Below, piece after piece: positions 1 to 64,000 of a stretch of 64,000 nucleotides of DNA. The translations under genes were made by a program, and so were the position numbers. Under the pieces are notes generated by a model. The model saw only the letters and a list, made by a program, of their open reading frames with translations, did no database searches and was not told the DNA's origin. How positions within the stretch are numbered: the first letter of the stretch is position 1; each line of letters starts with the position of its first letter. Source of the DNA: Desulfuromonas sp. (GTDB lineage: Bacteria > Desulfobacterota > Desulfuromonadia > Desulfuromonadales > BM103); the NCBI GenBank assembly GCA_012026975.1, contig VEPG01000008.1, positions 1 to 64,000 of the forward strand, written 5' to 3'.

Positions 1-336
1 GTGTTCGCCTACATGCCGGAGGTGGTGACCTCCGGCCACCCGCACCGGCGCCTGTGCGACATCACCACCTGGCGCCAGTTCCATCGCCTGGCCGCCTACC
101 TGACCGATTCCTTCGACAGCGGCGACCGCAACATCCTGGTGGTGGCCGGGCTGACGCTCGACCATTCGGTCAAGCACAACACCTTCATTCCGCAGTTCGG
201 TTTCTGGATGGAGCAGGGGCGCGCCCTGCACGCCCGCTACTTCGGCCCCGCCGAACTGAACACCCTGCTCGCCGCCCAGCCGGTCTACCGCCCGCCGCAG
301 ACGTTTCTCGAATACGCCGGGGTGAGCCGGCCGTAG
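1..336 (+). CDS. C-terminal part of an unrecognised protein (cut by window start)
   Basis: The frame is open from base 1 to a TAG stop at 334-336 (111 codons). The GTG at base 1 is probably an internal codon, because no ribosome site can be seen. The visible part is soluble, without membrane segments, and contains a hydrophobic strand (NILVVAGLTL, about residues 44-53) and many aromatic residues. I do not recognise the family. It converges with the brnTA pair on the other strand, leaving only four bases between the stop codons. Confidence 0.55.
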   Translation: MFAYMPEVVTSGHPHRRLCDITTWRQFHRLAAYLTDSFDSGDRNILVVAGLTLDHSVKHNTFIPQFGFWMEQGRALHARYFGPAELNTLLAAQPVYRPPQTFLEYAGVSRP

Positions 337-340
337 GCCG

Positions 341-559
341 CTATGATGCCCACTGCATCTCAAGTTTGCGGTGGTTTTTTACACAATCCTGAAGGTAGAG
401 ATTGATCAGGCTCTGGTAAGGGATGCCGGCTTCCTCGGCCATTTGTTTGAAATACTCGATGATTTCCGGTTGAAGCCGCAACGTGACCTGTTTTTTCAGT
501 TGCTTCGCATATGGATTGCGTCGTGATTTCAGCTTCGAGAGATCATATTCCTTTTTCAT
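341..559 (-). CDS. brnA: BrnA-type antitoxin
   Basis: This 72-residue protein starts MKKEYDLSKLKSRRNPYAKQ and continues with KKQVTLRLQPEIIEYFKQMA and a GIPYQSLINLYLQDC segment. That is the ribbon-helix-helix arrangement of BrnA antitoxins, where the VTLRL strand contacts DNA and the two helices dimerise. A longer frame exists upstream, but the ATG at 559 has an AGGTGA site just before it and gives the normal family length. The gene follows brnT with a 4-bp gap, the usual brnTA order. BrnA neutralises the BrnT ribonuclease and, with it, usually represses the operon. Function is inferred from family and context. Confidence 0.88.
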   Translation of the reverse strand: MKKEYDLSKLKSRRNPYAKQLKKQVTLRLQPEIIEYFKQMAEEAGIPYQSLINLYLQDCVKNHRKLEMQWAS

Positions 560-563
560 GGGC

Positions 564-848
564 TCACCTCGGGTAATGTTTAGCCTCGTTTGCGGTTGCC
601 CTTCTGGCAGAGATGATCCTGATGGTCGCGTTCTCCGCACGATAGCAATGGCAGATCAGCAACGGTTTCAGAGAGGCGCTCAGCCCCAGCAGCAGAAAGC
701 GGGCTTCCCACTCTGAATGCTCGTCGTCATAAAACTCAACTGCTTCCTCATCATAAAAGACCGTCAGCGCCTCCTCAAAAGAGACCCCATGCTTGCGCAG
801 ATTGGCGGCAGCCTTAAAATCATTCCATTCGAAGCGCAGTTCATTCAT
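564..848 (-). CDS. brnT: BrnT-type ribonuclease toxin
   Basis: This 94-residue protein has the BrnT pattern: FEWNDFKAAANLRKHGVSF near the N terminus (residues about 6-24), an ALTVFYDEEAVEFYDDEHSE strand-turn, then a region ending RIISARRAT with the conserved Arg residues of the RelE-like RNase fold. BrnT toxins cut RNA and slow growth when not bound by BrnA. The start at 848 was chosen because MNELRFEWN matches the family and because a longer start at 920 would place the promoter inside the gene. The -10 element is so close that the transcript may be nearly leaderless. Confidence 0.88.
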   Translation of the reverse strand: MNELRFEWNDFKAAANLRKHGVSFEEALTVFYDEEAVEFYDDEHSEWEARFLLLGLSASLKPLLICHCYRAENATIRIISARRATANEAKHYPR

Positions 849-851
849 AAC

Positions 852-871
852 TACAATATATTTACATTGTA
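852..871. promoter_or_regulatory. Inverted repeat, probable BrnA operator
   Basis: TACAAT (852-857) and ATTGTA (866-871) form an inverted repeat with an 8-bp spacer. It overlaps the -10 element and spacer of the promoter reading into brnT, as expected for autorepression by a ribbon-helix-helix antitoxin. Binding itself is inference. Confidence 0.55.
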
Positions 872-881
872 ATTTCGTCAA
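853..881 (-). promoter_or_regulatory. Promoter of brnTA
   Basis: On the minus strand a TTGACG -35 element (876-881) is followed after 17 bp by TATTGT (853-858). The predicted start point falls at or within a few bases of the brnT ATG at 848, so the message may have almost no leader. Confidence 0.5.
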
Positions 882-936
882 GCAGGCGGGTGGGCTTGGC
901 GACACGCCGTAAACGGGCATTATTCATTCGCCACCC

Positions 937-1554
937 TCAGCGCCACGCGCTGCCATCCCACCGACACAGGGTAAAATGCCCGGGACGGGTTGCGCTCAAG
1001 GCAAAGGCTTGGGTGCCGTCGGCCAGGTAGACGGCCCCAGGGCCCATGGAGCTGTATCCCTGCTGGTCGAACTTGAGACAGGGCCGGCCATTGCACGGCG
1101 CATAGTCGGCGGTACCGAAGGTGATGGCGTCCGTCGGCGCTCCGGCTTGATTGCTGCACGCCTTGCGATCAATCCCCGCACCCCAGCCGAAGCGTACCGC
1201 CGGCGGCAGTTCACGGGTCCAGATCCGCCGGGACTCCCCCTCCTCCGGCCGGCCGTCGCCATCGGCATCCTGCCAGTCGAACAGGACGTAGCGCTGCGCG
1301 TCCGGCTCGAAGACCAGAAAACTTCGTGCCGTCACCAACGCTCCGCCGCTGAAGACGTAGCCCCCGCCCCGTTCGGCACGGGCCTGGGCTTCCTTGAAAT
1401 CCTCGAGGACCTGCTGGGCTCCGCGCCACACCTGCCAACGCTGCAGGACCTCCGCGGACCCCCAGGTTCCGGCCGTCAGCAGAATGCCGATGATGGCCAG
1501 CACGATCAGCAGTTCGATCAGCGTTATGCCACGCATGCCGCCGGCCATTGTCAT
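937..1554 (-). CDS. FimT/GspH-type minor pseudopilin
   Basis: Last gene of the minor-pilin operon, 205 residues. A short leader is followed by a class III prepilin cleavage site and hydrophobic helix, RG-ITLIELLIVLAIIGILL, with the conserved Glu five residues into the mature chain. The rest is a globular domain with four cysteines and a GDGRPEEGE-like loop. GspH/FimT proteins sit at the tip of type IV pili or type II secretion pseudopili, and PilD-type peptidase would process this one. The start at 1554 makes an ATGA overlap with the stop of the PilY1 gene; an ATG at 1566 is also possible. Confidence 0.82.
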   Translation of the reverse strand: MTMAGGMRGITLIELLIVLAIIGILLTAGTWGSAEVLQRWQVWRGAQQVLEDFKEAQARAERGGGYVFSGGALVTARSFLVFEPDAQRYVLFDWQDADGDGRPEEGESRRIWTRELPPAVRFGWGAGIDRKACSNQAGAPTDAITFGTADYAPCNGRPCLKFDQQGYSSMGPGAVYLADGTQAFALSATRPGHFTLCRWDGSAWR

Positions 1555-3362
1555 CGCACCCGCCACGAGAGGACTCTGACCCGGCCAGGAGCGGCGCTTC
1601 CCGCCGCCGGCAGGGGATCACCGTACTGTTCGACCTGCCCCGCCAGGGAAACCGTGACTACGGCGCCCGAGACCACGACCGGTCCGCCGGACGGCGACCC
1701 CGCCAGAACGGTACTGCCCGAAAGCGTGCCGTCGGCAGCCATCACCAGCAGCCGGCCTGCGGTTCCTTCCGCGCCGGTGCCGACGCCAAGGTAGCTCCGC
1801 CCGAAACGGTCAAGGACCGGGGCGCCCCACAGTTTCTCCCCCGGCGCCAGCGGCTGCGTCCAGAGCAGCCGGGCGCTTTCCGCCAGGATCTCCACGGCGT
1901 AAACGGCGTAGCCACGGTTGTCGGCAACCTCGTCAGCGCCGGTCCCGAACAGCACCAGCCGGTCGCGGACCGCCAGCCCCGCGCCGATCGGCTCGGCAGT
2001 TCCACCCGGCGTCTGCCACAGCGGTCCGCCGCCGCGCGGCGCGCCGCTCTCCGGATCGAGCACCCACAGCCGCCCGGCGAGGTCGCCGAAGACGACGCCG
2101 GCGACCTCGCCGTAGCTGGTGGTCAACAATGACGGCAGCGAGGGTGGCGCGGCAAGTTCGGCCGCCGCACCCCCATATTGGCTGGAATATCTCCACAGCA
2201 GGCGGCCGTCGAGCAGGTCGAGGGAACAGGCCAGCACCCCGTAGCTGCCGGCGCGCGGGGCGGGGGTTCCCTCCGCATCGATCCGGCCCGAAGTGCCAAA
2301 GGTCAGGAAGACCCGGGGTGCGGGGTTGGCCCACCCCCCCGTCCATCCCAGCGCCGCACCGCGCGACCGCCCCGGGCCAAGCTCCGCCAGAGCGGTTTCC
2401 CACAGGAGCCGCGGCGCACGGGGATCGGTGACATCGAGGGCAAAGACCACCCCCCGGTTCAGAAGCTGTACGCTGGCGGTCCCGACCAGGATGGTGCGCC
2501 ATTCCCGAAAACCGTCGCCGTCACTGTCGACGAACAGATCGCTGACAACCGGAGAGCCGTCGACATGCACGGCCGGCGGCGCTCCGGGCCGGTCGAACGG
2601 CTGAGCCCGCAGATGAGGGAGCAGGCTCCCCGGCAGGTAAGCCCACAGTTCCCGGCCGCACTCGACCGCCGCGTGATCGTAGCCCGCGCCGACAGGCTCC
2701 CGGCGACCGGCCAGGATCGCATGCAGCAGACCATCCTCCGCGCCGACATAGAGCAACTGGTCGCGGTTGACAGCAGTGACCGCCATCGAACCGGCCCCAA
2801 CCAGGGTTGGAGATGAACGGCTGATCGCCCCCAGCCGGTTGAGACGATCGCCGCTCCCCGCCGGCTCGGCCACCGAGGTGCCGAGCCGACCGCGCACGGC
2901 GTTGATCAGCGCCGCTGCCTCGGCGATGCTCGCGGCACCAAGGAACGGCCGCAGCGCATGAGCCGCCCGTGCTTCGAAGCTCAGCAGCTGGTAGCCCTGC
3001 GCGGCATCGAGATTGGTAAAGATCAACCGCTGCCCGGAATTGTCGTTGAATTGCGGGGGCAGGGACGCAATTCCGGGATCGGTCAACGGCGGCAAGGCGG
3101 CGCCAGGCACGGGAACCCATTCCGCGGCATCCCACAGGCGAGCCCGTCGATCGCCGCTCAGGGTAAAAGCGCGCAGATGACCGACCCGTTCGGCATCTTC
3201 ATAACTGGCGACATAGAGAATGCCGTCCGCGACCACCGCCGCCGTGGAGACAACTTCCCGGGGCTCGGCTGTTAAATCAAGGGCATGACCGAGTGCCGGC
3301 GGCAGCGGGATCAGCAGCAACAGGGCGTAGCGGCATAATGACAGGTGAACTTTCCTCGCCAT
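1551..3362 (-). CDS. PilY1-like beta-propeller tip protein (short form)
   Basis: This 603-residue secreted protein has a signal peptide (RYALLLLIPLPPALGHA, residues 11-28). A domain matching the C-terminal PilY1 propeller follows, including repeated hydrophobic strands, VDGSPVVSDLFVD and an EF-like calcium loop DSDGDGFREW. PilY1 proteins sit at the pilus tip with the minor pilins and control adhesion, sensing or retraction. Family members in Pseudomonas and Neisseria are about 1000 residues or more because of an N-terminal von Willebrand-type region, and that part is absent here. The gene lies between pilX and fimT-like genes, 7 bp after pilX. Confidence 0.78.
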   Translation of the reverse strand: MARKVHLSLCRYALLLLIPLPPALGHALDLTAEPREVVSTAAVVADGILYVASYEDAERVGHLRAFTLSGDRRARLWDAAEWVPVPGAALPPLTDPGIASLPPQFNDNSGQRLIFTNLDAAQGYQLLSFEARAAHALRPFLGAASIAEAAALINAVRGRLGTSVAEPAGSGDRLNRLGAISRSSPTLVGAGSMAVTAVNRDQLLYVGAEDGLLHAILAGRREPVGAGYDHAAVECGRELWAYLPGSLLPHLRAQPFDRPGAPPAVHVDGSPVVSDLFVDSDGDGFREWRTILVGTASVQLLNRGVVFALDVTDPRAPRLLWETALAELGPGRSRGAALGWTGGWANPAPRVFLTFGTSGRIDAEGTPAPRAGSYGVLACSLDLLDGRLLWRYSSQYGGAAAELAAPPSLPSLLTTSYGEVAGVVFGDLAGRLWVLDPESGAPRGGGPLWQTPGGTAEPIGAGLAVRDRLVLFGTGADEVADNRGYAVYAVEILAESARLLWTQPLAPGEKLWGAPVLDRFGRSYLGVGTGAEGTAGRLLVMAADGTLSGSTVLAGSPSGGPVVVSGAVVTVSLAGQVEQYGDPLPAAGSAAPGRVRVLSWRVR

Positions 3363-3369
3363 CTCCGGT

Positions 3370-3927
3370 TCACTCCCGCAAGTGAAAGGTGGTCACCGGA
3401 GCCGACCACGGTTCGGCGAGTCCGTCCACGGGCGCCTGCCCGCTGCGCCAGGCGTCGCTGCCGCCCTGACGGTAGCCGGTGGGCGTGCCGGCATCGAACC
3501 CGCACAGGCTTTCGACCAGCACATCGGGGCCGTTGGCCGGGCGGGCGCGGGCGAGGACCAGCAGTTTCAGGTCGTTGTCGCGCCGCGGGTCGGCATCGCC
3601 ATCGGGGTTATCGCGCAGGTAGATATCGACCGCTACGCCACCGACCACGGTGCTGAAGGCCGGCGTGTCCGGATAACGTTCTCCGACGGGGGCCCCGGCA
3701 AGGTAGTTCGCCCATCCTGATGACGCCGGATAGGTTGCCGCCAGCCGATGCCGGGCCCATTCAATGCCAGCCCCGGCAGCCTGCAGCGCCTGATCGCGGG
3801 CTCCGGCGAGAGCCACCCCGCGGGTGGCGCGGATGACCTTTTCACTGAGCATCAGCGCCAGCACCAACAGCAGAGCCAGCAGAAAGAGCACGGTCACCAG
3901 TGCCATGCCGCGTTCACGGCAGCGCAT
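3370..3927 (-). CDS. PilX-type minor pilin
   Basis: This 185-residue protein starts MRCRERGMALVTVLFLLALLL, with the short basic leader and hydrophobic N-terminal helix of the PilX N-terminal domain. The mature chain would begin MALVTVLFLL and lacks the usual Glu at position five, which is common in PilX/GspK-like subunits. The C-terminal part holds a DNPDGDADPRRDND acidic loop. PilX interacts with PilV, PilW and PilY1 in the tip complex. The gene overlaps the end of pilW by 14 bp, which supports translational coupling. Confidence 0.78.
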   Translation of the reverse strand: MRCRERGMALVTVLFLLALLLVLALMLSEKVIRATRGVALAGARDQALQAAGAGIEWARHRLAATYPASSGWANYLAGAPVGERYPDTPAFSTVVGGVAVDIYLRDNPDGDADPRRDNDLKLLVLARARPANGPDVLVESLCGFDAGTPTGYRQGGSDAWRSGQAPVDGLAEPWSAPVTTFHLRE

Positions 3928-4852
3928 GGTTTTTCACCTCGATCATTTCACTGACCGCTATTCGCCGAAAGGCATCGTTGTAGGGACCGTAACCGCGATT
4001 GCCCAAACGGTAGATGTCGCGGTCGCGATAGTCATTATCGGGGCGCAGGTCGCGCACCAGCAACGACACCCGGATCCCGCGCACGGCCCGCGGATCTTCC
4101 GGGACATCGACAATCCGGCCGTCGGCCAGCAAATATTCGAACTGCAGACCGTCGACGGCATCGTCAAGAATTTCATCGCTGGTGAAATCGTCGCAGCGCA
4201 GGCGGTTGAAACCGCCGGAGGGAGAAAGGTGATAGCGGTGGGCACGCAGGCCGAGTAGTTCGGTGCCCGCCGGCACCGGCACCGCCACTCCGTCAAGCAG
4301 CTGCAGCGACTGACCGGCACTGCCGACCGGATAGCAGGTGCGGTGATTCGCCAGCACCACGTGGCTGATGGCTTCCGGTGCCGGCCGGATTTCGCGCGAA
4401 GAACCCGGAGACTGGTTGGGACGCCGATCAAGAAGGAGCGAGAGCGCTCCGGCGCCGGCTGGCTGAGAGAGCTGCAGGGGAGGGAAAAACGATTCCGCCT
4501 TGATCACAGTCAGCGCATCATCATTCCCTGTGCCGCCGTCTTCGGGGAGCAGGGCCTGCGCCAGCGTTTCGACCGGATTGCCCGGAACGCTGTCGTGCAC
4601 CACCATGGGGGGTGCGCCACTGGCCCGCCGCGGGGCCGCTCCGACCTGGAAGGCCGCAGTGCGCAGATCGTCGCCAAGAAAGCGCAGCAACCGGCCGGCC
4701 CGGCCCTGCAGATCGGTACGGCTGACTTCGGCCAGACCTCGGGATTGCAGGGAAAAAACCGCCGGCAGCACGATGGTGCCGACCAACGCCGCCAACCCCA
4801 TGGCCACCAGCAGTTCCACCAGGGAATGCCCGCGGCAGGCAAGACCGGTCAT
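3914..4852 (-). CDS. PilW-type minor pilin
   Basis: This 312-residue prepilin has a seven-residue leader and processing site (ACRG-HSLVELLVAMGLAALVG), with Glu at position five of the mature chain. A long globular domain follows, of the length usual for PilW. It starts in an ATGA overlap with the stop of the upstream pilV gene. PilW joins PilV and PilX in the minor-pilin complex that primes type IV pilus assembly and carries PilY1 to the surface. Assignment rests on the N terminus, size and operon order. Confidence 0.78.
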   Translation of the reverse strand: MTGLACRGHSLVELLVAMGLAALVGTIVLPAVFSLQSRGLAEVSRTDLQGRAGRLLRFLGDDLRTAAFQVGAAPRRASGAPPMVVHDSVPGNPVETLAQALLPEDGGTGNDDALTVIKAESFFPPLQLSQPAGAGALSLLLDRRPNQSPGSSREIRPAPEAISHVVLANHRTCYPVGSAGQSLQLLDGVAVPVPAGTELLGLRAHRYHLSPSGGFNRLRCDDFTSDEILDDAVDGLQFEYLLADGRIVDVPEDPRAVRGIRVSLLVRDLRPDNDYRDRDIYRLGNRGYGPYNDAFRRIAVSEMIEVKNHALP

Positions 4853-5223
4853 GGTCGGGAGCGGATGGTCTGTAATAGATAGCGGTGGGTCTGACCGGCG
4901 GCCTGCCAGTTCGCGGTGACGGTCAGACGGGTCTGTCCCGCTTCAGGCAGATCGACTTCCACGGTGTTCACCACCTGGATGGCCCCGCCACCAAACGGCA
5001 GGCCGTCAAAGGCTGGCAATGCCCCGTAATCGGCAACCTGGAGGGCGGCCATCGACTCTCCGGCCAGGCGCCGGGCCTCGCCATGCAAGGCATTGCGCTG
5101 ACCGGTCCGCATGCCGCTCAGCAGCAGTGGCACCAGCCCCATACTGGCAATCAGAAAGATCGCCAGTGAAACCATCACCTCAACCAGGGAAAATCCTTGC
5201 TGACGATATCGCGACCAATGCAT
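4849..5223 (-). CDS. PilV-type minor pilin
   Basis: First gene of the pilus operon. The ATG at 5223 is preceded by a strong GGAGGGGG site and gives 124 residues beginning MHWSRYRQQG-FSLVEVMVSL; a start 30 bp upstream is less likely. The prepilin peptidase site is G-F with Glu at mature position five. PilV/PilI-type pseudopilins are this short. The operon continues pilW, pilX, pilY1 and fimT-like with overlaps or tiny gaps. No major pilin or assembly ATPase gene is present nearby, so the core machine must be encoded elsewhere. Confidence 0.78.
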   Translation of the reverse strand: MHWSRYRQQGFSLVEVMVSLAIFLIASMGLVPLLLSGMRTGQRNALHGEARRLAGESMAALQVADYGALPAFDGLPFGGGAIQVVNTVEVDLPEAGQTRLTVTANWQAAGQTHRYLLQTIRSRP

Positions 5224-5280
5224 CGCCCCCTCCACAACATGGCATAATGGCAAAAGGTCTCTTGCCAGCAGAGCAACCCC

Positions 5281-5967
5281 TCACCCCATCAGTCCCCGGT
5301 CCGCCAGGCTGACGTAGCAGCCGCGGCCGATGATCACGTGATCGAGGACCCGCACCCCCATCAATTCTCCGGCTTCGCGCAGGCGACCGGTCAGTTCCAG
5401 ATCCTCGCGACTCGGGGTCGGATCGCCGGACGGATGATTATGAACGAGGAGAACTGCCGCCGCCGATTCACGAACCACCGGCGCGAAGACCTCGCGCGGA
5501 TGGACGATACTGGCGTTCAGACTCCCCTCGGAGACTCGGACCTCGCGCAGCAGACGGTTTTTGCTGTCGAGCAGCAGGGTCAGAAAGACCTCTTTGCGGT
5601 AGTCGCGCAGGCGCTCGTGGAAATGGGCAAAGACCTCGCCGGAGGTAGTGAACCGTTCGCCGGGACGCAGCGGCGTGGCCGCCAGCCGGCGGGCCAATTC
5701 AAAGACCGCCAGCAGCTCCGCTGCCTTGGCCGGGCCAATGCCGGCAACCGTGCGGAGTTCCGCTGCCGTGGCTGCAGCAAGGATCCGCAGCGAACCAAAA
5801 CGGGTGAGCAGTTGGCGGGCAAGATCGAGAGCACTGGTACGAGGGGAGGAATGCCCGGTGCGCAGGATCAGGGCGAGCAATTCCGTGTCGCCAAGGGCCG
5901 CCGGGCCGGCATGCAGCAACTTCTCCCGTGGACGATCGTCCACGGGCCAGTCCTTGATGCGGGACAT
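5281..5967 (-). CDS. radC: RadC/JAB-domain DNA metalloprotein
   Basis: This 228-residue protein has the RadC layout: an N-terminal UPF0758 helical region (DRPREKLLHAG), a helix-hairpin-helix (VAGIGPAKAAELLAVFEL, about 70-87), then the JAB metal domain with the HNHPSGDPTPSREDLELT signature (about residues 174-191) carrying the two His and the Asp. The start at 5967 has GAGGAGGGG before it; the frame runs further upstream without a better start. RadC was named for repair, but its true role is unsettled and it is often linked to recombination or mobile DNA. Confidence 0.9.
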   Translation of the reverse strand: MSRIKDWPVDDRPREKLLHAGPAALGDTELLALILRTGHSSPRTSALDLARQLLTRFGSLRILAAATAAELRTVAGIGPAKAAELLAVFELARRLAATPLRPGERFTTSGEVFAHFHERLRDYRKEVFLTLLLDSKNRLLREVRVSEGSLNASIVHPREVFAPVVRESAAAVLLVHNHPSGDPTPSREDLELTGRLREAGELMGVRVLDHVIIGRGCYVSLADRGLMG

Positions 5968-6096
5968 CGTCCCCTCCTCGTGCGGCAGGGCCGCCAGATC
6001 AATGCAGAAAGTAAAGCAGGGCAACCCAATAACATAAAATTATTTCATGATTCAAGACTAATTTTACGGATTGCGTAAACGATATCGACACACAAA

Positions 6097-6132
6097 CAAC
6101 AGGGACCGGCCCTTGCGGGTCGGTCCCTGTTG
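6097..6132 (-). terminator. Hairpin terminator after the ferritin/cytochrome genes
   Basis: Arms 6097-6112 and 6117-6132 pair over 16 bp with one mismatch (a G-T wobble on one strand) around a TTGC loop. Read on the minus strand the hairpin follows the small cytochrome gene and is followed by a T-rich stretch (TTTGTGTGTC). Confidence 0.7.
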
Positions 6133-6150
6133 TCAAAACGCACGCCGTGG

Positions 6151-6480
6151 TCAGCGCGGCGATGAGGCGGACTGTCCCTCTCCCTTGAGCGGCGACCCCC
6201 AGAACGTGCCAAGCACTTTGCGGTCGCGCTCGCTGATGATCGCTCCGCGCTCGATCATCCTGCGGAGCAGAGCATCAAGGTCGGCCTGATTGCGCATGGC
6301 CGCATCGACCCGTTCGCGGGTATGGCAGATCGTGCAGCGCTTCTCGATGATCTCCTGAAAGGTTGCTCCTCCCTCGAGACGAGGCGTTTTTCCCGGCGTC
6401 GCTGATACGGCAGCTCCCGCCGGGGCTCCCGTCAGGAGCGCAAGCAGGCCGAGGCCGAGGAACACTTTATTCGCGGACAT
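6151..6480 (-). CDS. Small exported monohaem cytochrome c-like protein
   Basis: This 109-residue protein has a signal peptide (KVFLGLGLLALLTGAPAGAA) and one haem-binding CTICH motif in KRCTICHTRERVDAAMRN, followed by a short helical region and no obvious distal Met ligand beyond MRN/RRMIE. It would be matured in the periplasm. Two starts are possible: 6480, giving a 14-bp overlap with the upstream ferritin-like gene, or 6501, giving 35 bp. I prefer 6480 for its signal peptide, although neither has a clear ribosome site. The gene is co-transcribed with the ferritin-like gene. The electron partner is unknown. Confidence 0.72.
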   Translation of the reverse strand: MSANKVFLGLGLLALLTGAPAGAAVSATPGKTPRLEGGATFQEIIEKRCTICHTRERVDAAMRNQADLDALLRRMIERGAIISERDRKVLGTFWGSPLKGEGQSASSPR

Positions 6481-6964
6481 AGGTGTCGATATCGGTTTCA
6501 TGAACCATCGCCATAAGATGAGCGTATTCCGATTCGATGAGGGCGAAATGGTTCTCGGTTTCCACCGCCATCCGTTCGAAGACGCCGCGCACCGCGGGAT
6601 CGACGATCTTGGCGGCGGTCAGGCGCAGGTTCTTGGCCAGATCTTCCTCTTCCTGCAAGGCAATCTGCATCGCCTTGCGCTCATGGATGTTCTCGTTCAG
6701 CGCCTTCTCCAGCTGGCGCAGCATGGCATGCTCGGTTTTCGCCGGGCGGGCCATGAATTCGTCGAAGGAACCGAGATCCTTGCCGGGGTAAATCTTGAAA
6801 AAGTGCCCGGCGTGCTCATGTTCTTCCTTGGCGAGCAGGTCGAAGACCTTGCGGCCGCGCTCGTTTTTGGTCAGGGCGGCAGCTTTTTTGTAAAAATCCA
6901 TCACATCCTTTTCGGTCTGGATGGCGAGGCGGATCGCCTCCTGCATGTTGAATTCCTGGGTCAT
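6467..6964 (-). CDS. Ferritin-like (rubrerythrin-type) diiron protein
   Basis: This 165-residue all-helical protein carries the four-helix diiron ligand pattern: Glu in TEKDVMDFYKK, KEEHEHAGHFF (ExxH), Glu in LQEEEDLAKN, and ETENHFALIESEY (ExxH). No rubredoxin-type CxxC domain is attached. Such proteins usually reduce peroxide or handle iron in anaerobes. A strong AAAGGAGAG site precedes the ATG. The coding end overlaps the next gene, a small cytochrome c-like protein, so the two are probably translated together. Confidence 0.85.
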   Translation of the reverse strand: MTQEFNMQEAIRLAIQTEKDVMDFYKKAAALTKNERGRKVFDLLAKEEHEHAGHFFKIYPGKDLGSFDEFMARPAKTEHAMLRQLEKALNENIHERKAMQIALQEEEDLAKNLRLTAAKIVDPAVRGVFERMAVETENHFALIESEYAHLMAMVHETDIDTYVRE

Positions 6965-7092
6965 GGCTTTCTCTCCTTTGGCTCAAGTCGGGTTTTGTAT
7001 GACAACCATGTCGGTTGACTGCACTTGAGAACGTTTTACCAAGAGATTACCGTGCTCTTCACGTCTGTCAATTTTCCCGACAACGGATGAAT

Positions 7093-7479
7093 TCAAGGGG
7101 CCGTCCCGGCGCTTAAGCGTTTGATCCAGCGCTCAAGCACCGCGCCACTTTTCTCTGGCAGGTTGAGAAAACGCAGGCCCATTCCAGGCTCGAATTTTCC
7201 ACCCCGTTCGAAGCGGCGCTTCCAGACCACCTCACAGCGGCACTGCAAAACGAACGGATCCGGGGGTGGGAACGTCACCTGCAGGTCGAACTGTTCTCCG
7301 GGTTCGCGCGGGCTCACCGTGGCAATGAATACCCCCCCGCGGCTGATATTGCGGGCATAGCCGAAAAAGGTTTTGCGCCCGTCATCGCAGGGCAGCTTCT
7401 CGACGATCAGCGGCACCCGCAGGTTGCTGCGCGGATCTTTCTGCTCCACCGGGTATCCCGGCTTTTTCTCGTTGTCCAT
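7093..7479 (-). CDS. PilZ-domain protein
   Basis: This 128-residue single-domain protein has the two c-di-GMP contact motifs: RxxxR as RSNLR (residues about 17-21) and the NxSxxG motif as NISRGG (about 44-49). Beta strands with VVWKRRFERGGKFEPGMGLRF follow. PilZ proteins bind c-di-GMP and alter motility or surface behaviour. The gene stands alone, reading away from pcnB, so its target cannot be told from context. Confidence 0.85.
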   Translation of the reverse strand: MDNEKKPGYPVEQKDPRSNLRVPLIVEKLPCDDGRKTFFGYARNISRGGVFIATVSPREPGEQFDLQVTFPPPDPFVLQCRCEVVWKRRFERGGKFEPGMGLRFLNLPEKSGAVLERWIKRLSAGTAP

Positions 7480-7627
7480 GATCGACCGTTCGTTATGGCG
7501 TTGGCAAGCGTCCGCATATTATCACAGCTTTTCCGCTTGGGAGCGAAGAAACCATGCGCACCACCGGCTTTCCTCGCGGCGCACTTTCTGCTATAACGCA
7601 CTGGATGCCGCACGGCACGCCACCATC

Positions 7628-8914
7628 ATGCCCTTGACGCCACCCAGAGAACCTCTCCAGCCAGCCGAACCGGTGATCCTGCCGCGCGCCGCGCACAGCA
7701 TCTCGCGCAGCCGGATCGATCCGCATTCGCTGCAGGTCCTTTATCGCCTCCATCGGGCCGGACACCTGGCCTACCTGGTCGGGGGCGGAGTGCGCGATCT
7801 GCTGCTGGGGCGCACCCCCAAGGATTTCGATGTCGGCACCAACGCCACGCCGCAGCAGGTCAAGCGGCTGTTCCGCAACTGTTTCCTGGTCGGCCGGCGT
7901 TTCCGCCTCGCCCACGTCCGTTTCGGGGCCGACGAGGTCGTCGAAGTCGCCACGTTCCGCCGCCAGGCGACCGCCGACGACCTCCCCGAAGATCCCGGCG
8001 ACCACCATCTCCTGGCGGAAAATGTCTTCGGCACCCCGCGCGAGGATGCCTTCCGCCGGGACTTCACCATCAACGCCCTGTTCTACGACATTGCCACCTT
8101 CAGCATCATCGACCATGTCGGTGGACTGGCCGATCTCGAAGCGCGCCGCCTGCGGGTCATCGGCGACCCGCTGGTACGCTTTGCCGAGGATCCGGTCCGC
8201 ATGCTGCGCGCCCTGGAGTTTGCCGCCCGCCTGGATTTTGCCCTCGACACGACTACCCGCGAAGGGATCTATGCCCGCGCAACCCTGATTGCCGAAGCGG
8301 CACCGGCAAGGATCCGCGAGGAATTGCTCGAACTGTTCCGCCACGCCGTGGCCGGCAAGGTCCTGCGCCAGGCTCAGTCCTGCGGGTTGCTCGAACCGTT
8401 GCTGGCCGGTTACGAGGGAGACGAGGTGACCTTTGCCCTGCTCGACCGGCTCGACAGCCGCACCCGGGCTGGCGTCAAAATCAGCGAGTCGCTGGTGCTG
8501 GCCGCCCTCTTCCTCTCCCGCTTCCTGCGCCAGTGCCCGCCCAAAACCGAGCTTCCCATCGGCGAGGTCCTGGAGTTGGCCAACCTGGAGCTTGACCTGC
8601 ACTGCGGCTACTTCCGCATCGCCCACGGGATTCGGCATCAGGCCCGGGAACTGCTGGTCGGCTGCTATCGCTTCGGCCGCGGTCGCGGGCATCGCGGCGA
8701 GCGGCGCTTTCTGCAGCACCCCGCCACACCACAGGCTCTCGAGTTGTTCAACCTCTGGATCGAAGCCAGCGACGGTGACCGGCAGCTGTCCGCCGCCTGG
8801 CACAACGCCCTGCGGCAACCGGACACGCCCGCGCCTGCCAGTGCGGAACACCAGGGGGCGCCACGCCGGCGCAGACGCGGCGGCCGCCGGCGGCGGCCGG
8901 CTCCTTCCTCCTAA
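7628..8914 (+). CDS. pcnB: Poly(A) polymerase / tRNA nucleotidyltransferase family protein
   Basis: This 428-residue class II nucleotidyltransferase carries LVGGGVRDLLLGRTPKDFDV (about residues 50-69), with the two metal-binding Asp residues as DFD (66-68), then the RDFTINALFYD motif and the RADPVRMLRALEFAARLDF-like neck (here AEDPVRMLRALEFAARLDF). It ends in a very basic tail rich in Arg, as bacterial PcnB proteins do. PcnB adds 3' poly(A) tails that mark RNA for decay. The ATG at 7628 is chosen from family length; the frame is open further upstream and no strong ribosome site is visible. A CCA-adding role cannot be excluded. Confidence 0.85.
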   Translation: MPLTPPREPLQPAEPVILPRAAHSISRSRIDPHSLQVLYRLHRAGHLAYLVGGGVRDLLLGRTPKDFDVGTNATPQQVKRLFRNCFLVGRRFRLAHVRFGADEVVEVATFRRQATADDLPEDPGDHHLLAENVFGTPREDAFRRDFTINALFYDIATFSIIDHVGGLADLEARRLRVIGDPLVRFAEDPVRMLRALEFAARLDFALDTTTREGIYARATLIAEAAPARIREELLELFRHAVAGKVLRQAQSCGLLEPLLAGYEGDEVTFALLDRLDSRTRAGVKISESLVLAALFLSRFLRQCPPKTELPIGEVLELANLELDLHCGYFRIAHGIRHQARELLVGCYRFGRGRGHRGERRFLQHPATPQALELFNLWIEASDGDRQLSAAWHNALRQPDTPAPASAEHQGAPRRRRRGGRRRRPAPSS

Positions 8915-10812
8915 ATCTTCCTAAGCAACGCCTTCAATCGAGCCACTTCAGCTGCGTTCAGCGGCTGGTCGCGAAATACCGCGCCGTGGTAAATCCGGGC
9001 GAACTCACGGCAGGCATCGCTGTCGAGCCGCGCCGCCAGTTCGTTCAATCCCAGACTTTCAACCATGACCGTCGGCCCCAACCGGCGGCGGGCACGGAGT
9101 TGCAGAGCCGCCAGCAAGCGGGCTTCGCGACTGGGGCGGCGACGGGCGATCAACAGCAGTACGGCGCCGGCTCCCACAACCAATCCTTTGCCAATCACCG
9201 CCAGGTTTTTTTTCCAAACGTCAAAAAAATCCACATCGCGCAGTCGTTCGCGCGTTTCGCTCAACAACGTCAGCTGCCGGGCCAAATCGAAGACTACGAC
9301 CATCTGTACCCAGTGGTAGTTCAGAGTATCGGAAAGCCGCTGCCAGGAACTCAGGCCGCCGCGTACCGCACCCAGAGCGGTACCGGCGTTGCTGGCCCAC
9401 AGGCTCGGATCGACCCGCCGCCATACGTCGCCGTCGGTGAGCACTTCCACCCAGACGTGGGCGGTATCGTCCGTCACCAGGTAATAGCCGCCCAGGTCAT
9501 TGTATTCACCGCCGTAATAGCCGCCGATCAGCCTGGCGGGGATCCCCGCCAGGCGGGCCAGGGTGACATAGGCCGCGGCGAAGAACTCGCAGTAGCCACG
9601 GCGCTTTTCAAAGAGGAAGGCATCGATCGGGTCAGGACCGCCTGGAAGATCATCCTGCGCATAGACCAACCCGCGCTCCCGGAAGAATGCGGCCAGGGCC
9701 GCCAGTCGTGCGGCGCTGGCCGGGCCGCTGGTGGTAATCTGCGCTGCCGCTGCGGCCAGCCGCGGGGAGACACGCTCGGGGACCGTCAGGTAAAATGCCC
9801 GCGCGTCCTTAGCGTTTACCTGAAGGTCGGCACCGAGGGAAGTCTGTACCGTAAAGCGGAAGCGCTTGTTATTGGACACCGGCGTGCGGAACACCTGATC
9901 CGGACTTTGCTGGCTGCGGACGCCGCTGAGCAGCACAGGCCGGTCGAGAGTGACCAGATAGGGATCCGAACGCGGCTCGGGATAAATGGTCAGCGTAACC
10001 GGACGGCCGCCTGTCAGTCGCGACGCCCCTTCGCTGGGCGGGTCTTCGCGAACCCACTGGCTTCCACTCGGTTGGTTTAGCACCAACACCCGCCAGTAGC
10101 ATTCCTCCACCGGCAGTTCCGGTCCCTCGGCTCGGAAAGCCAGCGACTTGACCGTCGACAGTTGGGCAAAAGCCCCCGGGCGAACGCTTTCGGCCAACCC
10201 AGCCACCGCCTTGCCCGCTGGATTGAGAAAATTCCACAGTGGGCGGTCGGTACGCGGCAGAATGACAAAAAAGCCGAGCATTAGAACCAGGGAGGCAGCC
10301 GGCATGATCAGCGCGATGCGGATCAGTCGCCAGAAGTCCCGGCGCGGTATCGCCAACCGCGGATCGGTGACGAAGACCGTCAGAAGCACCAGACTGACGG
10401 TGACCACAAAGATTAGCAGCACCAAGTAGAGGAAGAAACCTATCTCCAGCGACAGCAGCGACGAACTGGCCAAAATAAAAAGGGCAAGAACAAAGATCTG
10501 CAGGTAATCGCGCGCCTGTTTGCTGGTGATCAAACGCACGGCCAAAAGGATCACCAGTGCATGCACAACCGGCGTTGTCACCTCGTTGAGAGTGATGTGC
10601 AGGAGGTACCAGATAACTCCGATTAGGGCCAGCAGGGTCGCCGGCAGGGACGGGAGCAGGTAACGGCCGCGTCGATCGCACCAGATCCCACCGGTCAGGG
10701 CGGTGATGACCAGCAACAGGACCGGCCGGTCGAGAAACGGCGCGACCGGCACCAGACAAATCACTGCCGCCACGGTGGTCAGAATATTAAGCGGCGTCTT
10801 GATCGCGACCAT
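8911..10812 (-). CDS. TgpA-type membrane transglutaminase-like protein
   Basis: This 633-residue protein has about six N-terminal membrane helices (residues 8-200), a periplasmic transglutaminase core with Cys408 in RGYCEFFAAA, His452 in AHVWVEV and Asp468 in RRVDP, then one more helix (VIGKGLVVGAGAVLLLIA) and a cytoplasmic DUF4129-like tail. It is third in a moxR-DUF58-tgpA operon, a widely conserved set of unclear role, probably cell-envelope or surface protein maturation. It overlaps the DUF58 gene by 26 bp, and its stop overlaps that of convergent pcnB by 4 bp. Confidence 0.87.
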   Translation of the reverse strand: MVAIKTPLNILTTVAAVICLVPVAPFLDRPVLLLVITALTGGIWCDRRGRYLLPSLPATLLALIGVIWYLLHITLNEVTTPVVHALVILLAVRLITSKQARDYLQIFVLALFILASSSLLSLEIGFFLYLVLLIFVVTVSLVLLTVFVTDPRLAIPRRDFWRLIRIALIMPAASLVLMLGFFVILPRTDRPLWNFLNPAGKAVAGLAESVRPGAFAQLSTVKSLAFRAEGPELPVEECYWRVLVLNQPSGSQWVREDPPSEGASRLTGGRPVTLTIYPEPRSDPYLVTLDRPVLLSGVRSQQSPDQVFRTPVSNNKRFRFTVQTSLGADLQVNAKDARAFYLTVPERVSPRLAAAAAQITTSGPASAARLAALAAFFRERGLVYAQDDLPGGPDPIDAFLFEKRRGYCEFFAAAYVTLARLAGIPARLIGGYYGGEYNDLGGYYLVTDDTAHVWVEVLTDGDVWRRVDPSLWASNAGTALGAVRGGLSSWQRLSDTLNYHWVQMVVVFDLARQLTLLSETRERLRDVDFFDVWKKNLAVIGKGLVVGAGAVLLLIARRRPSREARLLAALQLRARRRLGPTVMVESLGLNELAARLDSDACREFARIYHGAVFRDQPLNAAEVARLKALLRKI

Positions 10813-11629
10813 ACAGGGCCAGAACCTTCAGCAGGCGGAGCTTGTGGGCACGGCTGCACGCCGGCGCAATCTCGGTCGTCCCTGCGCGCAGGCCAACCGG
10901 CCGGCCGGCGCGCAGGAAACGCCCGACCAGCCAGCAGGCGCCGCGCAGCCGCTCTTCGAGCCCCGCTCCGGGCAGCTCGGCCAGATCGAGCATGACCGGG
11001 GCGCGTGCGGGAGCGCTCAACTCCTTGACCTTGAGCTGATCGTGGCGGGCGCTGAGTTTCCAGTGGATCAGCTTGAGCGGCTCGCCGCCGCGATACTCGC
11101 CGATCCGGCTGACCTCCCCCTCGATGCCGCGCTGCCGGCTTTGGCGAAGGCCGCGCTCTCCCGCGGGGTCGGGCCGCGCCCCTTCGGGACACGGGCGAGG
11201 GGTAGGGAAAACCAGCACCGGCTCGGCAACGGCCAGGGTCATCCGCCGGATGAAGAAGTTGATCGGAAAGCGCGACCTGACCTCGAGAATCGGCAAGGGT
11301 TGGTGTCCACGGCCGTGCAGGGTGGCCGGGAGCGGCTTGTGCTGCGCGCCGCCCGGCTCGACCAGGGGAAAGAGCACGCGTTCGCCGGCAAGGGTGACTT
11401 CCATCAGACAGACCGGCAGGAAGCGCCGCCGATTGACCAATTCGATGCCAAGCAATGTCGGCACGCCGTCGTACACCTCTTCCGGGGGTGCGCAGCGCAG
11501 TTCCAGGCGCGCCAGGTTCCAGCGGCCGAGGAAACCGGAAACCGCCATGAAGCCGAGCAGCGCCGAAACCAGCAGGTAGAGGAGGTTGTTGCCGGTGTTG
11601 ACTGCCGCGAAGCCGAGCAGGAGGGTCAT
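10787..11629 (-). CDS. DUF58 membrane-anchored protein
   Basis: The protein shows one or two N-terminal hydrophobic segments (NLLYLLVSALLGFMAVSGF) and the DUF58 signature EYRGGEPLKLIHWKLSARHD (about residues 177-196), followed by a von Willebrand-like region. DUF58 proteins accompany MoxR ATPases and are thought to be their client or adaptor. The ATG at 11629 gives 280 residues. The frame stays open upstream into moxR and encodes LTLTRAGGLYIA, which looks like the normal family N terminus, but I find no ATG, GTG or TTG there. The true start is therefore uncertain and could be non-canonical. Confidence 0.82.
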   Translation of the reverse strand: MTLLLGFAAVNTGNNLLYLLVSALLGFMAVSGFLGRWNLARLELRCAPPEEVYDGVPTLLGIELVNRRRFLPVCLMEVTLAGERVLFPLVEPGGAQHKPLPATLHGRGHQPLPILEVRSRFPINFFIRRMTLAVAEPVLVFPTPRPCPEGARPDPAGERGLRQSRQRGIEGEVSRIGEYRGGEPLKLIHWKLSARHDQLKVKELSAPARAPVMLDLAELPGAGLEERLRGACWLVGRFLRAGRPVGLRAGTTEIAPACSRAHKLRLLKVLALYGRDQDAA

Positions 11630-11661
11630 GGCAATATACAGCCCCCCGGCGCGGGTCAGCG

Positions 11662-12603
<942 letters not shown>

Positions 12604-12701
12604 GAGAATCCTCTCGCGGGAAAGTGACGGGGCGTCCTGAGTTGACGCTCCGGTGACGCTATGGTTAAATTCTACCCCATTGTAAGGGAGATAGCATCCG
12701 G

Positions 12702-13199
12702 ATGTTGACCGCCTACCTCGGATTGGGAAGCAACCTCGGCGACCGCCTCGCCTTTCTGCGCGGTGGGCGCGACAGCCTGTTCAACCGCTTCGACATCGTG
12801 CTGCTCCGTGCCTCATCCGTTTACGAAACCGCCGCGGTTGGCGGCCCCGCCGACAGCCCGCCGTTCCTCAATGCCGTATTGGAGGTCGAAACGCCATTGA
12901 CCCCGCGCGAGCTTTTGGCCGCCTGTCTTGCGGTGGAGGATGAATTCGGCCGGACACGATCAACGCCGTGGGCGCCGCGCACCCTCGACATCGATTTGTT
13001 GCTGTACGGCGGGGCGGTCGTCAACGAAGCCGGCCTGCGGATTCCGCATCCACGTCTGCACGAGCGGGCGTTCGTTCTCACCCCCTTGAACGAACTCGCC
13101 CCCGACCTGCTCCATCCGCTTCTGCTGAAAAACATCCGCACCCTGACCGATGAACTGCCGCTGATCGTCAGACCGGCGCCGCTGCGTCTGAGCTGGTGA
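12702..13199 (+). CDS. folK: HPPK: 6-hydroxymethyl-dihydropterin pyrophosphokinase
   Basis: This 165-residue protein of normal HPPK length has the N-terminal YLGLGSNLGDR signature, the FLNAVLEVET strand and the family motif WAPRTLDIDLLLYG with the two metal-binding Asp residues (DID, about residues 99-101). It transfers pyrophosphate from ATP to the pterin in folate synthesis, in the cytoplasm. An AAGGGAG site lies upstream. No other folate gene is adjacent; a small YHS-type gene follows after 4 bp. Confidence 0.93.
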   Translation: MLTAYLGLGSNLGDRLAFLRGGRDSLFNRFDIVLLRASSVYETAAVGGPADSPPFLNAVLEVETPLTPRELLAACLAVEDEFGRTRSTPWAPRTLDIDLLLYGGAVVNEAGLRIPHPRLHERAFVLTPLNELAPDLLHPLLLKNIRTLTDELPLIVRPAPLRLSW

Positions 13200-13203
13200 C
13201 CGC

Positions 13204-13455
13204 ATGTTCGTACGGCTGATTATCTGGGCGCTCCTCGGCTTCATTATCTACACCATCGCCAAGGCCGCCATCCAGGCCTTTCACGCTCCGGCGCCGCCAC
13301 CACCGGAGAAGAGCCGCGGCGGCGAGACGATGGAGCGCGACCCGGAGTGCGGCACCTTCGTGCCGCGCGGCGACGCGGTGCAAGCCACCGTGCGCGGCAA
13401 GCAGTACTGGTTCTGCTCAACCCGCTGTTGGGACGAGTTTCTCAAGAAGAATTGA
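13204..13455 (+). CDS. Small membrane protein with YHS/TRASH-like metal knuckle
   Basis: This 83-residue protein has one N-terminal membrane helix (LIIWALLGFIIYTIAKAAI), a proline-rich linker, and a C-terminal domain DPECGTFVPRGDAVQATVRG followed by YWFCSTRCWDEFL. The C-x(n)-C-x3-C pattern and the DPxCGxxV opening match YHS/TRASH-type metal-binding modules. It probably senses or holds a metal ion at the membrane. It sits 4 bp after folK and may be cotranscribed with it; a link to folate is not implied. Confidence 0.75.
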   Translation: MFVRLIIWALLGFIIYTIAKAAIQAFHAPAPPPPEKSRGGETMERDPECGTFVPRGDAVQATVRGKQYWFCSTRCWDEFLKKN

Positions 13456-13466
13456 AACAACCGCTT

Positions 13467-13514
13467 GTAGGGGCGGGGTTTCCCCGCCCATGGGCGCGGC
13501 GACCGCGCCCCTAC
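13467..13514. repeat. GTAGGGGCG-type palindromic repeat
   Basis: GTAG at 13467-13470 and CTAC at 13511-13514 enclose two perfect hairpins: GGGCGGGG-TTT-CCCCGCCC (13471-13489) and GGGCGCGG-CGA-CCGCGCCC (13492-13510). This double-stem architecture is typical of short extragenic palindromes. A palindrome sharing AGGGGCGC and CGCCCCT ends is found inside uvrA (49865-49888). Confidence 0.7.
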
Positions 13515-13550
13515 GATTGATATCAACGCTCATCGTTCAGGAGACTCCCC

Positions 13551-14198
13551 ATGAAATTCTTCATCGACACCGCCGACACCTCTGAAATCCGCGCCGCCCT
13601 TGAACTTGGCCTGGTCGACGGGGTGACCACCAACCCTTCGCTGGTGGCCAAGACCGGCCGCGACTTCCACGCCGTGCTCAACGAAATCGCCGCCCTGGTC
13701 GATGGCCCGATTTCCGCCGAAGTGGTCGCCACGGAATGCGCCGCGATGGTGGCCGAGGCGAAAGTCCTGCATGCCATCGACCCGCGGCACATCGTGATCA
13801 AGCTCCCCCTGACCGCCGACGGGCTGAAAGCGACCAGGCTCCTCTCCACGGAGGGGATCCGCACGAATGTCACCCTGGTCTTCTCGCCGCTGCAGGCGCT
13901 GCTTGCCGCCAAGGCCGGTGCTACTTATGTCTCCCCGTTCGTCGGCCGCCTCGACGACATCGGCCACATCGGCATGGACGGCGTCGAGCAGATCAAGACG
14001 ATCTTCGACAACTACGGCTACACCACCGAGATCATCGTCGCCTCGGTACGCAGCCCGCTGCACGTGCTGGAAGCCGGGCTGATGGGCGCCGATATCTGTA
14101 CCATCCCCTATGCAGTCATGCTGCAGCTGATGAAGCACCCGCTCACCGATATCGGCATCGAGAAATTCCTGGCCGACTGGGCCAAGGCAAAGAAGTAG
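13551..14198 (+). CDS. tal: Transaldolase (short FSA/TalC type)
   Basis: This 215-residue protein matches the small transaldolase subfamily: [18 protein letters not shown] at the N terminus, VTTNPSL, and the Schiff-base lysine in HIVIKLPLT (Lys84), with the [26 protein letters not shown] barrel strands. It exchanges three-carbon units between sugar phosphates in the non-oxidative pentose phosphate pathway. Related fructose-6-phosphate aldolases cannot be separated by sequence alone. A clear AGGAGA site precedes the ATG. Confidence 0.93.
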
Positions 14199-14240
14199 CC
14201 GGTCGGCAGCCTCCCCGCGCAACGACAAAGGCACGCGGCC

Positions 14241-14813
14241 ATGACTCTTTTCTCAAGGTTGATCGCTCGCATCTGCCTGGCGGTCTTGCTGCTCCTCCCC
14301 GCCGGGCAAGCATTGGCCGGCAGCGTCGGCTACCATCCCAACGGACAGGTCCAGTGGGAATACCTCTACCAGGACGGTCAGGTGCGCGAAGCAAAATGGT
14401 ATGACGCGCAGGGGCGGCTCAACGCCCGGATGATCTTCCGTGACGGTCGGCAGGCCATGAGCGAGGGGTACCGCGGCGACGGCTCGCTGGAGTGGCAGCT
14501 CCAGGTGCTCGCCGATGACCGTCAGGAGATCACCCGGTTCGGCACTGGACGTCGTGTCGAAATGCGCTACGGGATCGCGGCCGGACAGCCCGACGGTCCG
14601 AGCCTTCTCTATTATCCGAACGGACAAACACGCCAGATGGTGACGTTCCGCAAAGGGATACCACATGGACCGGCACGCACCTATTACGATAACGGTCAGG
14701 TCGAAAGCGAATATGCCTATCGCGACGGCCAGCTGGACGGTACCTATCGGACCTTTTCCCAGGAAGGGCAGCTGACGGCTGAACACTTTTTCGACAATGG
14801 CCAGTTGCACTAA
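14241..14813 (+). CDS. Exported MORN-repeat protein (YwqK-like)
   Basis: This 190-residue protein has a signal peptide (residues about 5-26, ending QALA) and at least four MORN-type strands of the form YxxGQV: YHPNGQVQWEYLYQDGQVRE, YYPNGQTRQMVTFRKGIPHG, YYDNGQVESEYAYRDGQLDG and FSQEGQLTAEHFFDNGQLH. Such repeats make extended beta sheets and are found in surface or secreted proteins; no catalytic site is evident. It follows transaldolase by 42 bp. Role unknown. Confidence 0.72.
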   Translation: MTLFSRLIARICLAVLLLLPAGQALAGSVGYHPNGQVQWEYLYQDGQVREAKWYDAQGRLNARMIFRDGRQAMSEGYRGDGSLEWQLQVLADDRQEITRFGTGRRVEMRYGIAAGQPDGPSLLYYPNGQTRQMVTFRKGIPHGPARTYYDNGQVESEYAYRDGQLDGTYRTFSQEGQLTAEHFFDNGQLH

Positions 14814-14839
14814 CCGAATCAAATAATGTTTTACGACTA

Positions 14840-14869
14840 CTGACTTCTCCGATATGATGCGACGATAAT
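14840..14869 (+). promoter_or_regulatory. Possible promoter of the DUF1302/DUF1329 operon
   Basis: CTGACT (14840-14845) is followed after 18 bp by GATAAT (14864-14869), about 75 bp before the DUF1302 start. The -10 is good and the -35 only fair. Confidence 0.35.
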
Positions 14870-14943
14870 TTCCCCGCCCTTTCCGGGGCGGATCAGGTTG
14901 CCGCCCGGCGCGGCGATTTTTCTTCGACGCAGGAGGTCACGCA

Positions 14944-16983
14944 ATGAGCTTATCTTCCAAACAGGGCCGCTGGCTTCGGGGCGGCCTGACCCTGGCGCTG
15001 CTGCTGTGCGCGGCAGCCCCCGCGGCCGCCTTCCAGTTCACCCTCGGGGACGTGCAGGGGAGCCTCGACACCACCGTTTCCTACGGCCTGAACTGGCGGG
15101 TCGCCGAACCGGACAAGGAGATCATCGGCATTGCCAACGGCGGCAGGGCCTACTCGGTCAACGGCGACGACGGCAATCTCAATTACAAGGACGACGACTA
15201 CTTCAGCAAGGTTTTCAAGATCACCAGCGACCTGGAGTTGAAGTATGAAAATTTTGGACTGTTCCTGCGCGGCACCGCCTTCCGCGATTTCGTCAACGCC
15301 GGCGGCAATCTCGAACGCACCGAACTCGAGGGCGACGCTCTCGACCTGGTCGGCGAGAACGCCGAACTGCTCGACGCCTTCCTCTGGTGGGACTTTGAAC
15401 TGGCCGGCATGCCCGGCACCCTCAAGGTCGGCAATCAGGTGTTGAGTTGGGGGGAGAGCACCTTCATCCAGAACAGCATCAACACCATCAACCCGGTCGA
15501 CGTCAGCAAGCTGCGCATCCCCGGTTCGGAACTCAAGGAAGCACTGAAACCGGTCGGCATGGTTTCGGCTTCGTTGGCCGCCAACGAATACGTAAGTTTC
15601 GAAGGCTTCTATCAATACGACTGGGAGAAAACCGAAATCGACCCCGTCGGTTCATACTGGAGCACCAGCGATATTGCCGGTGAAGGGGGAGACCGGGTTC
15701 TGCTTGGCTTCGGCCAATGGTCCGATCTTGGCACCACTTGGCAGGGACGGGTTATCCCCACGCCGGTGACGGATTCACACTTCAACATGGTGCCGCGCGG
15801 GGCAGATGTTTACGCAGATAATGACGGGCAATACGGTTTTGCCATGCACCTTATGGTGCCACAAGCCAATAACACCGAATTTGGCTTGTTTTATATGAAT
15901 TATCACAGCCGCCTCCCGATTATCAGTGCAAAAACCGGTACAAGAACTGGCAGAAACAGAACGGTAACGGCAGGGACAGCCGCGCAGACTTTTTCCGCAG
16001 TACTTCCTCCCAATCCGACTATCCCTCAGTTTGTAACCGCGGTGAACACCGCCATAGTCAATGGCACCAACACGGGGGTAGCGCTAGGCCTGAACCCGGC
16101 AGTGGCACAGTCAGTGGCCACTGGGGCGGTTAATGCGGCGACGGCTGGGGGAGGGACCTTGGCCAACGCATACGCGTCGAACGAATATGCTCAAACAGCC
16201 CAGTATTTTCTTGAATATCCTGAAGACATTCAGCTCTTCGGCTTGAGTTTCAATACCCAACTGGAAGGAAGCGGGGTCGCCCTGCAGGGGGAAGTCTCCT
16301 ACCGGCGCGATGTTCCCCTGCAGGTTGATGACCTTGAGCTACTGTTTGCGGCGCTCGGACCGATTAACAACAACCTCGCCAAGTTCAATCAGCTTGCCAA
16401 CGTCAATGATGCAACCAGTCACGCTTCTCCCTATGAGCAGACTCTGGACGGATACAAACGTCTGGATGTAACCCAGATCCAGGTCACGGCGACCAAGGCC
16501 TTCGGGCCGATGATCGGCGCGGACCAATTCACGCTGGTCGGTGAGGTCGGCCTGACCCACGTACACAACATGCCCAGCAAGGACAAGCTGCGCTTCGAAT
16601 CTCCCGGCACTTACATCAGCGGCAATCAGGCTCTGGCCGGGGCCCATGCCCCTACTGCCGCCGGCAAATACGAAGACTCCAGCGCCTTTGCCGACGCCAC
16701 CTCCTGGGGCTACCGCGCCGTGGCCAAACTCGACTTCAACAACGCCATCGGCGCCGTCAGCCTGTCGCCGCGCGTGGCCTGGGCCCACGACGTCGACGGT
16801 AACTCGCCGAACCCTGGGGGCAACTTCCTCGAGCACCGCAAGGCTGTCACTGTCGGGCTCGAAGCCAACTACCAGAATGCCTGGTCGGCGGACCTGAGCT
16901 ATACCGACTTTTTCGGCGCCGGCCGCTACAACCTGATCAACGACCGCGATTTCATTTCCTTCAACGTCAAGTACTCCTTCTGA
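14944..16983 (+). CDS. DUF1302 family outer-membrane porin-like protein
   Basis: This 679-residue exported protein has a signal peptide ending APAAA, then FQFTLGDVQGSLDTTVSYGL and many amphipathic strands, with GNQVLSWGESTFIQNSINTI and a C-terminal aromatic end (FISFNVKYSF) typical of an outer-membrane barrel. DUF1302 genes nearly always pair with DUF1329, and both often neighbour an RND permease and a BNR/YCF48 protein, exactly as here. In other bacteria this set is tied to hydrophobic substrates, but the transported compound is not established. Positions about 15780-16450 are clearly lower in GC than the flanks, suggesting a recombined or fast-changing loop region. Confidence 0.8.
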   Translation: MSLSSKQGRWLRGGLTLALLLCAAAPAAAFQFTLGDVQGSLDTTVSYGLNWRVAEPDKEIIGIANGGRAYSVNGDDGNLNYKDDDYFSKVFKITSDLELKYENFGLFLRGTAFRDFVNAGGNLERTELEGDALDLVGENAELLDAFLWWDFELAGMPGTLKVGNQVLSWGESTFIQNSINTINPVDVSKLRIPGSELKEALKPVGMVSASLAANEYVSFEGFYQYDWEKTEIDPVGSYWSTSDIAGEGGDRVLLGFGQWSDLGTTWQGRVIPTPVTDSHFNMVPRGADVYADNDGQYGFAMHLMVPQANNTEFGLFYMNYHSRLPIISAKTGTRTGRNRTVTAGTAAQTFSAVLPPNPTIPQFVTAVNTAIVNGTNTGVALGLNPAVAQSVATGAVNAATAGGGTLANAYASNEYAQTAQYFLEYPEDIQLFGLSFNTQLEGSGVALQGEVSYRRDVPLQVDDLELLFAALGPINNNLAKFNQLANVNDATSHASPYEQTLDGYKRLDVTQIQVTATKAFGPMIGADQFTLVGEVGLTHVHNMPSKDKLRFESPGTYISGNQALAGAHAPTAAGKYEDSSAFADATSWGYRAVAKLDFNNAIGAVSLSPRVAWAHDVDGNSPNPGGNFLEHRKAVTVGLEANYQNAWSADLSYTDFFGAGRYNLINDRDFISFNVKYSF

Positions 16984-17002
16984 GCCACCGGGAGCTCCTA
17001 TC

Positions 17003-18364
17003 ATGACCAAAACCATTTGGCAGACCCTGCTCGCCACCGCCCTGACCATGACTCTGGCCGCCCCCGCGCTGGCCGGGATTTCCGCCGACGAAGCCGCCCG
17101 GCTCGGCAAGGAACTCACTCCGCTCGGCGCCGAGAAGGCCGGCAACAAGGATGGCAGCATCCCCGCCTGGGACGGCGGCATCACCGCGCCGCCGGCCGGC
17201 TACAAGAAGGGGCAGCACCATCCCGACCCATTCGCCGCCGACAAACCGCTCTTTACCATTACCGCCGCCGAGGCCGGCAAATACGCCGACAAGCTGACGG
17301 CCGGCCAGCAGGCGATGCTCAAGCTCTACCCGAGCTATAAGATGAAGGTCTTCCCGACCCGACGCAGCGCGTCGGCCCCGCAGCGGATCTACGACGCCAC
17401 CAGGAACGCAGCGGTCAAGGCCCAGTTGACCACGGGCGGCAACGGCGTCACCGGGGTGACGGCCGGCATCCCCTTCCCGATTCCGAAGAGCGGCGTCGAG
17501 GTGATCTGGAACCACATCCTGCGCTGGCGCGGCAATGCTTTCGAACGCAACTTCGGGGTGGCGCCGCTGACCCGCGGCGGCGACTACACCATGGTCGAGT
17601 TCAACGAGAAGGGAGACTTCCGCTATAACCGCGAGGGGATGACCGAGGAGAAGCTCGACAACATCATCGCCATGTTCAAGCAGGAGATCTTCGCCCCGGC
17701 GCGGCTGGCCGGCCGCATCCTGCTGGTCCACGAGACCCTCGACCAGAACAAGGAGAACCGCAGCGCCTGGCTGTACAACCCCGGCCAGCGCCGCGTGCGC
17801 CGCGCCCCCAACGTCGCCTTCGACAACCCGAAGGAGGGAGGCGACGGCCTGACCACCAGCGACACGGTCGACATGTATAACGGCAGCCCGGAACGCTACG
17901 ACTGGACGCTGGTCGGCAAGAAGGAATTGTACGTCCCCTACAACAGCTACGCGCTGCACAGCGACAAGCTGAAATACAAGGACATTCTCACCCCGCTGCA
18001 CCTCAACCCCGAGCATCTGCGCTATGAACTGCACCGCGTCTGGGTGGTCGAGGCCAAGCTCAAGACGGGGATGCGCCACATCTACCAGCGCCGCGTCTTC
18101 TACATCGACGAGGACTCCTGGCAGATTCTGGCGATGGACCAGTACGACAGCCGCGATCAGTTGTGGCGCGTCTCCGAGGCCCACTGCATCAACTACTACG
18201 AAGTGCCGACCTTCTGGAGCGCGGTCGAGACCCACTATGACCTGCAGTCGGGCCGCTACATCGCCATCAACCTGACCAATGAGACCGCTCCGTATAATTT
18301 CGACGTCAAGTTCGATGCGACGGAATTCACTCCCGACGCCTTGCGGCGCGAAGGGAAGCGCTGA
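17003..18364 (+). CDS. DUF1329 exported protein (LolB-like fold family)
   Basis: This 453-residue protein has a signal peptide (TLLATALTMTLAAPALA) and an N-terminal segment LGKELTPLGAEKAGNKDGSI typical of DUF1329. The family is thought to adopt a LolB-like barrel that could shuttle lipids in the periplasm. The gene follows DUF1302 by 19 bp and ends at a strong terminator, so these two form one transcript. They probably serve with the YCF48-like and RND genes just downstream. Substrate unknown. Confidence 0.82.
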   Translation: MTKTIWQTLLATALTMTLAAPALAGISADEAARLGKELTPLGAEKAGNKDGSIPAWDGGITAPPAGYKKGQHHPDPFAADKPLFTITAAEAGKYADKLTAGQQAMLKLYPSYKMKVFPTRRSASAPQRIYDATRNAAVKAQLTTGGNGVTGVTAGIPFPIPKSGVEVIWNHILRWRGNAFERNFGVAPLTRGGDYTMVEFNEKGDFRYNREGMTEEKLDNIIAMFKQEIFAPARLAGRILLVHETLDQNKENRSAWLYNPGQRRVRRAPNVAFDNPKEGGDGLTTSDTVDMYNGSPERYDWTLVGKKELYVPYNSYALHSDKLKYKDILTPLHLNPEHLRYELHRVWVVEAKLKTGMRHIYQRRVFYIDEDSWQILAMDQYDSRDQLWRVSEAHCINYYEVPTFWSAVETHYDLQSGRYIAINLTNETAPYNFDVKFDATEFTPDALRREGKR

Positions 18365-18385
18365 CCATTCGAGAGGCCTTGGTTG

Positions 18386-18418
18386 AAAACGGCGGCCGGT
18401 TTACCCGGCCGCCGTTTT
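18386..18418 (+). terminator. Strong hairpin terminator after DUF1329
   Basis: Arms 18386-18399 and 18405-18418 (AAAACGGCGGCCGG / CCGGCCGCCGTTTT) pair perfectly over 14 bp around TTTAC, with the T-tract built into the stem end. It separates DUF1302-DUF1329 from the YCF48-RND pair. Confidence 0.9.
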
Positions 18419-18437
18419 CCTGTATACAGATGTCGCC

Positions 18438-19415
18438 ATGACTCCCCGCATCCTTCGACTCCAACTGCTGTGGGCAGCGGTTGCCGCAGCCCTGCTGTTC
18501 GGCTCCGGTCCCCTGCATGCCGCCGAGGCCGAACTTGCGCCGCTGGCAAGCCAGGCCCTGCTGCTCGATGGCCAGGCGATCGGCAACACCCTGATCGCGG
18601 TCGGCGAACGCGGACACATCCTCACCTCCCTCGACGCCGGGCGTTCCTGGCAGCAGCACCCGGCACCGACCCGCGCCACCCTGACCAGCGTCTTCTTTAC
18701 CGATGCCCAGCACGGCTGGGCGGCCGGACACGACGCCGTGATCCTGCGGACCGTCGACGGCGGCACCACCTGGCAGAAGGTCCATGAGGATTTCGACAGC
18801 GGGCCGCTTCTCGACCTGTGGTTTCGCGACGCCAGCACCGGTTATGCCATCGGGGCCTACGGGCTGTACCTGATGACCCGTGACGGCGGCGCCACCTGGG
18901 AATCGCTGACGATCAGCGACGAGACCGGAGCCGAGACCGACCTGCATTTCAATCAGCTGCGGGCCCTTGCCGACGGGCGCCTGATCATTGCCGCCGAATC
19001 CGGGCGCCTGCTGCTTTCGTCGGACAACGGCCGCAGCTGGAAAAGCCTGCCAAGCCCCTACGAAGGATCGCTGTTCGGCACACTGCCCTTCGGCAACGAC
19101 CGGCTGCTGGCCTACGGCCTGCGCGGGCATGTCTTTCGCTCTCCCAATGGGGGGCGCAGTTGGCGGCCGATTGCCGCCGGGACCGAGGCAATCCTCAACG
19201 ATGCCATCCAATTGCGAGACGGACGGCTCATCGTCGTCGGCCTGGCCGGAACCGTGCTGATCAGCAGCGACAACGGCGAACACTTCACCTTGCGGCAGCA
19301 GCAGGACCGGGCCGGTTTCGTCAAGGCGGTGGAAGCCGTCGACGGCGCCCTGATTCTGCTCGGCGCCCAGGGCGCCCGCCGGCTTGAACTGTCCGCGACA
19401 GGAGGCTTGCCATGA
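18438..19415 (+). CDS. YCF48/BNR-repeat exported protein
   Basis: This 325-residue protein has a signal peptide ending PLHAA and a series of Asp-box-like repeats (LTSLDAGRSWQQ, LRTVDGGTTWQK, LMTRDGGATWES, LLSSDNGRSWKS, FRSPNGGRSWRP, LISSDNGEHF), which build a beta propeller like that of the photosystem assembly factor YCF48. Genes of this type regularly precede the RND permease in DUF1302/DUF1329 clusters and are presumed periplasmic partners of it. Its last codons overlap the RND start (ATGA), so the two are coupled. Confidence 0.83.
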   Translation: MTPRILRLQLLWAAVAAALLFGSGPLHAAEAELAPLASQALLLDGQAIGNTLIAVGERGHILTSLDAGRSWQQHPAPTRATLTSVFFTDAQHGWAAGHDAVILRTVDGGTTWQKVHEDFDSGPLLDLWFRDASTGYAIGAYGLYLMTRDGGATWESLTISDETGAETDLHFNQLRALADGRLIIAAESGRLLLSSDNGRSWKSLPSPYEGSLFGTLPFGNDRLLAYGLRGHVFRSPNGGRSWRPIAAGTEAILNDAIQLRDGRLIVVGLAGTVLISSDNGEHFTLRQQQDRAGFVKAVEAVDGALILLGAQGARRLELSATGGLP

Positions 19416-21730
19416 TCGGCAACAGCTGGCGCGACCGGCTGGCCACGGCGATCTTCCGGCACCGGGCGCTGATTCTCATCCTCTTCCTGCTGGCCACCAT
19501 CGGCTTTGCCGCAGCTACGGTCCGGCTGCGCATCGATGCCGGCTTCGACAAGATGCTGCCGATGCAGCACCCGTACATGCAGACCTTTGCCCAGTACCGC
19601 GAGGCCTTCGGTGGCGCCAACCGGGTGCTGGTGGTGGTCATGGCCAGGGACGGCGACATCTTCACCCCGGAGTATTTCGAGACCCTGCGCAAGGCGACCG
19701 ACGCGGTCTTCTTCCTTCCCGGCGTCGATCGCAGCCGGGTACGCTCGCTCTTCACCCCCAACGTCCGCTATACCGAGGTGGTGGAGGAGGGGATCGCCGG
19801 GGACAACGTGGTGCCGGCCGATTTCCAGCCGACCGCGGAGGGGCTGGCGCGGGTCCGTCAGAACATCCTCAAGGCCGGGATCATCGGGCGCCTGGTGGCC
19901 AACGATTTCCGCGGCGCACTGATCAGTGCCGAACTCCTCGAGGTCGACCCGGCTACCGGCAAAAAACTCGACTACCTGGAGGTCGCCCGCCAGCTTGAGG
20001 CAACGCTTCGTCAGCCGTTCAGTAATGAACGGACCAGCGTGCACATCATCGGCTTTGCCCAGATGGTCGGCGACATCGCCGCCGGAGCCAAGCGGGTGGT
20101 GCTCTTCTTCGCGCTCGCCTTTCTGGTCACCGGCGCCCTGGTCTACCTGTTCACCCGCGCCCACCGGGTCAGCGCCCTGCTGCTGGTCTGTTCGGCAGTG
20201 GCGGTGGTCTGGCAACTCGGAGCATTGACCCTGCTCGGCTACGGCATCGATCCGCTGGGGATTCTGGTACCGTTTCTGATCTTCGCCATCGCCGTCAGCC
20301 ACGGGGTGCAGATGATCACCGCCGTACGCGCCGAGATCTTCGCCGGCTCCACCAGCCTGGAAGCGGCGCGCAACAGCTTCAGCCGCCTGCTGGTCCCCGG
20401 CGGCACGGCCCTGCTCACCGATCTGGCCAGTTTCGTTACCATCCTCCTGATCAAGGTTCGCGTCATCCAGGAACTGGCCATCGCCGCCAGCCTTGGGGTG
20501 GCGGCGATCATCCTGACCAACCTGTTGCTGCTACCGATCCTGCTCTCTTATGTCCCGTTTCCGGACGACTACCGCCAGCGCCTGGAACGGCGCATCGAGG
20601 CGATGGATCGCATCTGGCTGCGGGTCGCCCTGCTGGCCCGACCAAAGCCGGCCATGGCGGTTCTGCTGGTGGCCGGGATCCTCGCCGGCTACGGCTGGTG
20701 GCGGGGGAACGACGTGCGCATCGGCGACCTGCGCCAGGGCGTGCCGGAACTGCGCCCCGACTCGCGCTACAACCAGGACATTGCGACCGTCACCGGGCAT
20801 TTTTCCATCGGCGTTGATCTGCTCACGGTGATTGCCGAAGCCAAACCGGACGGCTGCACCGATTACACCACCATGGAGACCATTGACCGTTTCGCCTGGC
20901 GGATGCAGAACACCCCCGGGGTGCAGTCGGCGATCACCCTGCCGCAAATCGCCAAGCAGCTCAACGCCGGCTGGAACGAGGGAAACCTCAAGTGGCAGGT
21001 GCTGCCGCGCGACCGCCAGACGCTGGTCGAGGCGGTCCAGTACATCCCGACCAGCAGCGGCCTGCTCAACGATGACTGCAGCGTCATGCCGGTCATGCTC
21101 TTCACCACCGACCACAAAGCCGAGACCATCGACCGGGTCATCGCCGCCACCGAAAAGTTCGAAACCGAAGAGAAAGCCGGCCCGGTCCGCTTCCGCCTCG
21201 CCTCCGGCAACGTCGGGGTGATGGCCGCCACCAACCGGGTGGTCGATGCCGCGCAGTTTCCGATCCTGCTCTACGTATTCGGCGCGATCATCGCCCTGTG
21301 CCTGCTGACCTTCCGTTCCCTGCGCGCCACCGTAAGCATCGTCCTGCCGCTCGGGTTGGTCTCCATGCTCGGCTATGCCCTGATGGCCGAGTTGCATATC
21401 GGCCTTAAGGTCTCGACCTTGCCGGTGGTGGCCTTCGGGGTCGGCATCGGCGTCGATTACGGGATCTACATCTACAGCCGCTTCCAGGCCTTTCTCGACG
21501 AAGGGCAGACGATCTACAACGCCTACCACGAGACGCTGAAGATCACCGGCAGCGGCGTGCTCTTCACCGGCATCACCCTGGCCTTCGGCACCGCCACCTG
21601 GATCTTCTCCCCGCTCCAGTTCCAGGCCGACATGGGGGTGCTGCTCACCTTCCTCTTTCTGGTCAACATGCTCGCCGCGCTGATGGTGCTGCCGGCACTG
21701 GCGAGTTGGCTGTTGCGCCTGCGGCGATGA
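19412..21730 (+). CDS. RND/MMPL-type membrane permease
   Basis: This 772-residue protein has two halves, each an N-terminal helix, a large periplasmic loop and five clustered helices (residues about 20-40, 220-380, 400-425 and 615-770), as in the MMPL/HpnN group of RND proteins. These act on lipids, sterols or hopanoids, with no membrane-fusion partner needed. The charged motif GVGIGVDYGIYIYSRF lies in the last third. Together with DUF1302 and DUF1329 it could form a trans-envelope route for a hydrophobic compound. The stop codon coincides with the start of a dispersed repeat element. Confidence 0.82.
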   Translation: MIGNSWRDRLATAIFRHRALILILFLLATIGFAAATVRLRIDAGFDKMLPMQHPYMQTFAQYREAFGGANRVLVVVMARDGDIFTPEYFETLRKATDAVFFLPGVDRSRVRSLFTPNVRYTEVVEEGIAGDNVVPADFQPTAEGLARVRQNILKAGIIGRLVANDFRGALISAELLEVDPATGKKLDYLEVARQLEATLRQPFSNERTSVHIIGFAQMVGDIAAGAKRVVLFFALAFLVTGALVYLFTRAHRVSALLLVCSAVAVVWQLGALTLLGYGIDPLGILVPFLIFAIAVSHGVQMITAVRAEIFAGSTSLEAARNSFSRLLVPGGTALLTDLASFVTILLIKVRVIQELAIAASLGVAAIILTNLLLLPILLSYVPFPDDYRQRLERRIEAMDRIWLRVALLARPKPAMAVLLVAGILAGYGWWRGNDVRIGDLRQGVPELRPDSRYNQDIATVTGHFSIGVDLLTVIAEAKPDGCTDYTTMETIDRFAWRMQNTPGVQSAITLPQIAKQLNAGWNEGNLKWQVLPRDRQTLVEAVQYIPTSSGLLNDDCSVMPVMLFTTDHKAETIDRVIAATEKFETEEKAGPVRFRLASGNVGVMAATNRVVDAAQFPILLYVFGAIIALCLLTFRSLRATVSIVLPLGLVSMLGYALMAELHIGLKVSTLPVVAFGVGIGVDYGIYIYSRFQAFLDEGQTIYNAYHETLKITGSGVLFTGITLAFGTATWIFSPLQFQADMGVLLTFLFLVNMLAALMVLPALASWLLRLRR

Positions 21731-21842
21731 AAAACGCCCATCCGCGGCGTTGCCCTTGCTCTCGTCGCTGCAACAACGTACCATAGGGTACGCCTCGCTC
21801 CTCGACTTGCGGGCGCCTGGCACCCGGGCATTTTTGATCGCC
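21723..21842 (+). repeat. Dispersed 120-bp element, copy 1
   Basis: The element begins GGCGATGAAAAACGCC, overlapping the RND stop codon, and ends GGCATTTTTGATCGCC. The two ends are inverted repeats of 16 bp with two mismatches. An inner stem CGTACC-ATAG-GGTACG lies at the middle. The same sequence, about 85 percent alike by eye, occurs inverted at 46181-46301 directly after another gene. No open reading frame of note lies within it. Confidence 0.85.
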
Positions 21843-21964
21843 ATCTGACAGCACCGCCATACCAAGCTGAAAATTGCTTCACTCCCCGTTACCATTCCTC
21901 CATTTGCACGCTACAATATTAATGAGTGCCACGGCACTCTCACCTTCTTTCAAGGGAGGCCGTC

Positions 21965-24346
21965 ATGCCAACCATCCGCCGCGTGGGCGTGCTGGGTGCC
22001 GGAGTCATGGGGGCGGCCATCGCCGCCCATCTGGCCAATGCCGGCTGTGAGGTGCTGCTGCTCGACCGGGTTCCCGACACCCTCGGCGACGAGGAAACCG
22101 CACGCGGGTTGAGTCTCGACAACCCGGCCGCACGCAACCGTTTTACCACCCTCGGCATCGAGCACGCGCTCAAGGCCAAGCCGGCGGCGTTTTTCCTCCC
22201 TGGCTACGTTGACCGGATTACCCCCGGCAACTTTGCCGACGATCTCCCCCGGCTGAAAGAATGCGACTGGGTCCTCGAGGCGGTCGTCGAGCATCCGGGG
22301 ATCAAGGCGCAGCTGCTGCAAAGCGTCGCCCCGCATCTTCGTGCCGATGCCGTCTTGACCACCAACACCAGCGGCCTGTCGGTCAGCCGCCTGGCCGAGA
22401 CGCTGCCGGCTGATCTGCGTCCGCGCTTTTTCGCCACCCACTTCTTCAACCCGCCGCGCTACCTGCGCCTGGTCGAACTGGTGCCTCACCCGGCCACCGA
22501 CCCGGTCCGGCTCGCGGCCATGAGCGATTTCCTGCGCCGCCGGCTCGGCAAAGGGGTGGTGACCTGCAAGGACACCCCGAACTTCATCGGCAACCGCATC
22601 GGCCTGTTCAGCCTGCTCAACGCCATGCACCACATGCAGGAATTGGGGCTGACCATCGCCGAGGTCGACGCCGTCGGCGGCCCGGCCACCGCCCGCCCGA
22701 AGAGCGCGGTGTTCCGCACCGCCGACCTGGTCGGCCTCGATACCCTGGCCTTCGTCGCCCAACACTCCTACGAACTGCTCCCCCACGACGAAGCCCGCGA
22801 ACTCTACCGGGTGCCGGCGTTCCTGCAGACACTGCTCGACGCCGGGCGGCTCGGCGACAAGAGCGGCGCCGGCTTCTACCGCAAGGAGCAGAGCGCCGAT
22901 GGTAAACGGATCTTCGCCTGGGACTGGCGGACCGGTGAATACCAGCCGACCGTCAAACCGGCCTTCCCCTGCCTGGCCGCCGCCAAACAGATACCCGATG
23001 CCGCCGGCCGTCTGCGCGCGGTGCTGGCCGGCGACGACCCCGGCGCCCGCTTCGCCTGGCTGACGCTGCGCGATACCCTCATCTACGCGGTCAACCGCGT
23101 CCCGGAGATCAGCAGTGAGATCGCCGGCATCGACCGCGCCATGCGCTGGGGTTTCGGCTGGGAGCTCGGTCCCTTCGAGATGCTCGACGCCATCGGCATC
23201 GACACCTTTGCCGCCAGAGTGGAACAGGACGGGGTCGCCGTGCCGGCGGCACTGCGTGACATGTCGACCTGCTACCGGGTGGCGGGCGGGAGCGAAGAGC
23301 AGTTCAATCCGAAGGAACGCGGCTACCAGCCGGTCCTCGACGCTCCGGGCGTCATCAGGCTCGAAATCATCAGGAAAAGCGGCGGGGTGGTGGCCAGCAA
23401 GCCGGCCTGCTCGCTGCTCGATATCGGCGACGGCGTCTTTGCTCTCGAGTTCCACGGCAAGCTGAACACCATCGGCGCCGACGTCCTGCAGATGCTCCCC
23501 GAAGCGCTGGCCCGTGCCGAAAACGAAGGGGTGGCCCTGGTGGTCGGCAGTCAGGGGGCCCAGTTCTCCGCCGGCGCCGACTTGATGATGCTGGCCTTTG
23601 CCATGCAGATGAAGCAGTTTGCCGAAATCGAAAAAATGGTGCGCGCCTTCCAGAATGCCACCCTGGCGCTGAAGTGCGCCCAAGTGCCGGTGGTCGCCGC
23701 GCCTTACGGGCTGACCCTCGGCGGCGGGTGTGAATTCACCATGCATGCCACCGCGGCGCTGGCCCACGCCGAAACCTACATGGGCCTGGTGGAGATCGGC
23801 GCCGGCTTGCTCCCCGCCGGCGGCGGCACCAAGGAGCTGGCGCTGCGCGCCGTGCAGACCGCCAGCGCCGCCGGGGCCGATGTCGGCCCGTTCATCCTGC
23901 GCGCCTTCCGCACCATCGGCCTGGCCCGGGTCTCCACCTGCGCCGACGAACTGTTTGCCATGGGACTGCTGCGCGACGGCGACCGGGTCTGCATGGACCT
24001 CGACGGTCAGCTCGGCGCGGCCAAGTCCTTCGCTCTGGCTCTCGCGCCGACCCACCGCCCGGCCCGGCCGGCGACCATTGCGGCACCCGGCCGGAGCCTC
24101 GCCGCCAGCCTGAAAAGTTCGCTGTGGAATCTCGAACAGGGGGGCCAGGTCACCGCTTACGAGCGCCAGATCGCCGGCAAGGTCGCCGACATCCTCTGCG
24201 GCGGCGACGTTCCGGCCGGCACCCCGGTCTCCGAACAGTATCTGCTCGACCTCGAGCGCGAGGGGTTCCTCTCCCTGTGCGGCGAAGCCAAGACGCTGGA
24301 GCGGATCGGCCACCTGCTCAAGACCGGCAAACCATTACGGAACTAG
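21965..24346 (+). CDS. fadN: FadN-type 3-hydroxyacyl-CoA dehydrogenase / enoyl-CoA hydratase fusion
   Basis: This 793-residue two-enzyme protein starts with a Rossmann motif RVGVLGAGVMGAAIAAHLA (residues 6-24) and an HFFNPPRYLRLVEL stretch that holds the dehydrogenase His. A second 3HCDH domain follows, and then a crotonase domain (about 480-700; GSQGAQFSAGADL and GLTLGGGCEFTMH supply the oxyanion hole). The order dehydrogenase first, hydratase last is that of Bacillus FadN, not E. coli FadB/FadJ. It carries out two steps of fatty acid beta-oxidation. The ATG at 21965 has AAGGGAGG before it. The thiolase gene follows after 9 bp. Confidence 0.9.
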   Translation: MPTIRRVGVLGAGVMGAAIAAHLANAGCEVLLLDRVPDTLGDEETARGLSLDNPAARNRFTTLGIEHALKAKPAAFFLPGYVDRITPGNFADDLPRLKECDWVLEAVVEHPGIKAQLLQSVAPHLRADAVLTTNTSGLSVSRLAETLPADLRPRFFATHFFNPPRYLRLVELVPHPATDPVRLAAMSDFLRRRLGKGVVTCKDTPNFIGNRIGLFSLLNAMHHMQELGLTIAEVDAVGGPATARPKSAVFRTADLVGLDTLAFVAQHSYELLPHDEARELYRVPAFLQTLLDAGRLGDKSGAGFYRKEQSADGKRIFAWDWRTGEYQPTVKPAFPCLAAAKQIPDAAGRLRAVLAGDDPGARFAWLTLRDTLIYAVNRVPEISSEIAGIDRAMRWGFGWELGPFEMLDAIGIDTFAARVEQDGVAVPAALRDMSTCYRVAGGSEEQFNPKERGYQPVLDAPGVIRLEIIRKSGGVVASKPACSLLDIGDGVFALEFHGKLNTIGADVLQMLPEALARAENEGVALVVGSQGAQFSAGADLMMLAFAMQMKQFAEIEKMVRAFQNATLALKCAQVPVVAAPYGLTLGGGCEFTMHATAALAHAETYMGLVEIGAGLLPAGGGTKELALRAVQTASAAGADVGPFILRAFRTIGLARVSTCADELFAMGLLRDGDRVCMDLDGQLGAAKSFALALAPTHRPARPATIAAPGRSLAASLKSSLWNLEQGGQVTAYERQIAGKVADILCGGDVPAGTPVSEQYLLDLEREGFLSLCGEAKTLERIGHLLKTGKPLRN

Positions 24347-24355
24347 GAGACCAGC

Positions 24356-25534
24356 ATGTCGACAGCCTATATCCTCGACGCCTGCCGCACCCCGGGGGGG
24401 AAGGCCCACCGCGGCGTCTTCCGCCACACCCGCCCCGACGACCTGGCCGCAGCAGTGATCCGGGCGCTGCTCGAACGCACCGCCACCGACCCGACACTGG
24501 TCGACGACTTGATTCTGGGCTGCGCCTTTCCCGAAGCCGAACAGGGGATGAACGTAGCGCGCATCGCCGCGCTCAAGGCCGGGCTGCCGGTCACCGTGCC
24601 GGCCCAGACGGTCAACCGCTTCTGCGCGTCCGGGCTGCAGGCCATCGCCAGCGCCGCCGAGCGGATCATCGCCGGGGGCGCCGACTGCATCGTTGCCGGC
24701 GGCACCGAATCGATGACCCTGGTGCCGATGGCCGGCCACGCCTTCCGTGCCAATCCCGCCCTGGTTGCCAGCTGGCCGGAGGTCTATGCCGGCATGGGGA
24801 TCACCGCCGAGATCCTCGCCGCCAAATATGCCATCGACCGTGCGACCCAGGACACCTTCGCCATGGAGAGCCACCGCAAGGCGGCCGCCGCGCAGGCCGC
24901 CGGACGCTTTGCCGCCGAGATCGTCCCGATCGAGGCTGAATTGATCGTAACCGAAGCAGGACGCCCGGTTTCCCGAAAAATGCTGGTCACCGCCGACGAG
25001 GGCATTCGTCCCGACACGACGGTCGAGTCCCTGGCGAAACTCAACCCGGCCTTCAAGGTCGACGGCACCGTCACCGCCGGCAACAGTTCGCAGATGACCG
25101 ACGGCGCCGCCGCGGTGCTGGTGGTTTCGGAAAAATTCCTGAAACAGTGCGGCACACCGCCACTGGCACGCTTCCTCGCCTATGCGGTTTCGGGGGTCGC
25201 CCCGGAGATCATGGGGATCGGCCCGGTGACCGCCGTGCCGAAGGCTTTGGCGTTGGGTGGGTTGACCCTCGGGGAGATCGGGGTGGTCGAACTCAACGAA
25301 GCCTTCGCCGGGCAGGCCCTGGCGGTGATCGGGGAACTCGGACTCGACCCGGCGCGGGTCAACGTCAACGGCGGGGCGATCGCCCTTGGCCACCCCCTCG
25401 GCGCCACCGGCGCCAAACTGACCGCTACCCTGCTGCATGAACTGCCGCGGCGTGGGGCACGTTACGGCATGGTGACCATGTGCGTCGGTGGCGGCATGGG
25501 CGCCGCGGGAATTTTCGAGCGACTCGAACGCTGA
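24356..25534 (+). CDS. fadA: Acetyl-CoA C-acyltransferase (beta-oxidation thiolase)
   Basis: This 392-residue thiolase has nucleophile Cys90 in NRFCASGLQ, His346 in GGAIALGHPLGATG and Cys376 in CVGGGMGAAG. It splits 3-ketoacyl-CoA into acetyl-CoA and a shortened acyl-CoA, completing the cycle begun by the preceding FadN-like protein; the two form an operon. A biosynthetic direction is possible but less likely given the partner. It ends at a hairpin terminator. Confidence 0.92.
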   Translation: MSTAYILDACRTPGGKAHRGVFRHTRPDDLAAAVIRALLERTATDPTLVDDLILGCAFPEAEQGMNVARIAALKAGLPVTVPAQTVNRFCASGLQAIASAAERIIAGGADCIVAGGTESMTLVPMAGHAFRANPALVASWPEVYAGMGITAEILAAKYAIDRATQDTFAMESHRKAAAAQAAGRFAAEIVPIEAELIVTEAGRPVSRKMLVTADEGIRPDTTVESLAKLNPAFKVDGTVTAGNSSQMTDGAAAVLVVSEKFLKQCGTPPLARFLAYAVSGVAPEIMGIGPVTAVPKALALGGLTLGEIGVVELNEAFAGQALAVIGELGLDPARVNVNGGAIALGHPLGATGAKLTATLLHELPRRGARYGMVTMCVGGGMGAAGIFERLER

Positions 25535-25559
25535 CGGGCAGTTCCTGTGAAGGACGTGC

Positions 25560-25587
25560 TACGCCGGGGCAGCGCTGTTCCGGCGTA
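25560..25587 (+). terminator. Terminator after the thiolase gene
   Basis: TACGCCGG (25560-25567) pairs with CCGGCGTA (25580-25587); the loop itself holds a CAGCGCTG palindrome. CTTTTG follows. Confidence 0.65.
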
Positions 25588-25677
25588 CTTTTGTAACGGT
25601 CACACAGCCTTGGTATTATTTGAGATATTTATCAGACTATTTGTGGTATTTATGGCGCAATAGGGGAGGTTGTTACC

Positions 25678-26142
25678 TTGCGCCTGCGTGTTTTCCTTAT
25701 CGAGCCAAACGATGCCATCAGCGGATCGCTCGAACTGTTTCTGGAAGAGCTGGGCCATGAGGTAGTCAGCTCCCCGACGGCGGAGAGTTGCCCACATTTC
25801 CATGCCGCCGACCAGACCTGCTCCCGGCGGCAGCCATGCGCCGATGCCGTCATCCTCGGTCAGCACCTGTCGAAAGTGAAGGGGATCGAATTGATCGAAC
25901 GGCGGGCGCGCGGCGGGTGCCGGGGAATGGTCGCCAACGTCGCCCTGCTCTGCCTCCCCTGGTCCGACAACGACCGGCGCCGCGCGGAAGCACTCGGCTG
26001 CCGCTATTTCGAAACGCCGCTGCACTTGAATGAACTGGCCGACTGGCTGCAGCTTATCGCCCAACGCACCGATCCGCAGCGCCAGCTTGCCCCGCTCTCG
26101 CACCAGGCCGTCGTCAGCGTCCCTGCTGCCGGCGTAAGGTAA
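25678..26142 (+). CDS. Degenerate receiver-like protein with Cys-rich insertion
   Basis: This 154-residue protein starts with TTG after a good AGGGGAGG site. It reads like a CheY-type receiver: LRVFLIEPNDAISGSLELFL, then DAVILGQHLSKVKGIELIE and ALGCRYFETPLHLNELADWL. The position of the phosphorylated Asp is occupied by Gly-Gln (VILGQHLS), so normal phosphorylation is unlikely. An insertion CPHFHAADQTCSRRQPC before that site adds three Cys and two His and could bind a metal. There is no output domain. Partner and role unknown; its end overlaps the convergent tautomerase gene by 29 bp. Confidence 0.65.
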   Translation: MRLRVFLIEPNDAISGSLELFLEELGHEVVSSPTAESCPHFHAADQTCSRRQPCADAVILGQHLSKVKGIELIERRARGGCRGMVANVALLCLPWSDNDRRRAEALGCRYFETPLHLNELADWLQLIAQRTDPQRQLAPLSHQAVVSVPAAGVR

Positions 26143-26317
26143 TCGACTCCCCGCCGATCCCCCAGTTGTCGGTTTCCACTTCATCGATCACCACCACCGT
26201 GGTCGCCGGATTCTTGCCGAGCACGTCCCGCAGCAGTTCCGTGACCCCGGCGATCAGTTGGGCCTTCTGTACGGCCGTGGCGCCTTCCCGCGTGATCTTG
26301 ATGTTGACGTAAGGCAT
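26114..26317 (-). CDS. 4-oxalocrotonate tautomerase family protein
   Basis: This 67-residue protein has the catalytic proline directly after the initiator Met (MPYVNIKITREG) and the usual GVTELLRDVLGKNPATTVVVIDEV strand-helix pattern. The length and the WGIGGES stretch match small tautomerases. Substrate cannot be predicted. A GAGAGGAG site precedes the ATG at 26317; the longer open frame upstream is not used. Confidence 0.87.
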   Translation of the reverse strand: MPYVNIKITREGATAVQKAQLIAGVTELLRDVLGKNPATTVVVIDEVETDNWGIGGESITLRRQQGR

Positions 26318-26374
26318 CCTTATTCTCCTCTCCGCACTAGTAACACGAATTCTTGATTCGTAAGATTTATCCTC

Positions 26375-26404
26375 TTGACACCTTCCGTTGGCTGGCAGCA
26401 TAGT
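26375..26404 (+). promoter_or_regulatory. Promoter of the nickel/cobalt uptake operon
   Basis: A perfect TTGACA (26375-26380) is followed after 18 bp by CATAGT (26399-26404). The expected start lies near 26411, inside the palindromic operator. Confidence 0.55.
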
Positions 26405-26429
26405 AACACGAAACATATTCTTGTGTTAC
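26403..26429. promoter_or_regulatory. Palindromic operator, GTAACAC-N13-GTGTTAC
   Basis: GTAACAC (26403-26409) and GTGTTAC (26423-26429) are exact inverted arms 13 bp apart, placed over the -10 element and start point of the nik operon. An extra GTAACAC half-site occurs at 26340-26346. Half-sites and spacing resemble the NikR-type operators I recall for Deltaproteobacteria, although I recall the arms in the opposite order, so the regulator is not certain. Confidence 0.6.
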
Positions 26430-26441
26430 AAGGTGATTTCA

Positions 26442-27215
26442 ATGCGCCTGATTGCAATCCTGCTCTTGCTGGCACTGAGCTGCCCGGTTGCCGCACTCGC
26501 CCAACTTGCCCTGCTCACCCCTTCCGACGACATTATCAGCCAAGAAGCACCCGTTGTCATCACCCTGCATCTCGGCCTGTTCGATCCGCGGGGACGGCAA
26601 GCCCTGGAGGTTGCCAAAGCGAAACGCTTCGGCGTGCAGCATCTCGGTGAGGAAACCAATCTCCTCGGCGCGCTCAAACCCGTCCAGGAAAAGAATGCGA
26701 CCACCTGGCTGGCCGAATTCCCCGTAAAAAGTCCCGGCGACTATACCTTCTATGCGGAACAGACGCCGCGCTGGGACACCGCGGAGGAGGAATTTCTGAT
26801 CCCTCTCGCCAAGGTTTGCGTCAACGCGCTGGCGCTTGAAGAAGGGTGGGACGAACCGGTCGGCCTGGAGGCGGAAATCGTCCCCCTGAGTCGCCCCTAC
26901 GGTCTGTGGAGCGGCAACCTTTTCAGCGGCCAGGTCCTCCTGAACGGCGACCCGGCCCCCTACGCGGCCATTGAGGTCGCCTGGTTCGGTCCTTCCCCGG
27001 AGACCTCCGCAACCCTCTCGGCCGCGCCGCCGGCCTGCCGCGTTCAGAAACTCCGCGCCGACGCCAACGGCATCTTCCATTATGCCATGCCCCGGGGCGG
27101 CTGGTGGGGGTTTGCCGCCAGCCTCGATGCCGACTGGACAATAAAAAAGGACGGCGAGGAAAAACCCGTCACCCTTGTTACCAGCTACTGGGTCCAGGCC
27201 CGGGAGATCAAATAG
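26442..27215 (+). CDS. nikK: NikK-like DUF4198 accessory protein
   Basis: This 257-residue exported protein has signal peptide LIAILLLLALSCPVAALAQ and a beta-rich DUF4198 domain (LLTPSDDIISQEAPVVITLH at its start). DUF4198 proteins, called NikK in some ECF-type nickel systems, are encoded with NikM/NikN and are thought to capture or deliver the metal outside the membrane. It is the first gene after the promoter and palindrome at 26375-26429; the ATG at 26442 has an AAGGTG site. Nickel rather than cobalt is inferred from the neighbours. Confidence 0.75.
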   Translation: MRLIAILLLLALSCPVAALAQLALLTPSDDIISQEAPVVITLHLGLFDPRGRQALEVAKAKRFGVQHLGEETNLLGALKPVQEKNATTWLAEFPVKSPGDYTFYAEQTPRWDTAEEEFLIPLAKVCVNALALEEGWDEPVGLEAEIVPLSRPYGLWSGNLFSGQVLLNGDPAPYAAIEVAWFGPSPETSATLSAAPPACRVQKLRADANGIFHYAMPRGGWWGFAASLDADWTIKKDGEEKPVTLVTSYWVQAREIK

Positions 27216-27224
27216 GTTCCAGCC

Positions 27225-28238
27225 ATGCACATGGCCGACGCCCTCCTCTCGCCCGCCGTCGGCGGCGCCATGCTGGCCGCGACCGCCGGCACCATCGCCT
27301 GGTGCTCCTCGAGGGTGCCCCGGGATCTCGATGAATACAAGGTGCCGTTGATGGGTGTGCTCGGCGCCTTCGTCTTTGCCGCACAGATGATCAACTTCGC
27401 CATCCCGGGAACCGGCTCCAGCGGCCACATCGGCGGCGGCCTGCTGCTGGCCATCCTGCTCGGCCCTCATGCCGCCTTTCTGACCATTGCCTCGGTCCTG
27501 TTCATCCAGGCCCTCTTTTTCGCCGACGGAGGGCTGCTCGCGCTGGGATGCAACATCTTCAATCTCGGTTTTTTCCAGACCTTTATCGCCTATCCACTGA
27601 TCTACCGCCGGCTGGCCGGCCGCCAGCCGCGCCAAAGCCGGCTGGTCCTTGCGGCTATCGTCGCCGGGGTGGTCGGCCTGCAGCTGGCCGCCTTTGCCGT
27701 CGTGCTGGAGACCACCGCCTCGGGGATCTCGGCTCTGCCGTTCAAGGCCTTTGTCCTGCTCATGCAGCCGATTCACCTGGCAATCGGCGTCATCGAGGGA
27801 CTGGCGACCGCAGCGATCATTGCCTTTGTCCACCGGGCCCGTCCCGAGCTGGTCGAGAGCACCCTGGCCGGGCGGCCGTTGGGCAGTCTGCCGATTCGCG
27901 GCATGCTGGCCGCCTTTGCCCTGGCCGCCGTTCTGCTCGGCGGCGTGGTCTCCTGGTTTGCCTCGACCCAACCCGACGGGCTTGAATGGGCCATTGCCAA
28001 AGTCACCGGTGATACTGAACTGCCGGCGCCGGCACATCCGCTCCATCACACGCTGGCAGCCATCCAGGAGAAGCTAGCCATCTTCCCGGGTGACACCGGT
28101 CAGTCCGGTTCTCCCGCGCCGGACAATCCTGCCGGACGGATCGATAATGGCCTGCCGGGCTTGATCGGAGGACTGGTCACCCTCGCCACTGCGGTTCTAA
28201 CCGGCCTGCTCCTGAGAAGCTGCGCCCGCCGGGCGTAA
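27225..28238 (+). CDS. nikMN: NikMN/CbiM-type substrate-specific membrane component
   Basis: This 337-residue membrane protein begins MHMADALLSP, the invariant N terminus whose Met-His coordinates the metal in CbiM/NikM. Six or more helices follow, with the SSGHIGGGLLLAILLGPHA motif (about residues 65-83). The last third has the NikN/PDGLE region (STQPDGLEW, about 248) and a final helix. It is therefore a NikM-NikN fusion that binds Ni2+ or Co2+ for the ECF transporter. It follows nikK by 9 bp and precedes the transmembrane and ATPase genes. Confidence 0.87.
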   Translation: MHMADALLSPAVGGAMLAATAGTIAWCSSRVPRDLDEYKVPLMGVLGAFVFAAQMINFAIPGTGSSGHIGGGLLLAILLGPHAAFLTIASVLFIQALFFADGGLLALGCNIFNLGFFQTFIAYPLIYRRLAGRQPRQSRLVLAAIVAGVVGLQLAAFAVVLETTASGISALPFKAFVLLMQPIHLAIGVIEGLATAAIIAFVHRARPELVESTLAGRPLGSLPIRGMLAAFALAAVLLGGVVSWFASTQPDGLEWAIAKVTGDTELPAPAHPLHHTLAAIQEKLAIFPGDTGQSGSPAPDNPAGRIDNGLPGLIGGLVTLATAVLTGLLLRSCARRA

Positions 28239-28247
28239 GCGTTGCCG

Positions 28248-29054
28248 ATGCTCGCTATCGACGGCACCCTTTTCGACTTCAAGCGCCTCGACCTGCTGGC
28301 CATGCGGGAGAGCGCCGTGCATCGCCTTGACCCACGCGCCAAGGTGCTGACCACCCTGGTCTTCATCGTCTGCGTGGTTTCCTTCGGCCGCTACGAGCTG
28401 GCCGCCATGCTCCCCTTTTGCCTCTTCCCGATAGCTCTGCTGGCCTTGGGCGATCTGCCGGCCGGCTACATCGCCCGCAAAGTGCTGGTGGTGATCCCCT
28501 TTGCCGTCATGGTCGGCCTGTTCAACCCGCTCTTCGATCGGCAGGTCATCCTGCAACTCGGCCCGCTCGGCATCTGGGGGGGATGGCTCTCCTGCCTGTC
28601 GATCGTGGTCCGGGCCCTGCTCACCGCCGCCGCCGCCATCGTGCTGGTGGCGGTGACCGGGTTCCCGGCGATCTGCGTGGCGCTGGAGCAGCTGGGGATG
28701 CCACGGGTTTTCGCGGTGCAACTGCTCTTTCTCTATCGCTACATTTTTGTTCTGACCGACGAGGGGGGCCGGGTGGCACGGGCCCGCCAGCTGCGGTCCT
28801 GCGGCAACAAAGGGATGGGGCTGCGCCACTTTGGCCCCCTGTTGGGCCATCTGCTGCTGCGCACCTGGGAGCGGGCCGAGCGGATCCATATGGCGATGCT
28901 GGCCCGCGGCTTCACCGGCGAAATGCATGCCCGCCGCCGGGGACGCTTCGGCGCCGGGGATGTCCTCTTCGTGCTGGGCTGGTCCGCCCTCTTCGTCACC
29001 TTCCGCCTCTATAATTTCCCCCAGCTTCTGGGGATGCTGCTGCTTGGGAGCTAA
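28248..29054 (+). CDS. nikQ: ECF transporter transmembrane component (CbiQ/NikQ)
   Basis: This 268-residue integral membrane protein has the CbiQ layout: RLDPRAKVLTTLVFIVCVVSF near the N terminus, several helices, and the ATPase-contact motif in TWERAERIHMAMLARGFTGE (about residues 209-228). It couples ATP hydrolysis by NikO to metal uptake by NikMN. The ATG at 28248 is preferred over a TTG six bases upstream. The ribosome site is weak, so coupling with nikMN is likely. Confidence 0.9.
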   Translation: MLAIDGTLFDFKRLDLLAMRESAVHRLDPRAKVLTTLVFIVCVVSFGRYELAAMLPFCLFPIALLALGDLPAGYIARKVLVVIPFAVMVGLFNPLFDRQVILQLGPLGIWGGWLSCLSIVVRALLTAAAAIVLVAVTGFPAICVALEQLGMPRVFAVQLLFLYRYIFVLTDEGGRVARARQLRSCGNKGMGLRHFGPLLGHLLLRTWERAERIHMAMLARGFTGEMHARRRGRFGAGDVLFVLGWSALFVTFRLYNFPQLLGMLLLGS

Positions 29055-29069
29055 TACAGGACACCCGCC

Positions 29070-29927
29070 ATGAGCCATCACATCGTCGAAGTCAAACAGT
29101 TGCGTCATGTCTACCCCGACGGCACCGAGGCCCTGCGCGACGTCTCGTTCCGGATTCATCACGGCGAATCGGTGGCGATCATCGGCGCCAACGGAGCCGG
29201 GAAGTCGACCCTGCTCCTGCACCTCAACGGCTACCTCCCGGCCACGTCCGGCACCATCCGCATCGGCGACCATCCGTTGAGCAAGGAGACGCTGAATGAA
29301 ATCCGCCGCACCGTGGGGATGGTCTTCCAGGATCCCGACGACCAGCTGTTCATGCCGACGGTCTTTGATGACGTTGCCTTCGGCCCTCTCAACCAGGGGT
29401 TGACGCCCGCCCTGATCGAGCAGCGCGTCACGGATGCCCTGGAGCGGGTCGAAGCCCGGGAATTGCGGAACAAGCCGCCCTACCACCTCTCCGGCGGCGA
29501 AAAAAAACGCGTGGCCATCGCCACCGTTCTCTCCATGCTCCCCGAAATCCTGGTTCTCGACGAGCCGACCGCGGGTCTCGATCCCCGCGCCCGGCGCCAG
29601 TTGATGGCATTGCTGCAGGACTTCCACCATACTCGCATCATCACCAGTCATGACCTCGACATGGTCCTCGAGTTGTGCGAACGCACCATTGTCCTGCACC
29701 AGGGGATGGTCATGGCCGATGGCCCAACCCTCGAAATCTTCGGCAACGAGACGCTGCTCGCCGCCTGTCACCTGGAAAAGCCGTTCTCCATGCAGGGCTG
29801 CCCGGTCTGCTCCCCCAAGGCGATCCGTCGCCTCCCCAAGCCACAGCCGCCCCTGGTCCCTCCCCATGGTGACCGTCAGCATGATCATGCACATCACCTC
29901 CACGACCACGACCATCACGATCACTGA
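29070..29927 (+). CDS. nikO: ECF transporter ATPase (CbiO/NikO) with His-rich tail
   Basis: This 285-residue ABC ATPase has Walker A GANGAGKSTLL (about 36-46), Q-loop VFQDPDDQLFMPT, signature LSGGEKKRVAIA and Walker B ILVLDEPTAGLDP. The C terminus carries a tail of alternating His and Asp (HDHAHHLHDHDHHDH) not needed for ATPase function, which probably binds the transported nickel or cobalt. It closes the nik operon. The metal cannot be settled from the sequence. Confidence 0.9.
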   Translation: MSHHIVEVKQLRHVYPDGTEALRDVSFRIHHGESVAIIGANGAGKSTLLLHLNGYLPATSGTIRIGDHPLSKETLNEIRRTVGMVFQDPDDQLFMPTVFDDVAFGPLNQGLTPALIEQRVTDALERVEARELRNKPPYHLSGGEKKRVAIATVLSMLPEILVLDEPTAGLDPRARRQLMALLQDFHHTRIITSHDLDMVLELCERTIVLHQGMVMADGPTLEIFGNETLLAACHLEKPFSMQGCPVCSPKAIRRLPKPQPPLVPPHGDRQHDHAHHLHDHDHHDH

Positions 29928-30103
29928 TCTGGTAGAAATTTTCAATTTTAGTAAAAATTTCCCCTGGTTGTTTTTAGTTAGACAAAAAATTATTGGCGCG
30001 TTACCGTGGCGTTGGTTGACAAGCGGGCATTTGCGGGCAACGTTGTATCTGCCGCGCATCCATCAAACGTCCCGACAGCCGTCTGACAAGGAGGCAAACC
30101 GTC

Positions 30104-31261
30104 ATGAATATTCATGAGTATCAGGCCAAGGAGATCCTCAGCGGTTACGACATCGCCGTGCCGCGCGGCCGGGTCTGTCTGACTGCCGACCAGGTCGAGC
30201 GCGCCGCCAAGATGATGGGCGGGCACTGCGTGGTCAAGGCCCAGATCTATGCCGGCGGCCGCGGCAAGGCCGGCGGTGTCAAGGTGGTCCATCATCCCGA
30301 GCAGGCCCAGGAACTGGCCAAGGAGCTGTTCGCCCGCAAGCTGGTCACTCCGCAGACCGGCCCCGAGGGGTTGCGGGTGCGGCGCATCCTGGTCGAAGAG
30401 GCGGTGGAGATTGCCCGCGAGTTCTACCTCTCCATCACCCTCGATCGCGGCGCCTCCCGTTACATCCTCATCGCCTCGGCGGAAGGCGGGGTCGAGATCG
30501 AGGAGGTCGCGGCCAAGACTCCCGACAAGATCCACAAACTGACCATCGACCCGCTGACGGGACTGCGCTCCTACCAGGCACGCAAGATCGCCCTGGCTTT
30601 GGGGCTGACCGGGAGCCTGTGCGAGGATTGCGTCGAACTGATCCTCAGCCTCTACCGCGCCTGCCTGGAGAAGGACTGCGCCCTGGTCGAGGTCAACCCG
30701 TTGGTGGTGACCAAGGCCGGCTGGCTGATGGCAATGGACGCCAAGATGTCCTTCGACGACAACGCCATCTACCGGCACCGCGAGTACCCGGACATGGTCG
30801 ACTACTCGCAGCTCGACACCCTGGAGATCACCGCCGGCAAGTACGATCTGGCCTACATCAAGCTCGACGGCACCATCGGCTGCCTGGTCAACGGCGCCGG
30901 GCTGGCGATGGCCACCCTCGACGTTCTCAACGAGTGCGGCGGCAAACCGGCCAACTTCCTTGACGTCGGCGGCGGCGCCAGCCGCGAGAAGGTCGCCGAG
31001 GCGTTCAAGATCATTCTCCAGGATCCCGACGTGAAGGGGATCTTCGTCAACATCTTCGGCGGCATCATGCGCTGCGACGTCATCGCCCAGGGGGTCATCG
31101 AGGCCGCCAACGAAGTGCACTGCCCGCTGCCGATCGTGGTGCGCATGGACGGCAGCCAGGTCGAGGAGGGGAAACGGCTGCTGACCACCTCGGGACTCAA
31201 CGTGCAGTGCGCCGACAACCTCGGCGATGGTGCGCAGCGCATCGTCAAAATGCTTGGCTAA
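30104..31261 (+). CDS. sucC: Succinyl-CoA synthetase beta subunit
   Basis: This 385-residue protein shows an ATP-grasp start [20 protein letters not shown], nucleotide contact [18 protein letters not shown] (about 44-61), EVNPLVV metal site and the [17 protein letters not shown] segment. With SucD it interconverts succinyl-CoA and succinate with ATP or GTP synthesis in the citric acid cycle. Length is normal. The pair is separated by 75 bp that hold an imperfect hairpin. Confidence 0.95.
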
Positions 31262-31324
31262 AGGCAAATGGTCAAAGGTCAATGGAAAATCCTTGGCCCT
31301 TAGCCTTTAACCTTTTGCCGCCTT
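31262..31324 (+). repeat. Imperfect inverted repeat between sucC and sucD
   Basis: GGCAAATGGTCAAAGG (about 31263-31278) pairs with CCTTTAACCTTTTGCC (about 31304-31319) with two mismatches, just before the sucD ribosome site (TTTAGGAG). It may tune the ratio of the two subunits or protect the message. Confidence 0.45.
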
Positions 31325-31336
31325 TAGGAGAAAAAT

Positions 31337-32218
31337 ATGTCCATCCTGCTCAATAAAGACTCGAAGGTGCTGGTCCAGGGGATCACCGGCCGCAGCGGTC
31401 TCTTTCATGCGCGCATGTGTCGCGAGTACGGCACCCAGATCGTCGCCGGGGTCACCCCGGGGAAGGGCGGCGTGCACGTCGAGGGGATTCCGGTGTTCAA
31501 CACCGTCGAGGAAGCGGTGCGCTACACCCAGGCCAACGTGTCGATGATCTTCGTGCCGCCGCCGAGTGCCGCCGACGCCATCCTCGAGGCTGCCGACGCC
31601 GGGCTGGAACTGGCGGTGTGCATCACCGAGGGGATCCCGGTGCGCGACATGGTGCCGGTCAAGCGCATCCTCGCCGACCACAAGATGAAACTGGTCGGCC
31701 CCAACTGCCCGGGACTGATCACCCCTGAGGAGAGCAAGGTCGGGATCATGCCCGGCTATATCCACAAGAAGGGGAAGATCGGCGTGGTTTCGCGTAGCGG
31801 CACCCTCACCTACGAAGCGGTCAAGCAGCTGACCGACGCGGGGCTCGGCCAATCGACCTGCGTCGGCATCGGCGGCGACCCGATCATCGGCCTGAACTTC
31901 ATCGACTGCCTCAAGCTGTTCAACGACGATCCGAAAACCGAGGCGGTCTTCATGATCGGCGAGATCGGCGGCAGCGCCGAAGAGGAAGCCGCCGAGTGGG
32001 TCAAGGCCCACATGAAGAAGCCGGTGGCGGCCTTTATCGCCGGGGTCACCGCTCCGCCTGGGCGGCGCATGGGCCATGCCGGGGCGATCGTTACCGGCGG
32101 CAAGGGGAAAGCCGCCGACAAGATCGCCACCCTGCGCAACTGCGGCGTGAACGTGGCCGACAGCCCGACGCGAATGGGCGAGGCGATGCGGCAGATTCTG
32201 GAGAAGGGGAAAAGTTGA
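31337..32218 (+). CDS. sucD: Succinyl-CoA synthetase alpha subunit
   Basis: This 293-residue protein has the CoA-binding start [31 protein letters not shown] (residues about 117-130), [14 protein letters not shown] and the phosphohistidine in GHAGAIV (His247). It binds CoA and carries the phosphoryl group for the reaction shared with SucC. It is in the same operon and ends at a hairpin at 32273-32296. Confidence 0.96.
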
Positions 32219-32272
32219 CTTTCACACTGCTCTGCTCCTATCATTTGCTGAGAAGTTGACGTGCATCATCGC

Positions 32273-32296
32273 GACGGCCGGATTTTTCCGGCCGTC
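32273..32296 (+). terminator. Hairpin between sucD and def
   Basis: GACGGCCGG (32273-32281) pairs with CCGGCCGTC (32288-32296) around ATTTTT; CGTTTC follows. The T-run lies in the loop and only a short T-tail follows, so termination may be partial. Confidence 0.55.
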
Positions 32297-32314
32297 CGTT
32301 TCAGGAGCATGAGG

Positions 32315-32833
32315 ATGTCCATCCTGCGCATCCATCACTATCCCGATCCGGTTCTCAAGCTGAAGGCTGAACGGATCACCGTCTTCGACACCGAGTTGCG
32401 TGCCTTGGCCAGCCACATGCTGGAGACCATGTATGCCGCGCCGGGGGTGGGGCTGGCCGCCCCGCAGGTCGGGATCAGCCGGCGGCTGATCGTGCTCGAC
32501 TGCTCGCCCAAGGACGGTGACCGGCAGCCGCTGGTTGCCGTCAATCCGGAAATCCTCGCCCGCGAGGGGGAGTGCTGTGAAGAGGAAGGGTGCCTGTCGG
32601 TCCCCGAGTATTACGCCAAGGTGGTGCGCAGCGAAAAGGTGCGGGTGCGCTTCCAGGAGATCGACGGCACACCGCGCGAAATCGAGGCCGACGGCCTGTG
32701 GGCGATCTGCTTCCAGCACGAAATCGACCATCTCGACGGCATCCTCTTCGTCGATCGGCTCTCCCCGCTCAAACGCAGCCTGTTCCGCAAGAAGTACCAG
32801 AAGATCCAGGAACAGCGGCAGGAGCAGTTGTGA
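32315..32833 (+). CDS. def: Peptide deformylase
   Basis: This 172-residue protein has all three deformylase motifs: GVGLAAPQVG (44-53), EGCLS (91-95, Cys93 metal ligand) and QHEIDHLDG (134-142, His135 and His139 ligands with Glu136 catalytic). It removes the formyl group from new proteins. Of two nearby ATGs, 32315 is best spaced from the AGGAG site. The gene overlaps fmt by 4 bp (GTGA), the classic def-fmt pair. Confidence 0.96.
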   Translation: MSILRIHHYPDPVLKLKAERITVFDTELRALASHMLETMYAAPGVGLAAPQVGISRRLIVLDCSPKDGDRQPLVAVNPEILAREGECCEEEGCLSVPEYYAKVVRSEKVRVRFQEIDGTPREIEADGLWAICFQHEIDHLDGILFVDRLSPLKRSLFRKKYQKIQEQRQEQL

Positions 32834-33780
32834 TCGCTGCCGCAAGCATCCGCACCGTCTTCATGGGCACGCCGGAATTCGCCCTGCCGACGCTGGAGGG
32901 GCTGTTCGCCGCCGGGGTCGACCTGGTCGGCGTCTACACCCAACCCGACCGGCCCAGCGGCCGCGGCAAACAGCTGACCCCGCCACCGGTCAAACAACTT
33001 GCCCTGGAACACGGGATTCCCGTGTTCCAGCCGCTCAAGCTGCGCCTCCCCGAAGTGGTCGAGGAACTGCGGGCGCTGGCTCCCGACCTGATCGTGGTCG
33101 TCGCCTACGGGCAGATTCTCCCCAAGAGCGTCCTTGAGATCCCGCGCTACGGCTGCATCAACGTCCACGCCTCGCTCCTGCCCAAATACCGTGGCGCGGC
33201 GCCTATCAATAAGGCGATCGTCGACGGCGAAACCGAAACCGGGGTAACGACCATGTACATGGATGTCGGCCTCGACACCGGCGACATGCTGGTCAAAAAG
33301 ACCACGCCGATCGGCCCGTTGGAAACCGCCGGCCAGCTCCATGACCGTCTGGCCGTTCTCGGCCGGGAGGCGCTGGCGGAGACGTTAGAGCGGTTGTGCG
33401 CCGGCACCTTGCACCGCGAGCAACAGGCTGATGCCTTGAGCTGCTACGCACCGATGCTCAAGAAGGAAGACGGGCGCATCGACTGGAACCGTTCCGCCCC
33501 GGAACTGCACAACCAGGTGCGCGGCCTCGACCCGTGGCCGGGTGCCTATACCTTCCTGGCCGGCGAGCCGCTCAAGCTGGCCCGGACCCTCCCGCTTGAC
33601 GAGGCGCACTCCGCCGCGCCGGGAACGATCCTGGCCGCCAGCGGGGACGGCGTGCACATTGCCTGCGGCCAAGGAGTGCTGCGCGTGGGCGAACTGCAGC
33701 TCCCCGGGCGCAGGCGCCTGCCGGCCGCCGAGTTCCTGCGCGGCAGCCCGCTCCCCCCCGGCACCTGCCTCACCCCGTGA
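32830..33780 (+). CDS. fmt: Methionyl-tRNA formyltransferase
   Basis: This 316-residue protein with a GTG start overlaps the def stop codon and has AGGAG just upstream. Motifs: TVFMGTPEFALPTL near the N terminus, NVHASLLPKYRGAAPINKAI with the catalytic Asn-His pair, and MDVGLDTGDML. A C-terminal OB-like domain follows (SCYAPMLKKEDGRIDW). It formylates initiator Met-tRNA using 10-formyl-THF. The longer ATG frame upstream lies within def and is not used. Confidence 0.95.
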   Translation: MIAAASIRTVFMGTPEFALPTLEGLFAAGVDLVGVYTQPDRPSGRGKQLTPPPVKQLALEHGIPVFQPLKLRLPEVVEELRALAPDLIVVVAYGQILPKSVLEIPRYGCINVHASLLPKYRGAAPINKAIVDGETETGVTTMYMDVGLDTGDMLVKKTTPIGPLETAGQLHDRLAVLGREALAETLERLCAGTLHREQQADALSCYAPMLKKEDGRIDWNRSAPELHNQVRGLDPWPGAYTFLAGEPLKLARTLPLDEAHSAAPGTILAASGDGVHIACGQGVLRVGELQLPGRRRLPAAEFLRGSPLPPGTCLTP

Positions 33781-33781
33781 C

Positions 33782-34570
33782 ATGATCCCCAACGACGACG
33801 CCAGCACCCTGCACCGTCCGCGCAAACGACTCTTTATCGGCGTACTGTGCGGGGCCTGCGCCGCGGTTCTGCTGCTGGCCTTTCTGCTCTGGTGGGTCCC
33901 GAGCGTCGGCCTGGCCAACATCCACCCGGCTCTCCCCGTCGTCTTCGGCACGGTCCTCGGCGCCACGGCCCTGCTGCTGGTCGCCGGCCTGGGTCTGCTG
34001 ATCCTGACCCTGCTCACGGGCCGCGACCTGTTCTTTTCGGACCGGCTGCGCGGCATCGTCATCAAATACCTCTTCCCCGGGATCATCGCCCTGGGGCGCC
34101 GCTGCGGACTCGATCGCGACACCCTGCAGCAGTCGTTCATCGCCCTCAACAACCAGCTGGTGCGCGCCCGCCACCTGCGCGTGCCGCCGGATCGGACCCT
34201 GCTCCTGCTGCCGCACTGCATCCAGCTGTTCGACTGCGAGATCAAGATCACCGGCGACGTCGGCAAGTGCGCGCGCTGCGGCCAGTGCGACATCAGCGGC
34301 CTGGGTGAGCTGGCCGACCGCTACGGCATCCCCATCGCGGTCGCCACCGGCGGCACCCTGGCCCGCAAGATCATCGTCGAGCGCCGCCCCCGTTTCATCC
34401 TGGCCGTCGCCTGCGAGCGCGATCTCTCCACCGGAATCCGCGACGCCTACCCCCTGCCGGTGATTGGCATCCTCAACAGCCGCCCGCACGGCCCCTGCTT
34501 CAATACCGAGCTTATCCTCGACGAGGTCGAAGCCGCCCTGCGCGAGCATGTCGTCTCCGGAACCCCTTGA
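33782..34570 (+). CDS. DUF116 membrane protein with Cys cluster
   Basis: This 262-residue protein has two membrane helices (about 19-42 and 55-75) and a cytoplasmic DUF116 domain containing LPHCIQLFDC and KCARCGQCDISGL, a cysteine pattern able to hold an Fe-S cluster or zinc, plus AVACERDLSTGIRD. DUF116 is conserved next to def-fmt in many anaerobes, but its function is not known. It starts one base after the fmt stop, so it is cotranscribed and probably coupled. Confidence 0.82.
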   Translation: MIPNDDASTLHRPRKRLFIGVLCGACAAVLLLAFLLWWVPSVGLANIHPALPVVFGTVLGATALLLVAGLGLLILTLLTGRDLFFSDRLRGIVIKYLFPGIIALGRRCGLDRDTLQQSFIALNNQLVRARHLRVPPDRTLLLLPHCIQLFDCEIKITGDVGKCARCGQCDISGLGELADRYGIPIAVATGGTLARKIIVERRPRFILAVACERDLSTGIRDAYPLPVIGILNSRPHGPCFNTELILDEVEAALREHVVSGTP

Positions 34571-34595
34571 TTTCCCGTCGAACCGTGTCTATATT
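34567..34595 (+). promoter_or_regulatory. Promoter of htpX
   Basis: TTGATT (34567-34572) and TATATT (34590-34595) are separated by 17 bp, 70 bp before the htpX start. The -35 overlaps the end of DUF116. Confidence 0.55.
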
Positions 34596-34665
34596 GAATG
34601 TGCTTGGAAACGTTGAGCCAACCGGCGTGCTGCGGCGCGCCCTTTCTTATTGAGGGATCGACATC

Positions 34666-35508
34666 ATGAACACCTTGCGCACCTTCATTCTGCTGACCGT
34701 GCTGACCCTGGTGCTGGTCTTCGTCGGCGGCATGATCGGCGGTCAGGGCGGCGCGCTGATCGCCCTGATCCTGGCCGGCGTGATGAACCTGGGCTCCTAC
34801 TGGTTCTCCGACAAGATCGTCATCGCCATGTACCGCGGCGAGCAGATCACCAGCGGCCCGCTCTATGAGGTGGTCGCCGAAATCTGTCAGCGCAACCAGC
34901 TGCCGATGCCACGCGTCTACATGCTGCCGCAGCCGACCCCCAACGCCTTCGCCACCGGGCGCAACCCGCAGCACGCGGTGGTCGCCGCCACCGAAGGGAT
35001 TCTCAACATCCTCTCCCGCGAGGAGCTTTCCGGGGTGATGGCCCACGAGATGAGCCACGTCATGCACCGCGACATCCTCATCGGCTCGATCGCCGCGACC
35101 ATCGCCGGGGCGATCGCCTACCTGGCCCATATGGCCCAGTGGGCGGCGATCTTCGGCGGTTTCGGCCGCGACGACGACGAAGGGAGCAACCCGATCGCGA
35201 TGATCGCCCTGGCGATCATTGCGCCGATCGCCGCCATGCTGGTGCAGATGGCGATCTCCCGTTCGCGCGAGTACCTCGCCGACGAGGGCGGCGCGAAACT
35301 CTGCGGCAACCCGTTCTACCTGGCCAACGCCCTGCGCAAGCTGGAGATGGCCAACCAGACCATGCCGATGCACCGGGTCAATGAGGCCACCGCCCACATG
35401 TTCATTGTCAGCCCGCTGCGCGGCGGCGGCATCGCCTCGCTCTTCTCCACCCATCCGCCGATGGCCGAGCGGATCAAGCGGCTGGAGGGGATGCGGTCAC
35501 TGCCGTAA
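34666..35508 (+). CDS. htpX: HtpX-type membrane zinc protease
   Basis: This 280-residue M48 peptidase has two N-terminal helices, zinc motif HEMSH (127-131), two more hydrophobic segments after it ([20 protein letters not shown] and [16 protein letters not shown]) and the distal Glu in [10 protein letters not shown]. It degrades misfolded membrane proteins at the inner membrane. It has its own promoter and terminator and so is a single-gene unit, as is common for this stress gene. Confidence 0.93.
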
Positions 35509-35533
35509 TGCCGACCTCCTTTGCCAACTCTTC

Positions 35534-35554
35534 AGGCGGCCCCCGCGGCCGCCT
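35534..35554 (+). terminator. Terminator of htpX
   Basis: AGGCGGCC (35534-35541) pairs with GGCCGCCT (35547-35554) around CCCGC and runs into TTTTT. Confidence 0.85.
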
Positions 35555-35581
35555 TTTTCGTCGCTACCTTGGAGCCCGCTG

Positions 35582-36928
35582 ATGACCATCGACCCGCGCC
35601 GCCTCGCCTTCGACATCCTTGAGCGGGTGCAGGGTGGCGGCTTCGCCGACCGCACCCTCGATGCCGCGCTGCAGCGCTATCCCCAGCTCGATCCGCGCGA
35701 TCGGGGGCTGGCCACCGAACTGGTCTACGGCGTGCTGCGCCAGCAGGGGCGGCTCGACTACGCCCTGGCGCGCTTTTGCAAGCAGCCGCTGGCCAAGCTC
35801 GAGAACCGGGTACTGTTCCTGCTGCGCTTGGGCGCCTACCAGATTCTCTGTCTCGACCGGGTGCCGGATTCGGCAGCGGTCGATACCACCGTGCAACTCA
35901 CCCGCCAGCTCAAGCTGGAACGCGCCACCGGCTTCGTCAACGGCATCCTGCGCGCCCTGGCCCGCGGCCGGGATCAGTTGTCCTGGCCAAAGGCCGACCG
36001 CGACCCGCTGGGACACCTGCAGCACACCCTCTCCCTGCCGCAGTGGCTGGCACAGCGCTGGCTCCAGGAACTGGGCGGCGAAGAGGCCCGGCAGCTGGCC
36101 GGCAGCCTGCTGGAACCGGCGCCTTTCAGCGTGCGCGTCAACACCCTCAAGACCGCTCGGGCCAGCTTCCTCGCCGCTCTGACCGGCGCCGGCCATCACG
36201 GCGAAGCGACCCGCTTCGCCCCCGAAGGGGTGATCATCCGGGAGCGGTCCCAGGCGCCGCTCCCCGGCGATGCCGAAGGCTTATACCAGGTGCAGGACGA
36301 AGCGAGCATGCTGATCGCCCACCTGCTGGCCCCGCAACCCGGCGAGCGCCTGCTCGATGCCTGCGCCGCCCCCGGCGGCAAGACCACCCATCTCGCCGCC
36401 CTGACCGGCAATCGCGCCACGATTACCGCCCTCGATCTGTACCCCCAGCGGACCCGCCTGGTCGAACAGGGAGCGGCACGGCTGGGGTGTGCCGGCATCA
36501 CTGCCCGCACCTGGGACCTGACCCTCCCGCCGCCGTTCCTTCCCCCGGAGAGTTGCGACGGCGTGCTGGTCGATGCACCGTGCAGCGGGCTCGGCGTGTT
36601 GCGCCGCAACCCCGAGGCCCGCTGGCGCCTGCAACCGGCGGACATCGTCGTGCTCGCCGAGCGGCAGGCGATGATTCTGAAGCAGGCCGCCGCCCTGGTA
36701 AAACCCGGCGGGCGCCTGCTGTACGCGGTCTGCACCGTCACGCCGGAGGAGACCGACCGCCAGGTCGCTGATTTCCTCGCGCGACATCCCGACTTCCGCC
36801 TGCAGTCCCTCGCGGATACGGTGCCGGAGCACTGGCGCGACCTGCTCGACGAGCAGGGGTGCCTGCGGAGCTGGCCGCACCGCTTCGGGCTCGACGGCTT
36901 CTTCGCCGCGCGCCTGCTTCGCCGCTGA
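35582..36928 (+). CDS. rsmB: 16S rRNA m5C967 methyltransferase
   Basis: This 448-residue protein has an N-terminal NusB-like RNA-binding domain (residues about 5-140, [14 protein letters not shown]) and a SAM domain with [22 protein letters not shown] (Cys334) and the catalytic Cys384 in [11 protein letters not shown]. This two-cysteine arrangement is diagnostic of RsmB/Sun. The ATG at 35582 follows TTGGAG. It lies between htpX and rpe in the same direction, but rpe has its own likely promoter. Confidence 0.94.
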
Positions 36929-36951
36929 TCGGTCGTCCCGTCCGGCATTTG

Positions 36952-36980
36952 TTGAAAAAATCCGCGGTTGGGTTTACAAA
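36952..36980 (+). promoter_or_regulatory. Promoter of rpe
   Basis: TTGAAA (36952-36957) and TACAAA (36975-36980) are 17 bp apart in the AT-rich gap after rsmB, about 45 bp before rpe. Confidence 0.5.
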
Positions 36981-37025
36981 GAGGAGATTCTACCAGTGCG
37001 GCCCCGCCGCCGGATGGAGCCTCCC

Positions 37026-37691
37026 ATGATCAAGATCGCGCCCTCGATCCTCTCCGCCGACTTCGCCCGACTCGGCGAGGAGATCCAGGCCGTCGCCAAA
37101 GCCGGCGCCGACTATATCCACGTCGATGTCATGGACGGTCACTTCGTCCCCAACCTCACCATTGGCCCGCTGGTGGTCGAGGCGGTGCGCAAGGTGACCA
37201 GCCTGCCGCTGGACGTGCACCTGATGATCGAGAACCCGGATCGCTACATCCCCGAGTTCGCCAGGGCCGGCGCCGATCTCATCACCGTCCACCAGGAGGC
37301 GGTGCCGCATCTGCACCGCACCGTGCAACTGATCAAAAGCCTGGGGAAAAAGGCCGGCGTCTCGATTAATCCCGCCACCCCGGCCACAGCCCTCGACGTG
37401 ATCCTCGATGACCTCGACCTGGTCCTGGTGATGACCGTCAACCCCGGCTTTGGCGGCCAGGGATTCATCGACAGCGGTCTCGCCAAGATCGCCGCCCTGC
37501 GCCACGAGATCGATCGCCGGGGCCTGACCGTCGAACTCGAGGTCGATGGCGGGGTGAAGCCCGACAACATCGCCCGCATCGCCGCGGCCGGTGCCGAGGT
37601 CTTTGTCGCCGGCAGCGCGGTGTTCGGTACCCGCGATTACGCCGCAACCATCCTGGAGCTGCGCCGGCGCGCCAGCAATGCCCACGCGTAG
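37026..37691 (+). CDS. rpe: Ribulose-phosphate 3-epimerase
   Basis: This 221-residue TIM barrel starts [20 protein letters not shown], with [45 protein letters not shown] and LEVDGGV as barrel strands. These hold the catalytic Asp pair and metal-binding His residues. It interconverts ribulose- and xylulose-5-phosphate in the pentose phosphate pathway. The ATG at 37026 has GGATGGAG before it. A nudix gene follows after 14 bp. Confidence 0.95.
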
Positions 37692-37705
37692 CATGGCAGG
37701 CTGAG

Positions 37706-38287
37706 ATGCTCGACCGTGCCTGGCTGAGCAGGCGCCTGCACGTCTTCCCGCAGCGGACCATCCCGCTGGAGACGCTGCGCCCGGCGGCCGTCCTCCTCCC
37801 CCTGCTGATCCGCGACGGCGAGGAGTGCGTGCTCTTCACCCGCCGCACCGAGCACCTGCCGCACCATGCCGGGGAAATTTCCTTTCCCGGCGGCGCCCGT
37901 CACGCCGATGATGCCGATTTGGCCGCCACCGCCCTGCGCGAGACCGAAGAGGAGATCGGCGTCCCTGCCGCCAGCATCCAGCTGCATGGTCGCCTCGACG
38001 ACTTCTGGTCGATCCACGGCTACCACGTGGTGCCGTTCGTCGGCACCATCCCTCATCCGTTCTCCTACCAGGTCGCCGATTACGAAATTACGGAAATCAT
38101 CGAGGCGCCCCTCGACCACTTCCGCGCTCCCGGCGTACACCACATCGAGGACTGGACCCATCACGGCCGGGTGCACCCGGTCGACTTCTACCGTTACGGC
38201 GACCACGTAATCTGGGGGTTGACCGCCGCCATCCTCCGTCAGTTCCTCGAAGTGACCGACCCAACCGTCCGCGAGGTCCGGCCATGA
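37706..38287 (+). CDS. NUDIX hydrolase, CoA pyrophosphatase type (NudL-like)
   Basis: This 193-residue protein has the Nudix box from Gly62 to the REt-EE cluster (GGARHADDADLAATALRETE, then EEIG; residues about 62-85) preceded by HAGEISFPGG, the extra motif shared by the CoA/NudL group. It probably cuts CoA or its derivatives. It sits between rpe and a methionine synthase-like gene with an ATGA overlap to the latter. Substrate is inferred from the subgroup. Confidence 0.87.
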   Translation: MLDRAWLSRRLHVFPQRTIPLETLRPAAVLLPLLIRDGEECVLFTRRTEHLPHHAGEISFPGGARHADDADLAATALRETEEEIGVPAASIQLHGRLDDFWSIHGYHVVPFVGTIPHPFSYQVADYEITEIIEAPLDHFRAPGVHHIEDWTHHGRVHPVDFYRYGDHVIWGLTAAILRQFLEVTDPTVREVRP

Positions 38288-40125
38288 CCCCCGCCGAACG
38301 TCGCCGCCAGCTGCTCGAACGCCTTGCGCTCGGCCCGGTCATCGTCGGTGACGGCGGCATGGGCACCCAGCTCCATCACCGCGGCGCTCCGCCGGATGCG
38401 GTCTTCGAATACCTCAACCTGATCAACGCCGATCTGGTCGGCCGGGTTCATGCCGATTACGCCGCCGCCGGTGCCGAACTGCTGGAAACCAACACCTTTG
38501 GGGCCAATGCCCTGCGGTTGGCCGCCTACGGCCTGGAGCCCAAGGTGGCACTGATCAATCTGGCCGGCGCCAGGCTCGCCCGGGAGGCGGCCGGACCGGG
38601 ACGGTTCGTCGCCGGCTCGGTCGGGCCGCTGCTGTCGCCACGCGGCAGCGAGGTCGAAACCGAGGCCGCCGCCCGCAAGACGCTATGGCGCGAGCAGATG
38701 ACGGCCTTGGCCGATGGCGGCGTCGACTGCTTTCTGCTCGAAACCTTCCCCAGTGTCACCGAGCTGTTGCTCGCCCTGGAGGTGGCCCGGGAGTTCGACC
38801 TGCCGGCCATTGCCCAACTGGCCTTCATGGAGGGCGGCTTTACCGGCGATGGCCTGAACGTCGAACAGGCCGCCCGGCGGCTGGCTCTCGCCGAACCCGC
38901 CGCCATCGGTGCCAACTGCGGCGCCGGTCCGCGCGAGTTGGTCATGGTCCTGCGGCGGTTGGCGGCGGCGACCGACCGGCCGCTGTCGGCCTTCCCCAAC
39001 TCCGGCTTTCCCGAACGGGTCGACGGCCGCATTCTCTACCTGGCCACCCCCGATTATTTTGCCGCTCTGGGCATGGAGATGGCCGATGCCGGGGCCGGTC
39101 TGATCGGCGGCTGCTGCGGGACCGGCCCGGCTCACGTGCAGGCCCTGGCCGCGGCGCTGCGGGGATACCGGCCGGGCATCCGCAGCCACACCGCCGGCGC
39201 AGTGACGACATCTCGCCAGCCGAAGCCGGCCATGACTCCCGACCGGCGCTTTCTTGACGCCTGGGGAACCCGCCCGGTCATCACCGTCGAACTCGACGTT
39301 CCCAAAGGGCTCGATATCGCCGCCACCCTGGAGCGGGCCCGCACCCTGGCAAACAACGGGGTCGACGCCATTACCCTGGCGGAAAACCCGCTGGCGCGCA
39401 TCCGCATGAGCAACCTCGCTCTGGCCGCCCGTCTCCAGGCCGAGCTTGGCATCGAGGTGATCGCCCATGTCACCGGCCGCGACCGCAACCTGCTCGGACT
39501 GCACTCGGCGCTGATGGGCGCCCACCTCCTCGGCATCCGCAATGTGCTGGCGGTAACCGGCGATCCCGTGTCAGTCGGGAGCGAAAGCGGGGCGAGCAAC
39601 GTTTTCGACCTCAACTCCGTCGGACTGCTGCGCTTGATCGACGCGCTCAATCACGGCCGCAACCTGTACGGCGCCGAGCTTGACGACACCACCCGGTTCC
39701 TGGCCGGCTGCGCCTTCAACCCGAATGTTGCCGACCTCACCGGCCAACTGCGCAAGCTGGAGAAAAAACTGGCGGCCGGCGCCCGCTTCGTCCTGACCCA
39801 ACCGCTCTTCGATCCACTGGTTCTCGAACGGATGATGGCGGCCACCAGACCATACGCCGTGCCGGTCCTGGTGGGTCTGATGCCGTTGGTCAGTGAACGC
39901 AATGCCGAGTTCCTGCACAACGAGGTTCCGGGGATCTTGCTGCCGGACCAGGTGCGGCATAGAATGCGCGGGGCCAGGGGTGCCGACGGCGCCCGTCAAG
40001 GGATGGCGATCTGTCGGGAGTTATTGGCAGAGGGGCAGAAGCAGGGAGTCGGCGGGTATTATCTGATTCCACCGTTCGGCAAGGTCGAACTGGCGCTGGA
40101 GCTGGTGGCGGTTATCCGGGGGTAG
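38284..40125 (+). CDS. Homocysteine S-methyltransferase / methylenetetrahydrofolate reductase fusion
   Basis: This 613-residue protein is made of two catalytic parts. Residues about 1-295 form a homocysteine S-methyltransferase barrel with zinc ligands Cys in GANCGAGP and the Cys pair in GGCCGTGP. Residues about 315-613 form a MetF-like MTHFR barrel (VDAITLAENPLARIRMSN, VTGRDRNLLGLHSALMGAHL, LAVTGDPVSVGS). It resembles the B. subtilis YitJ type and lacks the cobalamin and activation domains of MetH. It likely provides MTHFR activity and perhaps methyl transfer from a small donor. Confidence 0.9.
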   Translation: MTPAERRRQLLERLALGPVIVGDGGMGTQLHHRGAPPDAVFEYLNLINADLVGRVHADYAAAGAELLETNTFGANALRLAAYGLEPKVALINLAGARLAREAAGPGRFVAGSVGPLLSPRGSEVETEAAARKTLWREQMTALADGGVDCFLLETFPSVTELLLALEVAREFDLPAIAQLAFMEGGFTGDGLNVEQAARRLALAEPAAIGANCGAGPRELVMVLRRLAAATDRPLSAFPNSGFPERVDGRILYLATPDYFAALGMEMADAGAGLIGGCCGTGPAHVQALAAALRGYRPGIRSHTAGAVTTSRQPKPAMTPDRRFLDAWGTRPVITVELDVPKGLDIAATLERARTLANNGVDAITLAENPLARIRMSNLALAARLQAELGIEVIAHVTGRDRNLLGLHSALMGAHLLGIRNVLAVTGDPVSVGSESGASNVFDLNSVGLLRLIDALNHGRNLYGAELDDTTRFLAGCAFNPNVADLTGQLRKLEKKLAAGARFVLTQPLFDPLVLERMMAATRPYAVPVLVGLMPLVSERNAEFLHNEVPGILLPDQVRHRMRGARGADGARQGMAICRELLAEGQKQGVGGYYLIPPFGKVELALELVAVIRG

Positions 40126-40372
40126 GCGAGAGCAACTGATCCAGGGTACCTTGCTCATCGAGCTCGAACAGTTCGCTGCAGCCACCGATCAGGCGATCGG
40201 CGATGAAAATTCCGGGGAAGGTTTCCCCCCCGCCCCGGCGGCGCATTTCTTCGACAAGCTGCGTATCGCCACTGATCACGTATTCAACAAAGGCAACCCC
40301 CTTGATGCGCAACAGTTCCTTGGCGCGCTCACAATAGGGGCAGTACGGTTTGGTATAGAGTTCAACTTTCAT
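40112..40372 (-). CDS. grxC: Glutaredoxin (GrxC type)
   Basis: This 86-residue thiol-redox protein has CPYC (residues 11-14) and the TFPGIFI cis-Pro loop plus GGCSELFELDEQG glutathione-binding region. It reduces protein disulfides with glutathione or a related thiol. The start is within a normal family length. The gene converges with the preceding MTHFR fusion gene, overlapping by 14 bp. Confidence 0.93.
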   Translation of the reverse strand: MKVELYTKPYCPYCERAKELLRIKGVAFVEYVISGDTQLVEEMRRRGGGETFPGIFIADRLIGGCSELFELDEQGTLDQLLSPTPG

Positions 40373-40464
40373 GCTGGATCGGCAGACTCCACGAGGATCC
40401 CCCTCCCCGGATGTCTCATTCTATCCCGATTGCAGCAAGATGCAAGCTTGCAAGGAGGTTACTC

Positions 40465-40920
40465 ATGCGTTCACGAATTCTTTTGGGCTTCAGCCTGTTT
40501 CTGGCTTTGGCGCTCTCTGCGTGCACCCTGCTGGCTCCGCCGGAAAAACAGCGGAAAACCGCTCTGGACGATTTCATGTCCGCCTTGCGCTGGCAGCGCT
40601 ACCCCGAAGCGGCCACGTATTTCACCGGCGCACACCGCCGGGCGTTTCTCGACCAGATCGATAAAATCAGCAAGGATCTGAACGTGACGGATGTCCGGCT
40701 GAAACGGCTCGACCTCAAGGAGGATGGGCGTCGTGCCGAGACCAGCCTGGAAATGGATTACTACCTGCTCCCCTCGGCGACCCTTAAAACCCTGCGCATC
40801 GACCAGACATGGATTTACTTCGAGGTGAGCGATGCGGAATCCAACGGCTTTCGGATCACCACGCCATTCCCCGAATTCCCTGAAAACCCTTCTCGGAGCA
40901 AGGGTACACTTCCCCCTTGA
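40465..40920 (+). CDS. Predicted lipoprotein of unknown function
   Basis: This 151-residue protein has an AAGGAGG ribosome site and a lipoprotein signal peptide (ILLGFSLFLALALSAC, Cys20 in the LSAC lipobox). The rest is a small alpha/beta domain with YPEAATYFTG and a strand-rich end. It resembles the NTF2-like secreted proteins in size and pattern, but I cannot assign a family. It stands alone between grxC and sfrB. Confidence 0.65.
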   Translation: MRSRILLGFSLFLALALSACTLLAPPEKQRKTALDDFMSALRWQRYPEAATYFTGAHRRAFLDQIDKISKDLNVTDVRLKRLDLKEDGRRAETSLEMDYYLLPSATLKTLRIDQTWIYFEVSDAESNGFRITTPFPEFPENPSRSKGTLPP

Positions 40921-40945
40921 TTGCCGTCCTGCAGTGTGCTAAAAA

Positions 40946-40962
40946 TTGCATACTGTATACAA
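40946..40962. promoter_or_regulatory. 17-bp palindrome upstream of sfrB
   Basis: TTGCATACTGTATACAA reads nearly the same on both strands (mismatches only at positions 4 and 14 around a central base). It lies 105 bp before sfrB. Half-site GTATACAA is of the type bound by GntR-family regulators, but no such gene is in the window. Confidence 0.45.
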
Positions 40963-41066
40963 GTTACCGGAACCCGGATGCCGACCGGAAACCGTGGCGG
41001 AAGTAGCGCTTAGGCGCCTTTTGCCGCGGTGTCGTGCGTGGCACAACCGAACGCGGGAGGAACATT

Positions 41067-43019
41067 TTGGCTGACGTGGTCTTTTCCAGCTGGGGCGGCA
41101 AGGTAGTCGATAACCGCCAGGGCGGCGAGCCGCAGCCCGCCGTATTCAAACTGCCCGACAACTACCTGGACGAGGGGCGCGTCGGCGCCTTCATGGGGTG
41201 GGACGGGATCATCCTTTACGACCGCGAGGTCGACGTGGTCGCCATGGCCGCCGAATACATGAAGCGCGTGCAGGAGAAGTACTGCTGCGCCAAATGCACC
41301 CCCGGCAAGCGCGGCACACGGGTGATGATGGACACCTTGGGACGGATCGTCGCCGGCCAGGGGGAGGAACGCGATCTCGACATTCTGGCCGGACTGGCCG
41401 ATCTACTCGAGAATTGCAAGTGCACCCTGTGCATGACCGCCGCCCGACCGGTGCTCGACAGTGTCAAGCACTTCCGCAATGACTATCTGGCCTTCATCCG
41501 CGGCGAGCGCCAGGCAAAAACCGCCAGGGCCTATCACGACAAGGTGACCGCGCCGTGCACCGACCGCTGTCCGGCGCACATCGACATCCCGGCCTATGTC
41601 GAGGCGATCAAGGATTATCGTCCCGATGAGTCTCTTGAGGCAATCCGCCGCAACATGCCGATCCCGGCGGTGTGCGGCCGGGTCTGCCCGCATCCGTGCG
41701 AGAAATCGTGCCGGCGCGCCCTGGTCGACGAGCCGATCAGCATCATGGTCCTCAAGCGCGTCGCCGCCGACCACGAGTGGATGCACCATCAGCAGCCGCC
41801 GATGCAGCCCAAGCCCGCCACCGGCAAGAAGGTCATTGTGGTCGGCGCGGGTCCGGCCGGCCTGACCTGCGCCTACTACCTGGCCCTCGAAGGACACAAG
41901 GTCAAGATCATCGACATGCTGAGCGAGCCGGGCGGCACGGTGGCGGTGGGCATCCCCGATTACCGCATGCCGCGCCATCTGCTGCAGCGCGAAGCCGATG
42001 TCATCGCCGCGCTTGGCGTTGAAATCGAGTATGGCGTCAAGCTCGGCCGCGACATGACCCTGGCGCAGCTCAAGGAACAATACGACGCGGTCTTCCTCGG
42101 CACCGGCGCCTTCAAGTCGAAGCCAATGGGGGTCGAAGGGGAGGATCAGGGCTACAAGGGGTTCTCCACCGGCGGCATCCACTATCTGCGCATGGTGGCT
42201 CTCGGCGAGCCGATCGTCACCCCCAAGCGGGTGATCGTGGTCGGCGGCGGCAACACGGCCATCGACTGCGTACGTGTCGCGCTGCGCGAGGGGGCCGAGG
42301 AGTCGATCCTGCTCTATCGCCGGACCCGCAAGGAGATGCCGGCCGAGCCGTACGAGGTCGATGACGCCGAAGAGGAAGGGGTCAAGTTCATCTTCCTGGC
42401 GCTGCCGACCAAGCTGATCACCGAGAACAACCAGATCGTCGGCGTCGAAGTGCTCAAGATGGAACTCGGCGAGCCCGATGCCTCGGGACGGCGCAGCCCG
42501 CAGCCGATCCCCGGCAGCGAGTACGTCATCCCCTGCGACCTGGTCATCCCGGCCATCGGCCAGGATCCCGACCTCGATTATCTGGAGCAGGGCGACTACG
42601 GCATCAAGAAGACTCGCTGGAACAGCATCGTCACCCACGGCGGCACGATGATGACCGACAACGAGGGGGTCTTCGCCGGCGGCGACTGCGAGTACGGGGC
42701 GATGACCGTGGTGGTCGCGGTCGGTCACGGCCGGCGCGCTGCCCGGGTCATGCACCGCTACCTCACGGAAGGGAAGTCCTATCTCAACGAAGAAGACGCC
42801 ATGGAGGATATCATCAACGGCTTCGGCGCCTTCGACAAGAACGAGAAGGTCGGCATCGCCGGCGGCCTGCATCGCGAGCATCAGCCAAAAGTGAACGGTC
42901 CCGAGCGGATTGCCAACTACGAAGAGATTGAACTGGCCATGCCGGAAAGCCAGGCGGTGCGTGAGGCGGAACGCTGCCTGCGCTGCTATCGTGTCGGCAT
43001 GTTGGCCGTCAACGGATAA
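41067..43019 (+). CDS. sfrB: SfrB-like NADPH oxidoreductase, beta subunit
   Basis: This 650-residue flavo-iron-sulfur protein starts at TTG with a GGAGGAAC site; the earlier ATG lacks one. An N-terminal NuoF-like cluster region has Cys73, 74, 77 and Cys117, 119, 122. A glutamate synthase small-subunit Fe-S region follows (Cys164, 168, 203, 207, 211, 215), then two Rossmann folds (VGAGPAGLTCAYYLALEG about 259-276; VVGGGNTAIDC). This layout and the partner gene match Geobacter SfrB, which oxidises NADPH in the cytoplasm. SfrAB was first described as an Fe(III) reductase and is now tied to acetate growth and redox balance. Confidence 0.87.
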   Translation: MADVVFSSWGGKVVDNRQGGEPQPAVFKLPDNYLDEGRVGAFMGWDGIILYDREVDVVAMAAEYMKRVQEKYCCAKCTPGKRGTRVMMDTLGRIVAGQGEERDLDILAGLADLLENCKCTLCMTAARPVLDSVKHFRNDYLAFIRGERQAKTARAYHDKVTAPCTDRCPAHIDIPAYVEAIKDYRPDESLEAIRRNMPIPAVCGRVCPHPCEKSCRRALVDEPISIMVLKRVAADHEWMHHQQPPMQPKPATGKKVIVVGAGPAGLTCAYYLALEGHKVKIIDMLSEPGGTVAVGIPDYRMPRHLLQREADVIAALGVEIEYGVKLGRDMTLAQLKEQYDAVFLGTGAFKSKPMGVEGEDQGYKGFSTGGIHYLRMVALGEPIVTPKRVIVVGGGNTAIDCVRVALREGAEESILLYRRTRKEMPAEPYEVDDAEEEGVKFIFLALPTKLITENNQIVGVEVLKMELGEPDASGRRSPQPIPGSEYVIPCDLVIPAIGQDPDLDYLEQGDYGIKKTRWNSIVTHGGTMMTDNEGVFAGGDCEYGAMTVVVAVGHGRRAARVMHRYLTEGKSYLNEEDAMEDIINGFGAFDKNEKVGIAGGLHREHQPKVNGPERIANYEEIELAMPESQAVREAERCLRCYRVGMLAVNG

Positions 43020-43059
43020 TTTCTTTCATTTACGAGCAGCTGACCGAGGACAGATTTCG

Positions 43060-45519
43060 ATGAGTCAGAGCCATTCGCTGATCAACCTGAAGATTGACGG
43101 CAAGGATGTCCAGATCGCGGCCGGGGCCACCATCCTCGAAGCCGCCGAGACTGTCGGGATCAAGATCCCGACCATGTGCTACCTGAAAAAGCTCTCGCCG
43201 ACCGGTGCCTGCCGCGTCTGCGTGGTCGAGGTGGCCGGGGCCGACAAGACCATGACCGCCTGCAATACCCGCGTCGTCGAGGGGATGGCGGTGACTACCC
43301 AGTCCGAGAAGCTCGGCGCCATCCGTCAGCAAATGGTCGAACTGCTGCTGGTCAACCATCCGCTCGATTGCCCGGTCTGTGATGCCGGTGGCGAATGCGA
43401 CCTGCAGGACATCTGCTACAGTCAGGACGTGACCACCCAGCCGTTCGCGGCCGCAGACGTCAACGCCCCGGTCATCGACCACTGGCCGCTGATCCAGCAG
43501 GTGCCGAATCGTTGCATCCTCTGCGAGAAATGCGTCAAGGTCTGTTATGAAGTGATCGGCGCCGATGCCCTGTTCGTCAACGAGAAGGGGGACAAGGCGT
43601 TCATCGACAAGCATCTCGACCGGTGCGAGTTCTGCGGCAACTGCGTACAGGTCTGCCCGACCGGCACCATGATCTCCAAACCGTTCAAGTTCAAGGCCCG
43701 CCCCTGGGAGCTGCGCAAGACCGATTCGGTCTGCACCCTCTGTTCCGCCCACTGCCAGGTCAACTATGAGAGCAAGCACGGCAAGGTTCTGCGCGTCACC
43801 TCGGAAGATGGCGTGACCGTTAACGACGGCAACCTCTGCGTCGGCGGTTTCTTTGGCCACGGTTTTCTCAATAGCGATCAGCGCCTGACTGTACCGCTGG
43901 TCGCTGGCCAGCCGGTCTCCTGGGACACCGCTCTCGGCAAGGTGAACAGCGACCTGGTCCGCCTGCGCGCTGAAGCGGGGGGACAGACGCTGGCCGGCCT
44001 GGCTTCGGGATACCTGACCAACGAGGAAGGGTACCTGTTCCAGAAGCTGTTCCGGGTCGCCCTGGGGAGCAATAACCTCGACAGCACGGCGCGTTTCGGC
44101 CTGTTGCGCGCCGTCAAGGTGCTGCGCGGCCAGCTCGGCCTGACCTCGGCCAGCGGTCCGCTCGACGGGATCGGCCACGCCGAAGCCGTGCTGGTCTTCG
44201 GCTGCGATCCGACGTCCGAGTCCCCCGCCGTCGACTGGCAGGTGCAGTTGGCCCATCGCAAGCACGACGCCAAGCTGATCGTCGCCGACCCGCGCCGCGT
44301 CAAGCTGGCCGGCCAGGCGGAGACGTTCCTGCAGTACCGCCCCGGCAGCGAAACCCTGCTGGCCGGCGCCCTGGCCAAGCTGATCGTCGCCAAGGGGCAG
44401 GCCGACAGCACCTGGCTCAGCCAGCAGGTCGGCAATCAAACTGAGTTGCTGGCCTATCTCGACGGCATCGATGTTGCCGCGGCCTGTGCCGCCAGCGGCA
44501 TCGACCAGGGACTGCTCGAGGAGGCTGCCGACTATCTCGGTACCGCCAATTCGGTGGCCGTGATCTTTGGCCGTGCCGTCACGCAGGCCGCCAATGCCGA
44601 GGAGGCCGTCGCCGCTCTGGCCAATCTGGCGCTGGTCAGCGGCGCCCTGCGGGGTGACTGCGGCGGGATCTTCCCCGTGGCGGAGCAGGGGAACGCTTGC
44701 GGCCTGCTCAATGCCGGGGTTTGCCCCGAATTCCTCCCGGGGTTCCAGGAGAACGCTGCCGCCGGCGCCGATGCCAACAGCATTCTCGCGGGGATCGAGG
44801 CCGGGACGATCAAAGCCCTTTATCTGGCCGGCTGCAACCCGCTGATCGAGTTCCCGGCCAACGGCCGATGGAAAACCGCGCTGGCCAAGCTCGAGCTGCT
44901 GGTAGTCCAGGACATCCTCGCCAGCGAATTGACCGCCATGGCGCATGTGGTGCTTCCCGGCGCCAGCGGCGCCGAAAAGTGCGGCAGTGTCACGGCCCTC
45001 GACGGCCGCGTCAGCACCTTGGCCAAGGCGATCGATCCCCCGGGCGAGGCTCGTCCCGACCTGGCGATCTTCGCCGACCTGTTCACCGCCCTCTCCGGCA
45101 AGCCGGCGCCGAGCGCAGCCACCCTGCGCAGCCAGCTGGCGGAGCCGAAACGGCCAGGCGGTAAGCTGCACGGCGCCACTCCGGCGCTCACCACCCCGGC
45201 AACCGCGGAACTGCAGCTGCTGGTCGGCAAATGCCCCTTCCATTTCGGGACCATGACCACCTATTCGGCGGCCAACAACGAACTGGCCCCGGCGGGTGCC
45301 ATCCTCATCAATCCGGCCGACGCCGCCAGGCTCGGCGTTGCCGAAGGCGGCCAGCTCAAGGTTACCGGGCCAGCCGGTTCGGCGATCGGCAGGGCAATGA
45401 TCAAAGACAAGGTCCCCGCGGGGCTCCTGACCGCGGCCGATCACTTTGCGGCCATGAATATTCAGCAGATCATGCCGAGCGGCAGCAACTGCGTCGCCGT
45501 AACCGCCGCCAAGGGCTAA
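43060..45519 (+). CDS. sfrA: SfrA-like NuoG/formate dehydrogenase-type iron-sulfur subunit
   Basis: This 819-residue protein has an N-terminal 2Fe-2S ferredoxin domain (Cys40, 51, 54, 68), a His-Cys 4Fe-4S segment (NHPLDCPVCDAGGECDLQD), two 4Fe-4S motifs (CILCEKCVKVC, CEFCGNCVQVC), and an MGD-oxidoreductase Fe-S site (CTLCSAHCQVNYESKHGKV). A molybdopterin-type fold as in NuoG follows; its cofactor may be lost. The order sfrB-sfrA matches Geobacter. A GAGGA site precedes the ATG at 43060. Confidence 0.87.
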   Translation: MSQSHSLINLKIDGKDVQIAAGATILEAAETVGIKIPTMCYLKKLSPTGACRVCVVEVAGADKTMTACNTRVVEGMAVTTQSEKLGAIRQQMVELLLVNHPLDCPVCDAGGECDLQDICYSQDVTTQPFAAADVNAPVIDHWPLIQQVPNRCILCEKCVKVCYEVIGADALFVNEKGDKAFIDKHLDRCEFCGNCVQVCPTGTMISKPFKFKARPWELRKTDSVCTLCSAHCQVNYESKHGKVLRVTSEDGVTVNDGNLCVGGFFGHGFLNSDQRLTVPLVAGQPVSWDTALGKVNSDLVRLRAEAGGQTLAGLASGYLTNEEGYLFQKLFRVALGSNNLDSTARFGLLRAVKVLRGQLGLTSASGPLDGIGHAEAVLVFGCDPTSESPAVDWQVQLAHRKHDAKLIVADPRRVKLAGQAETFLQYRPGSETLLAGALAKLIVAKGQADSTWLSQQVGNQTELLAYLDGIDVAAACAASGIDQGLLEEAADYLGTANSVAVIFGRAVTQAANAEEAVAALANLALVSGALRGDCGGIFPVAEQGNACGLLNAGVCPEFLPGFQENAAAGADANSILAGIEAGTIKALYLAGCNPLIEFPANGRWKTALAKLELLVVQDILASELTAMAHVVLPGASGAEKCGSVTALDGRVSTLAKAIDPPGEARPDLAIFADLFTALSGKPAPSAATLRSQLAEPKRPGGKLHGATPALTTPATAELQLLVGKCPFHFGTMTTYSAANNELAPAGAILINPADAARLGVAEGGQLKVTGPAGSAIGRAMIKDKVPAGLLTAADHFAAMNIQQIMPSGSNCVAVTAAKG

Positions 45520-45529
45520 GGGGAAGATC

Positions 45530-45847
45530 ATGGTCATCAGCGCCTGCAACTACCGTGACCGGATCGCCTACAGCGACGCCAAGGCCAACAAGGTCGTGCT
45601 CAGCGAGGCCGAGCATGCCCGCACCACCCTCTGGTGCCTGAAGCCGGGGCAGCACATCCACGCGCATGTCCATGCCGGCGACCATGTCTGGGTCGTTCTG
45701 GAAGGGGAGGGCACCTTCCTCAGCGAAGGTCTGCCGGGCCTGCCGGTCAAAGCCGGCAGCGTCGTCATTGCCGCCGCCGGCATCTCCCACGGCATCGACA
45801 ACAACGGCAGCGCCGGCCTGGTCTTTGTCAGCGTTTCGGCCGGCTGA
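45530..45847 (+). CDS. Small cupin-domain protein in the sfr operon
   Basis: This 105-residue single cupin has GQHIHAHVHAGDHVWVVLEG supplying three or four His for a metal, then AGSVVIAAAGISHGIDN in the second motif. It follows sfrA by 10 bp with a good AAGGGGAAG site and precedes the operon terminator, so it is transcribed with sfrBA. It may sense or stabilise a redox state; no direct role is known. Confidence 0.82.
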   Translation: MVISACNYRDRIAYSDAKANKVVLSEAEHARTTLWCLKPGQHIHAHVHAGDHVWVVLEGEGTFLSEGLPGLPVKAGSVVIAAAGISHGIDNNGSAGLVFVSVSAG

Positions 45848-45868
45848 ACAAACAACCGTCTGAACTTC

Positions 45869-45899
45869 AAGGGCCGGTGCACTCGCTGCACCGGCCCTT
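45869..45899 (+). terminator. Terminator of the sfrB-sfrA-cupin operon
   Basis: AAGGGCCGGTGCA (45869-45881) pairs with TGCACCGGCCCTT (45887-45899) around CTCGC, followed by GCCTTTTTT. Confidence 0.93.
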
Positions 45900-45952
45900 G
45901 CCTTTTTTACGACAAACCTTTATATTCAATTTCACATATATAAGGAGGAGCC

Positions 45953-46042
45953 ATGGAAACCCTGCTGCTGTTGCTCGGCATTGCTGCCGTCTGGTACATC
46001 CTCAACCGCTGGGTACTGCCGCGTTTCGGCGTGCAGACCTGA
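45953..46042 (+). CDS. 29-residue single-helix membrane peptide
   Basis: ATG at 45953 follows an excellent AAGGAGGAG site. The peptide begins METLLLLLGIAAVWYILNRW and ends VLPRFGVQT. It is one hydrophobic helix with a short basic end. It lies between two strong terminators, with an AT-rich start region (TATATT and ATATATAA), so it has its own transcript. Function unknown; similar tiny membrane proteins are usually regulators or subunits of larger membrane complexes. Confidence 0.6.
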   Translation: METLLLLLGIAAVWYILNRWVLPRFGVQT

Positions 46043-46087
46043 CTGTCCAATCAATGCAGCCTCCCCGGGCGGGAGGAGAAGAAGGAC

Positions 46088-46132
46088 GAAAATAAAGAGG
46101 AGCAGGGCTAATCCCTGCTCCTCTTTATTTTC
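46088..46132. terminator. 20-bp perfect hairpin terminator
   Basis: Arm 46088-46107 and arm 46113-46132 are perfectly complementary over 20 bp (GAAAATAAAG... / ...CTTTATTTTC) with loop CTAAT. A- and T-rich stem ends let it work in both directions, after the small peptide gene and possibly after the zinc-ribbon gene on the other strand. Confidence 0.9.
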
Positions 46133-46180
46133 CAGTGCTGAGTAACGAGTGCTGAGCGATCGAGCCAGTTGAATGTTCCA

Positions 46181-46301
46181 GCGCTGATCAAAAATGCCTA
46201 GGTGCAAGGCGCCTGAAGCTTGAGGAGTGAGGCGTACCGCAAGGTACGTCGCAGCGACGAAAGCGAAGGCAACGCCGCAGATGGGCGTTTTTCATCAGCG
46301 C
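46181..46301 (-). repeat. Dispersed 120-bp element, copy 2
   Basis: Read on the minus strand it begins GCGCTGATGAAAAACGCC, covering the last codon and stop of the zinc-ribbon gene, and ends GGCATTTTTGATCAGCGC. Ends are 18-bp inverted repeats with two mismatches; an inner stem CGTACC-TTGC-GGTACG matches copy 1. The body aligns with 21723-21842 except for a 3-bp gap, and the outer bases differ but stay self-complementary. Confidence 0.85.
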
Positions 46302-46624
46302 AGATTCGTAGCGCATCTCGGACAGGTGAGCATGCTGGTCGACGGCACCTTGTGGCCGCAACTCGGGCAGTTGAACCAGTAGCGACAGTATTTGCACTGG
46401 GGGTCGGAGAGCCCCTGCTTGCGCTTGCACTTCGGGCATTCCCGGTACATCTTGCTGCTGGCCACATAATCCTCAAAGAGCAGCCCGCAACGGGCGCAGA
46501 TCTTCGCATCGCGCCGATGATTGGGCGCCTCGCAGCGGGGATTCGGACAGACAAAGACCGTCCGGCAGCTTTTGCACCAGTATTTCCCTTTGGTCATCTC
46601 TTTACAAACGGGGCACTTCTCCAT
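46295..46624 (-). CDS. Multi-zinc-ribbon protein of unknown function
   Basis: This 109-residue protein is almost entirely made of zinc knuckles: CPVC, CKSC, CPNPRC, CARC, CPKC, CKYC, CPSC and CPRC, i.e. eight pairs sufficient for four zinc ribbons, with basic and aromatic residues in between. It could bind nucleic acid or act as a scaffold. An AGAGGTG site precedes the ATG. Its stop codon is part of the dispersed repeat. The gene lies downstream of rubrerythrin on the same strand behind a terminator. Confidence 0.75.
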   Translation of the reverse strand: MEKCPVCKEMTKGKYWCKSCRTVFVCPNPRCEAPNHRRDAKICARCGLLFEDYVASSKMYRECPKCKRKQGLSDPQCKYCRYWFNCPSCGHKVPSTSMLTCPRCATNLR

Positions 46625-46650
46625 GATGGCACCTCTGTCACCAGCGAAAA

Positions 46651-46674
46651 AAGCCGGGCCCCGCGGCCCGGCTT
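46651..46674 (-). terminator. Terminator of rubrerythrin
   Basis: AAGCCGGGCC (46651-46660) pairs with GGCCCGGCTT (46665-46674). On the minus strand the stem leads into TTTTTTCGC. Confidence 0.9.
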
Positions 46675-46699
46675 GGCTGTCATTGCGGCGGGGCGGGGG

Positions 46700-47209
46700 T
46701 CAGTCGACCTTGAAGAATGCGGCAGGCAGTGCCTGGCAAACCGCGCAGGGGCCATGCGGAGCCCCCTCGACGGTGTTGCCGCAAACCTTGCAAACGTAAT
46801 ACTCGACGGCAGCGTTCAGACCGAGATTGTCGATCGCTTTCTGATAGAGCGCCGCATGCACCTTTTCCACGGCATTAGCAAAGCGGAAGCTGCGCTGCGC
46901 CGTGTCGAAGCCCTCGGCCGCGGCATCCTCGATCATTTGCGGATACATTGTGGTAAATTCATGGGTCTCACCGCCAAGGGCCTCGCGAAGATTGTCCGCC
47001 GTCGTGCGGATGCCGCAGAGGGCCCGCAGATGCGCGTGAGCATGAACGGTTTCAGCCGCGGCCGCGGCGCGGAACAGCTTTGCAGTCGCGGTATATCCTT
47101 CCTGATCGGCCCTTTCGGCAAAGGCCAGGTACTTGCGGTTGGCCTGAGATTCTCCGGCAAATGCTTCGAGCAGGCCAGCCTCTGTCTTGCTCCCTTTAAG
47201 GTCAGCCAT
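46700..47209 (-). CDS. Rubrerythrin
   Basis: This 169-residue protein has a ferritin-like diiron helix bundle (EAGLLEAFAGESQANRKYLA, AAAAAETVHAHAHLRAL and NAVEKVHAALYQKA supply Glu and His ligands) and a C-terminal rubredoxin-like zinc or iron site, CKVCGNTV ... CAVC. It reduces hydrogen peroxide in anaerobes. The ATG at 47209 has GGGAGGG before it; a start 66 bp upstream lies within the promoter. It has its own promoter and terminator. Confidence 0.92.
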   Translation of the reverse strand: MADLKGSKTEAGLLEAFAGESQANRKYLAFAERADQEGYTATAKLFRAAAAAETVHAHAHLRALCGIRTTADNLREALGGETHEFTTMYPQMIEDAAAEGFDTAQRSFRFANAVEKVHAALYQKAIDNLGLNAAVEYYVCKVCGNTVEGAPHGPCAVCQALPAAFFKVD

Positions 47210-47252
47210 TTTTCCCTCCCTGAAATAGTTTGACAAAGTTGAAATTGCTTCC

Positions 47253-47280
47253 ATATTATCGATTTTATTCGGCATGTCAA
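47253..47280 (-). promoter_or_regulatory. Promoter of rubrerythrin
   Basis: On the minus strand, TTGACA (47275-47280) and TAATAT (47253-47258) are 16 bp apart, giving a leader of about 37 bases. Confidence 0.55.
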
Positions 47281-47318
47281 CCGGGCAGCTGCCCCCACGA
47301 TCCGGGAGGGTCGAACCG

Positions 47319-47760
47319 ATGAGTATCTATCGCGTGGATAAGTCCGAACAGCCGGTGGTGCTGTTCCAGGCCGACGGATCGGTCATGAAGGGCGTGGTCT
47401 TCCTCAGCGCCAGCGCCTACAGCCATATCGGCCGGCAGACACTGGCCGACCTGCTGCGCGAAAAGGGCGACTTCTTCCCTTTCCGCAGCGAAGCAGGCAG
47501 CTTTTGCGTGACCAATAAGGCGACCATTACCCACATTCGTTATGAGCAGATCACACCCGAGCAGGAATACGCGCCGCTCGGCAACCCGGTCGAGGTGCTG
47601 GTCAACTTTGCCGGCGGCGAGCAGTTGCGTGGCACGGTGATCATCGAGATGCCCGAAGGGCGCAACCGCCTGTTCGATTTTGTCAACTCGGCAAGCGGCT
47701 TTTTCGCCATGCGGAACGGTGAGGCCCTCTACCTGGTCAATGTCGCCCAGATCCGCGACA

Positions 47761-47774
<14 letters not shown>
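47319..47774 (+). CDS. Conserved-looking protein of unknown function
   Basis: This 151-residue soluble protein has a GGGAGGG ribosome site before the ATG at 47319. It looks like two related beta-rich halves: [20 protein letters not shown] opens the first, and [20 protein letters not shown] opens the second. It contains one Cys in the middle and one at the end, with no catalytic motif. I do not recognise the family. It converges with uvrA, overlapping its end by 14 bp. Confidence 0.7.
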
Positions 47775-50597
<2,823 letters not shown>

Positions 50598-50601
<4 letters not shown>

Positions 50602-51623
50602 AACAATCCGGCTTCAGCTGCCTTTTCGGCCATCATTCCGGCCATCTGCACCGCCGCCACCAGACTCTTTTCGCTCGCCTGGCCGGTGCCGGCGAGATCG
50701 TAGGCGGTGCCGTGGTCGACACTGGTGCGCACGATCGGCAGACCGAGGGTAACGTTGACCGCATCTTCGAAGTGCAGGAGCTTGAGAGGCCCGAGCCCCT
50801 GGTCGTGGTACATGGCGAGGACGGCATCATAATTCCCCTGCGCGGCAAAGTGAAAGAGCGTATCGGCGCTGTGCGGCCCGCTGGCGTCGATTCCGGCGGC
50901 GCGGGCCGCGGCGATGGCCGGGGCGATGACCCGCGCCTCCTCGTCGCCGAACAAGCCGCTCTCGCCGGCATGCGGGTTGAGGCCGAGGACCGCCAGGCGC
51001 GGGCGGGCAACGGCGAAAAAACGACGGAAGGCGGTATCGATGATGCGCAGGCTTTCCAGGATTGCTGCCGTGGAGAGCGCGGCCGCGACCTCGCGCAAGG
51101 CCAGATGGGTGGTCGCCAGGCAGACCTTGAGCCGGTCGCCACCGAGCATCATAACCACCCTCTCCACCCCGCAGCGCTCCGCCAGCAGTTCGGTGTGTCC
51201 GGGGAATGGACAGCCGGCCAGGTGGATGGCGGCCTTGCTGATCGGCGCGGTCACCATCCCGGCGGCAGTGCCCTCGATGCAGCGGTCACAGCCCCAGACC
51301 ACGTAGTCGAGCATCGCCCGGCCGCAGGCTGAAGTTGGAGCGCCGTAAGGCAGGGATTCGGCGTCCAGAACCGACAGGGGCTGCACGACGAGATGACGGG
51401 TGCCGAGGATGAGCCGATGGGTACCGAGGCCATTGCCGACCACCGCCTCCAGGGTGGCGGTGACCCCGAACAGGCGCGCCGCCCGCCGCAGCACTCCGGT
51501 ATCTCCGGCAACCACCAGCGGCCGGGACAGATTGTCGAAAGCACCGGATAACAGCGCCTTGATGATAAGTTCCGGGCCGACCCCGGTCGGATCGCCCATG
51601 GTGATAATCAGTGGCCGGTTCAT
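50598..51623 (-). CDS. pdxA: 4-hydroxythreonine-4-phosphate dehydrogenase
   Basis: This 341-residue protein starts [20 protein letters not shown], with the PdxA motif GHTELLAE (His metal ligand), LGLNPHAGE and [13 protein letters not shown] (His) and the later [13 protein letters not shown]-like stretch ([16 protein letters not shown]). It oxidises 4-phosphohydroxythreonine in vitamin B6 synthesis. A neighbouring promoter reads into pdxA-uvrA. Confidence 0.95.
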
Positions 51624-51665
51624 TCAGGCTCCTCCCTGGGATCGTGCCCGCTCGTCCAAAGTAGG

Positions 51666-51695
51666 ACTATAGCCGATCGCATGCCGATGCCTCAA
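51666..51695 (-). promoter_or_regulatory. Promoter of pdxA-uvrA
   Basis: On the minus strand TTGAGG (51690-51695) and TATAGT (51666-51671) are 18 bp apart, about 43 bp before pdxA. It lies back-to-back with the promoter of the PilZ gene. Confidence 0.45.
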
Positions 51696-51704
51696 CCGAA
51701 CGGT

Positions 51705-51732
51705 TTTCAATTCGCCATATCGTGGCTATAAT
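51705..51732 (+). promoter_or_regulatory. Promoter of the PilZ gene
   Basis: A perfect TATAAT (51727-51732) lies 16 bp after TTTTCA (51705-51710), about 30 bp before the start codon. Confidence 0.55.
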
Positions 51733-51762
51733 CATACTACAACGTTTCACTGCGGAGGTCCC

Positions 51763-52122
51763 ATGCTTGACGACCCCTTCGAGCGGCGCCGTGCCGAGCG
51801 CCGCTATGCGATGAATTTTCTTGATTACGAAATCGTTTCTCCCGATGGAGAGATCCTGGGGCGGGGCTTGGCACGCACGCTGAACGTGAGTGCCAGCGGA
51901 CTGCTGCTGGAAACCGGTCAGTTCTTCGAAGCTGGACAGCTCCTGCGCATTACCCTCGGGCTGGAGAACGAACTGGTGCAGATGACCGGCCAGATCGCCT
52001 ATTCGCGGCCAATCGATGACAACCTGTGCAGTACCGGAGTTCACTTTATCGAATTCGCCGATTCCGAGCGCCGCACCTTTCAACATTATTTCGAGCTGCT
52101 GAGTACCGCTCCCGTGAAGTGA
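51763..52122 (+). CDS. PilZ-domain protein
   Basis: This 119-residue single-domain c-di-GMP binding protein has an N-terminal Arg cluster (ERRRAERRY, RxxxR within residues 7-14) and NVSASGLLLE (about 43-52) as the NxSxxG motif, plus TGVHFIEF at the last strand. It has its own promoter and lies alone, so its target is not evident. Its sequence differs from the PilZ protein at 7093-7479. Confidence 0.87.
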   Translation: MLDDPFERRRAERRYAMNFLDYEIVSPDGEILGRGLARTLNVSASGLLLETGQFFEAGQLLRITLGLENELVQMTGQIAYSRPIDDNLCSTGVHFIEFADSERRTFQHYFELLSTAPVK

Positions 52123-52149
52123 GCCCGACCGCCGCTGCCTCCAGAGGAA

Positions 52150-52181
52150 AAGAGCCCGCATCGTCACCGGTGCGGGCTCTT
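52150..52181. terminator. Hairpin between convergent genes
   Basis: AAGAGCCCGCA (52150-52160) pairs with TGCGGGCTCTT (52171-52181); A- and T-rich ends suit both directions. It sits between the PilZ gene and the surA-like gene. Confidence 0.75.
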
Positions 52182-52204
52182 GAACCTTCAGCGAGAACTT
52201 TCGT

Positions 52205-53158
52205 TTACAGGCGGATATCGATGAACGCCTTCTGCTTGAGCCCTTGCGTCCACTCCTTGATCCGCCCGTCGGTCTTCTGATCCGTCAGGATCTGGGTGAT
52301 TTCGGCGCGCACCGCTTCGAACTGGCGCAGTCCCCCGGCGCTGCGGTCGTCAACCTTGAGCAGGATGATCGCTTTATCGGTTTCGACGAGGGAGCCGAGC
52401 CCGCCCTTTTCGATCCCGGCAATGGCCTTGGTGAATTCCGGGGTCAGCTCCCCTTCGGCAAAACTGCCCAGTGACCCACCGGTCGCCCCGAAGGTGTCGC
52501 GATAGCTTCCGGCCACCTGGTCGAGGTTCTCGCCTTTGCGCAGCCGGCCGAGCGCATCGCGCGCCGTTGTGCGGATCGCCTCGCGCTCGGTGGCCCCGGC
52601 CTTTTCCGGCACCGGGAAGGTGATGGCGCTGAGCGTCACCGTCGGCGCCAGGCGATATTCGTCGAGATGCGCCCGATAGTAGTCCCGCACTTCGCGCTCG
52701 GGGACATCCACCCGGCTGCGCACCTCCTGACCCACCAGCTTGTAGCGCAGAATCTGCTTGCGCAGGTTCTCCCGGTAGGCGGCAAAGGTCTGCCCCTGGC
52801 TCTGGACCGCTTGCTCAAGCTGTTCGCGGGTCAGCTGATTCTGCTTCTGCACGTCGAGGATCGCATTTTCCACCTCTTCGTCACTGACCTGCAGCTTCAA
52901 CGCCCGGATTCTTTGCTGAACCAGCTCTTCCTCAATCAGCCGGGACAGCAACTCCTTGCGCAGTGCACCGAGTTGCGCCGGCGAAGGTTTTTTTTCGGAC
53001 TTGGCCAGATGGGCATTGAGTGCCTGGTCCAGCTCATAGGTGGTGATGATATCGCCGTTGACAACGGCGGCGATGCGGCTGACCGTTTCGGCCCCCGCCG
53101 GGGTCATGACGGCAAGGATCAGCATGCCGGCCAGCAGGATGAGTCGCTTCATATTCAT
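52205..53158 (-). CDS. SurA-like periplasmic peptidyl-prolyl isomerase
   Basis: This 317-residue protein has a signal peptide (ILLAGMLILAVMTPAGA), a SurA-type N-terminal region (SRIAAVVNGDIITTYELDQ) and a parvulin rotamase domain after residue 165 (RLAPTVTLSAITFPV, GATGGSLGSFAEGELTPEF). SurA helps outer-membrane proteins fold. It is the last gene of an mfd-PPIase-surA operon and lies 18 bp after the other isomerase. Confidence 0.87.
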   Translation of the reverse strand: MNMKRLILLAGMLILAVMTPAGAETVSRIAAVVNGDIITTYELDQALNAHLAKSEKKPSPAQLGALRKELLSRLIEEELVQQRIRALKLQVSDEEVENAILDVQKQNQLTREQLEQAVQSQGQTFAAYRENLRKQILRYKLVGQEVRSRVDVPEREVRDYYRAHLDEYRLAPTVTLSAITFPVPEKAGATEREAIRTTARDALGRLRKGENLDQVAGSYRDTFGATGGSLGSFAEGELTPEFTKAIAGIEKGGLGSLVETDKAIILLKVDDRSAGGLRQFEAVRAEITQILTDQKTDGRIKEWTQGLKQKAFIDIRL

Positions 53159-53176
53159 GATTGGAACTGCCTCCTC

Positions 53177-54139
53177 TTACGGTTGCGGTTCGAGCTGGCG
53201 CCAATCGACCTCGACGGTCGCCTTGCCACGCAACTCCTGAATCCATTCTTGGTAAACCGACTCGCGGCGTTCGGCTTCGAGCAGGGCACGGATTTCCCGC
53301 GCCGCGGCCTGACGGTCGAGGCGCGCCGCCGGGCGCTTTTCCTCCACCAGGAAGATATGATACCCGTAATCGCTCTTGACCAAAGAGCTCACTTTTCCCA
53401 CCGGCAGGGAGAAGACCGCGTCAAACTCGGGGGGCATCTCGTCTCGGCCGAAGAAGCCGAGATCGCCCCCTTTTGCGGCATCCGGGGAGAGCGAAACATT
53501 TTTGGCCACCTCGGCAAAGGCTTCCCCCTTGCGCAAGCGGGCCAGCACCCGCGCCCCTTCGGCCTGGTCGGCCACCACGATCTGCCGGACCCGGACCTGG
53601 GCCGGCCGGTCGAAATCGGCACGATGGGCGGCGTAGTAGGTATCGATCTCCATCTCACCGACCCGGCCGCGCTCGCCCACCACCTGATCGATCAGTTTGT
53701 CGAGGAGCAGGTTCTGCGTCAGTTCGCGCCGCCAGTCTTCCAGGGTCAAGCCGCGCTCCTTGAGCATGGTTTCGAAACCACCCGCCGGGTAATCGCGCCG
53801 GTGCTCCTCGAGTGCGGCGTCAAGCTCCGCGAGGGTAATCACGAGAGCCCGCCGGCGAGCTTCGTCCAGAGTCAGCTCGCGATCGACCAGCTGGCTCAGA
53901 AAGGCCCGCTCCAGATCCTGACGTTCTCCCGCGGAGAGAACCTGCCCGGGTTTGACGGTCCGGGAAAAGGCCGTCTTGAATTCGGCCAGGGTGATCTGCC
54001 GCTCGTTGATCCTGACCAATGGCCGTGACTGGGCCGCGGGGTCCCTGCTGCAGCCAAGCACCAGGAACGCGACCGACAGACCGGTTAAAATGTGCCGCAA
54101 CGGCACTGAAAGGGCTTTTTCGAATCGGCTCGGGATCAT
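53177..54139 (-). CDS. Lipoprotein parvulin-type peptidyl-prolyl isomerase (PrsA-like)
   Basis: This 320-residue protein has a lipoprotein signal (ILTGLSVAFLVLGC, lipobox LVLGC), a SurA-like helical region and a parvulin domain (QVRVRQIVV, KGGDLGFFGRDEMPPEFDAV, SDYGYHIFLVEEK). It probably works as a membrane-tethered chaperone beside SurA. It starts 11 bp after the mfd stop, so the three genes form one transcript. Confidence 0.87.
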   Translation of the reverse strand: MIPSRFEKALSVPLRHILTGLSVAFLVLGCSRDPAAQSRPLVRINERQITLAEFKTAFSRTVKPGQVLSAGERQDLERAFLSQLVDRELTLDEARRRALVITLAELDAALEEHRRDYPAGGFETMLKERGLTLEDWRRELTQNLLLDKLIDQVVGERGRVGEMEIDTYYAAHRADFDRPAQVRVRQIVVADQAEGARVLARLRKGEAFAEVAKNVSLSPDAAKGGDLGFFGRDEMPPEFDAVFSLPVGKVSSLVKSDYGYHIFLVEEKRPAARLDRQAAAREIRALLEAERRESVYQEWIQELRGKATVEVDWRQLEPQP

Positions 54140-54150
54140 GGCGAATCAAG

Positions 54151-57633
<3,483 letters not shown>

Positions 57634-57697
57634 CGGGGTGAAGTGTAACGATCCTAGGTTGGCTACAGACCGCTAAAAATCGTTTTTCAACAATCTG

Positions 57698-58612
57698 TCA
57701 ATCGCGCGGCACTGCCAGCATCCGATCGAGCGCCAGCTTCGCCCGCTCGCGGACCTCGGCGGGCACGGTAATGCGTGGGCTCATGGTCAGGAGCGCCGCG
57801 CGGACATCCTCGAGGGAGGTCAGCTTCATGTTCGGGCAGATCAGCCGGGTCGTCGGCAGAATGAACTCTTTCCCCGGATTTTCCAGGCGCAGGCGATAGA
57901 GGATTCCTGCCTCGGTGCCGACGATGAACTGTCTGGCCGGGTTCTGCCGGGCATAGTCGTACATGCCGCTGGTCGAGCAGATATGGTGGGCAAGGTCGAG
58001 GATCTCCGGCGGACATTCAGGATGGGCCATGAAGACCGCGTCCGGGTAGTCGGCCAGCGCCCGCTTGATATCTTCGACCGCCAGCCGGTCATGGGTCGGG
58101 CAGTAGCCGTCCCACAGGTGGCAACGCTTGCCGGTATGGCGGGCGATGTACATGCCAAGATTGCGATCGGGGGTCAGGATGACCTCGTCCGCGGCGAGGG
58201 AGTTGACCACCCGCACGGCGTTGGCGCTGGTACAGCAGATGTCGCTCTCGGCCTTGACCGCGGCACTGGAGTTGACATAGGTGACCACCGGCGCGCCGGG
58301 ATGGCGCTCGCGCATCAGCCTCACCCCGTCCGGGGTGATCATGTCGGCCATCGGGCAGCCGGCATCGGCACGAGGGATCAGAACCGTCTTCTCCGGCGCG
58401 AGGATCGCCGCGCTCTCGGCCATGAAATGTACGCCGCAAAAGACGATGACCTGCTTGTCGGTGCGGGCCGCTTCCTGCGAAAGGCCGAGGGAGTCGCCGC
58501 AGATGTCGGCCAGAGCCTGGATTTCGTCGCGCTGGTAGTTGTGGGCCAGAATCAGGGCATCGCGCTCGGCAGCCAGGCGGCGGATTTCCTGAATGAGTTC
58601 GGTGTGGGGCAT
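57698..58612 (-). CDS. nadA: Quinolinate synthase A
   Basis: This 304-residue protein has [20 protein letters not shown] at the substrate site, the candidate 4Fe-4S ligands Cys126/127 (SDICCTSAN), Cys200 (HPEC) and Cys259 (CPNMKLTS), and [13 protein letters not shown] and VFMAHPECP motifs. It condenses dihydroxyacetone phosphate with iminoaspartate in NAD synthesis. The length and three cysteine sites are normal for the family. No nadB or nadC is adjacent. Confidence 0.95.
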
Positions 58613-58694
58613 GCGGAGCCTATCCTTATCGGGCGTAAGTTCGCAATCCTATGGCAAAAGCCCTGATATGTCAAACATTTATCCCGCAGCATGC

Positions 58695-58723
58695 TTGACA
58701 GCGCGCGCGCCAGCCGGTATCCT
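58695..58723 (+). promoter_or_regulatory. Promoter of tatBC
   Basis: A perfect TTGACA (58695-58700) and TATCCT (58718-58723) are exactly 17 bp apart, with an alternating GC spacer, about 48 bp before tatB. Confidence 0.7.
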
Positions 58724-58770
58724 CAGCAGACTCCATTGACGGGGTCTAATTGCTGGCAAGGTTGATTTGA

Positions 58771-59157
58771 ATGTTCGGTATTGGTTTCCCGGAACTGCTT
58801 CTGATCGCGGTGATCGCCCTGGTGGTCATCGGCCCGAAACGCCTCCCTGACCTGGCCAAAGCGTTGGGACGGGGATTTGCCGAATTCCGCCGTGCTACCG
58901 ACGAACTCAAGCAAACTTTCGAGGAGGAGGCACGGGCGGCCCGCTCCCAGGAACTACGCCAGAAATTGCTGGACGAGGGGAAGATCCGCCCGCCGGATAC
59001 CTTCGATCCGTATCCGGCGGAAGCGAACGCGGGGACGGAAAGTTCTCCGGCTGAAACCGCGAGCTCCCAACCGGTGGTAACGGCTGACGCAACGGTCGAC
59101 GTTGCCGCCCCGGCGGCCACAACCGACACCGCCCGCCCGGAGCAGAAACATGGATGA
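58771..59157 (+). CDS. tatB: Sec-independent translocase subunit TatB
   Basis: This 128-residue protein has the TatA/B N terminus [21 protein letters not shown] with the membrane helix, then [20 protein letters not shown] amphipathic helix and an acidic, Ala/Pro-rich tail. The Glu after the helix start (FPELLLI) and the length favour TatB over TatA. It works with TatC in twin-arginine export. It overlaps tatC by 8 bp. No tatA is nearby. Confidence 0.88.
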
Positions 59158-59911
59158 CGGCCGCATGTCGCTGATGCAGCACCTTGAAGAGCTGCGCAAA
59201 CGGGTGGTGCGGGCGTTCGTCGCCTGGTTCATCGCCTTCATGATTTGCTACAACTACGCAGAGCAGATGTACCTGCTGATCTCCAAACCGTTGCGTGACG
59301 CCCTGCCAGCCGGAACCAAGCTGGTCTTTCTGACCGCCACCGAACCGTTTTTCGCCTACATGAAAATCGGCGCCTTCGCCGGGCTGCTGGTCACCCTGCC
59401 ATACATCTTCTGGCAGTTGTGGGGGTTCATTGCCCCCGGCCTGTACGCTCACGAAAAACGTTACGTCATCCCGTTTGTCGTGCTCAGCTCGGGGTGCTTC
59501 CTGGCCGGCACCGCCTTCGGCTTTATCGTCGCCTTCCCGCTGATGTTCGGCTTCCTGGTCCAGGCCGGCACCGCCGGCGGCGAGGTCCTGCCGATGCTCT
59601 CCATGGGCAGCTACCTGTCGCTCGCCGGGCAGATGCTGCTGGCCTTCGGCATTACCTTCGAGCTGCCGATCGTGATCCTGTTCCTTGCCCGCATCGGCTT
59701 GATCGGCTATCCGCTGCTCGCCCGCAATCGCAAGTATGCCCTGCTGATCTGCTTCATCCTCGGCGCGATCTTCTCTCCCCCCGACGTGGTCTCGCAGACC
59801 GTGCTGGCCGTGCCGATGTTCATCCTCTACGAAGTCGGCATCTGGCTGGCGTTCTTCTTCGGCAAGAAAAAACCGGTCACGGCCGACGAAGAAAAGGCTC
59901 TGGCCTCCTAG
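59150..59911 (+). CDS. tatC: Twin-arginine translocase subunit TatC
   Basis: This 253-residue six-helix protein has [20 protein letters not shown] (about 7-26) with the signal-binding Glu residues, [21 protein letters not shown], and [20 protein letters not shown]. The last helices ([19 protein letters not shown]) also match. It binds twin-arginine signal peptides. It overlaps tatB, and its stop overlaps that of the convergent DsbA-like gene by 4 bp. Confidence 0.95.
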
Positions 59912-60750
59912 CGTTTCGCGCGCGCCACTTCCCGGTCGACAAGCGCCTGCACCCCCGGCAGGCTGCGTTCGCGCAGCAGTTTGCCGTTGAGAAACACCGT
60001 CGGCGTCCCCTGCACCCCGGCTTGTTGGCCGAGCTCCTGGTCGCGCAGCACCTCGTCGCGCAGCTTCTGGGCGTTGCGGTCCTTGTCGAAGCGCGCCAGA
60101 TCCAGCCCGGCCTCCTTGGCCAGGGCGCGAATCTTCTCCTCGCTCAGCTGGCTGGAGTTGGCGAAGAGCAGATCGTGCATCGGCCAGAATTTGCCCTGCT
60201 CGCGCGCCGCCAGGCTGGCCAGCGCGGCCGGCAGGGCAAAATTGTGCATGCGCAGGGGAAATTGCTTGAAAACCACGCGCACCTTGCCGGGGTTCTTGGC
60301 CAGGATCTCATCGACAAACGGCACCAGCCGCGAACAGTAGGGACACTGAAAATCGCTGAACACCGTGAGGGTTACCGGCGCGCCGTCAGGACCCTTGACC
60401 GGCGAATTGAGGACCGGCAGCGTCTGCAGCACGGCAACTTCGACAACGCGCAACTCCTGGCCGGCGGTCACGTACAACCGGTCCCCTTCCGGGGAGATGG
60501 CCAAGCGTTCGGCCTCGGGCGCCACGGTGAAGTGCTCTATAAACTCCCCTGCCGGCGAGAGAATCTGCACCTCCCCGCCCTTGAGCAGGACAAACAGCTT
60601 CGAGCCGTCAAGCGTGGCCGCCACGTCGAGGGCCGCATTCGGTAGACGCAGTGTCTGCGTTCCCTCCACCTGCATGGCGGCACCGGCCGGCAGCACCGAG
60701 CAAAGCATCAGCAACAGGAGTCCTCCCCATAGCGACCAAATCTTGCACAT
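59908..60750 (-). CDS. DsbA-like thiol oxidoreductase with N-terminal beta-rich domain
   Basis: This 280-residue exported protein has a signal peptide ending PAGAA, then about 80 residues of WD40-like strands (ALDVAATLDGSKLFVLLKGG, AISPEGDRLYVTAG), and a DsbA/thioredoxin domain with CPYC (136-139) in FSDFQCPYC and GTPTVFLNG cis-Pro loop. The extra domain may guide substrates. Best start is the ATG at 60750, with AAGGAGGTG before it. It is divergent from the ABC genes. Confidence 0.85.
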   Translation of the reverse strand: MCKIWSLWGGLLLLMLCSVLPAGAAMQVEGTQTLRLPNAALDVAATLDGSKLFVLLKGGEVQILSPAGEFIEHFTVAPEAERLAISPEGDRLYVTAGQELRVVEVAVLQTLPVLNSPVKGPDGAPVTLTVFSDFQCPYCSRLVPFVDEILAKNPGKVRVVFKQFPLRMHNFALPAALASLAAREQGKFWPMHDLLFANSSQLSEEKIRALAKEAGLDLARFDKDRNAQKLRDEVLRDQELGQQAGVQGTPTVFLNGKLLRERSLPGVQALVDREVARAKR

Positions 60751-60867
60751 GCGTTGACACCTCCTTGGGTACCGGCTCATGGCCGACATCTAGTTAACGG
60801 TTTACCATGCGGATGGCCTCCCGTCCAGCGCTTGACAACCCAGGCCGCCGCCGGCATAAAGAAGTAT

Positions 60868-61800
60868 ATGAGCGTTCCTGCCCTCGCCATACGCGATCTC
60901 TCCAAGCACTACGACGGCCAACCCGCAGTCAAGGGACTTTCCTTCAGCATCGATCCCGGCGAGATTTTCGGTCTGCTCGGACCGAACGGCGCGGGGAAAA
61001 GCACGACCATCAACATGATCGCCGGGGTGACCCGGATCGGCGGCGGCACGATCGAAGTGTTCGGCCACGACAACCGGCGCGATTACCGGGTAACCCGGCG
61101 CCTGGTCGGAGTCATGCACCAGGAAGTGGTCATCGACAATTTCTTCACCATCGACCAGACCCTCAAATTCCACGCCGGCTACTACGGGGTGCGTGTCGAT
61201 CCGGCCTGGCGCGAACGGCTGATCGAGCGGCTCGGTCTCGGCCCGCACCTGCACAAGGTGATGATCAAGCTCTCCGGGGGGCTCAAGCGTCGCTTCATGA
61301 TCGCCAAGGCGATGCTCCACAAGCCGCGCCTGCTGATCCTCGACGAGCCAACCGCCGGGGTCGACGTGGAACTGCGCCACACCCTGTGGGAGTTCGTGCA
61401 CGAGATCAACCGCGAGGGAACCACCATCCTCCTCACCACCCACTACCTCGAGGAAGCCGAGCAGATGTGCGACCGCATCGCCATCATGCACCACGGCGAG
61501 CTGATCGCCCTGGAAGCCACCGGCGCCCTGGTCGAGCGCCTTGGCACCCGCGGTGTGATCGTGCATCTGCGCGAACCCGCGGAGACGCTCCCGGCCGAAC
61601 TGCTGGCGTGGGGCGCCCGGCTCGACGACGGCGGCAGCAGCATCCGTCTGACTCTGCCGCCGCCGCGGACCACCGGCGACCTGCTCGATCTGCTTGGCCG
61701 GTACGAGATGCCGGTCGCCGACCTCGAAACCAAACGGGCCGGGCTGGAGGAGGTTTTTCTGCAGATCACCAAGGCCGCCCCGGCCAACGGCGGAGAATAG
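60868..61800 (+). CDS. ABC-2 type exporter ATPase (YadG-like)
   Basis: This 310-residue ATPase has Walker A GPNGAGKSTTI (about 40-50), signature LSGGLKRR and Walker B LLILDEPTAGVD. The ABC-2 style signature (LSGGLKRRFMIAKAML) and C-terminal extension fit daunorubicin/YadG-type exporters. It starts at 60868 within AT-rich AAAGAAGTAT and is followed by its permease after 2 bp. Substrate unknown. Confidence 0.9.
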   Translation: MSVPALAIRDLSKHYDGQPAVKGLSFSIDPGEIFGLLGPNGAGKSTTINMIAGVTRIGGGTIEVFGHDNRRDYRVTRRLVGVMHQEVVIDNFFTIDQTLKFHAGYYGVRVDPAWRERLIERLGLGPHLHKVMIKLSGGLKRRFMIAKAMLHKPRLLILDEPTAGVDVELRHTLWEFVHEINREGTTILLTTHYLEEAEQMCDRIAIMHHGELIALEATGALVERLGTRGVIVHLREPAETLPAELLAWGARLDDGGSSIRLTLPPPRTTGDLLDLLGRYEMPVADLETKRAGLEEVFLQITKAAPANGGE

Positions 61801-61802
61801 TG

Positions 61803-62591
61803 ATGAGCGACCAACGCCTTCCCGACTTCATCCCCTGGCTGCCGTTTTACACCCTCTTCCAGAAGGAGGTGCGGCGTTTCCTGCGGGTTGCCTCGCAAAC
61901 GCTGGTCACCCCGGTGATCACCGCCGCGCTCTACCTGTTCATCTTCGGCGCCACCCTCGGCACCCGCATCAGCGTGCTCGGGGGGTTCAGCTACGCCCAG
62001 TTCGTCATCCCCGGGCTGATCCTCATGGGGGTGATCAACAACGCCTTCTCCAATGCCGCCTCGTCGCTGTTCATGTCGCGCTACCTCGGCAACATCGTCG
62101 ACCTGCTGGTCACCCCGCTGACCCCAGCCCAGTTCATCATGGCCTACACCCTCGCCGCCATGTTGCGCGGCCTGGCGGTCGGCGTGGTGGTCTGGCTGAT
62201 CTCGCTGTTCTTCGCCACGCTTCCCTGGGCCCATCCGCTGCTGGTCGTGGCCATGGCCGTGCTTTCCAGCTTCCTCTTCGCCCAGTTCGGCATCATCACG
62301 GCGATCTACGCCAACTCCTTCGACTCCCTGGCGATGTACACCAACTTCATCCTCCTGCCACTGATCTACCTCGGCGGGGTCTTCTACCCGATCTCCATCC
62401 TCCCTCCGGCCTGGGCCGGGCTGTCGCATCTCAACCCGCTCTTCTACCTGATCGACGGCTTCCGCCATGCCCTGCTCGGCCAGGGCGATCTCTCCTTCAC
62501 TACCGCCTTTACGGTCAGCATCCTGATGGCTCTGGCCCTGTTCGCCTGGGCCGCTACTCTGATCGGCCGCAGCTACCGGCTGAGGACATAG
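61803..62591 (+). CDS. ABC-2 type permease (YadH-like)
   Basis: This 262-residue six-helix ABC-2 protein has the family ending LPLIYLGGVFYPISILPPAW before LSHLNPLFYLIDGFRHALLG. It is encoded right after the ATPase gene (2-bp gap) and forms the membrane part of the exporter. Length and motif order match YadH/NodJ-type permeases. The cargo is unknown. Confidence 0.9.
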   Translation: MSDQRLPDFIPWLPFYTLFQKEVRRFLRVASQTLVTPVITAALYLFIFGATLGTRISVLGGFSYAQFVIPGLILMGVINNAFSNAASSLFMSRYLGNIVDLLVTPLTPAQFIMAYTLAAMLRGLAVGVVVWLISLFFATLPWAHPLLVVAMAVLSSFLFAQFGIITAIYANSFDSLAMYTNFILLPLIYLGGVFYPISILPPAWAGLSHLNPLFYLIDGFRHALLGQGDLSFTTAFTVSILMALALFAWAATLIGRSYRLRT

Positions 62592-62649
62592 CCAAACCGC
62601 GGGTCCATTCCTCATCCCCACATCTCGGTTGGCCTTGCAGAATGGTCGC

Positions 62650-62677
62650 TTGACTCAAGCGGACACTCTGCTATTAT
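62650..62677 (+). promoter_or_regulatory. Promoter of the arsR gene
   Basis: TTGACT (62650-62655) and TATTAT (62672-62677) are 16 bp apart, about 28 bp before the start codon. Confidence 0.5.
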
Positions 62678-62696
62678 ATGCGCAAATACTCATATA
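62675..62696. promoter_or_regulatory. Operator-like inverted repeat before arsR
   Basis: TATATG (62675-62680) and CATATA (62691-62696) are inverted arms 10 bp apart, covering the end of the -10 element and start point. ArsR-family repressors bind such repeats and control their own gene. Confidence 0.55.
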
Positions 62697-62704
62697 GGTA
62701 ACCT

Positions 62705-63022
62705 ATGACAGAACTTACCGATACCCTGCGCGCAGACATCCTCAGGGCCATCGCTCAGGAGACCCGTCTGAGCATTCTGGAACTGTTGCGTGATGGCGAA
62801 CGTTGCGTCTGTGAAATCTTTCCGGCCATCGGCCAGGAGCAGAGCAACGTGTCGCGCCACCTCAATATGATGCAGAAGGCCGGCATCCTGACTCGTCGCA
62901 AGGACGGGCTGAAGATCTTCTACGCCATCAAGCATTCCGAGGTGCTGACCATCATCGACATGGCCGAAGCGATCATGAAGCACGAGGCCGGCAGCCGGCA
63001 TGATCTGCTGCGCGCCATCTGA
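62705..63022 (+). CDS. arsR: ArsR-family metalloregulator
   Basis: This 105-residue winged-helix repressor has RLSILELLRDGERCVCEIFP (Cys34-Val-Cys36, the arsenic-sensing CVC pair) and the recognition helix in QSNVSRHLNMMQKAGIL. The CVC motif is the signature of As(III)/Sb(III) or related metalloid sensors. It is followed 31 bp later by a permease that it probably controls. Confidence 0.9.
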   Translation: MTELTDTLRADILRAIAQETRLSILELLRDGERCVCEIFPAIGQEQSNVSRHLNMMQKAGILTRRKDGLKIFYAIKHSEVLTIIDMAEAIMKHEAGSRHDLLRAI

Positions 63023-63053
63023 CCGTTTGCACGCATAATTCTGGATTCCATCG

Positions 63054-64000
63054 ATGTTCACCTTCCTTGAAACCTTTGCCGATCTGGTCGTGATTCGCCT
63101 GCTGGGGCTGGATCGGGCCACGCACCTTGGCGGAGCCCTGCATTTCTTCATCTACGACACGCTGAAGATCTTCATCCTCCTCGCCACCATCATCTTCTGC
63201 GTCGCCATCGTCCGCTCCTGGTTTCCGCCGGAGCGGACCAAACGGATTCTTGCTCATGAACGGGAATACGTCGGCAACGTCATGGCGGCACTGCTCGGCA
63301 TCGTCACCCCGTTCTGCTCCTGCTCGGCGGTGCCGCTCTTTATCGGCTTCGTCGAATCGGGGGTGCCGCTGGGGGTGACCTTCTCCTTTCTGATCTCCTC
63401 GCCGATGGTCAACGAAGTGGCCCTGATCCTGCTGTGGGGGATGTTCGGCTGGCGGATCTCCCTGATCTACATCGGCACGGGCCTCGTGGTGGCGATCGTC
63501 GCCGGCATCGTCATCGGCCGGCTGAAGATGGAGAAGTGCGTCCAGGATTACGTCTGGGAGATCAAGGTTGGGGATGTCGCTGTTGCCGAGCGGAATTGGC
63601 CGGAACGCTTCGCCTACGCCCGCGGCTACACCAGCGGTCTGCTGAAAAAGATCTGGCCCTATGTGGTGATCGGCATCGGCATCGGCGCCTTCATCCACGG
63701 CTACGTGCCGCAGGACTTTTTGGTCAAATGGGCCGGACGCGACAATCCCTTGGCGGTGCCACTGGCGGTCGCTCTCGGCGTGCCGCTCTACGCCAACGCC
63801 GCCGGGGTGATCCCCATCGTCCAGGCGCTGACCGCCAAGGGGATGGCGATCGGCACGGTGCTCGCCTTCATGATGGCGGTCACCGCCTTGTCGCTGCCGG
63901 AGGCGGTGATTTTGAGCAATGTCCTGAAAAAACCGTTGCTGGCGACCTTCTTCGGGGTGGTGGCCGTGGCGATCACCATGGTTGGCTACCTGTTCAACGT
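63054..64000 (+). CDS. Permease of the ArsP/DUF318 group (runs off window)
   Basis: This is an open frame of at least 315 residues with no stop before 64000. It has about eight membrane helices, GIVTPFCSCSAVPLFIGFVE with a CSC site for a metal or metalloid, FLISSPMVNEVALILLWG and a later PLYANAAGVIPIVQAL. The family exports organoarsenicals or other soft-metal species. Placement behind arsR and the CxC pair support this, but the substrate is inferred. The start ATG at 63054 is close to arsR. Confidence 0.78.
   Translation, partial: MFTFLETFADLVVIRLLGLDRATHLGGALHFFIYDTLKIFILLATIIFCVAIVRSWFPPERTKRILAHEREYVGNVMAALLGIVTPFCSCSAVPLFIGFVESGVPLGVTFSFLISSPMVNEVALILLWGMFGWRISLIYIGTGLVVAIVAGIVIGRLKMEKCVQDYVWEIKVGDVAVAERNWPERFAYARGYTSGLLKKIWPYVVIGIGIGAFIHGYVPQDFLVKWAGRDNPLAVPLAVALGVPLYANAAGVIPIVQALTAKGMAIGTVLAFMMAVTALSLPEAVILSNVLKKPLLATFFGVVAVAITMVGYLFN

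Follow-up and report, generated by a model that had tools for sequence, protein, structure and literature searches.

What is the approximately 120-bp sequence that starts at the stop codon of an RND/MMPL-type transporter gene of Desulfuromonas sp. and recurs, inverted, elsewhere in the window (the whole stretch of DNA analyzed, 64,000 nucleotides of contig VEPG01000008.1)? The initial annotation had claimed that the two copies share core ends and an inner stem, that their differing outer bases remain complementary, as a conserved folded RNA or a palindromic insertion target would give, and that each is placed behind a gene in the same sense, as a shared 3′ processing or termination element might. 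Both copies were found where it had placed them (Table 1), and they aligned in inverted orientation with 82% identity across 121 bp (E 1.6e-29). The core ends, GATGAAAAACGCC and GGCATTTTTGATC, and the inner stem CGTACC-N4-GGTACG are common to the two copies. The outer stems differ yet are complementary, GGCGAT/ATCGCC in copy 1 and GCGCTGAT/ATCAGCGC in copy 2, and each copy lies 3′ of a gene in the same sense, with the stop codon of the RND/MMPL gene inside copy 1 and that of the zinc-ribbon gene inside copy 2. A separate, ordinary terminator hairpin, GAGGAGCAGGG...CCCTGCTCCTC TTTATTTT, is present at positions 46100-46135 of the window, between a cupin gene (45530-45847) and copy 2.

Table 1. 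Positions in the window of the two hairpin copies, their parts and the genes that end in them.
Feature	Position	Strand	Remarks
Copy 1 of the hairpin element	21723..21842	- (better-folding strand); + (RND gene sense)	118.4 bits, model R1
Copy 1 outer stem, 5′ arm GGCGAT	21723..21728	+	Pairs with 21837-21842; takes in the last codons of RND and the T of its stop
Copy 1 outer stem, 3′ arm ATCGCC	21837..21842	+	
Copy 1 A-tract	21730..21734	+	AAAA nearly invariant family-wide
Copy 1 T-tract, 3′ of the G+C-rich stem	21831..21835	+	Terminator-like on the RND sense strand
Copy 1 inner stem-loop CGTACC-ATAG-GGTACG	21777..21792	+	
RND/MMPL-type transporter gene	19412..21730	+	PF03176; TGA 21728-21730 inside copy 1
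Copy 2 of the hairpin element	46181..46301	+ (better-folding strand)	142 bits
Copy 2 outer stem, 5′ arm GCGCTGAT	46181..46188	+	Pairs with ATCAGCGC at 46294-46301
Copy 2 outer stem, 3′ arm ATCAGCGC	46294..46301	+	
Copy 2 inner stem-loop CGTACC-GCAA-GGTACG	46233..46248	+	
Small protein gene, weak zinc-ribbon match	46295..46624	-	PF13248/PF12773 below cut-off; stop 46295-46297 inside copy 2

When the genome that holds the window (2.83 Mb, 116 contigs) was searched by sequence, 17 full and 3 half copies were found. The covariance model R1, built from 17 copies of this genome, recovered 18 strong copies in it (114-145 bits), each scoring highest on one and the same element strand, and additional weak matches, opposite strands among them. 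Together with the search of relatives, on which the claim of a dispersed element depended, this yielded many further copies and not just two. The three half copies (L018/L191, L019/L185 and L020/L192, at G000:C68:96075, C87:27607 and C63:17566, respectively) have full elements as orthologues in G001 and G002 (L139, L157 and L163), and in two of them another, A/T-rich repeat of the ACTAGTGACTAGT type is attached.

The element is a dispersed imperfect palindrome of about 115-125 bp that forms one long hairpin of 41 pairs. In the sense of the genes it follows, it reads TGATGAAAAACGCC...GGGCATTTTTGATCA, and the complement is the better-folding strand. Among the 17 own-genome copies, standard pairs occupied 96.7% of cells and two-sided changes were found at 17 of the 41 pairs; of 500 shuffles, none came up to the real copies on any of five measures, and sliding the partner by 1-3 columns lowered pairing to 32-45%. 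The same strong pattern of covariation was present in 53 unique copies from many genera and in 115 copies aligned to the model alignment. The 115 copies come from best matches and are related, so that counts made on them are not independent; despite this relatedness, a single inherited change cannot account for compensatory changes of so many types or for the orthologous comparisons described below. These findings show that the hairpin is preserved by selection, since the paired bases change together and the fold itself is thereby kept. The outer stem is mostly GGCTGAT/ATCAGCC, with GGCTGCT/AGCAGCC, GGCCGAT/ATCGGCC, GGGTTGAT/ATCAACCC and GGTCGCT/AGCGACC as variants. The AAAA/TTTT pairs are nearly constant (110-112 of the 115 copies) amid pairs on either side that covary freely, as expected if the sequence of the T-tract itself matters.

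In the order, 63 of 118 genomes, belonging to 34 of the 51 genera sampled, carry the element (E<=1e-6); in the class Desulfuromonadia, which comprises metal- and sulfur-breathing bacteria, the figures are 66 of 156 genomes, from 34 of the 59 genera (E<=1e-12). Several complete genomes had zero copies, and the numbers of copies per genome are lower bounds (at least 23 in G002, for example). The covariance-model scan was confined to the class; beyond it, 84,980 species genomes were scanned for an exact pattern, and all records recovered were of Desulfuromonadales, Geobacteraceae or Geotalea, apart from one MAG titled Deltaproteobacteria, which matches G002, a genome of the same genus as the one that holds the window. 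Rfam 15 gave no match above the gathering score in the window and none near the threshold at copy 1, and the matches obtained at permissive thresholds were attributed to chance only.

The position of the element relative to genes was strongly non-random in orientation. Gene calls came from a simple caller based on codon usage, checked for plausibility on the window only. With the 115 copies oriented by the better-folding strand, 63 stood in tandem behind a gene (<E<), 22 between convergent genes (>E<), 19 in tandem on the other strand (>E>) and 1 between divergent genes (<E>), the remainder being at contig ends or overlapping; the lone divergent copy has a tRNA-Ser gene on its near side. Divergent gaps make up 8 of the 34 intergenic gaps of 30-800 bp in the window, and at this rate the probability of 0-1 divergent sites among 105 is about 2e-11, with copies treated as independent. 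Of 88 copies whose better-folding strand has a gene directed toward its 3′ end, 79 have the stop codon of that gene at -17 to +10 bp relative to the end of the element, and the element's own TGA serves as the stop for 18 genes. On the gene sense strand, the gene-side end GGCTGATGAAAA is at or a few bases from a stop codon or a tRNA 3′ end, the commonest stop context being TAG-NN-GGCTGATGAAAA, and TAG is enriched beside the element (35/62 native stops compared to 81/327 overall). The element also lies a few nucleotides behind tRNA-Ser(GGA) in G079 and G092 (genus g45) and in G086 and G101 (g48). On the far side, the distance to the neighbor is variable. As for a shared 3′ processing or termination element, a 3′-end element is strongly supported by position (the stop codons, the tRNA 3′ ends, almost no divergent sites), and termination itself is a plausible candidate role. 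None of the three outcomes named in the initial annotation as refuting it (no further copies, random orientation relative to genes, no covariation) was seen.

Head-to-tail arrays of 2-4 copies with spacers of ~30-50 nt were found at gene ends in G045, G056, G064 and G049, beginning at or near the stop codon in the first three; the spacer is itself repeated at L251, L252 and L257 (G045) and at L253 and L254 (G056). In several genera, a loose tail, TTGAAAAA-N-TCAC..., was seen ~20-30 nt outside the left end, opposite the gene-anchored one (L107, L026, L042, L089, L252) and may be part of the copied unit. At L049 (G000:C19) and L090 (G002), the element is just upstream of a tRNA-Ser(UGA)-tRNA-Ser(GCU)-tRNA-Arg cluster.

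Three species of the genus (G000, G001 and G002) have many element sites in common, with flanks mostly 83-90% identical. At several of these sites the outer stems differ by compensating changes, as between L175 (GGGCTGCT/AGCAGCCC, also written as GGGCTGCTCA/TCAGCAGCCC) and L165 (GGACCGAT/ATCGGTCC, also written as GGACCGATCA/TCATCGGTCC) and between copy 2 of the window (L190, GCGCTGATCA/TCATCAGCGC) and L143 (GGGTTGCTCA/TCAGCAACCC). Orthologous copies averaged 0.85 identity compared to 0.785 for other cross-genome pairs, and in 58 comparisons the closest copy in another genome was at the syntenic site only 30 times. Concerted evolution was not adopted as an explanation, as half of the orthologous copies are no closer than paralogues, and turnover and saturation are indistinguishable. 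At other sites the element is absent in one or two of the three species. The genes hemE and hemH, named from reading the sequence, overlap by ATGA in G000 and G002; in G001 the element lies between them and supplies the hemE stop. At empty sites, short stretches were replaced and no clean target duplication was seen, the species being about 83-87% identical. The RND orthologue of G001 has no counterpart of copy 1 behind it but a trypsin-like protease gene, and this site is uninformative. These comparisons show that the element was inherited vertically at many sites and is missing from others. The loci L210 (G000:C79), L216 and L218 drew attention to other palindromes: one, AGGGACAGTCC...GGACTGTCCCT, overlaps the TAG stop of a gene end at which G001 has the 120-bp element, and a related GGGGACAGAATTGAATTCTGTCCCC palindrome is conserved in three species beside a further site. 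Seemingly, palindromic repeats of unrelated kinds accumulate at gene ends.

Several known systems resemble the element in part. REPs occur mainly between tandem or convergent genes, near 3′ ends, sometimes supplying the stop codon, in clusters and with imperfect stems (PMC3733652). Like the GTAG/CGTC-tagged REP/BIME repeats, the element is downstream of genes, avoids divergent gaps, is close to or supplies the stop codon, is clustered and has an imperfect stem. Unlike them, it is about 115-125 bp with 41 pairs compared to 20-40 bp, it carries A4/T4 tracts inside its stem, and it has no unpaired GTAG/CGTC tag, conservation outside the stem on the gene side being at most 0.26 bits and GTAG occurring in only 17 of 61 stop contexts. 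A link to RAYT (Y1) was also lacking, with no Y1 gene found in G002 (at least 23 copies) and no element within about 1.5 kb at 30 Y1 loci. The element is therefore not a REP by definition, and a RAYT/Y1-driven REP was rejected on the same absence of co-occurrence and adjacency. The ERIC/IRU of enterobacteria is a single long imperfect palindrome of about 127 bp in transcribed intergenic regions. The element is likewise a single long imperfect palindrome of similar length, though probably of a different sequence, and it belongs to another phylum. Integron attC, a folded single-strand site behind stop codons, was rejected since the ends of the element, judged by eye, are unlike RYYYAAC/GTTRRRY. 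Multicopy intergenic families, some of them palindromic, have been described in Geobacter and Pelobacter genomes of the same bacterial class (PMC2700814, PMC2996986, PMC3543383); the main texts of these reports give no sequence matching the element, which could be identical to one of the families already catalogued. In low-GC Firmicutes, A/T-bordered stem-loops near stop codons have been read as two-way intrinsic terminators (PMC1590033). The element resembles these in having 4 A before and 4 T after a stem near a stop codon, and differs in being one homologous 120-bp family where theirs are unrelated short sequences (PMC1590033).

The reading that we favor, with a probability of about 0.57, is that of a long REP/ERIC-like repeat whose hairpin works at transcript 3′ ends as an attenuating terminator and/or by RNA protection. 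A dispersed repeat family of the class Desulfuromonadia would be held at gene 3′ ends, its hairpin would be transcribed, and the G+C-rich stem with the flanking A4-5/T4-5 tracts would act at the transcript 3′ end, as an attenuating and possibly two-way intrinsic terminator and/or as a barrier protecting or defining the RNA 3′ end. We infer such RNA-level action, by termination or protection, from the position of the element, its association with tRNA genes, its rarity between divergent genes and the constancy of its A/T tracts. Behind the RND gene, a G+C-rich hairpin is followed by a T-tract, GCCTGGCACCCGGGC ATTTTTGATC at 21815-21829, as in an intrinsic terminator. Complete termination is not likely to be general, since in 19 copies the gene on the side that otherwise abuts a gene end starts after the element, several of them only 12-24 nt away and orthologous pairs included, and since the next gene start is less than about 30 nt away in roughly a third of tandem sites. 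In some cases the tandem genes separated by the element are too close for a new promoter, a poor fit to an obligate terminator, and the splitting of hemE from hemH in G001 was likewise counted against the terminator reading, as was an internal sequence more conserved than a terminator requires. The strand opposite to the sense of the abutting gene had 358 G.U and 66 A.C in the 115 copies, and the excess persisted (188 to 37) at tandem sites at which this strand is not transcribed by any annotated gene. This excess counts against a purely mRNA-level constraint, which would favor the other strand; together with the copies near start codons, it leads us to prefer an attenuating terminator or 3′-end barrier, akin to what has been suggested for REP repeats, over an obligate terminator.

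The main rival is a folded single-strand DNA substrate, that is, a non-autonomous mobile element recognized by a recombinase or transposase and inserting preferentially at gene ends, with the fold as recombination substrate and any RNA effect secondary. This would account for a helix strand asymmetry that is independent of transcription direction, for the presence/absence differences among sister species, for the different copies at the same gene end (30 of 58 nearest copies syntenic), for the head-to-tail arrays and for the enrichment of TAG stops. It is nevertheless unlikely, because many copies are old and vertically inherited, the empty sites show neither a visible target duplication nor a clean target, and Y1_Tnp genes occur in element-free genomes in addition to the absences at Y1 loci and in G002 given above. 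An autonomous version was not seen in a non-exhaustive search. Of the terminal repeat that a MITE would have, GGCTGAT at the very end varies with compensation and the inner GATSAAAA is fixed. A more specific proposal, in which a mobile hairpin unrelated to REP/RAYT is a strand-specific folded single-strand DNA element with its own putative enzyme, placed precisely at stop codons class-wide, is distinctly unlikely.

Decidedly improbable is a selfish or neutral palindrome tolerated only behind genes, its arms kept complementary by template switching during replication (palindrome correction) and not by selection. Long inverted repeats are prone to such correction, and the half copies with lost middles (L018-L020) would fit. 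However, correction would erase wobbles and mismatches, yet U.G at columns 31-128 is retained in 91 of the 115 copies and G.U at 68-89 in 75, the unpaired positions are conserved across genera, and intact copies persist where three species share a site and, in two genera, beside tRNA-Ser genes. With strand-specific wobbles and internal loops persisting, palindrome correction is disfavored as the source of the covariation.

A trans-acting or cis-regulatory structured RNA from the antisense strand would suit the G.U-rich strand, the conserved internal loops and the lack of an Rfam match, but it is hard to credit, as no consistent gene class or promoter side was noticed, 63 of the 115 copies have no gene transcribing that strand, and a regulatory RNA class would not be expected in many dispersed copies at gene ends. 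The palindromic insertion target of the initial annotation, with the outer complementary bases left over from a pre-existing palindrome such as a terminator hairpin, agrees with outer arms that differ among copies and stay complementary, but the orthologous empty sites speak against it: the two arms were not found at six of these (L205, L206, L207, L209, L216 and L218), the gene end at L135/L210 carries another palindrome of different sequence, and the consensus outer stem is itself part of the element, so that as an origin of the family it has hardly any probability left. The conserved folded element proposed beside it stood.

As a natural experiment, the class-wide occurrence of stop-codon-anchored, covarying hairpins, which probably act at transcript 3′ ends, can inform on the way in which mRNA 3′ ends are set in bacteria and on the means by which palindromic repeats spread when the usual Y1 transposase is lacking. 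With no Rfam family for the element, the structure model can serve in the annotation of Desulfuromonadia intergenic regions. Since element-bearing Geotalea are culturable, termination, RNA stability and spread are directly testable.
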